From Flavobacteriales bacterium (lineage in GTDB: Bacteria > Bacteroidota > Bacteroidia > Flavobacteriales_F > PHOS-HE28), in contig JAEUSW010000090.1 of NCBI GenBank assembly GCA_016788285.1, forward strand, positions 1 through 33,527: a DNA stretch of 33,527 nt. Reading direction: 5' to 3'. Positions 1 to 33,527 of the stretch are shown one piece after another. The translations under genes were made by a program, and so were the position numbers. Under the pieces are notes generated by a model. That model saw only the letters and a list, made by a program, of their open reading frames with translations, was not told the DNA's origin and did no database searches. Position 1 is the stretch's first letter; each line of letters begins with the position of its first letter.

Positions 1-75
1 GAGGAGCACGGCAGCGAGCAGCAACAGCATCACCGCTTCCAGCAGCACTCCTGTGTTCTTCCGTCGTGTGCGCAT
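1..75 (-). CDS. N-terminal fragment of an unidentified secreted or membrane protein (runs off the left edge)
   Basis: An ATG at 73-75 on the minus strand opens a frame that stays open for 25 codons to the edge of the window. The visible peptide begins MRTRRKNTGV and continues into a run of Leu, Val and Ala. That is a basic N-terminus followed by a hydrophobic segment, as in a signal peptide or signal anchor. The start lies only two bases after the TGA (78-80) of the preceding gene, the same spacing as between that gene and the one before it. This argues for a translationally coupled third gene in the secreted-protein operon. No function can be assigned from 25 residues. Confidence 0.6.
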   Translation of the reverse strand, partial: MRTRRKNTGVLLEAVMLLLLAAVLL

Positions 76-77
76 GT

Positions 78-827
78 TCACTGCTTCGTTAGGCGTTGTT
101 CGCATGCCCATCCCTGGCCCTGGCATCGCAACACATAGCAACCCGGCGGCAGATCGCGGAGATCCATGATGCCGCTCACCGCGACCATGACCGGTGCGAG
201 CACCACGCGCCCTGTTCCATCCATGACCTCCACCAGTGCTGGTCCTGCTGCCGCGGGTAGCGTTACGGTAAGCGAACCATCCGTGGGATTCGGAAAGACG
301 ATCACGTGTGCATCGGCCATCTCCTCGCCTTCCGGCAATGCAGTGGCCAACGCTTCAAGCACTTCACCCGTGCGGTCCGCACCGTTCATGGAGAGGTAGT
401 AGTCGCCGTTGTGCGCGGCCGACCAGTCGTCGTTCACCAGTTCCAGTGATCCCGCGCCCGTGTGCGAGATGGTGAGCACCACCACCTCTTCACCAGCGGA
501 CCAGGGTGCACCGATCTCATCGAGCGTGGTGAAGCCGAAGCCGGCGAAGACCTGGTGGAAGAGGCTCTCCTCTTCATGGGCTTCGCCGCTGGGGGATACC
601 GTTGCGCCACAGCCCGGATCGGCCTGCACCGTCAGGATCTCCACGCTCCCATCAGCCGGCCAGCGCAGGGTGAAGGCCACGCTGCTGAACACACCGTGGT
701 GGTCGTTCTGTGGCACCAGCACCACATGGGTCTCCGTAGGCGAGGTGTGCCGCAACCGGATATCGACCAGGGTCTGGGCGTTGAGCGCTGCGGGCAGCAG
801 TACGAGGGGGAACAATGCGCGGAGCAT
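78..827 (-). CDS. T9SS type A sorting-domain protein with a possibly cohesin-like N-terminal domain
   Basis: This 249-aa protein has a signal peptide (about residues 1-17, ending in LNAQ). A beta-rich domain follows at roughly 18-150, with the pattern VAFTLRWPADGSVEILTV and later EEVVVLTISHTGAGSLELV. The C-terminal ~75 residues start with VFPNPTDGSLTV and end in DLPPGCYVLRC...RLTKQ, the classic type A sorting domain that directs cargo to the type IX secretion system. The middle domain resembles cohesin or Ig-like folds in its hydrophobic pattern (inference only). The gene starts two bases after the stop of the 482-aa dockerin-like gene and is followed two bases later by another start. The order suggests that the partner protein is made together with this surface-exposed one. 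Confidence 0.8.
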   Translation of the reverse strand: MLRALFPLVLLPAALNAQTLVDIRLRHTSPTETHVVLVPQNDHHGVFSSVAFTLRWPADGSVEILTVQADPGCGATVSPSGEAHEEESLFHQVFAGFGFTTLDEIGAPWSAGEEVVVLTISHTGAGSLELVNDDWSAAHNGDYYLSMNGADRTGEVLEALATALPEGEEMADAHVIVFPNPTDGSLTVTLPAAAGPALVEVMDGTGRVVLAPVMVAVSGIMDLRDLPPGCYVLRCQGQGWACEQRLTKQ

Positions 828-829
828 GA

Positions 830-2278
830 TCAGGGGAGTTGTTCGGTGAGCGTGTTGGTGGGAACGGAACCGCCGATGTTGCTGAGGATGGGATCGCGAT
901 CATTGGCCGATCCCGTGTACTTGGTGGAGCCATCCATGTTCACATCGGTAAGCGCGTATCCGGTGATCACGTTGGTGGGCACGGAGCCGCCGATCGCCGA
1001 GAGGATCGGGTCCCGATCGTTGTTGCTCCCGGTGTACTTCAGCATGGTATCGCGCAGCACGTTGCCGCTCCAGAGGGTCATTACGCCGTTGTTGCTCTTG
1101 CGGGCGTTCACCCCGTAGGTGGCCGTGCCGGGCTGTGTGAGATCCAGGTTGGTGACGGCACCGCTCAGTGCGACGGGGGCTGCGGACATGCAGCCGAAGT
1201 GGTTGCGGTGGCGTATGGCCACGTAGTAAGTACCGGCCGGTGCAGGGATGCGCAACGCGGAGATGCCATCAAGCTCCACCACATCGCCATCGCGTTGTAG
1301 CAACGCTGCTTTCGTCATCACACGCTGGGTGGCATCAACGCTGGAATGCAGATCAACGAGCACCCAATCCACGATCGCATTGCCGCCGGTGATCGTGAGC
1401 ACGGATGCCTGTATCGGTGGCCAGGCATAACTGCTCATGGGAACACCCAGGGCGGTGTACGGCTCCGCGAGCGGGATCAGGTTGTTCGCACGAAGGCCGT
1501 CGCCCATCATGCCGGTGCCGCTCACATAGGGACCATCGAGGAAGACGCGCGGGGCGATCAGCACGCCGGGTTCCTGCGCCAGCACCCAATGGCGGTTGGT
1601 CGCTGCGAAGCTCACCGTGCCCGTGACCTGTCGCTGCCCGGTCTGGATCTGGTTCGCGGCCAGGTTGTTCCAGGTGCCCAGGAACCATTGTCTGGCCTGC
1701 ATGGCCGTGGTCCCAGCGGCTGCATCCTCGCTTGTTCCATGGTTGAACACGACGGTGGCATCCATCAACTGCGAGCTGCTGAGCGACCAGAACCGATCGG
1801 CCATGAGCGCGCTGCCTTCGCTCCCGTTGATCTGCGTATTGCCGACCAGGAAGGGCGCAGGTGTGTTGTTGCTGGCACTGGCGTACGTGGCGGTGGAAAC
1901 ATCACGCGTGCCGGCGAACGCGCTTGTTGGCGTGATCACCAAAGGGATCGCCTGCGCTGAGCCGTTCACGAACGGTATGGAGTAGGTGGCCGCCTGGTTC
2001 ATGTTCCACACCACACCACTGCCGGTCCCGGTGTACTCGTTCACGATCCCGCCGCTGGTCACGTTGAATGCGGCCGTGGAAGGGTTGTTCATGCGCAACA
2101 GCCCGTTCAACCAGATGCGGCTGGCGGCATTCGAGATGATCACGCTCCCGGAGCACTCAAGCGTGCTGCCGCTGTTCACCTTGATGGACCGATCGCCGAG
2201 GTTGATGTTCAACTGTGCTCCCGATGATCCGGGGAGCAGGTACAGCGGCAGGAGGAACGGAAGCACGGATGGACGCAT
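830..2278 (-). CDS. Secreted protein with duplicated dockerin-like (EF-hand-type) C-terminal repeat
   Basis: I chose the ATG at 2278 (482 aa) because it places MRPSVLPFLLPLYLL directly at the N-terminus as a signal peptide. The longer open frame to 2335 would put 19 unlikely residues before it. The first ~230 residues are Ser, Thr and Asn rich and beta-like. A module from about 240 carries the motifs ARVFLDGPY, AIVDWVLVDL and AIRHRNHFGCM, which I recognise from large secreted proteins of Flavobacteriales. The tail holds two copies of KYTGSxNDRDPIL-IGGSVPTN, the second preceded by DVNMDG, a DxNxDG calcium-loop signature as in dockerins. It ends at EQLP with no T9SS sorting domain. It lies just downstream of a direct repeat that could be the LytTR operator and is coupled to the T9SS protein next to it. 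Confidence 0.75.
   Translation of the reverse strand: MRPSVLPFLLPLYLLPGSSGAQLNINLGDRSIKVNSGSTLECSGSVIISNAASRIWLNGLLRMNNPSTAAFNVTSGGIVNEYTGTGSGVVWNMNQAATYSIPFVNGSAQAIPLVITPTSAFAGTRDVSTATYASASNNTPAPFLVGNTQINGSEGSALMADRFWSLSSSQLMDATVVFNHGTSEDAAAGTTAMQARQWFLGTWNNLAANQIQTGQRQVTGTVSFAATNRHWVLAQEPGVLIAPRVFLDGPYVSGTGMMGDGLRANNLIPLAEPYTALGVPMSSYAWPPIQASVLTITGGNAIVDWVLVDLHSSVDATQRVMTKAALLQRDGDVVELDGISALRIPAPAGTYYVAIRHRNHFGCMSAAPVALSGAVTNLDLTQPGTATYGVNARKSNNGVMTLWSGNVLRDTMLKYTGSNNDRDPILSAIGGSVPTNVITGYALTDVNMDGSTKYTGSANDRDPILSNIGGSVPTNTLTEQLP
854..1039 (-). repeat. Tandem 23-codon repeat inside the dockerin-like gene (copies 854-922 and 971-1039)
   Basis: Two closely similar 69-bp units, 117 bp apart, encode KYTGSxNDRDPILSxIGG followed by SVPTN. 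The protein sequence is conserved while many third positions differ, which points to an old duplication kept by selection. The 16 residues between the copies include DVNMDG. Confidence 0.8.
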
Positions 2279-2297
2279 GGCTGTTGGTCTGTGCGGC

Positions 2298-2305
2298 CAA
2301 AAGTC
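2298..2305 (-). promoter_or_regulatory. Possible -7 element for the secreted-protein operon
   Basis: The minus strand reads GACTTTTG, one mismatch from the Bacteroidota -7 consensus TAnnTTTG. It ends 19 bases before the ATG at 2278 and lies 31 bases downstream of the direct repeat at 2337-2369. That places the repeat in the usual activator position. This is weak evidence on its own. Confidence 0.3.
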
Positions 2306-2336
2306 CTGCGATGCTGAAGGGCGCCCAAGGCGCATC

Positions 2337-2369
2337 CGATAACTGGCGGCTGCTCGCGATAACTGGCGG
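2337..2369. promoter_or_regulatory. Perfect 13-bp direct repeat, candidate LytTR-regulator operator
   Basis: CGATAACTGGCGG occurs at 2337-2349 and again at 2357-2369. The match is exact and the period is 20 bp, about two helical turns. On the minus strand each half reads CCGCCAGTTATCG. Its CAGTT core resembles the half-sites bound by LytTR-domain regulators such as AgrA, which are also direct repeats with a period of about 21 bp. The repeat sits six bases beyond the stop of a LytTR regulator gene and about 60 bases upstream of the secreted-protein operon. A related single half, CGATAAC, lies at 6262-6268 upstream of the sensor kinase. Confidence 0.5.
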
Positions 2370-2374
2370 GCGCG

Positions 2375-3121
2375 CTACTTCCCGAGGCGCTTCATCAGCT
2401 CCTCCTTCTTGCGCCGGCTCACGTCCAGTGTGGTCCCATCGCTCATCACCACCTGTCCGCCCTCGCCCTTGATGTAGCGTGCGATGTGATCCATGCTCAC
2501 CAGGTGGCCGTGATGCACGCGCACGAAGCCACTGCCATCGAGCAGCTCTTCGAACTCGCCCAGGGGGCGCGTGGCCACCAGTTCACTTCCGCCTACCAGA
2601 TGGAAGATGGTGAAATAGCGTTCCGCTTCGCACCAGATGATGTCGCTGAGCTTCACCCGTACGAACCCGTTCTGCGCGGGCACACTGATGCTGCTCACCT
2701 GTGCGCCCTGCCGTGTGGACTCCACGAGCTGTTCGATGCGACCATCACCGGCCGGTCCCGTGCGCATCTCCACCACCCGTGCGATGGCCTCGCGTAACTG
2801 GTCCACATCGATGGGCTTCAGCAGATAGTCCACGGCGGCGAACTTGATCGCCTTGATCGCATAATGATCGTGCGCCGTTGTGAACACCACGGCGAAATCG
2901 GGCCTGCCCACACGCCGCAGGAGGTCGAAGCCGCTTTCGCCCGGCATCTCCACATCCAGGAACACGAGCTGTGGCCGGTGCGTGGCGATGGCGGCAAGAC
3001 CTTCCTCCACGTTGCGGGCCTGCCCCACCAGCTTCACGCTCGCGGCGCAATACTGCTCGAGCATGAAACCGAGCTTTTCCCGCGCGTTCGCTTCGTCGTC
3101 GATGAGGATCGCGTTCAGCAT
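2375..3121 (-). CDS. LytTR-family response regulator
   Basis: This 248-aa protein has a receiver domain (about 1-120). The acidic pair is D8-D9, the phospho-acceptor D56 lies in VFLDVEMPG, T82 in VVFTTAHDHY, and the conserved K102 in YLLKPID. A LytTR DNA-binding domain follows (about 143-246), containing RVKLSDIIWCEA and FVRVHHGHLVSMDHI. It starts 13 bases after the kinase gene and is surely its partner: LytS-type kinases phosphorylate LytTR regulators. LytTR proteins bind direct repeats, and one lies immediately past its stop codon. Its likely target is therefore the secreted-protein operon downstream (inference). Confidence 0.93.
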   Translation of the reverse strand: MLNAILIDDEANAREKLGFMLEQYCAASVKLVGQARNVEEGLAAIATHRPQLVFLDVEMPGESGFDLLRRVGRPDFAVVFTTAHDHYAIKAIKFAAVDYLLKPIDVDQLREAIARVVEMRTGPAGDGRIEQLVESTRQGAQVSSISVPAQNGFVRVKLSDIIWCEAERYFTIFHLVGGSELVATRPLGEFEELLDGSGFVRVHHGHLVSMDHIARYIKGEGGQVVMSDGTTLDVSRRKKEELMKRLGK

Positions 3122-3134
3122 GGGGTCCGGGGCA

Positions 3135-6100
3135 TCATCCCTCGTCGAGTGAAAGCGTGATCACCACCCGTGTTCCGGAAGCCGCACCGGTGGCATCGCG
3201 AAGGTCGATGATCTCCACGCGGCTGTGCAAGCCGGCGTTCTTGCGCAGCAGGTCCAGCCGATCCTCCGTGAGCCGGGTGGCCTTGCTCTGGTGATCGCTG
3301 CTGCGTTTCGCGTTGATGCGCGCACTGGCCTCGCGCCCCACGCCGTCATCCTCCACAGTTATGACAAGGTCGTCGCCATGGAGCCTGAAGTCCACCTGCA
3401 GACGGCCGGGAGCGTGCTTGTGCTGCAGACCGTGCCAGATGGCGTTCTCCACGAAGGGTTGCACGAGCATTGGCGGCAGTTGCACGTCGCGATCGAGCAG
3501 CCGCGGATCGGTGGACAGGTCGAACGTGAAGGGTTGATCGAAACGCAGCGATTCCAGCTCCATGTAATACCCGAGCATCTCCACCTCCTTCTTCAGCGGC
3601 ACGGTCACCTGGTCCGTTCGGTGCAGGATCAGGCGGATGAGCTTGGCGAAGCGGTTGAGGTAACGCGAAGCCTCCTCGCTGCGCTGCATGATGATGAAGC
3701 GATCGATGCTGTTGAGGCTGTTGAACACGAAATGCGGGTCCATCTGGGCACTGAGCGCCTGCAGGCGGAGCTCGTTCATGGTGCGTGCCATGGTCTCCTC
3801 CTTCCGTTCGCGTTCGCGGATCCAGTTCAAGCGCAGGCGGAAGCTCACCATGATCAGGCCGGCAACGGCGAGCGCGAAGAGCACCCGTGCCCACAAGGTC
3901 TGCCACCACGGCGGCAGGATCACGAAGCGCATCCTTCCTTCGGGGCTCCAGTTCCCCCACTGGTCCTGCACCTTCATGCGCAAGGTGTATTCACCCGGTG
4001 CCACATTGTTGAACCGTGCGGACCCTGACGTGCTCGACACCCAGTCGCGGGTGGCGCCTTCCAGCATATAGCTGTAGGCCGGGATGGCGCGGGGCAGCGA
4101 CGCGATGCCGAATCGCAGGTCGAGCTGATCATCCACGTGGGAGAATTCCAGCTCATCACCTGGAAGCCACGACCGACGCTGGTTGTACACGAACACTTCG
4201 CGCAGATCCGGCGCACGTGGTGGTGAAGGCAGATCGAACGCGAGCGGGTCGAAACGCACCACCGTGGTCACCGTGCTGAAGAGGAAGTCATCGCTCGCCC
4301 TGGCCAGTGAGGCACTTTCGAAATCCTGGAAAGGACCACCCGCATCCACCGGCATGGCGATGAACCGTTCACGTTCCGGATCGAAGCAGGCCAGTTGATT
4401 GGACGTGCCCACCCACACGCGCCCACGAGCGTCCAATTGCATGGACTGGATCAGCGCACCGCGGAGGCCGTGCGCAAAACCGAACACCTGGGTATGGCCC
4501 GTGGCCGGTTCGAAACGCACCAGGCCGATATCGCGCACACCGAGCCAGAGGTGGCCGCTGGCATCCTCGCGAATGCTCAGCACGATGGTGCCGATCGTGT
4601 CGTGGGACAAGCCCTTCAGTTGTACCCGCGCGAACTCCCCGCTCCGCTGATCGTACCTCACAAGGCCATTGCCGCCATGACCGATCCACAGGTCACCGTT
4701 TCGCGTAACGGTGCCGCACACCAGGATCCCCTCCGGAAGCGAACGGGGATCGGCGCCGTCCGGAGCATGAACCGTGCAGCTTCCGGTACCGGGATCGATG
4801 CGCACCAGCCCCCTGCCCCAGGTACCAGCCCAGATCGCGCCCTGCTCGCCTCTGGCCATCCAGGCATAGGTGATGTTGCGCATATGCTGTGCATCCGCCG
4901 GCATTGCGGTGAACTTCCGCGCGCGCCGTGTCCGTTCATCGTATGTCCAGATACCATGGCGTGTGGCCAGCCAGAGCCCTTCATCCGAGCTGCACATGTC
5001 CAGGATGGCATTGCTTTCCTTGTCCACGGCATCGAGCAGCACGCGATCCTTCCTGCCGGTGCTGAGGTCCGCGTGCAGCAAACCCAGTTCGGTCCCCATC
5101 CAGATGCCGCCATCAAGCGCAGGTCGCATGCACGTGAGGTTGACGTCCGTGCGGTCCTGGACCAGGTCTCCCATGCGCAGCAGGGAATAAGTGAACCCGC
5201 CGTCGCTGAGCACGCTCACCCCGCCCTTCGTTGCGAACCATGTTCGCCCTTCACGGTCGATCGCCACATCGTTGATGAAGTTGCTGGCGATGGCGCCGGG
5301 GTCGTGCGGGTCGTTAACAACACGGACGACGGAGGAATCGGTCGGATCGAAGCGAAGCGGAATGAAATCCTCGCCCATCAACCAGATGAGGCCGTGCGCG
5401 TCAATGTGCATGCTTGGCCAACCCAGCAGGGTGATCTCCGGATGTCCGGGCAGGTGGGCCCACGAACGGATGGACCTGTCACCAGGTGAATACCGCCGGA
5501 TGCCTCTGCTCGCATTGCTCGTCATCCAGGTGTTTCCATTGCGGTCCGTGACCATCTGCTGCTCCTCGATCCCTTGCAGAAGCGGGTTCGCCCCCCGATC
5601 GGATCCGGAATGATGGAAGCGGCCTTCCCGCGCGTTGAAATACATGAGTTTCCGTTCCACGCTGTACGCCCAGAAACCCGTGCCGCCACTATCCGTACGG
5701 ACGATGTGACCGCCACGCAGGGGCCTGCGTCCGTCCACCACGAGGCTGTCGAACCGCTCACTCTGGGGATCGAACCGATAGAACCCGCCCTGGCCCGCGC
5801 AATAGATCATGCCGTCCGCGGTCGCACACAACGTGGGGACCGCATCGAAGAAGCCATCGCGCCTGGTCACCCAGGGCAGCGGCCAGTGCTCCCATGCACG
5901 CGAACGCGGATCGAGCTTGTACAGCCCGTGCGTGGTGCCGAGCCAGATCTGTCCGGTGCTATCGCGTGCAATGGCTTCCACATCCGGTTGCGGCCGATCC
6001 ACCTCCAACGGGACGGTGGCCAGCACCCCACCATCAAACACTGCAAGACCTTGAGAGGTCCCGATCCACAGTGCGCCACGCTCATCGAAGTGGAGGCACC

Positions 6101-6227
6101 GCGCATCTCGGTACGGGAGGCCATCGCGCTCCGTGAGGTTGCGAAAGAGCAGCGGCGTGGCCCGCCCGGATCGCGCAGGAAGCACCACGGGCAGGGCACA
6201 AAAAAGGAACAGGGCCGCTAAGCGCAC
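3135..6227 (-). CDS. Propeller / Y_Y_Y sensor histidine kinase (LytS-type)
   Basis: This 1030-aa kinase starts with GTG; an in-frame TGA lies seven codons upstream, so no earlier ATG is possible. A signal peptide (about 1-18) precedes a dozen or so repeats of the type GxLWIGTxxGL (about 25-660). They would form two beta-propellers in the periplasm. A Y_Y_Y domain follows (about 700-765, with YSYMLEGATRDWV and PGEYTLRMKV), then one transmembrane helix at about 770-793. The cytoplasmic part is a His_kinase domain with H832 in QMDPHFVFNSLNS and an ATPase domain with PFVENAIWHGL and VEDDGVGRE. It has no fused receiver or AraC domain, so it is not a hybrid HTCS regulator. It signals through the LytTR regulator just downstream. 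The stimulus is unknown. Confidence 0.92.
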   Translation of the reverse strand: MRLAALFLFCALPVVLPARSGRATPLLFRNLTERDGLPYRDARCLHFDERGALWIGTSQGLAVFDGGVLATVPLEVDRPQPDVEAIARDSTGQIWLGTTHGLYKLDPRSRAWEHWPLPWVTRRDGFFDAVPTLCATADGMIYCAGQGGFYRFDPQSERFDSLVVDGRRPLRGGHIVRTDSGGTGFWAYSVERKLMYFNAREGRFHHSGSDRGANPLLQGIEEQQMVTDRNGNTWMTSNASRGIRRYSPGDRSIRSWAHLPGHPEITLLGWPSMHIDAHGLIWLMGEDFIPLRFDPTDSSVVRVVNDPHDPGAIASNFINDVAIDREGRTWFATKGGVSVLSDGGFTYSLLRMGDLVQDRTDVNLTCMRPALDGGIWMGTELGLLHADLSTGRKDRVLLDAVDKESNAILDMCSSDEGLWLATRHGIWTYDERTRRARKFTAMPADAQHMRNITYAWMARGEQGAIWAGTWGRGLVRIDPGTGSCTVHAPDGADPRSLPEGILVCGTVTRNGDLWIGHGGNGLVRYDQRSGEFARVQLKGLSHDTIGTIVLSIREDASGHLWLGVRDIGLVRFEPATGHTQVFGFAHGLRGALIQSMQLDARGRVWVGTSNQLACFDPERERFIAMPVDAGGPFQDFESASLARASDDFLFSTVTTVVRFDPLAFDLPSPPRAPDLREVFVYNQRRSWLPGDELEFSHVDDQLDLRFGIASLPRAIPAYSYMLEGATRDWVSSTSGSARFNNVAPGEYTLRMKVQDQWGNWSPEGRMRFVILPPWWQTLWARVLFALAVAGLIMVSFRLRLNWIRERERKEETMARTMNELRLQALSAQMDPHFVFNSLNSIDRFIIMQRSEEASRYLNRFAKLIRLILHRTDQVTVPLKKEVEMLGYYMELESLRFDQPFTFDLSTDPRLLDRDVQLPPMLVQPFVENAIWHGLQHKHAPGRLQVDFRLHGDDLVITVEDDGVGREASARINAKRSSDHQSKATRLTEDRLDLLRKNAGLHSRVEIIDLRDATGAASGTRVVITLSLDEG

Positions 6228-6535
6228 GCCGCAAGATCGCGCAGTTCATCCATACCAGCGGCGATAACCATCGGTGGAAGTCAAGGGTGGTTGGTGCTGA
6301 TCAAGTCGTTGTTCTTGTTCGGTGGCTGTTACGGCGGACCGAAAGAGCAGGTGGAGTGCGTTCCGTGCGTTCTCCCACAACAGTCACACCGCGATCACCT
6401 CACCGCTCGCTGCACCGTTGTTTGCGGACAGTCATCGCAACAGGCATCCAGGAAGATGCCGTTCGGTCGGAAGTACATGCACAAGGAGCGATCGGACAAT
6501 TGGAGCACGATCCCACGTTCGTTCGTCATGCTGGG
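6228..6535. other. Gene-poor spacer upstream of the sensor kinase
   Basis: No convincing gene was found here. The 3' half of a truncated aldehyde dehydrogenase frame runs on through 6395 but has no aldehyde dehydrogenase character past 6536. Open frames on the plus strand have no recognisable start or domain. CGATAAC at 6262-6268 matches half of the direct repeat at 2337-2369, so the kinase promoter probably lies here. Confidence 0.5.
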
Positions 6536-6712
6536 TGCGATGCGCGCGAGCTTCTGCTCGTTGGCGGGGTTGATGGTGTCGAAGTACTTACCGGACTTCG
6601 GCTTCACCCACTTGCCGTTGATGAAGAGCTCGTATTGCGCGTTGATCTTGACGTGGTCGGTGGACTCGGGGGCGGGGGCGAGGGTCCAGTCGAGGGCGTG
6701 TTTCTTGGCCAT
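6395..6712 (-). pseudogene. Truncated aldehyde dehydrogenase (N-terminal remnant)
   Basis: The 105-codon frame starts at an ATG with MAKKHALDWTLAPAPES and continues through YELFINGKWVKPKSGKYF and TINPANEQKLARIA. This is the N-terminal strand region of an NAD(P)-dependent aldehyde dehydrogenase. The family pattern stops abruptly after about residue 59 (near 6536). The remaining ~46 codons, including DACCDDCPQTT, do not resemble the family, and the frame ends at 6395. A full enzyme needs roughly 480 to 520 residues, so the cofactor-binding and catalytic Cys regions are absent. The start region and a TACCTTCG promoter-like box are intact. A deletion, a rearrangement breakpoint or an assembly join at about 6536 would explain it. 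Confidence 0.75.
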
Positions 6713-6750
6713 GCGTTGGTCGCCGGAGCTGAGGGAGCGAAGGCGAGGAG

Positions 6751-6758
6751 CGAAGGTA
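6751..6758 (-). promoter_or_regulatory. -7-like element (TACCTTCG) before the aldehyde dehydrogenase remnant
   Basis: The minus strand carries TACCTTCG within CTCTACCTTCGCTCC, 38 bases before the ATG at 6712. The same core with similar flanks precedes the small ORF at 8151 and lies upstream of cysC. It fits the Bacteroidota form TAnnTTnG. Confidence 0.45.
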
Positions 6759-6768
6759 GAGCCCCCCG

Positions 6769-7850
6769 CTATCGGCCATAACGTTCGTTCAGCCGCTCGT
6801 ACACCAGTCGCATGCCTTCCGCCGCCTCGTCGCTCTGGACGTTCGCGAACACGATACAGGCGCGGTCAGCATCAGCATGCACGTGCACAACGCTCAGGAA
6901 AGTACCGGGATTCCCCCGGTGCCAGGCATGGCGCCTGCCCATCTCGTCCACCTCCCACCACCAACCCAGTGCGAAGCGCGGGGAGCCGAAGAACAGGTCT
7001 TCGCATTCCGGCGCTGGAAGGAGCGGTGAATCGCCCTTTAGCCCGCGCAACAGCTCCTGCACGAAGCGGGCATGGTCGCGCAGGCTCGCGTTGATGTTGC
7101 CCGCGGACTCCAACCAGCTCAACGTGCGGTCGTCACCGGGCGGTTCGGGGACCAGCTCCGCAGTATGTCCCCACGGTTGGAGCGTATCGCTTTGGTTGGG
7201 TGCACCAAAGGCGAAACGAACACCCAACTGCCGACCAAGCGCATCGACGAGCTGCCGGTAGCTGTGCCCGCTCGCCCTCTCCACCATCAACCCTGCGGCC
7301 ACATAGCGAGGTTGGAAAAGTTGATGCTGTCCACGCTGTTCAGTGGTTCGTGCGCGAAGCCCCAGGCGGCCAGTTGTTGACGTTGCGCTGCTTCATCACC
7401 GGACAGGTCCTCGGGGCGGGGTACCTGGTCCGTGTAGGTGTACTTGTACAGCCTGACGCGGAAGCTCAGCAGATCGCGCAGGGTGAGTTGGTGGTACTCG
7501 TTGCGGGCGCCCTTCCGCATCTCGGGGAAGAGATCGAAGAAGCGCGTGTTCCAGGAGATCCTCCCTTCGTGCACAAGTCGCGCGGCGAGAAATGCGGTGA
7601 TCGTCTTCGTGTTGGACCCGAGGCGGAACCGGTCCGTGGGCTCAGCGCGTAGTCCCGACCCAGCGCGCTTTTCCCCGAGCACCTGCATCTCCAGCACGTG
7701 CGTGGAGGATACGACCGCATACGCCAGCTCCGGGATGCGATGGGCCACGCGCAGACCGTCCACCACATCCACGGAGAGCTGGGCCTCAGCCGTCGCAGGC
7801 ATCCAGGCTGTTGCCAGGAGCAGCACGGACCATCGGAGCATGATCCGCAT
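6769..7850 (-). pseudogene. Serine beta-lactamase-like (class C / S12) hydrolase broken by a one-base frameshift
   Basis: Two minus-strand frames join at about 7306 to give one protein of about 360 residues. The first half has a signal peptide (start at 7850, or 7841) and the nucleophile motif SNTK (S79 to K82) in RLGSNTKTITAF. It then reads NFSNLAMWPQG and stops. The second half begins in another frame with YVAAGLMVERASGHSY and carries HRG in AWHRGNPGT, the third S12 motif. Restoring one base would give FSNLGYVAAGLMVER, the normal YxN-region sequence of the family (here with Phe in place of Tyr). Such proteins act on peptides or esters in the periplasm. Either the gene is inactivated or the base call is wrong. 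Confidence 0.8.
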
Positions 7851-7929
7851 GCCGATCAGGGTTGAAGACCGGACTTCGCTCGGACCCACATCAGCCGCCC
7901 ACGGTGGTCCTCCAGGTGGTTCGTGCGGC

Positions 7930-8151
7930 TCAGCAGCATTGTCGATCGGCGCCGTGCGGCTCCTTGGTGAGGTCGGCCTCAGAGATGCTCACGTGGAGGG
8001 TGAACCACTCCGCCTCGGGCTGCGTGAACCGGTGCGCGTTGAGCGCATCGCTCGCCGTACGCCATGGGTCGCGGAGCCGGGCCACCGGCGGGAGCGCTGC
8101 CACGGATCGGTCGGGTCCGTGGGTCCCGTCGATGGGCTTCGCCTTGGCCAT
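7930..8151 (-). CDS. Small hypothetical protein, 73 aa
   Basis: This short frame starts MAKAKPIDGT and has no signal peptide or membrane segment. It has a middle HRFTQPEAEWFTLHVSISEADL and ends in two Cys residues. I do not recognise a family. Third codon positions are mostly G or C, as in the real genes to the right. A TACCTTCG box ends only four bases before the ATG. Both facts favour a genuine gene with almost no leader. It stands alone between the barrel protein and the broken hydrolase, all on the minus strand. Confidence 0.45.
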   Translation of the reverse strand: MAKAKPIDGTHGPDRSVAALPPVARLRDPWRTASDALNAHRFTQPEAEWFTLHVSISEADLTKEPHGADRQCC

Positions 8152-8155
8152 GAAG

Positions 8156-8163
8156 CGAAGGTA
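8156..8163 (-). promoter_or_regulatory. -7-like element (TACCTTCG) immediately before the 73-aa ORF
   Basis: The minus strand reads CTTCTACCTTCGCTTCATG, so the element ends four bases before the start codon. If used, transcription would begin at or very near the ATG, giving a leaderless message. About 20 bases here resemble the sequence around 6751-6758. Confidence 0.45.
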
Positions 8164-8199
8164 GAAGCCCCGCGACCACGATGACGCCCTTCAAGACCC

Positions 8200-8862
8200 C
8201 TACAGCGTCTTCCCGAACCGGTAGCTGCAGCCCACCAGAAGGCTCACTGCGTTCGTGCGGATGCTGCCATCGTCGATCACGGGCACGGCGCTGATGTTCA
8301 TGAGGCCCTTGTCGTAGCGGACCTCGGTCCGCAGCACCAGGTTGTCGCCCACGTCGAAGGCGCCACCCACGCTCGCGCTCACCCCGGCGTCGAGGCGCTC
8401 CATCGTGTCGGTGATGTCCTGTTCGGCGAACTCGGATCCGCCGGCGGGCACGGTGCGCCCCCGGAGCAGCACCCCCACGAAGCCGCCCGCACCGACCTCC
8501 AGGCGCACCGTGGTACCGAACCCGGCGGTGGCCATGAGCGGGAAGGTGACCTGGTCCAGGGCCGTGCGCAGCTTCACCGTGGCGATCGGGTTCCCGTTGA
8601 CATCCGTGAAGGTGGCGTTGACCTGGCTGCCTTTCCGCTGGTAGCCGGCCCCGAGCCGGACGCCGAACCGCTCCGACAGGTCGTACTGCACGGTGAGCCC
8701 TGCGGCAGGCCCGAGCAGCGCGTCCGAGCTGTTGATGAGCCGGTTGCCGCGCAGCCACGAGAGTCCCGGGCCGGCCTGGACCCCGAGCTGCCAGCGGCCG
8801 TCCTGGGCCCAGGAACTGGTGGTGGCGAGCACGACGAGCGAAGTGGTGATCAGGGTGCGCAT
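8200..8862 (-). CDS. Outer-membrane beta-barrel protein (porin-like / PorT-type family)
   Basis: The ATG at 8862 gives a 220-aa protein with the signal peptide MRTLITTSLVVLATTSSWAQ. The open frame to 8883 would add seven residues in front of it. The mature part alternates hydrophobic and polar residues, as in transmembrane strands: WQLGVQAGPGLSWLRG near the start, FGVRLGAGYQRKGSQV, then VGGAFDVGDNLVLRTEVRY, and a final strand SLLVGCSYRFG. This is the pattern of the small 8-to-10-stranded outer-membrane barrel family common in Bacteroidota. A specific role cannot be told from sequence. It is transcribed on its own as far as can be seen. Confidence 0.8.
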   Translation of the reverse strand: MRTLITTSLVVLATTSSWAQDGRWQLGVQAGPGLSWLRGNRLINSSDALLGPAAGLTVQYDLSERFGVRLGAGYQRKGSQVNATFTDVNGNPIATVKLRTALDQVTFPLMATAGFGTTVRLEVGAGGFVGVLLRGRTVPAGGSEFAEQDITDTMERLDAGVSASVGGAFDVGDNLVLRTEVRYDKGLMNISAVPVIDDGSIRTNAVSLLVGCSYRFGKTL

Positions 8863-9092
8863 GGTCCGGTCATTTCGCACCACTCAACGATCGGGAGGGC
8901 CCCGTATTGTGGGCGATCCGCGGCGGGCGGAGGATACGGAACTTCCACGACCCCCGACCACGTGGTTTTCCCTGCCCCCACCCACGTGAAACCCCCCTGT
9001 TCCCGGTCAGGCCGGTCATGGAGCTTTGTCCCCACATGCGTTCCATGCCCCTGCACACCCGCGATCCGCAGGCGCACACCCGGGGTGCGCGG
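8863..9092. other. Spacer with a twin CACGTG inverted repeat (8959-8988)
   Basis: No convincing gene was found. CACGTG occurs at 8959-8964 and 8983-8988, 24 bp apart. Including the flanking G and C the pair forms a 7-bp inverted repeat. It lies about 100 bases upstream of the barrel protein gene, where an operator could be, but nothing ties it to a known regulator. Confidence 0.3.
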
Positions 9093-9173
9093 ATGCGGGC
9101 CGTCCTCTGGTGGTTGGCCCTGCTGCTCTGCCTGGCGGGGCTGTTGGGGCTGAACGCGTGGCTGGATCCCTAG
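9093..9173 (+). CDS. Possible small single-span membrane peptide, 26 aa
   Basis: The frame encodes MRAVLWWLALLLCLAGLL followed by GLNAWLDP and a TAG stop. That is one hydrophobic helix with a basic start. In-frame ATGs further upstream (9045, 9018) would add a polar leader. It is on the opposite strand to both neighbours. There is no recognised family, and chance is quite possible in such GC-rich sequence. Confidence 0.25.
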   Translation: MRAVLWWLALLLCLAGLLGLNAWLDP

Positions 9174-9221
9174 ACCGCACCGGATGACCGTCGCTCCGGA
9201 GCAGATGCGACCCATCCGACA

Positions 9222-9256
9222 GAGACCCGGCGCTGCGTGTTCAGCGACCGGGTCTC
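9222..9256. terminator. Hairpin downstream of the S51 peptidase gene
   Basis: GAGACCCGG (9222-9230) pairs perfectly with CCGGGTCTC (9248-9256). Inside, CGCTG (9231-9235) pairs with CAGCG (9242-9246), leaving one bulged A, so the stem is about 14 bp with a short loop. It lies 50 bases beyond the stop of the minus-strand gene ending at 9307. There is no clear U-tract on either strand, so termination is likely but not certain. Confidence 0.5.
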
Positions 9257-9306
9257 GCCTTTCGGTGGTTCCCCATCGCCTGCCCTCTGGCCGCGAGGCC
9301 CGCGAG

Positions 9307-10578
9307 CTACCGGACCATCCGGAACGTGCGCTGATGCGCCCCGCTGCGCAGCCGCAGCAGCACCAGCCCGTCAGTGTTCCACCGCACCTCGGCGCCGTCA
9401 TCCGTCCGGCGCACGGTATGGGACAGGCCCCGCCCCGTGAGGTCGAAGAGGTGGATCGCCGCATCGGCCGGGACCCCGGAGAGCCGGGCCCCGTCGGCCG
9501 TGGGGATGCAGGACCAGTGCGCCGCGCCACGTCCGGCAAGGCCTGAACTGCAATCGGGCGCCGCACCCGGCACGGCGGTGAGGGACGCGCTCTGCACGCT
9601 CCAGTCCTCCCAGGTGCCGCCGGTCGTGCTCCGGCGGTCGTTCAGGTCGAAGGTGTTGGAGCCCGCGGTGGTGCCGGGCACCTTGCACGCCTTCACCGCC
9701 AGCCCGCCCTGGTCCCACGTGAGCGGAACACCGGCCGCGCAGGTCTCCGGCGGCAGGAGCGCATCGCAGTTGGCCTGCACGAACCACGCGAAGTCATCAT
9801 AGGCGGGGTGGTCGCCGTAGACGTGCGCGATGCCGTCGTCGCCGATGCACACCGCCACGTATTCCTCGCAGGCGATGCCCAGCACGGGCGCACCCCGATC
9901 GATGTACGAGCGCGCGATGAAGGTCACCAGGCGCCCGCGCCGGTCGGGGTTGTCGAAGTGCGTATCGGTGACCACGTCATCGAGGCCCGGCGCCCCCATG
10001 AAGGGACTGTCATCGAGCGTGACGTTCACCGCGTAGGGGTTGTTGAGCGCGGCCTGGCTGGTGACGGTGCCGAACTGCGCCGTGAACCGGTAGCCCGCCA
10101 GGATGGCCATGCCCGCACTGGTGCCGCCGATGACGATGTGACGATCCGCGATGGCCGCACGCACCAGGCTGTCCACCGGTGTGCCCTGCCAGTAGCTCAC
10201 GTAGTCCCACTGATCGCCGCCGGCGAACCAGATGGCCTCGGCCCGCTGGATGCGCTGATGCACGTACGGGTCATGGGAGGCCGAGGCATTGGTGAACACG
10301 ATGGTCTCCACGGAGTTCAGCGACACGCCGAGGTCGGTGTAGAAGTAGTCGTTGTACCCATCGCTGCCCGAGGCGCGCAGCACCAGCACATCGCCGCCGG
10401 CCGCGCGCTGCAGGAACCACAGCATGGCCGGGTCGCTCTCGGTGGCGCCGCCCATGAGGCAGAGCCCGCCCTGCGGAGCGGTGACCGCGTCGGCGGTGTC
10501 GCCGGTGAAGTAGCTGGTGTAGGTCTGGCCGGGGGCGGCGAACGGCAGCAGCAGCAACAGGGTGATCGGGGCGCGCAT
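9307..10578 (-). CDS. Secreted cyanophycinase-like peptidase, S51 family
   Basis: This 423-aa protein has a signal peptide (about 1-17, ending APGQ). Its S51 domain (about 35-290) shows IWFAGGDQWDYV and the nucleophile motif VIGGTSAGMAIL with Ser154. It also has a conserved VVTDTHFDNPDRRGRL block. S51 enzymes are serine peptidases such as cyanophycinase and dipeptidase E. Secreted forms occur in heterotrophs that use the polymer or other Asp-linked peptides outside the cell, but the substrate here is not shown. The last ~85 residues, with IHLFDLTGRGL and a final RTFRMVR, look like a degenerate T9SS sorting domain. It starts 24 bases after the Asp-box gene and shares its direction, so the two may be co-transcribed. 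Confidence 0.82.
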   Translation of the reverse strand: MRAPITLLLLLPFAAPGQTYTSYFTGDTADAVTAPQGGLCLMGGATESDPAMLWFLQRAAGGDVLVLRASGSDGYNDYFYTDLGVSLNSVETIVFTNASASHDPYVHQRIQRAEAIWFAGGDQWDYVSYWQGTPVDSLVRAAIADRHIVIGGTSAGMAILAGYRFTAQFGTVTSQAALNNPYAVNVTLDDSPFMGAPGLDDVVTDTHFDNPDRRGRLVTFIARSYIDRGAPVLGIACEEYVAVCIGDDGIAHVYGDHPAYDDFAWFVQANCDALLPPETCAAGVPLTWDQGGLAVKACKVPGTTAGSNTFDLNDRRSTTGGTWEDWSVQSASLTAVPGAAPDCSSGLAGRGAAHWSCIPTADGARLSGVPADAAIHLFDLTGRGLSHTVRRTDDGAEVRWNTDGLVLLRLRSGAHQRTFRMVR

Positions 10579-10602
10579 CGCGCGAAGATCGCTCCTGCCG
10601 AC

Positions 10603-11838
10603 CTATCGTTTCACCACCCGCACCGGCGCCAGGGGCGTCCCCTCCACCTTCAACAGGTAGCTGCCGGCCGCCAGCGCGGACAGGTCGAGGTGCATGCGGG
10701 TGGCGGTGAGGCGGCCGCGCAAGACCTCCGCGCCATGGAGGTCCAGCACGCGGTACGAACGGCCCACGGCGTCGTCCGGGAGCTCCAGCACCACGGCCCC
10801 TTCGGTCGGATCGGGATACAGGCGCAGCCCATCCGCCATCCCCAGCTCGGGCACGCTGGTGGAGCCGCAGCGCCGAAAGAGGCCCTGGCCCGGCGAGGCC
10901 TGGTTATAGCCGATGTACACGCAGCCGTTGTGCTCGAAGATGCCGCTGCCATTGAGGTCCGCGGCATTGAGGTTGCCGGTGATGTTGGTCCAGCTGGCGC
11001 CCTCATCCGCGCTCAGATAGAGGCTGTCGCGCAGACCTCCGCCGGCGAAATGGCGGGTCTCCATGTACAGGTTGTTGCCGAAGCGCTTCACCTCCAGCAG
11101 GCCCAGCCCGAACTGAGGCAACCCGGACCAGGTGCTCCAGGTGGCTCCGCCATCGGTACTGCTGTACTTACCGCCGCCTTGGGCCGTGTAGTACAGGGTG
11201 CCGCCCATGGCCCACAGGTTCTCCCCGTTGAGGTCGCTCGGTGAGATGCCGGCGTTGCTGGCGCTCCAGCTGGAACCGCCATCGGTGCTCTTGAAGATCC
11301 CGCCGCCGATCGTGTTGGCGAAGAGGTCGTTGCCGACCAGCAGCATGCCGATCACGTTCGTGTTGGCAAGCCCGGCGTTCACCGTGGTCCAGGCATCGCC
11401 CGGCAGCGGCGCGCGGAACACCCCGCCCGTGGAGGCGTACGCGAAGACATGGGTGCTGTTCGCCAGGAAGCCGCGCACGACGGTCGCCTGGGGTGCGTTG
11501 GTCACCGTGTTCCACGTGCTGCCATCGTCGGTGGTGTAGTAGATGCAATCGGAGGAGGCGTTCAGCCCGGCGAAATAGCGGCCGCCCGCATACAGGCCGC
11601 ACTCCGTGGGGTTCAGCGCCACCGGGTTGGTGGCGGCGGTCCATATGCTGCCGTTGTCGCTGCTGCGATACAACGTGGCACCCGCCTTGGCGAAGAGGTG
11701 CGTGGGCGAAGCGCCGAGCACGGCAGCACCTTGGGTCAGGTCGGCGATGCCGGAATTGGTCTGCGTCCATTGGGCCGCGCTCCAGGTGGTCAGGAACAAG
11801 GCCGGAAGAAGGAGGGGGGTGCGGTGGATGAGGGGCAT
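10603..11838 (-). CDS. T9SS-sorted Asp-box (BNR-type) repeat protein
   Basis: The ATG at 11838 (411 aa) gives the signal peptide MPLIHRTPLLLPALFLTTWS. The open frame upstream to 12081 has no coding character. Five Asp-boxes (SxDxGxxW) lie at about residues 59-66 (SSDNGSIW), 102-109, 184-191, 227-234 and 276-283. They build a beta-propeller of the sialidase/Ycf48 type. In Bacteroidota such secreted proteins are usually of unknown ligand, and no sialidase catalytic residues are evident. The end has LRLYPDPTEGAVVLEL and ALAAGSYLLKVEG...VVKR, a type A T9SS sorting domain. The product is expected on the cell surface or in the medium. Confidence 0.85.
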   Translation of the reverse strand: MPLIHRTPLLLPALFLTTWSAAQWTQTNSGIADLTQGAAVLGASPTHLFAKAGATLYRSSDNGSIWTAATNPVALNPTECGLYAGGRYFAGLNASSDCIYYTTDDGSTWNTVTNAPQATVVRGFLANSTHVFAYASTGGVFRAPLPGDAWTTVNAGLANTNVIGMLLVGNDLFANTIGGGIFKSTDGGSSWSASNAGISPSDLNGENLWAMGGTLYYTAQGGGKYSSTDGGATWSTWSGLPQFGLGLLEVKRFGNNLYMETRHFAGGGLRDSLYLSADEGASWTNITGNLNAADLNGSGIFEHNGCVYIGYNQASPGQGLFRRCGSTSVPELGMADGLRLYPDPTEGAVVLELPDDAVGRSYRVLDLHGAEVLRGRLTATRMHLDLSALAAGSYLLKVEGTPLAPVRVVKR

Positions 11839-11997
11839 GGCTCTTGGGTGTGCGCGGTTCAGCCGCAAAGGAAGATGGACACGGAGCAGGCCTCCCACCG
11901 ACCTTCCTCGAGCTTCCCACCGTGGGGTGTGAACCGCGGCGCCCCCCCTGGCGGAAGGACCTTGATCGGGATCAGTCGGCTGGCGGTGGTCCTGTGC

Positions 11998-12005
11998 TAT
12001 GTTGC
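11998..12005 (+). promoter_or_regulatory. Possible -7 element before the universal stress protein gene
   Basis: TATGTTGC fits the loose form TAnnTTGC, which also occurs before the symporter gene (21277-21284). It ends 21 bases before the ATG at 12027. No clear -33 box is visible. Confidence 0.3.
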
Positions 12006-12026
12006 GTGCCACCGATGTCCCCACCG

Positions 12027-12827
12027 ATGAACCGGATCCTCCTCCCCACCGATGGCAGTGATGCCGCCTTCCATGCGGCACGCTTCGCGTTCGATCTGTT
12101 CGGCACGGAAGGCCTGCGGTACACGCTGGTGCACACCTTCCTGAAGCCCGCCTACCGCAACGCGCTGCTGCCCGCGATGGACACCGCCCGCGAAGCCGAC
12201 AACAAGCTGCGCCGGTTCGAGCGGCGCTGCCGCGCCCAGGCGGGCACCGTGGTCCTGGCCAAACGCACCTCGCCCTTCCCCCTGACGGAGGTGCTCAACG
12301 AGCTGGCCGAACAGGGCAAGGGCGAGCTGATCGTGATGGGCACCCAGGGGGAGGGCAACTACGGGCTGGTGGGCAGCAACACCACGGCCGTGGTGATGGG
12401 AGCCCGGGTCCCGGTGATCACCGTGCCCTCGATGTGGCGGCCCGCGGCCGTGAAGCGCATCCTGCTGGCGAACGATGGAGGTCCCATGGACGAGGCCACC
12501 CTGAAGCCGCTGGTCGTGATCGCCCGCCGCACGGGCGCCGAGGTGGTGGTGGCCCATGTGCGCGACAACATCGCCACCTTCGATGAGCGCGGCGACCGGA
12601 GGGTCCTCAGCGCGCTCCTGGCCGGCATCCGGCATTCGTTCGTCACCGTGGCGGGCGCCGACGTCACCTCCACCCTGGATGAACTCGCCCGACAGGGGCG
12701 CATCCAGCTGATGACCGTGATCCACCGCAAGAAAAGCTTCTGGCAACGGCTGTTCACCGCCAGCAAGGCCCGGCGCATGGCCCTGCACACCACCACCCCG
12801 CTGCTGGTGCTGCCCGAACAGCGCTGA
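12027..12827 (+). CDS. Tandem universal stress protein (UspA-type)
   Basis: The start at 12027 begins directly with MNRILLPTDGSDAAF, the first strand and phosphate loop of a Usp domain. An ATG at 12015 would add four residues. The protein is 266 aa with two Usp domains. The first (about 1-140) has VMGTQGEGNYGLVGSNTTAV, an ATP-binding motif of the GxxG...GS kind with a shorter gap than usual. The second (about 146-266) begins KRILLANDGG and ends in HTTTPLLVLPEQ, but lacks the full glycine motif, so only one half may bind nucleotide. Usp proteins are cytoplasmic and help cells survive starvation or stress. The gene stands alone, divergent from the Asp-box gene and convergent with pyrC. Confidence 0.9.
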   Translation: MNRILLPTDGSDAAFHAARFAFDLFGTEGLRYTLVHTFLKPAYRNALLPAMDTAREADNKLRRFERRCRAQAGTVVLAKRTSPFPLTEVLNELAEQGKGELIVMGTQGEGNYGLVGSNTTAVVMGARVPVITVPSMWRPAAVKRILLANDGGPMDEATLKPLVVIARRTGAEVVVAHVRDNIATFDERGDRRVLSALLAGIRHSFVTVAGADVTSTLDELARQGRIQLMTVIHRKKSFWQRLFTASKARRMALHTTTPLLVLPEQR

Positions 12828-12882
12828 TGGGGCCGCCTGCGGCGTCGACCACCGCCACCCTGCGTCGTGACCGGGCCTTGGT

Positions 12883-13926
12883 TCAGTCCTGGGCCTCTCC
12901 CACGCTCCACCCCACCGTGCTCCCGGCGCGGAAGGGCACCAGTTCCTCCCCATCGAAGGGGAAGGTGGCGGGCACAGGCACCTCGCGGCGCGTGAGCGTG
13001 ATGCGGTCCGTGTTGCGCGGCAGCTGGTAATGGTCCGGGCCGTGGAAGCTCGCGAAGGCCTCCAGCTTGTCCAGCGCCCCTGCCCGGTCGAAGACCTCGG
13101 CATAGAGGGCGATGGCCGCATGCGCGGTGTACACGCCCGCGCAGCCGCAGGCCGTCTCCTTGGTGGGCCGGGCATGGGGCGCGCTGTCGGTGCCCAGGAA
13201 GTACTTCGGGTTGCCACTGGTGGCCGCCGCCAGGAGCGCCTCGCGGTGTGTGCCGCGCTTCAGGATGGGCAGGCAGTACAGGTGCGGGCGGATACCACCA
13301 GCCAGCATGTCGTTGCGGTCCAGCAGCAGGTGGTGGGCCGTGATGGTGGCCGCCACCTTGGGCGAAGCGTCCGCCACGAACTGCGCGGCATCGCGCGTGG
13401 TGATGTGCTCCAGCACGATGCGCAGCTCGGGGAAGCGCTGCGTGATGGGCCGTAGATGCCGGTCCAGGAAGACCTTCTCCCGGTCGAAGATGTCGATGTC
13501 CGCATCGGTGACCTCCCCGTGGATCAGCAGCGGGATGTCGTGCCCCTGCATGGCCTCTAGCGCCGGATAGCAGAGCTCCAGCGAGGTGACACCCGAGTCG
13601 GAGTTGGTGGTGGCACCGGCGGGGTAGAGCTTCACCGCGGTGACCGCGCCCGTCTCCTTCGCCACGGCGATCTCGGCGGGCGAGGTGCGGTCCGTGAGGT
13701 ACAGCGTCATCAGCGGCCGGAAGGTGCTGCCCGCGGGCACGGCGGCCAGGATGCGGTCGCGATAGGCGATGGCGTCCTTCACCGTGGTGACGGGCGGCTT
13801 CAGGTTGGGCATGGCGATGGCACGTCCGAGCACCTGCGCGGCGTGCGGCACCGTGGTGGCCAGCGCTCCCCCATCGCGCAGATGGATGTGCCAGTCGTCG
13901 GGCCGGGTGATGGTGAGGCGGTCCAT
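12883..13926 (-). CDS. pyrC: Dihydroorotase, class II
   Basis: It converts carbamoyl-aspartate to dihydroorotate in pyrimidine synthesis. The ATG at 13926 gives 347 aa, one less than E. coli PyrC. The zinc site is complete: H13 and H15 in [10 protein letters not shown], the carbamylated K99 in [19 protein letters not shown]136 in LIHGEVTD, H174 in VLEHITT and D247 in LGTDSAPH. Each is exactly three residues earlier than its E. coli counterpart. The longer frame to 13959 would overlap deoC and is rejected. The gene lies 22 bases after deoC, so the two nucleotide genes are probably one transcript. Confidence 0.96.
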
Positions 13927-13948
13927 GGGGGTCGGGCGATGAACTGCT

Positions 13949-14869
13949 TCAGTCCACACTGAAGTAGTCCGCGCTCTGGTAGTGCCCGTCGGCCTCCTTC
14001 TGCAGCTGCATCAGGATGTCGTTGGCCAGGCTGCTGGCCCCGAAGCGGAACCAGTGCGGATCGAGCCACTCGGGGCCCAGCTCCTCCTTCACCATCATCA
14101 GGTAGTGGAGGGCCTCCTTGCTCTTGCGGATGCCGCCGGCGGGCTTCATGGCGATCATCCGGCCGGTCCTCAGGTAGTGATCGCGGATGGCGTGCAGCAT
14201 CACCAGCGTCACCTCCATGGTGGCGGCCGGGTTGATCTTGCCGGTGCTGGTCTTGATGAAGTCGGCCCCGGCCGCGATGGCGATGTCGCTCGCGAGGCGC
14301 ACCTTGTCGTAGGTGCCGAGCTCGCCGGTCTCCAGGATCACTTTCAACCGTGCCTCGCCGCAGGCCTCCTTGATCGCCGCGATCTCGTCGAACACGTACG
14401 CGTATTCACCCGTGTGGAACTTCCCCCGGCTGATCACCATGTCGATCTCGTCGGCGCCCTCGTTCACGGCGAACCGGGTGTCGGCGAGCTTCACGTTGCG
14501 CGGGGCCTGTCCGCTGGGGAAGGCGGTGGATACGCTGGCCACCTTCACGCCACTCTCGCCCAGGGCTTTCTTCGCCACCTTCACCATGCTCGGATATACG
14601 CACACCGCCGCCACGGTGGGCAGGCCGGGCAGGCTGTCGTGCAGGTGCACGGCCTTGAAGCACAGCTGCTGCACCTTGTGGGGCGTGTCGGCGCCCTCCA
14701 GGGTGGTGAGGTCGATCATGCTGAGGGCGAGCTTCATGCCCTGCACCTTGGTCTCCTTCTTGATGCTGCGGGCCTTGATGCGGGCCACGCGCTCCTCGAT
14801 GCCCACCTGGTCGATGGGGGGCGCGGCGACCGGCACGGCCCGGGGCGGCGCGAGGGTCTTGGTGGACAT
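13949..14869 (-). CDS. deoC: Deoxyribose-phosphate aldolase (long, DERA-like form)
   Basis: It cleaves 2-deoxyribose-5-phosphate to glyceraldehyde-3-phosphate and acetaldehyde in deoxynucleoside breakdown. The protein has 306 aa, longer than the ~250-aa bacterial enzyme. The extra N-terminus (about 60 residues, with [19 protein letters not shown]) and [13 protein letters not shown] resemble the animal DERA type. The Schiff-base lysine is K206 in [10 protein letters not shown]. The second catalytic lysine is K242 in MKPAGGIR, and D143 in EIDMVISRG completes the site. It has its own promoter-like element close to the start and is followed by pyrC. The acetaldehyde product is often removed by an aldehyde dehydrogenase; only a remnant of one is visible in this window (6536-6712). 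Confidence 0.94.
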
Positions 14870-14873
14870 GCGG

Positions 14874-14881
14874 CCAAGATA
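14874..14881 (-). promoter_or_regulatory. -7-like element of deoC-pyrC
   Basis: The minus strand reads TATCTTGG, four bases before the deoC ATG (TATCTTGGCCGCATG). It fits TAnnTTnG and would give an almost leaderless message. Confidence 0.35.
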
Positions 14882-15093
14882 GCCCGACGGCCGGTGATGC
14901 CGTTCCTTTTGCAGGCCCTGCCGTTCCCCGCTCCGCGCCGGGCCCGTGGACGAAGCGAGGGACCGCGGCCGTTACTTCGGCACCGCCATGCCCGCGACCG
15001 CGCACCCCACGCCCCTGCGGAAGCCCGAAACCCGCGCCCAGCGGGGCCGGCACAGGTCACACCGGGTTAACATGCCCGGATGGGCAGACTTGT
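14882..15093. other. Spacer between deoC and exbB
   Basis: This is part of a 335-bp intergenic stretch between divergent genes. It holds a 41-codon plus-strand frame (14988-15113) with no domain or signal peptide, which I do not call as a gene. The rest contains promoter elements only. Confidence 0.5.
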
Positions 15094-15101
15094 TATGTTT
15101 G
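15094..15101 (+). promoter_or_regulatory. -7 element of the exbB-tonB operon (TATGTTTG)
   Basis: TATGTTTG matches the Bacteroidota -7 consensus TAnnTTTG exactly. It is 103 bases before the exbB ATG, so the leader would be about 100 nt. A -33 TTTG/TTG is not clear; GGTTAAC near 15065-15071 is the only candidate. Confidence 0.6.
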
Positions 15102-15204
15102 CCCCCCTGTTGAACACAAACCCTTGACCGGCCCCGGGCGTTCCTCCCGGGCGGCCGCACGGAACCGACCAACGCCTCCAACCGAAAACCCGACCCCTCT
15201 TCTC

Positions 15205-16020
15205 ATGAGCAACGAAACGTCCACCGGGAAAGGCTCGAGCCTCTTCGTGGCCATTGTGTTCCCCTTGGTGCTGATCATCAGCGTGATGATCTACATGTTC
15301 GTCCTGGGCGATCCGGCGAACTTCGAGAACGGCGACCCCATCAAGGGCCATCCCATCGCGGAGAACCCCGGCCGGCTTTACGGCACCATCTACAAGGGGG
15401 GCTTCATCGTGCCCATCCTCATCAGCGTCAACCTCATCATCATCATCTTCTCGGTGGAGCGCTTCATCACCCTCAACCGGGCCAAGGGCAAGGGACGCAT
15501 CGAGGCCTTCCTGGGCCAGGTGCGCGGCTTCCTGGCCAACGACCAGGTGGACGAGGCCGTGAACGTGTGCGATGAGCAGAAGGGCAGCGTGGCCAACGTG
15601 ATGCGCAGCGGCCTCCAGAAGTACAAGCAGGTGCTGCGTGACGCGTCGCACGACAAGGAGACCCGCCTGCAGGCCGTGAAGCAGGAGCTGGAGGAGGCCA
15701 CCGCCCTGGAACTGCCCATGCTGAGCAAGAACCTGGTGATCCTGAGCACCTGCGCGAGCATCAGCACGCTGCTGGGCCTGATCGGAACGGTGCTGGGGAT
15801 GATCCGTGCGTTCAGCGCGCTGGCCACCGCCGGCACGCCGGACGCCTCCGCCCTGTCCACCGGTATCTCCGAGGCCCTCATCAACACGGCCTTCGGGATC
15901 ACCGGCTCGTGCGTGGCCATCATCATGTTCAACTTCTTCAGCACCAAGATCGACGCCATCACCCATGGCATCGATGAGGCGGGCTTCAGCGTGAGCCAGA
16001 CCCTGGCCACCCACAAGTGA
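15205..16020 (+). CDS. exbB: ExbB/TolQ-family proton channel subunit
   Basis: This 271-aa inner-membrane protein has four predicted membrane helices: about 13-35, 66-84, 176-200 and 224-246. The signature LGLIGTVLGMIRAF lies in helix three, followed by INTAFGITGSCVAIIMF. It forms the proton-conducting pentamer around ExbD that energises TonB. The extra N-terminal helix is usual for Bacteroidota members; E. coli ExbB has three. I took MSNETSTGKG at 15205, since the frame upstream is untranslatable filler behind the promoter. Two exbD genes and tonB follow in order, with spacings of 76, 70 and 3 bases. Confidence 0.95.
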   Translation: MSNETSTGKGSSLFVAIVFPLVLIISVMIYMFVLGDPANFENGDPIKGHPIAENPGRLYGTIYKGGFIVPILISVNLIIIIFSVERFITLNRAKGKGRIEAFLGQVRGFLANDQVDEAVNVCDEQKGSVANVMRSGLQKYKQVLRDASHDKETRLQAVKQELEEATALELPMLSKNLVILSTCASISTLLGLIGTVLGMIRAFSALATAGTPDASALSTGISEALINTAFGITGSCVAIIMFNFFSTKIDAITHGIDEAGFSVSQTLATHK

Positions 16021-16096
16021 TCGGCACGGCACCGGCCGCCGGGGTCCGTCCCCGGTCGGCCGGGCGTTCACCGTCAACCAACCAGACCCCCGACGC

Positions 16097-16726
16097 ATGC
16101 CGAAGCTGAAGATGCCCCGGAAGAGCCCGGAGCTGGACATGACCCCCATGGTGGACCTGGCCTTCCTGCTGGTCACCTTCTTCATGCTCACCGCCCAGTT
16201 CCGACCGGAAGAGGCCGTGGCCGTGGACACCCCCTCGTCCATGAGCCAGAGCCCCATCCCCACGGAGAACCTGATGACCATCGTGGTGGACAGCACCGGC
16301 AAGGTGTACTGGGACATGACCGACAAGAAGGTGCGCCTCAAGGTGCTCGAGGAGATGGGCAAGCGCATCAACTACAGCCCCAGCGACGAGGACAAGGTGA
16401 AGTTCGCCAACGTGGGCGCGGTGGGCATCCCCATCCAGCAGCTGCCCGCCTACCTGGCCCTGCCCACCGGTGCGGCCCGCAAGGAGTTCGACCAGCAGTT
16501 CAAGGGCATCCCCACGGACAGCACCAACAACCAGCTGCGCGACTGGATCATCACCACGCGCCTGCTGTTCTACGAAGAGGCGGGCATCAACCCGCTGGTG
16601 GCCCTGAAGGCCGATGGCAACACCAACTATTCCAAGGTGGCGGAGGTGATCCGGATCTTCCAATCCCCGGGCATCCAGATCAACCGCTTCAAGATGATCA
16701 CCGACCTGGAGGAATCACGGATGTAA
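16097..16726 (+). CDS. exbD: ExbD/TolR-family biopolymer transport protein (first copy)
   Basis: This 209-aa protein has a short cytoplasmic start (MPKLKMPRKSPE) and one membrane helix carrying the signature DMTPMVDLAFLLVTFFML. D20 is the proton-carrying aspartate. A periplasmic domain follows, longer than in E. coli ExbD (141 aa). The extra part includes a block at about 100-160 with PAYLALPTGAARKEFDQQF. The C-terminal part ends with ALKADGNTNYSKVAEVIRIF, matching the usual residues near the ExbD dimer domain. It works with ExbB to drive TonB. Confidence 0.93.
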   Translation: MPKLKMPRKSPELDMTPMVDLAFLLVTFFMLTAQFRPEEAVAVDTPSSMSQSPIPTENLMTIVVDSTGKVYWDMTDKKVRLKVLEEMGKRINYSPSDEDKVKFANVGAVGIPIQQLPAYLALPTGAARKEFDQQFKGIPTDSTNNQLRDWIITTRLLFYEEAGINPLVALKADGNTNYSKVAEVIRIFQSPGIQINRFKMITDLEESRM

Positions 16727-16796
16727 CAGCCGGTCGAACCATTCCCGTGCACGCGTGTACGGGGCCTTGGAACGACCCGCCCAACGAGACCCGACC

Positions 16797-17447
16797 ATGG
16801 CAGACGCACCCGGTGGAGGCGAAGAAGGCGGCGGTGGAAAACGCCACCAGAAGAAACGCGCCAAGAAGGGCAGCACCCGCATCGACATGACGCCGATGGT
16901 GGACCTGGCCTTCCTGCTGCTCACCTTCTTCATCCTCACCACCACCATGTACAAACCGAGCACCCTGCAGATGACCTTCCCGGTGCCGGACGAGGACCCC
17001 ACGGACGACAAGAAGACCGAGCTGAGCAACGCCATCACGCTCATCCTCACCGCCAAGGACCAGATCTTCTACTACCTGGGCGAGTTCCACACCCCCACCG
17101 ACGGCAGCGGCAAGCCGCCCACCACCCTCACCCGCACCGACTTCAGCAAGGTGCGCCAGGTGCTGCTGGAGCGCAACAAGGCCGCCGTGGAGAAGCTCAA
17201 CCAACTGGCCCGCGACTTCAACACCGGCAAGATCGACGAGGCCGCGTACGACAGCCTCCGCAAGGCCACCAAGGGCGACCCCACCAATCTGAAGGCCATC
17301 ATCAAGACCGACAAGGACGCCAAGTACCGCAACATGATCGACATCGTCGATGAGATGGACATCAGCGGCATCGGCTCCTACGGCGTGCTGGACAGCCTGA
17401 AGGCCGCCGAGCAGTTGCTGCTCGACGCCGAGAAAGCAACCCTCTGA
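16797..17447 (+). CDS. exbD: ExbD/TolR-family biopolymer transport protein (second copy)
   Basis: The ATG at 16797 (216 aa) starts MADAPGGGEEGGGG, a Gly-rich acidic leader followed by a Lys-rich cytoplasmic stretch. The helix has DMTPMVDLAFLLLTFFIL with D36 as the proton-carrying residue. The periplasmic domain has a helical insert of about 60 residues (LLERNKAAVEKLNQLARDF and onward) before the closing LKAIIKTDKDAKYRNMIDIV. It differs clearly from the first copy and is not a recent duplicate; paired, unlike exbD genes are typical of Bacteroidota. The longer frame to 16755 lacks a reason to start earlier. tonB starts three bases after its stop. Confidence 0.93.
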   Translation: MADAPGGGEEGGGGKRHQKKRAKKGSTRIDMTPMVDLAFLLLTFFILTTTMYKPSTLQMTFPVPDEDPTDDKKTELSNAITLILTAKDQIFYYLGEFHTPTDGSGKPPTTLTRTDFSKVRQVLLERNKAAVEKLNQLARDFNTGKIDEAAYDSLRKATKGDPTNLKAIIKTDKDAKYRNMIDIVDEMDISGIGSYGVLDSLKAAEQLLLDAEKATL

Positions 17448-17450
17448 GCC

Positions 17451-18293
17451 ATGGAATACCTCCTGATCACCGGCATCCTGCTGGTCCTTTCCCTGGTGAT
17501 GACGCTGGACTTCAGCTGGAACAACGTGCTCACCACGGTGCGCAACCAGCTGGTGTTCGAAGGCCGCAACCAGGCCTACGGCGCCTTCGTGCTCCGCCGC
17601 GACTACGTCAAGCGGCTGATGATGGCGGTGGGCGGCTCGGTGGCCTTCTTCGGGCTGGCCATCGGCACCCCCAAGATCATCGAAGCCCTCGGCGGCGGCG
17701 AGGAGGAGGTGGTGGAGGCCAAGAAGATCGTGGACGTGAACCTCGAGCTCTTCGAGGAGGAGAAGAAGGAGGAACCCCCTCCGCCCCCCGTGGAAGTGCC
17801 TCCGCCCCCCAAGATCGAGACCGTCCAGTTCACCGCCCTGGAGGCCGTGGACGAGCCCGTCGAGGAACCGCCCCCCACCCAGGAGGTGCTGGAGGAGACC
17901 ACCGCCAGCACCGTGACCCAGGAGGGTGAAAAGGGGGAGGACGCCCCGCCCCCGCCCCCGCCCGTCGAGGAGGAGGTGATGATGTTCGCCGCCGTGGAGG
18001 AGAAGCCCACCTTCCCCGGTGGGGAGGCCGAGTTCTACAAGTACCTCGGCAAGAACGTGAAGTACCCCCAGATGGAGGCCGAACAGGGCATCGAAGGCCG
18101 GGTCTTCGTGGAGTTCGTCGTGGACAAGGACGGCTCCATCACCGAGGTGCGCACCGTGCGCGGCGTGAGCGCCGGCCTGGACAAGGAGGCCACCCGCGTG
18201 ATGAAGGCCTCCCCCAAGTGGAGCCCCGGCAAGCAGAACGGCCGCCCCGTGAAGGTGCGGTACGTGATCCCCATCAACTTCGACCTGCGCTAA
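17451..18293 (+). CDS. tonB: Energy transducer TonB
   Basis: This 280-aa protein has a hydrophobic segment at about 4-18. A basic loop with RNQAYGAFVLRRDYVKR (the YGA-LRRDY motif seen in Bacteroidota TonB) follows, then a membrane helix at about 56-75. The periplasmic linker is rich in Pro and Glu (about 105-175, with several runs of prolines). The C-terminal TonB domain is at about 195-280: PEMEAEQGIEGR-like PQMEAEQGIEGRVFVEFVV, then VKVRYVIPINFDLR. It spans the periplasm and passes energy from ExbB/ExbD to TonB-dependent receptors. It starts three bases after the second exbD (TGAGCCATG), which suggests translational coupling. Confidence 0.93.
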   Translation: MEYLLITGILLVLSLVMTLDFSWNNVLTTVRNQLVFEGRNQAYGAFVLRRDYVKRLMMAVGGSVAFFGLAIGTPKIIEALGGGEEEVVEAKKIVDVNLELFEEEKKEEPPPPPVEVPPPPKIETVQFTALEAVDEPVEEPPPTQEVLEETTASTVTQEGEKGEDAPPPPPPVEEEVMMFAAVEEKPTFPGGEAEFYKYLGKNVKYPQMEAEQGIEGRVFVEFVVDKDGSITEVRTVRGVSAGLDKEATRVMKASPKWSPGKQNGRPVKVRYVIPINFDLR

Positions 18294-18309
18294 GGCGCCG
18301 GGCCGGGCG

Positions 18310-18507
18310 ATGGACGTGCGCACCGCCTTCGCCGTCGGCATGTCCGGCTTCTACATCCTGGCCGGCCTCGTCATCGGCCTCACCCCCTTCGCCAGCGATG
18401 TGCTGCCCCATTACCGCCCCGCCCTGGCCGCGGTGCTGGTGGGCTATGGCCTGCTGCGCCTGGGGATGTGGTGGCGCAAACGCCGCGCCGACCGCCACAG
18501 CCCCTGA
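18310..18507 (+). CDS. Small two-helix membrane protein, 65 aa
   Basis: The frame encodes two hydrophobic segments (about 7-27, FAVGMSGFYILAGLVIGL; and 38-55, ALAAVLVGYGLLRLGMW) and ends in a basic tail WWRKRRADRHSP. By the positive-inside rule the tail faces the cytoplasm. It lies 16 bases after tonB and three bases before the next gene (TGAGCCATG), so it is probably translated as part of the operon. There is no known family name; similar unnamed membrane proteins occur after tonB in related genomes, as far as I recall. Confidence 0.75.
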   Translation: MDVRTAFAVGMSGFYILAGLVIGLTPFASDVLPHYRPALAAVLVGYGLLRLGMWWRKRRADRHSP

Positions 18508-18510
18508 GCC

Positions 18511-19401
18511 ATGCTGCGCCACGGCCCGTTGATGCTCCTCCTGGCCGCCTGCAGCAGCGGCCCGCCCGACCCGCGCAGCGACGACAGCCCCACCTTCGGC
18601 CACGTGCTCGTGCTGGCCGACCAGGACCTCCGACCCGTGCTGGAGGACCAGCGCACCACCTTCGAGGCGCTCTATGAAAAAGCCCGGGTCGACCTGCGCT
18701 ATCTGCCTGAACGCCAGCTCGTTCAGGCCATGCTGAACGACAGCGTGCGGGCCGTCTTCGGCACCTTCCTCCCGGGCGGCGACCAGCAGGCCTACTTCCG
18801 CACGCGGCAGCTGACCCCCTTCACCGAGGCCGTGGCCACCGACGCCATCGCCGTGCTGAGCCACCCCGCCGGCCCCGACAGCCTGAGCCTCGAGGAGCTC
18901 CGCGGCATCCTCACCGACGGCCGCCTGCGCGGCCGGCCCTGCACCGCCCTGCTCGACGACGCCGGGAGCGGGGTGGCGCGCACCCTGGTGGACAGCCTGT
19001 GGCAGGGGGCCACCGACCGGGCCCTGAAGGTGCAGGTGGCCCGGGGGCCGGAGGACCTGGTGCAGCGCCTGCGCACCGACAGCGCCGCCATCGGTCTGCT
19101 CGCCTTCAGCCTGCTGAGCGACCTGGACGACCCCGCCTGCCGCGCGTTGCGCGAGGGCCTGCGGCTGGTGCCCATCAGCCGCGGCGTGGGCCCTGCCCTG
19201 GTGCCCACCCAGGGCACCTTGAAGGACGGGCGCTACCCCCTGCGGCGCCCCTTGATGATGCTGGTGACCGAGGGCAAGAGCGGGCTTGGCACGGGGTTCG
19301 CTTCCTTTGTGGCCGGACACAAGGGTCAACGCATCCTCCTCAAGAAAGGCCTCGCTCCGGCGCACGTGCCAGCCCGCGACGTGATGATCGTGACCCCCTG
19401 A
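18511..19401 (+). CDS. PstS-like phosphate-type substrate-binding lipoprotein
   Basis: This 296-aa protein begins MLRHGPLMLLLAACSSG: a lipobox with Cys14, so the mature protein is lipid-anchored. The fold follows phosphate-binding proteins of the PstS family, with SLSLEELRGILTDGRL (in PstS, the region after the hinge), GVARTLVDSLWQG and VPISRG. It also has a late block DGRYPLRRPLMMLV, typical of PstS-like proteins in Bacteroidota. No Pst permease or PhoU is nearby. In this phylum a PstS-like gene commonly sits between tonB and a TPR protein, so its role may be linked to the TonB system and not to ABC import (inference). The ligand is not established. Confidence 0.8.
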   Translation: MLRHGPLMLLLAACSSGPPDPRSDDSPTFGHVLVLADQDLRPVLEDQRTTFEALYEKARVDLRYLPERQLVQAMLNDSVRAVFGTFLPGGDQQAYFRTRQLTPFTEAVATDAIAVLSHPAGPDSLSLEELRGILTDGRLRGRPCTALLDDAGSGVARTLVDSLWQGATDRALKVQVARGPEDLVQRLRTDSAAIGLLAFSLLSDLDDPACRALREGLRLVPISRGVGPALVPTQGTLKDGRYPLRRPLMMLVTEGKSGLGTGFASFVAGHKGQRILLKKGLAPAHVPARDVMIVTP

Positions 19402-19407
19402 ACGACG

Positions 19408-21210
19408 ATGGAACACCTGAAGGAACGCCACCTGCTCATCGGCCTGCTCGCCGGCCTCGGCCTCACCGCCATCCACGGCACCGCGGAGGCCCAGACCCTG
19501 CTGGACGCCCAGCGCCTCACCGACCGCGAACAGTTCGAGGCCGCCACCACGGCCTTCCGCAAGCTGCTGGCCGCCACGCCCAACGACGGCGCCACCTGGT
19601 ACTTCCTGGGTGAGAACTACTGGGAGAACGAGCAGCCGGACAGCGCCCAGCTCTGCTACCGCCGGGGCGCCGAACTGAACCCGCGCCATCCGCTGAACCA
19701 CGCCGGCCTGGGCAAGGTGCTCTTCGCCCGTGGCATCCCCGACGACGCCGGTGGAGGCGCCCTGCAGGAGGCCCAGGCCCGACGGGAAGAGGCCAAGGCC
19801 AAGCTGAACGAGGCCATCGCCATGGCCGAGGACAAGACCGCCAAGCACCCCAAGGAACTGAAGGCCCTCACCTACCGTGAAGTGGCCGATGCGTACGGCG
19901 CCGGCCCGGACCCGGATGTGGCCACCGCGCTGACCCATGTGGACAAGGCCATCGAACTGAACCCCAACGACGCGGACGCCCACGTGCTGCGCGGCGACCT
20001 GCTGGTGGCCCGCGGCTCCTTCGACGCCAGCGAGGCCGTGGCCGCCTACAAGCGCGCCGCCGAGCTGATGCCCAGCGCCGCACGGCCCGTGGCCAGGAAG
20101 GCCTTGATGTACCACCGCGCCAAGAACTACGAGGCCGCCGTGGCCGAATACGACCGCGCGGTGGCCATCGACCCCTCCTTCGCACCCGCCTACAGCGGCC
20201 GTGCCGAGGCCCTCTTCATGACCAAGGCCTACGACAAGGCCACCGCCGACTACACCAAGTACCTGGAGCTGAACGCCGGCAACATCAGCGCGCGTGTGCG
20301 CTATGCCAAGTTCCTCTTCCTGGTGGGCAAGTACACCGAGAGCATCGCCGAGATCGACGCGGTGCGCGGCACGGGCGTGAAGGACAACAACCTGCGCCGG
20401 ATCGAGGGCTATGCCCGCTGCGAGGCCGGGGACTTCGCCGCGGCGCGTGCTGCCATGGAGGCCTACTTCGCCGAGCAGCCGGCCGACAAGGTGATCGCCA
20501 CGGACCACGAATACATGGGCAAGATCTACGCGGGGCTGGCGGCCAAGGTGCCGACCCCGCCCACGCCCCCGGCCCCCGGCACCGCCGAGGCCCCGGTGCC
20601 TCCGGCCCTGGGCCCCGACCTCGACTCGCTGGCCGCCGAGAGCTACCTGAAGGCCGCCCGCATGGACCGCACCAAGGCCTACCTCTTCGCCGAGGCCGGC
20701 AAGGCCTTCGGCAAGGCCAAGCGTCACGACCTGGCCACGCGCGCCTTCCGGGACAAGATCGCCAGCGGCAAGCCCGAGGTGAACGACTACTACTACCTGG
20801 GCAGCAGCGCCAACAAGGCCAAGCTGTACGCCACGGCCGACAGCGCCTGGGCGGTGTACTGCGAGAAACAGCCCAACCTGCACCAGGGCTTCCTCGGGCG
20901 GGCGCGGGCCAACGTGGGCCTCGACCCCGACAAGCAGACCTGGCAGGCCCGGCCCTACTACGAGGACGTGGTGCGCCGCATCAAGCCCGAAGAGCAGGCC
21001 AAGTACAAGGTGGACCTGGAGGAGGCCTACTTCTACCTGGGCTTCTACCACTTCAGCAAGGAGAAGGACATGGGCATGGCCAAGTGCTGGTTCGAACAGC
21101 TGAAGACCCTGAACGCCGGCACCAGCAACACCAAGCAGGGCATGGACATGCTGCTGACCAAGGAGCTGCAGGGCGTGAGCGCCAAGGATTGCACCCTGCC
21201 AGCGCAGTGA
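19408..21210 (+). CDS. Secreted or periplasmic tetratricopeptide-repeat protein, 600 aa
   Basis: A signal peptide (about 1-29, ending HGTAEAQ) is followed by TPR units. Examples are FEAATTAFRKLLAATPNDGATWYF-like QFEAATTAFRKLLAATPND, later YKRAAELMPSAARPVARKAL, YDRAVAIDPSFAPAYSGRAE and DYTKYLELNAGNISARVRYA. A Pro-rich linker at about 382-400 (PTPPTPPAPG) splits the repeats into two blocks. TPRs are protein-binding scaffolds; no enzyme domain is visible. The gene is the last of the exbB-tonB operon, six bases after the PstS-like gene, and is followed by a strong terminator. Its position suggests a periplasmic scaffold or outer-membrane-associated helper for the TonB system (inference). Confidence 0.88.
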   Translation: MEHLKERHLLIGLLAGLGLTAIHGTAEAQTLLDAQRLTDREQFEAATTAFRKLLAATPNDGATWYFLGENYWENEQPDSAQLCYRRGAELNPRHPLNHAGLGKVLFARGIPDDAGGGALQEAQARREEAKAKLNEAIAMAEDKTAKHPKELKALTYREVADAYGAGPDPDVATALTHVDKAIELNPNDADAHVLRGDLLVARGSFDASEAVAAYKRAAELMPSAARPVARKALMYHRAKNYEAAVAEYDRAVAIDPSFAPAYSGRAEALFMTKAYDKATADYTKYLELNAGNISARVRYAKFLFLVGKYTESIAEIDAVRGTGVKDNNLRRIEGYARCEAGDFAAARAAMEAYFAEQPADKVIATDHEYMGKIYAGLAAKVPTPPTPPAPGTAEAPVPPALGPDLDSLAAESYLKAARMDRTKAYLFAEAGKAFGKAKRHDLATRAFRDKIASGKPEVNDYYYLGSSANKAKLYATADSAWAVYCEKQPNLHQGFLGRARANVGLDPDKQTWQARPYYEDVVRRIKPEEQAKYKVDLEEAYFYLGFYHFSKEKDMGMAKCWFEQLKTLNAGTSNTKQGMDMLLTKELQGVSAKDCTLPAQ

Positions 21211-21229
21211 ACACCCGCAGTTGCACCGG

Positions 21230-21256
21230 AAAAGGGAGGCCAAGGCCTCCCTTTTT
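21230..21256 (+). terminator. Intrinsic terminator of the exbB-tonB-TPR operon
   Basis: AAAGGGAGGCC (21231-21241) pairs with GGCCTCCCTTT (21244-21254), an 11-bp arm around a tight centre, and continues into a run of Ts (21252-21256). It starts about 20 bases after the TPR stop codon. The upstream As make it symmetrical, so it could also stop transcription from the other strand. Confidence 0.85.
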
Positions 21257-21276
21257 CATGGCCGGACGGCGGCGCG

Positions 21277-21284
21277 TACATTGC
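21277..21284 (+). promoter_or_regulatory. -7-like element before the symporter gene (TACATTGC)
   Basis: TACATTGC lies five bases before the ATG at 21290. It resembles TATGTTGC upstream of the universal stress protein gene. It would leave almost no 5' leader. Confidence 0.35.
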
Positions 21285-21289
21285 CCCGC

Positions 21290-22522
21290 ATGACCAGCAG
21301 CAACCGGCTCACCCTGTGGATCTTCATCGCCATGGTGGTGGGGATCGCCGCGGGCGCCGGCTACCGCGCCGCCTTCCCCGATGAGCGCTCCATCGCCGCC
21401 TTCAGCGACCACATCTCCATCCTCACGGACATCTTCCTGCGGCTGGTGAAGATGATCATCGCCCCCCTGGTGCTCAGCACGCTGGTGGTGGGCGTGGCCA
21501 AGCTGGGCGACCTGGGCAGCGTGGGCCGCATCGGCGGTCGCGCCCTGCTCTGGTTCGTCAGCGCCAGCCTGGTGAGCCTGTTGCTGGGCATGCTGCTGGT
21601 GAACCTCTTCGAACCGGGCGTGAGCCTCCACCTGCCCCTGCCCCCCGCCGACGCCAGCGCCGGCATCGACCGCGAGGCCTTCACCCTGCGCAGCTTCATC
21701 ACCCACGTCTTTCCCAAGAGCGTGGTGGAGGCCATGGCCCACAACGAGATCCTCCAGATCGTGGTCTTCTCCCTGATGCTCGGGGTGGCCTGCGCCGCCA
21801 CCGGCGAGAAGGGCGAGCCCATCGTGAAGGCCATGGACAGCCTGGGCCACGTGATGCTCAAGGTCACCGGCATGGTGATGAACGCCGCCCCCTTCGCCGT
21901 CTTCGGCGCCATGGCCGCCGTCATCGCCCAGAAGGGCTTCGGCATCCTGTGGGACTACGGGAGGTTCATCCTGCAGTTCTACTTCGGCCTTGTGCTGCTG
22001 TGGGTGGTGCTGCTGCTCGTGTGCTGGGCCATCATCGGCCGCCGCACCGGCGCCCTCATCGGCCGCATCAAGGACCCGCTGCTGCTCGCCTTCAGCACCG
22101 CCAGCAGCGAGGCGGCCTACCCCCGCACCCTGGAGAACCTCGAGCGCTTCGGCTGCCCCAACCGCATCGTCAGCTTCATCCTGCCCCTGGGCTACAGCTT
22201 CAACCTGGACGGCAGCATGATGTACATGACCTTCGCCAGCCTCTTCATCGCGCAGGCCTACGGCATCGACCTCAGCATGAGCCAGCAGCTCACCATGCTG
22301 CTGGTCCTCATGGTCACCAGCAAGGGCATCGCCGGCGTGCCGCGGGCCTCCCTGGTGGTGATCGCCGGCACCCTGGCGCTCTTCGACATCCCCGAGGCCG
22401 GTCTGCTGCTGCTGCTGGGCGTGGACCACCTGCTGGACATGGGCCGCAGCGCCACCAACGTGGTGGGCAACGCCGTGGCCACCGTGGTGGTGAGCAAGTG
22501 GGAGGGGATGCTGGAGAAGTAG
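21290..22522 (+). CDS. Dicarboxylate/amino acid:cation symporter (DAACS family, GltP/DctA-like)
   Basis: The ATG at 21290 gives 410 aa; the open frame to 21221 would run back into the terminator. The first helix is LTLWIFIAMVVGIAAGAGY. The re-entrant loop and transport core are typical: SFILPLGYSFNLDGSMMYM, GVPRASLVVIAGTL, and the conserved GVDHLLDMGRSATNVVGNAV. The DMxRxxxNV motif contacts substrate and sodium. Members move glutamate, aspartate, C4-dicarboxylates or neutral amino acids with Na+ or H+; the exact substrate cannot be told. A promoter-like element lies just before it, and the permease gene follows 35 bases later. Confidence 0.93.
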   Translation: MTSSNRLTLWIFIAMVVGIAAGAGYRAAFPDERSIAAFSDHISILTDIFLRLVKMIIAPLVLSTLVVGVAKLGDLGSVGRIGGRALLWFVSASLVSLLLGMLLVNLFEPGVSLHLPLPPADASAGIDREAFTLRSFITHVFPKSVVEAMAHNEILQIVVFSLMLGVACAATGEKGEPIVKAMDSLGHVMLKVTGMVMNAAPFAVFGAMAAVIAQKGFGILWDYGRFILQFYFGLVLLWVVLLLVCWAIIGRRTGALIGRIKDPLLLAFSTASSEAAYPRTLENLERFGCPNRIVSFILPLGYSFNLDGSMMYMTFASLFIAQAYGIDLSMSQQLTMLLVLMVTSKGIAGVPRASLVVIAGTLALFDIPEAGLLLLLGVDHLLDMGRSATNVVGNAVATVVVSKWEGMLEK

Positions 22523-22557
22523 GTCGACCGAACAGGGAACACCGAAACAGGACCGGG

Positions 22558-24219
22558 ATGCACCAGCTCTTCCGCCGCAAACCCGCCACGCACGACGCCG
22601 CCCCGGAAGGGGAGCTCCATGGCGGCGCGGGGCTCGGCCGGCACCTCACCCTGCGCGACCTCACCTTCTTCGGCATCGCCGCCATCATCGGCGCCGGCAG
22701 CTTCAGCAGCATGGGCCAGGCCTGCGCCAGCGGCGGTCCCGGCGTGGTGCTCCTGTTCGTGCTGTGCGCGGTGGCCTGCGGCTTCACCGCTCTCTGCTAC
22801 GCCGAGTTCGCCGCACGCGTGCCCGCCAGCGGCAGCGCCTACACCTACGCCTACGTGAGCTTCGGCGAGCTCTTCGCCTGGATCATCGGCTGGGCCCTGC
22901 TGATGGAGTACAGCATCGGCAACATCTACGTGGCCTTCAGCTGGAGCGGCTACTTCACCAACCTGCTCGATGCCGCCGGCCTGCACCTGCCCGAGTGGCT
23001 CACCATCAACCACCGCAGCGCCGCCGCCGCCGCCAAGGCCCTCACCCCGGGCGAAGGGCTCACCGCCTGGACCACCGCCCCCGTCATCGCCGGCGTACGC
23101 ATCATCCTCGACCTGCCGGCCTTCGCCATCAACGTGCTCATCACGGCGCTGTGCTACGTGGGCGTGCGCGAAAGCCGCAACGCCAGCAACGTCATGGTCA
23201 TCATCAAGCTGCTCATCATCGCCCTGGTGATCGGCGTGGGCATCGCCTATGTCGACATCGACCGGTGGACGCCCTTCCTGCCCAACGGCTTCGGCGGGGT
23301 GATGGCCGGGGCCAGCGCCGTCTTCTTCGCCTACATCGGCTTCGACGCCGTGAGCACGCTGGCCGAGGAAAGCCGCGATCCGCAGCGCGACCTGCCCCGC
23401 GGCATGATGCTCAGCCTCGTCATCTGCACGGTCGTCTACATCCTGCTCGCCCTCGTGCTCACCGGCATGGTGCCCTTCGCCCAGCTGGGCGTCAGCGACC
23501 CGCTGGCCGAGGTCTTCGCCCTGCGCGGGGTGAAGTGGATGCTGCTGCTGGTGAGCATCGCCGCCGTGGTGGCCATGACCAGCGTGATGCTCGTGTTCCA
23601 GCTCGGCCAGCCCCGCATCTGGATGAGCATGAGCCGCGACGGCCTGCTGCCCAAGCCGTTCGCCCGTATCCACCCCCGCTACCGCACCCCCGGCTTCAGC
23701 ACCCTGGTCACCGGCCTGGTGGTGGGCGTGCCCATCCTGTTCACCGATGAGGCCTTCATCCTGGACTTCACCAGCATCGGCACCCTGTTCGCCTTCGTGC
23801 TGGTCTGCGGCGGTGTGCTGCTGATGCCCCGCCGCGAACGCGGCGCCTCCGGCTTCCACCTCCCCTACATCAACGGCCGCTGGGTCGTGCCCGCGCTCCT
23901 GCTGCTGGCCGTGGTGCTCGTCCGCCTGGGCGTACCCGGCTATTTCGGCGACCTGTTCGACCCCGCCGGACAGCACGGCGACCAGCGCATCCCCTTGCTC
24001 GTGTTCTGGGCCGTGTGCACGGGCATGGCCGCCCTCAGCTTCGTGCACCGCTGGTCGCTGATCCCGGTGCTCGGCCTGGTGTCCTGCTGCTACCTGCTCA
24101 CCGGCATGGCAGCCAGCAACTGGAAGTGGTTCGGCACCTGGCTCGTCATCGGCCTCGTGTGCTACTTCGCCTACGGCTATCGCCACAGCCGGCTGGCGCG
24201 CCTGCCCCGCACCCTCTGA
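22558..24219 (+). CDS. APC-family amino acid permease (cationic amino acid transporter-like)
   Basis: I chose the ATG at 22558 (553 aa). The frame is open back to 21949, but that part overlaps the symporter and has no coding character. After a cytoplasmic start, the first helix has LTFFGIAAIIGAGSFSSMGQ, the glycine-rich substrate-binding bend of the family. YAEFAARVPASGSAYTYAYV and YIGFDAVSTLAEESRDPQRD are standard APC/CAT motifs, with VSTLAEE in helix six. About 12 to 14 membrane segments are predicted. A large extracytoplasmic loop (about 143-180) and long C-terminal helices match the cationic-amino-acid-transporter group. It follows the symporter closely, so both transporters may be expressed together. 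Confidence 0.92.
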   Translation: MHQLFRRKPATHDAAPEGELHGGAGLGRHLTLRDLTFFGIAAIIGAGSFSSMGQACASGGPGVVLLFVLCAVACGFTALCYAEFAARVPASGSAYTYAYVSFGELFAWIIGWALLMEYSIGNIYVAFSWSGYFTNLLDAAGLHLPEWLTINHRSAAAAAKALTPGEGLTAWTTAPVIAGVRIILDLPAFAINVLITALCYVGVRESRNASNVMVIIKLLIIALVIGVGIAYVDIDRWTPFLPNGFGGVMAGASAVFFAYIGFDAVSTLAEESRDPQRDLPRGMMLSLVICTVVYILLALVLTGMVPFAQLGVSDPLAEVFALRGVKWMLLLVSIAAVVAMTSVMLVFQLGQPRIWMSMSRDGLLPKPFARIHPRYRTPGFSTLVTGLVVGVPILFTDEAFILDFTSIGTLFAFVLVCGGVLLMPRRERGASGFHLPYINGRWVVPALLLLAVVLVRLGVPGYFGDLFDPAGQHGDQRIPLLVFWAVCTGMAALSFVHRWSLIPVLGLVSCCYLLTGMAASNWKWFGTWLVIGLVCYFAYGYRHSRLARLPRTL

Positions 24220-24256
24220 CCCCACGTCCGGCGCGGGTTTCCTGCGGGTGATCGCG

Positions 24257-24264
24257 TACCTTCG
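24257..24264 (+). promoter_or_regulatory. -7-like element of cysC (TACCTTCG)
   Basis: TACCTTCG, in GCGTACCTTCGCGG, ends 14 bases before the cysC ATG. The same octamer occurs on the minus strand at 6751-6758 and 8156-8163. GGTTTCC about 18 bases further upstream may be the -33 part. Confidence 0.5.
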
Positions 24265-24278
24265 CGGACCGCCGTGCC

Positions 24279-24884
24279 ATGCCCTCCCCCGCGCACATCC
24301 ACCCCGTCCAGCACCGGCTTCTCGACCGTTCCGCCAAGGAGGCGCTCCTGGGCCAGCACGGCCTTGTGGTGTGGATGACCGGCCTCAGCGGCAGCGGCAA
24401 GAGCACCATCGCCATCGCCCTGGAACGCGCGCTGCACGAACGCGGCCTTTACGCGGTGGTGCTTGATGGCGACAACGTGCGCACCGGCATCAACAACAAC
24501 CTGGGCTTCTCGGAGGCCGACCGCTCCGAGAACATCCGCCGCATCGCCGAGGTGGCCAAGCTGTTCGTGCACAACGGCGCCGTGGTCATTTGCTGCTTCG
24601 TCTCCCCCACCGTCGCCATCCGCGAACAGGCCAGGACCATCATCGGCGCGGCCGACTTCCACGAGGTGTTCATCGACACGCCGCTGGCCGAGTGCGAGCG
24701 ACGCGATGTGAAAGGGCTCTATGCCAAGGCCCGCGCGGGCGAGGTGAAGGACTTTACGGGCATCAGCGCCCCGTTCGAGGCCCCGCCAGCCCCCGGGATC
24801 CGCATCGCCACGCAGGGCCGCAGCGAAGAGGCGAGCTCCAGCGAACTGTTGAACTACATCCTGCCGCGGATCACGCGGAGCTGA
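24279..24884 (+). CDS. cysC: Adenylylsulfate kinase
   Basis: This enzyme phosphorylates APS to PAPS using ATP. It has 201 aa, the usual length. The Walker A motif is GLSGSGKST (35-43). The conserved DGDNVRTGINNNLGFSEADR (63 onward) binds APS, and EVAKLFVHNGAVVICCFVSP follows. The end has VKDFTGISAPFEAP, the substrate-side loop of the family. It is an independent kinase, not fused to CysN as in some bacteria. cysD and cysN follow after about 110 bases each, filled by repeat-like elements. With them it makes PAPS for sulfate reduction or for sulfation; no reductase gene is in view. Confidence 0.96.
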   Translation: MPSPAHIHPVQHRLLDRSAKEALLGQHGLVVWMTGLSGSGKSTIAIALERALHERGLYAVVLDGDNVRTGINNNLGFSEADRSENIRRIAEVAKLFVHNGAVVICCFVSPTVAIREQARTIIGAADFHEVFIDTPLAECERRDVKGLYAKARAGEVKDFTGISAPFEAPPAPGIRIATQGRSEEASSSELLNYILPRITRS

Positions 24885-24892
24885 ACCATGCG

Positions 24893-24984
24893 TTCACCAC
24901 AGAGGCCCAGAGGTCACAGAGGCATGCTGCAGCGTGTCCAGGCATCCATGGTGCGCTCTGTGCTCTCCGTGCCTCTGTGGTGAA
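24893..24984. repeat. Palindromic intergenic element of the ACCACAGAGGC type
   Basis: The left arm TTCACCACAGAGGC (24893-24906) is the exact complement of GCCTCTGTGGTGAA (24971-24984). The inner parts also pair imperfectly: CCAGAGGTCACAGAGGC on the left against GCTCTGTGCTCTCCGT on the right. The core centre is about 30 bases. I recall near-identical CTCTGTGCCTCTGTGGTGAA sequences scattered between genes in many bacterial genomes, so this is probably a REP-like mobile or structured repeat. It fills nearly the whole cysC-cysD gap. The cysD ATG is 12 bases beyond it. Confidence 0.75.
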
Positions 24985-24996
24985 GATCGACCGACC

Positions 24997-25902
24997 ATGC
25001 ATTCCTACCGCCTCACCCACCTGAAGGAGCTCGAGAGCGAGAGCATGCACATTCTGCGCGAGGTGGCCGCGCAGTTCGAGAACCCCGCGTTGCTCTTCAG
25101 CGGCGGCAAGGACAGCATCGTGTGCTTCCACCTGGCCCGCAAGGCCTTCTTCCCCGCCAGGGTGCCCTTCCCCCTCGTGCACGTGGACACCGGCCACAAC
25201 TTCGCCGAGACGATGACCTTCCGAGACGACCTGGTGAAGGAGCACGGCGCCAAGCTGATCGTGGGCAGCGTGCAGGAGAGCATCGATACCGGCCGCGTGC
25301 AGGAGGAGACGGGTTACTACGCCAGCCGCAACAAGCTGCAAACGGTGACCCTGCTCGACACCATCGAGAAGCACAAGATCGATTGCGCCATCGGCGGCGG
25401 CCGGCGCGATGAGGAGAAGGCCCGCGCGAAGGAGCGCGTGTTCAGCCACCGCGACGAGTTCGGCCAGTGGGACCCGAAGAACCAGCGGCCCGAGCTGTGG
25501 AACCTGTACAACGGCAGGAAGCGCCCCGGCGAGCACTTCCGCGCCTTCCCCATCAGCAACTGGACGGAGATGGACGTGTGGCAGTACATCCTGCTGGAGA
25601 AGATCCCCATCCCCAGCATCTACTTCAGCCACGAGCGCGAGGTGTTCGACCGCGACGGCGTGATCTACGCGAACTCGCCCTTCATGCGCCTGAAGCCGGA
25701 GGAGAAGCCCTACCGCATGCGCGTGCGCTTCCGCACCATCGGCGACATGAGCTGCACGGGCGCCGTGGATTCGCCGGCGAGCACCCTGGAGGAGATCATC
25801 GAGGAAGTAGCGTCCTCACGCGTGACCGAGCGCGGCAGCCGCATGGACGACAAACGGAGCGAGGCGGCGATGGAGGATCGGAAGAAGGAAGGATACTTCT
25901 GA
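24997..25902 (+). CDS. cysD: Sulfate adenylyltransferase subunit 2
   Basis: This is the small catalytic subunit of the ATP sulfurylase that makes APS from sulfate and ATP, driven by GTP hydrolysis on CysN. The ATG at 24997 gives 301 aa (E. coli CysD has 302) and starts MHSYRLTHLKELESES, the normal family start. The earlier frame to 24934 reads through the repeat element and is rejected. The PP-loop is LLFSGGKDSIVC (S35 to S40). Further signatures are GGRRDEEKARAKER, SNWTEMDVWQYI and MRVRFRTIGDMSCTGAV. The tail MDDKRSEAAMEDRKKEGYF is typical. It lies between two different palindromic repeats, which might affect its level relative to cysC and cysN. Confidence 0.97.
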   Translation: MHSYRLTHLKELESESMHILREVAAQFENPALLFSGGKDSIVCFHLARKAFFPARVPFPLVHVDTGHNFAETMTFRDDLVKEHGAKLIVGSVQESIDTGRVQEETGYYASRNKLQTVTLLDTIEKHKIDCAIGGGRRDEEKARAKERVFSHRDEFGQWDPKNQRPELWNLYNGRKRPGEHFRAFPISNWTEMDVWQYILLEKIPIPSIYFSHEREVFDRDGVIYANSPFMRLKPEEKPYRMRVRFRTIGDMSCTGAVDSPASTLEEIIEEVASSRVTERGSRMDDKRSEAAMEDRKKEGYF

Positions 25903-25927
25903 TGGACGTGAACGCGTTGGCAGGTAC

Positions 25928-25996
25928 TCAAGTTGGCAAGTTGCTGGTTGCCCTGACCAAAGGCCAACCTGCCAACCTCTCAACCTGCCAACTTGA
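25928..25996. repeat. Second palindromic element, AAGTTGGCAGGTTGG type
   Basis: TCAAGTTGGCAAGTTG (25928-25943) pairs, with one mismatch, with the complement of CAACCTGCCAACTTGA (25981-25996). Inside, GCTGGTTGCC faces GGCCAACCTGCCAACC. Related units repeat in tandem: CCAACCTGCCAAC, then CTCTCAACCTGCC. Sequences of this AACCTGCCAACTTG kind are familiar to me as dispersed repeats in Bacteroidota. It fills the cysD-cysN gap and is unrelated to the element before cysD. Confidence 0.7.
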
Positions 25997-26008
25997 AACC
26001 AACCGGCA

Positions 26009-27274
26009 ATGAGCACCACCCAAGGCTACCTCGACATGGATCTCCTCCGTTTCACCACGGCAGGAAGCGTGGATGACGGCAAGAGCACCTTGATCGGGCG
26101 CCTGCTCTACGACACCAAGCAGATCTTCGAGGACCAGCTGGAGGCCGTGGAGCGCGCGAGCGCCAAGCGCGGCAGCGGTGAAGTGGACCTATCGCTGCTC
26201 ACGGACGGTCTGCGCGCCGAACGCGAACAAGGCATCACCATCGATGTGGCCTACCGCTACTTCGCCACGCCGAAGCGCAAGTTCATCATCGCCGACACGC
26301 CGGGGCACATCCAGTACACGCGCAACATGGTCACGGGGGCCAGCACGGCCAACCTGGCGATCATCCTGGTGGACGCGCGCAAGGGGATCCTGGAGCAGAC
26401 CTGCCGCCACAGCTTCATCGCCTCGCTGCTCGGCATCCCGCACGTGGTGTTCTGCATCAACAAGATGGACCTGGTGGACTACGACGAGGCCACCTTCACC
26501 CGCATCCAGAAGGAGCTGGAGGACTTCAGCAGCAAGCTGGAGGTGCGCGACATCCGCTATATCCCCATCAGCGCGCTGAAAGGCGACAACGTGGTGGAGC
26601 GCAGCACGCGCATGCCGTGGTACCAGGGTCCCACGCTCATGTACCTGCTGGAGAACATCCACATCGCGGGCGACCTGAACCACATCGACCGCCGGTTCCC
26701 GGTGCAGACCGTGATCCGCCCCATGACCACCGAGCACCACGACTTCCGTGGGTTCGCCGGGCGCGTGGCTGGCGGGGTGTTCCGCAAAGGCGACCCCGTG
26801 CAGGTGCTGCCCAGCGGCTTCCAGAGCGCGATCAAGAGCATCCACATCGGTGAGCGCGCCGTGGACGAGTGCTTCGCCCCGCAGAGCGCCGTGCTCACGC
26901 TGAACGACGAGATCGACATCAGCCGCGGCGACATGCTGGTGAGCCCGAACAACATGCCAGAGACGAGCCAGGACGTGGACGTGATGCTGTGCTGGTTCAA
27001 CGAGCGGCCGCTGCAGCCGGGTGGCAAATACGCCCTGAAGCACACCAGCCGCGATGCACGGTGCATGGTGAAGGAGGTGAAGTACAAGATGGACATCAGC
27101 ACGCTGCACAAGGCGGAGGACCCCACCATCCGCATGAACGACATCGGCCGCGTGCAGCTGCGCACCACCGTGCCGCTGCACTTCGACACCTACAGCCGCA
27201 ACCGCTACACCGGCAGCCTCATCCTCATCGACGAGGGCACCAACGAGACGGTGGCGGCGGGGATGATCGTGTGA
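26009..27274 (+). CDS. cysN: Sulfate adenylyltransferase subunit 1 (GTPase)
   Basis: This regulatory GTPase couples GTP hydrolysis to APS synthesis by CysD. The 421-aa protein is shorter than E. coli CysN (475), as is usual in flavobacteria. G1 is TAGSVDDGKSTLIGR (GSVDDGKST at 19-27), G3 is ADTPGHIQYTRNM (D96 to H100), G4 is NKMD at 151-154 and G5 is PISALKGDNV. The switch I region EREQGITIDVAYRYF is conserved. The C-terminal half (about 235-421) holds the two EF-Tu-type beta-barrels. It is not fused to a kinase domain; CysC is separate upstream. The stop abuts the stop of the opposing vanZ-like gene. Confidence 0.97.
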   Translation: MSTTQGYLDMDLLRFTTAGSVDDGKSTLIGRLLYDTKQIFEDQLEAVERASAKRGSGEVDLSLLTDGLRAEREQGITIDVAYRYFATPKRKFIIADTPGHIQYTRNMVTGASTANLAIILVDARKGILEQTCRHSFIASLLGIPHVVFCINKMDLVDYDEATFTRIQKELEDFSSKLEVRDIRYIPISALKGDNVVERSTRMPWYQGPTLMYLLENIHIAGDLNHIDRRFPVQTVIRPMTTEHHDFRGFAGRVAGGVFRKGDPVQVLPSGFQSAIKSIHIGERAVDECFAPQSAVLTLNDEIDISRGDMLVSPNNMPETSQDVDVMLCWFNERPLQPGGKYALKHTSRDARCMVKEVKYKMDISTLHKAEDPTIRMNDIGRVQLRTTVPLHFDTYSRNRYTGSLILIDEGTNETVAAGMIV

Positions 27275-27664
27275 TCAGCGCAGGATGGCCGGCACGAAGG
27301 CCCTGCCCTTGCGCCGCCGCAGGGCCACGAACCAGGCCCCGCTGAGCGCGCCGATGGTGTTGGCCAGCATGTCCATGGGGTCCGTGCGGCGGCCCAGGGC
27401 CTGCAGCCCCTGCAGCAGCTCGGTGCCCAGGCCATAGGCCACGCTGAGCCCGACGGCCCAGGCGAGGTAGGACACCGGACGTCCGTGGCCCAGGAAGGCC
27501 GCGGCCAGCAGCACGGTCTGCCCGAAGAAGAGCAGGGCGTGCACCAGCTTGTCCAGGTCCAGCAGGTCGAACCAGCCCCATTGGGGCAGGCTGCGGCCGG
27601 GGATCAGGCAGAGCACCAGGATGGCCATGGCCCAGAGCAGGGCCCAGCGCAGGTGGCGCAGCAT
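27275..27664 (-). CDS. VanZ-like family membrane protein
   Basis: This 129-aa protein has four hydrophobic segments: LLWAMAILVLCLIPG near residue 10, ALLFFGQTVLLAAAFL, VSYLAWAVGLSVAYGLGTELLQ and MLANTIGALSGAWFVAL. The motifs DLDKLVHALLFFG, GTELLQ and D-MLANTIGA are typical of VanZ-like proteins. Family members include the teicoplanin resistance protein VanZ, but most bacterial homologues have no proven role. The protein should sit in the inner membrane. It starts five bases after gcvH ends and forms an apparent unit with it. Its stop (TGA, 27275-27277) directly faces the cysN stop. Confidence 0.87.
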   Translation of the reverse strand: MLRHLRWALLWAMAILVLCLIPGRSLPQWGWFDLLDLDKLVHALLFFGQTVLLAAAFLGHGRPVSYLAWAVGLSVAYGLGTELLQGLQALGRRTDPMDMLANTIGALSGAWFVALRRRKGRAFVPAILR

Positions 27665-27668
27665 GGGC

Positions 27669-28049
27669 TCAGTGGCCCACCAGGGCGCGGTACTCGTCGG
27701 CGCTCATCAGCGCGGCCACATCGGCCACGTTCGCCGGCTTGATCCGCACCATCCAGCCGGAGCCGTAGGGGTCCTTGTTCACGCTCGCAGGGTCGTCGGC
27801 CAGGCCGGCGTTCACCGCCAGCACGGTGCCCTTCACCGGCATGAACAGGTCGCTCACCGTCTTCACCGCCTCCACGGTGCCGAAGACCGCATGCTCGTCC
27901 ACCTCCTGGCCCTCGGTGCCGATGTCCACGAAGACGATGTCGCCGAGCTCGCCCTGGGCGAATTCGGTGATGCCCACCACGGCCTCCCCGCCCTCCAGGC
28001 GGATCCACTCGTGGTCCTTGGTGTACTTCAGGTCTGCGGGGAAGTTCAT
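27669..28049 (-). CDS. gcvH: Glycine cleavage system H protein
   Basis: This 126-aa carrier is lipoylated and shuttles the aminomethyl group between the P, T and L proteins of the glycine cleavage system. The whole family pattern is there: [20 protein letters not shown] at the start, [14 protein letters not shown], and the lipoylation site [11 protein letters not shown] with K63. [21 protein letters not shown] and a C-terminal region follow. No gcvP, gcvT or lipoate ligase gene is in the window, so the other parts lie elsewhere. sprA-gcvH-vanZ is a gene order I know from Bacteroidota. A TATTTTCG element before the start suggests its own promoter. Confidence 0.96.
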
Positions 28050-28075
28050 CGGGTGCGGTGTTCTGCGTTGCGCGG

Positions 28076-28083
28076 CGAAAATA
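28076..28083 (-). promoter_or_regulatory. -7-like element of gcvH (TATTTTCG)
   Basis: The minus strand carries TATTTTCG, 26 bases before the gcvH ATG, in the 72-bp gap after sprA. It fits TAnnTTnG and would let gcvH-vanZ be expressed apart from the very large sprA message. Confidence 0.5.
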
Positions 28084-28121
28084 GGCGGGATCGGGCGTCG
28101 GCCATCGGGCCGCCGTCACCT

Positions 28122-31100
28122 CTACTGGGTGAGGGTGAAGCGCAGGCTGAGGCCGAAGTTGCTGTTGGAGCTGGGGAAGGAGGTGGAGATCACCGGCTTG
28201 TTCACCACGCGCTCGTAGAACAGGCGCACGTTGAGCCGCTGGCTGATCACGTAGTCCGCCGAGGCCTTGATGGAGGTGATGTTCTGACCGGCCGTCACCT
28301 GGTTCTGGCCCTCCTGCATCTTGCGGATGACGGTGTTGTTCTGCCGGATGCTCACGTCCACCCGCAGGTTGAGGTCGCTCTTGGGCCGGTTGCCGCCGAT
28401 GGTGACGGGGAACTTCACGTTCTTGAAGCGGTAGCCCGTGCCGAACACGTACTCCTTGCCCCGCACCTCGGTCACCTGGTAGTTGCTGATGCTCAGGCTC
28501 AGGTTGCGGTCGCGGTTGTACTCGAACTTGGCCAGCAGGCTGTTCTGCAGGGTGACGTCGGCCCCCAACAGCGGCCGCATCACCTCGGTGATGGTGACCA
28601 CCCCGATCTGCCGCTCGGGGATGTAGTTGAAGGCGGCGTCCAGTTCACCGGCGCCCTCCACGAACAGGAGGTTCGTCTGGTAGTTGCCGATGTTGAAGGT
28701 GCTGCGGTAGCTGTGCTTCACGGTGAACGTGCGGAACCACTTGCTGAACGGCTTCATCCGCGACAGCCCGTCGTAGGTGACGTCCCAGTTCGGCAGCGGG
28801 ATCAACTTGAAGGGGTTGGTGGTCACCTTGCTCGCGCTGCGCCCGGTGTAGGCGGCCAGGAAGGCCGGGATCACCACGTCCTGGTTGGTGGGGCCATAGC
28901 CCGAGTAATAGCCGCTGTCGGGCACGAACACACTGCCCTCCCGCTCCTGGCCCAGGCGCTCGCTGATGACGCCCCGGTTGTCCAGCATCTGCTGGAAGAT
29001 CGGGTTCACGAAGTTGTCGTCGTCCACGCTGAAGGCCGTGCCCCAGGTGATGGTGCTGACGCTGAAGTTGCCGAACTCGCGCGGGCTGTCGTTCACGTAG
29101 GTGCCCAGCGAGTCGTTCCACCGGAAGAAGCTGCTGCGGTTCTCGCTGTACACCCGGTTGGCGCTGAGCTCGATGCGCATGCTCTTGAACGGCTCCAGCG
29201 ACAGGCGCGCGTTGATGTTCTCGGTGCGCGTCTGGGTGTGCGGCGTGAAGATGGAGGGGGTCTGCACCAGCCATCCCTGCCCGGCGGCGTAGGAGGCATA
29301 ATCGCGCACCACGGCATCGCTGACGTCGTGGTTCTGCTGGCCCAGGATGAAGCCGAAGCCCGGTGCCGTGAAGTCGTCCATCCCGATCACGTTGGTCTTG
29401 CGCGCATAGCCCGGCAGCAGCATCCCCGAGTTCTGGCTGTACGTGATGTTGCCGTTCCGGATGCTCATCAGCACCCGCGCGAAGGCGTCCAGCGGCTTGA
29501 ACCCGCCCTCCTTGTCGTCCTTGCCCTTCCCCTTGTCCTTCTCCTTGTCCTTCTCCTCCTCCTTGGGCTTGTCGCCCGCCTTGGCCTTGTTGCTCTGGCT
29601 GCGGTTGCTCGTGCGGCCCTTGTCGTTCACCTTCTTGAGGTACTTCGACTTGTTGTAGAGGCTCACGAAGTTCAGCTGACCGTTGATGCTGATGTTCTGC
29701 GAGTTCTGGATCACCGCCCCCAGGGTGTCCTGCGTGAAGGGCGCCCGGTCCCATTGGTAGCCGGCCGCGTACGCCGCGTTGGAGGTGATCCAGTCGGTGA
29801 GGGGAAGCTTGTCGAAGGGCAACGTGTAGGTCACGTTCACCGTGTGGTCGTAGCCGGTGGTCTCGCCCCATTGGCTGAGGCTGGTGAGCACACTGTCCTT
29901 CCACACCTCGTACTCGCCCTTCACCTTGGGATCGACCCGGCCGGGCGGTTCGCCGAGGATGGCGTTGTTGTTGGCCGTGAAGTCGACCTTGAGGCTGCGG
30001 GTGATCTCGTAGCGGAAGCCGTACTGGCTGTTCCAGTTGAAGTTCTTGTTGTACGTGGGGCGCGGGGGCAGCGAGGCGATGTCCGGGTTGGCGCGGATCA
30101 GCCGCTCGTTGTAGCCGCGGTCGATCGAGCTGCGCAGGCTGAGCTGCTTGAAGCCCAGGTTGAAGTTGAACTCCTTGAACAGCTTCAGCCACTTGCTCTT
30201 GTTGATGAGACTGATGTTGGCCAGCGGTTTCACCTCCCTCGGCTTGGGGTTGTGCACGTAGGCGAGCGCTCCGCGGTGCGTCACCGTGTTGTCGAACTCG
30301 GTGTTCACGTCGTGGAACTCCTGGTCGGCGTAGCTGTACGTGAGCGAGAGGTTCTCCACGTCCCAGAAATGCTCCTTCTTGCCGGCCGTGCGGTCCTTGC
30401 GGACGTTGGTGAGGTTGATGCTGCGCCTTCGCGTGTAGGTGCGCACCTGCTTGAGCCGTTCCTTGCGCTCGTCCGGCGTCAGGTTGCGCGTGGCATCATC
30501 CCACTCGATGTCGGGGTTCAAGGGGTCGAACTGCGGGTTGCTCACCTGCTCGCTGTAGCCCACGAACACGGGCACCTTCACGCCGCTCTCCTCGGGCAGG
30601 AACTTGCCCATCTCCAGGTTGGCCGCGAGGTCGACGCCGTACTTGGTCTCGCGCTGGCGCTCGCTCACGCGCTTGTCGATGCTGCCCCAGAAGGGGGTGC
30701 TGTAGTTGCCGGCCACGCTCAGGGTGCCCAGGTCGGCCAGGGTGGTGTTCACCCGGCCGATGGCCGCCCAGCCGCCGCGCTGGTCGAAGTCGGTGAGCCG
30801 CAGTTCGTTCACCCACACCTCCACGCACTTGCTCAGCCCGTCGTCCACCCCCCAGGGATTGGCCTCCACCCCGTCCTTCTTGGGGTTGCGGATGCCGATC
30901 ATCACCGTGCGCATCTGGCTCAGGTTGGGGTTGCCCTTCACCACGATGCGGCGGTCGCCTTCGAACTGGATGTAGCGCTGGTTGGTGGGGAACCCGTCGC
31001 GGTTGCGCTCGATCTTCACGTCGTTCAGCCTGGCGAACTCGATCACCATGTTGTTGGCCTCGGGCCACACGCTGTTGGGATCGTTGTTGCCGAAGGCCGA

Positions 31101-33527
31101 GGGCACCACCGGCACCTCGTACTCGTAGTAGTTCTGATCGAAGTCGTTGCCCAACCGCACGAACACGCTCACATCGCCGTACTCCACCGGGTTGCCAGGA
31201 TCCGAGCTCTCCGCGTGGATGAACATGCGCATCTTCTTGTAGCTGCGGATGTCGAACTGCACGTTGCGGAAGGCGGCCCGGGCGTCACCGTCGCGCAGGT
31301 TGCAGGTGCGCAGCTGAAGGCTCTGCTCATTGAGGTTGCGCAGGTTGGCGCTGGCCACGTCCACCTCCTGCAGGATGCCCGGGGGCACCACGTAGTTGAT
31401 GGGCACCCGGTTGCCGTTCTCCTCCACGTTCACCGCGGCCACCTCGAAGGTGGTGGGGTCGGGGTCCGTACCGATGCCCTCGCCCGGCGTCTCCAGGGAG
31501 AAGAAGTACTTGCGCCATTCGCCGCGGATGAACTCCAGCCGGGCGAAGCGCAGCACGGCCTCCTGCGGCCAGCCGTGCATCACCATGCGCATGAAGCGGA
31601 TGCTCCGGAAGTCCTGGATGCCGTTCACCACGCGGTCCGGCTGGCGGATGGGCACCTTGAACTGGTACCAGTACACCTGCTTGCCGCTGATGGGGTGCGT
31701 GCCCAGCACGCGGTCGGTGACGTAGCCGGTGCCCACCTGCAGCTCGTTGGGCCGCATGTTCACCCGGTACTGGAAATAGCTCTCGTTCTCCGCCAGGTTC
31801 TGGTCCTGGTTGATGTCCTCGGTGGTGGGCAGGGTGGTCTGCTGCGTGGGGTAGTCCTCCGGGCTGTCCACGTCGGTGATGCTGTTTCCCTCCGGACCGT
31901 TGAACTCCTTGTAGCGGAAGAGCATGTCGGCCAGCGGGTTGCCGTCGTAGTCGTCGCCCCGGAAGAAGCGGTAGTTGTCGGCGGAGGGGTCGGCGTTGAT
32001 GCGTGCGAGGGCGGACGCGTTCGTCACCACGCTGGCCACCGGCTGCAGGTAGTCCGTCTGGTAGAACGTCTGCTCGGTGCGACCCTCCACGTCGGTCTGC
32101 TGGTCGCTCAATCCGTCGAGGCCCACGTCCTGGTACCGGTTGCTGTTGTCCTCGGTGATGGCGAAGGCGTTCACCACGCTCTGGGTGGTGGCCACCACGC
32201 CCCAGTTGGTCTCGCCCGTGGTGTAGCTCAGGTCGGTGCCGTCGGGCGGGAGGCCGTTCTCGAAGCTCTTGCGGCTGTCCCGCAGCACGTCCTCGCTGAT
32301 GTTGCCCAGGTCGATGTACAGGTCGCCCCCCGTGCTGTTCTGGCTGTCCTCGTTGCTGCCCGCACCAGTGCCCTCGGCGAAGGGGTCCATCATCCAGAAC
32401 TGGATCAGCTCGATGTTGCTGGCCTCGAAGTCCGTGGTGGTGATCCGCCGCGTGATGCCCGCCCAGCTGTCCGCAGGGTCCAGCAGGAAGCCGTCCTGGT
32501 CCAGACCGTCCACGGTGTAGTTGTAGGGGCCGCGCTCGCGGGGGTAGTACGCCAGGTCCAGCACGGGGATGTTGGCCGGGGCTCCTGCCTGCAACTGCCG
32601 GTTGGGGAACACTTCCAGCTCCAGCACCTCGCGCTGCCGGTGGTCCGCCTGCATGTCGCCGGTGATGTTGGGCGGCGTGAGGTTGTTGTTGCGGAAGAAG
32701 AGCGGGTCGATCACGTACCAGGCCAGCTTGGCACGCCGGAAGCCGGTCCGCAGGTCGTTGATGAAGTCGCCTTCCGGAAAGAGGTCCGGGATGCCCTGCG
32801 GGGTGGCGGCATGGAACCAGAGGCTCTGCTGGCGCAGGTCGATGGTGCTCACGCTGCCCTCGAAGTCGTCGATGTAACTGGTGCCGGCGTTGCCGATGGC
32901 CCGGCTGTGCCCGGGGATCAGGTAGGCCGCTTCGGCGCTCGCGTTCACCGTGCTGATCTCCTTGGTGGCGAAGAAGGGCAGCTTGTCCACCAGCGTGGTG
33001 ATCAGGTTGCTCTCCGTCCGCCAGTTGGCATCGAGGCCCACGATGGTGTTGCTGATGGGCTCGTCGCCCACGTTCACCTTCTGCGTCAGCGGCCGCTCAT
33101 AGAGGTTCATCACCGTGCCGCCGATCGTCAGGTCCTTGTTCACCCGGAAGTCGAGGCGCGCGCCGGCCAGGGTCTTCGTCTGGATGCTGAAGAGGGAGTT
33201 GCTCTCCAGGCTGATGTTGATCGGTGTGCCGCTCTCCAGGATGCCCTGGTTGATGATCTTCACCCGGCCCAGGTTGTAGTCCACGGTGTAGTCCTGGTTC
33301 TCCACCAGGCGCACCCCGCCGGCGGTCACCACCACGCTGCCCTGCGGGATGTTCACCGAGTTGAGGCTGATGACGTCGCTGCTGGCGCTGCGGTAGCTGC
33401 CCTTGAGGCGGAAGCGGTTGAGCTCGGGCTGGTTCTGCGCGGCCACCTTGGTGCTGTCGTACAGCACCTGGAACACGATCTGTTGCCGGATGGCCAAAGG
33501 CTGCTCGGGGTCCAGGGCCTGGTCCAG
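28122..33527 (-). CDS. sprA: SprA, type IX secretion translocon (C-terminal ~1800 codons, runs off the right edge)
   Basis: The frame stays open to the window edge: codons LDQALDPEQP precede the TTG at 33497, so no start is in view. SprA proteins are about 2300-2500 aa, so the N-terminal quarter is missing. The visible part has SprA hallmarks: an early IDDFEGSVSTIDLR block, WYQFKVPIRQPDRVVNGIQ, FRSIRFMRMVMHGW, and many amphipathic strands to the end at SNSNFGLSLRFTLTQ. SprA forms the large outer-membrane barrel through which T9SS cargo passes. A Lys/Glu/Asp-rich insert (about 29505-29595) follows KYLKKVNDKGRTSNRSQSNK and would be a disordered loop. Cargo with T9SS tails is encoded in the left half of this window. 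Confidence 0.96.
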   Translation of the reverse strand: MDQALDPEQPLAIRQQIVFQVLYDSTKVAAQNQPELNRFRLKGSYRSASSDVISLNSVNIPQGSVVVTAGGVRLVENQDYTVDYNLGRVKIINQGILESGTPINISLESNSLFSIQTKTLAGARLDFRVNKDLTIGGTVMNLYERPLTQKVNVGDEPISNTIVGLDANWRTESNLITTLVDKLPFFATKEISTVNASAEAAYLIPGHSRAIGNAGTSYIDDFEGSVSTIDLRQQSLWFHAATPQGIPDLFPEGDFINDLRTGFRRAKLAWYVIDPLFFRNNNLTPPNITGDMQADHRQREVLELEVFPNRQLQAGAPANIPVLDLAYYPRERGPYNYTVDGLDQDGFLLDPADSWAGITRRITTTDFEASNIELIQFWMMDPFAEGTGAGSNEDSQNSTGGDLYIDLGNISEDVLRDSRKSFENGLPPDGTDLSYTTGETNWGVVATTQSVVNAFAITEDNSNRYQDVGLDGLSDQQTDVEGRTEQTFYQTDYLQPVASVVTNASALARINADPSADNYRFFRGDDYDGNPLADMLFRYKEFNGPEGNSITDVDSPEDYPTQQTTLPTTEDINQDQNLAENESYFQYRVNMRPNELQVGTGYVTDRVLGTHPISGKQVYWYQFKVPIRQPDRVVNGIQDFRSIRFMRMVMHGWPQEAVLRFARLEFIRGEWRKYFFSLETPGEGIGTDPDPTTFEVAAVNVEENGNRVPINYVVPPGILQEVDVASANLRNLNEQSLQLRTCNLRDGDARAAFRNVQFDIRSYKKMRMFIHAESSDPGNPVEYGDVSVFVRLGNDFDQNYYEYEVPVVPSAFGNNDPNSVWPEANNMVIEFARLNDVKIERNRDGFPTNQRYIQFEGDRRIVVKGNPNLSQMRTVMIGIRNPKKDGVEANPWGVDDGLSKCVEVWVNELRLTDFDQRGGWAAIGRVNTTLADLGTLSVAGNYSTPFWGSIDKRVSERQRETKYGVDLAANLEMGKFLPEESGVKVPVFVGYSEQVSNPQFDPLNPDIEWDDATRNLTPDERKERLKQVRTYTRRRSINLTNVRKDRTAGKKEHFWDVENLSLTYSYADQEFHDVNTEFDNTVTHRGALAYVHNPKPREVKPLANISLINKSKWLKLFKEFNFNLGFKQLSLRSSIDRGYNERLIRANPDIASLPPRPTYNKNFNWNSQYGFRYEITRSLKVDFTANNNAILGEPPGRVDPKVKGEYEVWKDSVLTSLSQWGETTGYDHTVNVTYTLPFDKLPLTDWITSNAAYAAGYQWDRAPFTQDTLGAVIQNSQNISINGQLNFVSLYNKSKYLKKVNDKGRTSNRSQSNKAKAGDKPKEEEKDKEKDKGKGKDDKEGGFKPLDAFARVLMSIRNGNITYSQNSGMLLPGYARKTNVIGMDDFTAPGFGFILGQQNHDVSDAVVRDYASYAAGQGWLVQTPSIFTPHTQTRTENINARLSLEPFKSMRIELSANRVYSENRSSFFRWNDSLGTYVNDSPREFGNFSVSTITWGTAFSVDDDNFVNPIFQQMLDNRGVISERLGQEREGSVFVPDSGYYSGYGPTNQDVVIPAFLAAYTGRSASKVTTNPFKLIPLPNWDVTYDGLSRMKPFSKWFRTFTVKHSYRSTFNIGNYQTNLLFVEGAGELDAAFNYIPERQIGVVTITEVMRPLLGADVTLQNSLLAKFEYNRDRNLSLSISNYQVTEVRGKEYVFGTGYRFKNVKFPVTIGGNRPKSDLNLRVDVSIRQNNTVIRKMQEGQNQVTAGQNITSIKASADYVISQRLNVRLFYERVVNKPVISTSFPSSNSNFGLSLRFTLTQ

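Follow-up and report, generated by a model that had tools for sequence, protein, structure and literature searches.

The window, by which we mean the whole stretch of 33,527 nucleotides that was analysed, opens on the minus strand with a gene for a secreted protein (gene A) and a gene for a protein sorted by the type IX secretion system (T9SS; gene B), whose parts are collected in Table 1. Two nucleotides separate the stop of gene A from the start of gene B, and another two separate the stop of gene B from the start of the next open reading frame (ORF). The initial annotation had described three genes coupled in this way: both gaps are indeed 2 nt, but the third member is a doubtful hydrophobic ORF of 32 aa, and it was rejected as a part of the system. 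Directly downstream of the locus (L328 281-2456 (+), G000:C160), three tandem secreted proteins of ~250 aa have the common start SGVAIGxxxPxxxPSAALDVQSTTQGMLxPRM and are possibly fibre-tip-like. Directly upstream of gene A, a LytTR response regulator stands beside a sensor with two-component-propeller, Y_Y_Y and histidine-kinase parts (window 2375-6227 (-)); the regulator gene is 96 nt off and uncoupled, and it is possible that the regulator and the propeller-type sensor regulate the gene A/gene B pair. The window also carries sprA, the gene for the T9SS translocon pore (28131-33500 (-), TIGR04189 1874 bits), which reaches the contig end and has its 5' part on contig C216; as read from the sequence, a T9SS is present in this genome.

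Table 1. Features of the gene A/gene B locus (positions in the window; residues in the encoded protein).
Feature	Position	Strand	Basis
Gene A, secreted protein ending in a dockerin-like tail module, 482 aa	830..2278	-	ORF and translation
Variable passenger region of gene A, residues ~22-237	1568..2215	-	no Pfam match; not in own-genome matches
C-terminal tail module of gene A, residues 239-482: beta-domain and two putative calcium-loop repeats	833..1564	-	own-genome search, paralogue alignment
Beta-domain ahead of the repeats in the tail module, residues ~239-400	1079..1564	-	paralogue alignment; beta strands predicted by AF2 for a homologous tail
Dockerin-like repeat 1, residues 406-431, loop degenerate at its first residues, followed by KYTGSNNDRDPIL	986..1063	-	sequence, paralogue alignment, model loop-helix
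Dockerin-like repeat 2, residues 445-470, DVNMDGSTKYTGSANDRDPILSNIGG	869..946	-	sequence, paralogue alignment, model loop-helix
Gene B, anchor protein sorted by the T9SS, 249 aa	78..827	-	ORF, Pfam and NCBIfam scans
Domain of gene B predicted to be cohesin-like, residues 18-165	333..776	-	AF2 and Foldseek
C-terminal sorting domain of gene B (T9SS type A), matched at residues 177-238	81..299	-	TIGR04183, PF18962
Start of 32-aa hydrophobic ORF, 2 nt past gene B stop, completed on contig C160 (doubtful gene)	1..75	-

The secreted protein and its T9SS-sorted neighbour

The translation of gene A begins with a signal-peptide-like N-terminus, is without a match in Pfam or NCBIfam at E<1, and was found to have no T9SS tail in a scan with TIGR04183. 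At its C-terminus lies a near-identical pair of repeats (KYTGSNNDRDPILSAIGGSVPTN and KYTGSANDRDPILSNIGGSVPTN) with a spacing of 39 residues, each containing KYTGxxNDRDPIL, with DVNMDG ahead of the second. These repeats close a tail module of ~245 aa, in which a beta-rich part of ~150 aa precedes them (alignment of 28 copies), and in nearly all copies besides that of the window the own-genome matches to gene A span residues ~238-482 only. In an AlphaFold2 (AF2) model of a homologous tail, each loop is predicted to be followed by a helix (model residues 182-189 and 222-228). The repeats of gene A have an insert before the last loop position and a degenerate first loop; they show the ligand pattern DxNxDG and may bind calcium. 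The initial annotation had noted duplicated repeats of the DxNxDG type, with an insert following the calcium loop, on a protein devoid of a T9SS tail; all of this holds, and the insert is conserved, NDRD being invariant in both repeats of 28 paralogues.

Gene B encodes one unclassified domain followed by a T9SS type A tail, which scored 28.6 bits against TIGR04183 (above the cut-off of 23) and 25.2 bits against PF18962 (just under the cut-off of 27). The unclassified domain was modelled by AF2 with 50 relatives (pLDDT 94.0, pTM 0.87), and a Foldseek search of the PDB with this model returned cohesins as all of the best 24 matches (E 3.7e-5 to 4.9e-4, prob 1.00), with moderate TM-scores of about 0.5. 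The matched cohesins come from Clostridium, Acetivibrio, Pseudobacteroides, Archaeoglobus and others, and a second model, that of a tail joined to an anchor (see below), matches cohesins as well. Judged by these models, the domain has a cohesin-type beta-sandwich fold, as had been supposed for gene B from its strand pattern, and kinship of the domain with cohesins had been named beforehand as a check on the proposed pairing. Among its closest folds are the non-cellulosomal cohesins of Clostridium perfringens (2jh2) and Archaeoglobus (2xdh), which differ from it in that identity is ~8-15% and in that they belong to other organisms and other carrier proteins. The Cohesin family PF00963 gave no match for gene B at E<1 and none for ten partner proteins at E<0.5, and phmmer and profile searches of the gene A and gene B proteins against PDB sequences returned nothing useful except T9SS tails.

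Tail copies, anchor proteins and true dockerins

Within the same genome, the tail module was found at 42 places with gene A as query and at 43 with a profile. The repeats of gene A are therefore not a product of chance, the whole module being present in ~43 copies. In 29 of 31 complete cases the module forms the exact C-terminus, and it falls one or two residues short of it in the other two. The passengers upstream of the tail are unrelated to one another; in ten tail proteins scanned they include a lysyl oxidase with MAM, a metallophosphoesterase, a P-domain, a DUF5122 propeller, laminin-G and three glucose/sorbosone dehydrogenases, two of these with PKD and one of the two with PA14. No glycoside hydrolase was found among the ten scanned passengers, and a T9SS tail was absent from all tail proteins scanned. 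Inside the lysyl-oxidase/MAM tail protein (L062 6297-9779 (-), G000:C122), residues 708-757 also resemble Dockerin_1 (E 7.6e-4, below the cut-off). Among named records, those closest to the tail come almost entirely from uncultured Flavobacteriales or Bacteroidetes genomes, and isolate names suggest that the lineage is tied to wastewater-type samples.

The N-domain of gene B is present in five proteins of the genome. With ~43 tails against few anchors, the locus is thus part of a many-to-few system and not one isolated pair, and most of the tail genes have no adjoining anchor gene. The anchor proteins are varied in build. In one own-genome anchor-domain protein (L095 1966-2667 (+), G000:C220) a Pfam type I dockerin (28.4 bits) replaces the T9SS tail, and a protein of this type could chain anchors together. 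A frame of 398 aa (L329 3130-3984 (-), G046:C125) carries two tandem cohesin-like domains and then a T9SS-like tail, and on its sequence may be called scaffoldin-like, a candidate minimal scaffoldin. Some anchor proteins are 1,450-2,000 aa long (L184 10214-16099 (+), L183 2-4489 (-), L187 2-4366 (-)); at L068 the anchor domain is followed by Cys-rich CxGxxGGxxLPGTxCxDGNxxTGND repeats, which might serve as a stalk. At L165, L175 and L176, start domains of the VxVxNQxxSGDxLFFDVYL type are similar in the tail proteins and in their T9SS-tailed neighbours; this similarity suggests that single proteins combine a cohesin-like with a dockerin-like part and assemble in chains.

PF00404 (Dockerin type I) has no sequence match in gene A in the Pfam scan, and Foldseek did not find a dockerin for the tail among the 50 matches listed. 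A homologous tail on the same upstream domain (L171), however, reaches 32.5 bits with PF00404 (cut-off 22.9); a further one (L174), at 20.2 bits, stays just under that cut-off. At one and the same position on this beta-domain we find the canonical DxNxDGxVNxxD loop, KYTGxxNDRD, RMTGLNANNNDYL and longer inserts, as if a single scaffold had carried an evolving series of calcium loops. Such a series supports the dockerin reading, though the repeats of the window fail the Pfam test. The earlier idea that the repeat may represent a separate, dockerin-like family has thus been borne out, since Pfam does not recognise it, yet a homologous tail carries a Pfam dockerin. The proteins of genes A and B match neither Pfam model and are dockerin-like and cohesin-like by fold, position and partnership.

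Co-occurrence, adjacency and predicted docking

Tail and anchor keep company well beyond the window. Within the genus, the tail occurs in 45 of 45 genomes (4-48 copies each) and the anchor domain in 44 of 45 (0-6 copies), the exception being a genome that is 82% complete. Across 345 genomes of the class, the tail is present in 44 and the anchor domain in 17 (16 without one weak match), and all 17 anchor-positive genomes fall within the 44 that have the tail; at the genus level this co-occurrence has p=4e-4 with the weak match counted. The genes also adjoin each other: a full examination of the anchor genes in 21 genomes showed 28 of the 67 to be immediate same-strand neighbours of a tail gene, where 0.7 would be expected, and the formal probability of this adjacency is too small because the genomes share ancestry. 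More than half of the 67 anchor genes have no adjoining tail gene. The adjacency is met repeatedly and takes several forms, one of them a conserved cluster in which anchor genes flank tail genes, and in many loci the two kinds of gene are tightly spaced on one strand. A free-standing anchor gene, conserved in about 20 genomes, lies among housekeeping-type genes, which is fitting for a general anchor that would serve scattered tail genes.

Outside the genus, a T9SS-tailed gene follows the tail gene, or run of tail genes, on the same strand in 14 of 16 informative cases, compared with 20 of 119 ORFs overall. Ten such neighbours each carry PF18962 and an unclassified N-domain, and the neighbours are consistently proteins of 300-750 aa of this build, not assorted enzymes. 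Their N-domains can be recognised as kin of the anchor domain in G023, G340 and G327 and, on iteration, in G266, with G151 as a borderline case; we claim kinship for G023, G340, G327 and G266. The expectation that the tail and anchor families would be neighbours elsewhere has accordingly been confirmed in other Bacteroidota families.

Several genomes hold a tail gene and an anchor gene in the same frame, parted only by stops and a short spacer. We folded the tail-linker-anchor read-through of one of them (G008, 455 aa) from an input of 12 natural in-frame pairs (G008 included) and 42 tail rows. In the resulting AF2 model both domains are mostly above pLDDT 90 and the linker is disordered (33-47), and the pTM is 0.82, a value from one linked-chain model without a mismatched-pair control. 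By the definition of pTM, such a score is reached only if the mean tail-anchor error does not exceed about 3.7 A, and two domains placed independently of each other would give about 0.54-0.6. The difference between 0.82 and 0.54-0.6 therefore implies, at the level of this model, a defined interface between tail and anchor domain, in line with the complex that the initial annotation had proposed.

Taken together, these observations make it quite probable in our view that the tail of gene A docks on the cohesin-like domain of gene B, as a plug in a socket that is anchored by the T9SS. With its type A tail, gene B would be taken across the outer membrane by the type IX system and would expose its cohesin-like domain at the cell surface. 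Gene A and about 42 other proteins would then dock on the anchor domain with their beta-domain and their two calcium-loop-and-helix repeats, presumably with calcium-dependent affinity, and the docked tail would hold its passenger at the surface. In this way a few anchors may serve many tailed passengers, both secreted enzymes and adhesion-type proteins. The tailed proteins may leave the cell piggyback on the anchor or take a different way out.

A more specific version of this binding, which overlaps with surface display and differs from it in the export step, is that tailed proteins are bound by the anchor while still in the periplasm and are carried by it through SprA in the folded state, to be kept or released afterwards. 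The tailed proteins bear no T9SS tail and yet look extracellular, and anchor and tail genes sit close together on one strand in many loci. Since the very wide SprA pore lets the T9SS move folded proteins (PMC9251779), export of a pre-formed complex is conceivable; a precedent for T9SS piggyback export was not found in the literature searched, and we regard this version as somewhat less likely than not.

The 245-aa tail could instead be a new C-terminal sorting domain (CTD) that is read directly by the T9SS, with the cohesin-like proteins as unrelated neighbours. The tail is C-terminal, multi-copy and attached to unrelated passengers in genomes with a T9SS, as sorting domains are, and most tail genes of the window's genome stand apart from any anchor gene. 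The last ~80 residues of the tail, however, consist of two loop-helix repeats, whereas known CTDs are compact Ig-like 3+4 beta-sandwiches (PMC11285876). A sorting domain fails to predict the adjacency to, and the exact co-occurrence with, a T9SS-tailed protein of cohesin fold, and likewise the modelled interface and the Pfam dockerins found in place of the repeats. We consider it improbable. Least of all do we favour the notion that these are ordinary surface proteins whose genes cluster as those of secreted proteins do, with an incidental cohesin fold and incidental calcium loops on a domain that binds, for instance, glycans: beta-sandwich domains are common, the cohesin and dockerin families give no sequence match and an orthologous anchor gene stands free amid housekeeping-type genes, but the uniform size and build of the T9SS-tailed neighbours, the unbroken run of cohesins among the first 24 fold matches and the pTM argument make it very unlikely.

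Known systems and meaning for the Bacteroidota

Docking of gene A-type tails on gene B-type anchors would be akin to the cohesin-dockerin pairs of cellulosomes (type I/II, Firmicutes, with X-module-dockerin dyads). The likenesses are that the anchor domain is predicted to fold as a cohesin, that the tail ends in two symmetric putative calcium-loop repeats of the DxNxDG type, that a beta-domain directly upstream of them sits where the X-module does, and that there are many tails for few anchors, with one tandem-cohesin protein (L329). In contrast to the cellulosomal pairs, those described here lack a PF00963 or PF00404 match and have a loop insert (KYTGxxND) with a short helix; the anchors carry one cohesin-like domain (two in one case), are sorted by the T9SS and belong to a Gram-negative phylum, and glycoside hydrolases are missing from the ten scanned passengers. 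A cellulosome, in the sense of a multi-cohesin scaffoldin with polysaccharide-degrading enzymes, is thus not what we find.

A closer parallel is Ca. Stygibacter (Cloacimonadota), which has dockerin-tailed secreted enzymes and a cohesin protein with a T9SS-type CTD (PMC8542988), a scaffoldin proposed to be anchored to the organism's own surface (PMC8542988). There, one scaffoldin of 3,755 aa bears tandem cohesins and carbohydrate-binding domains and is recognised by InterPro (PMC8542988), whereas here we find mostly short anchors, unrecognised families and dozens of tails, in the Bacteroidota. Gene B also resembles T9SS type A cargo (TIGR04183/PF18962) in having the tail, but ordinary cargo proteins bear a function of their own, whereas gene B looks like a docking platform for proteins that lack the T9SS tail. 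In earlier accounts the Bacteroidota are said to be without cohesins and dockerins (PMC5831590), and cellulosome-type proteins are said to be missing in cellulolytic soil species of the phylum (PMC6247017); single Bacteroidota dockerins found by HMM have been listed (PMC10266427).

In light of these accounts, the broader proposition would be that beta-domain and dockerin-like tails on T9SS-sorted cohesin-like anchors form a widespread, undescribed surface-assembly system of the Bacteroidota, in which the loop variants may set the specificity for the anchor and piggyback exit through SprA is possible; we hold the chances of this proposition to be about even. If the pair binds as predicted, the Bacteroidota have their own, diverged version of cohesin-dockerin pairing. 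Such a version would account for the surface retention of many secreted proteins that lack a T9SS tail, and large nameless families would gain a function. The diversity of loops on one scaffold would supply protein engineering with new candidate binding pairs, and T9SS export of complexes would become a directly testable question.
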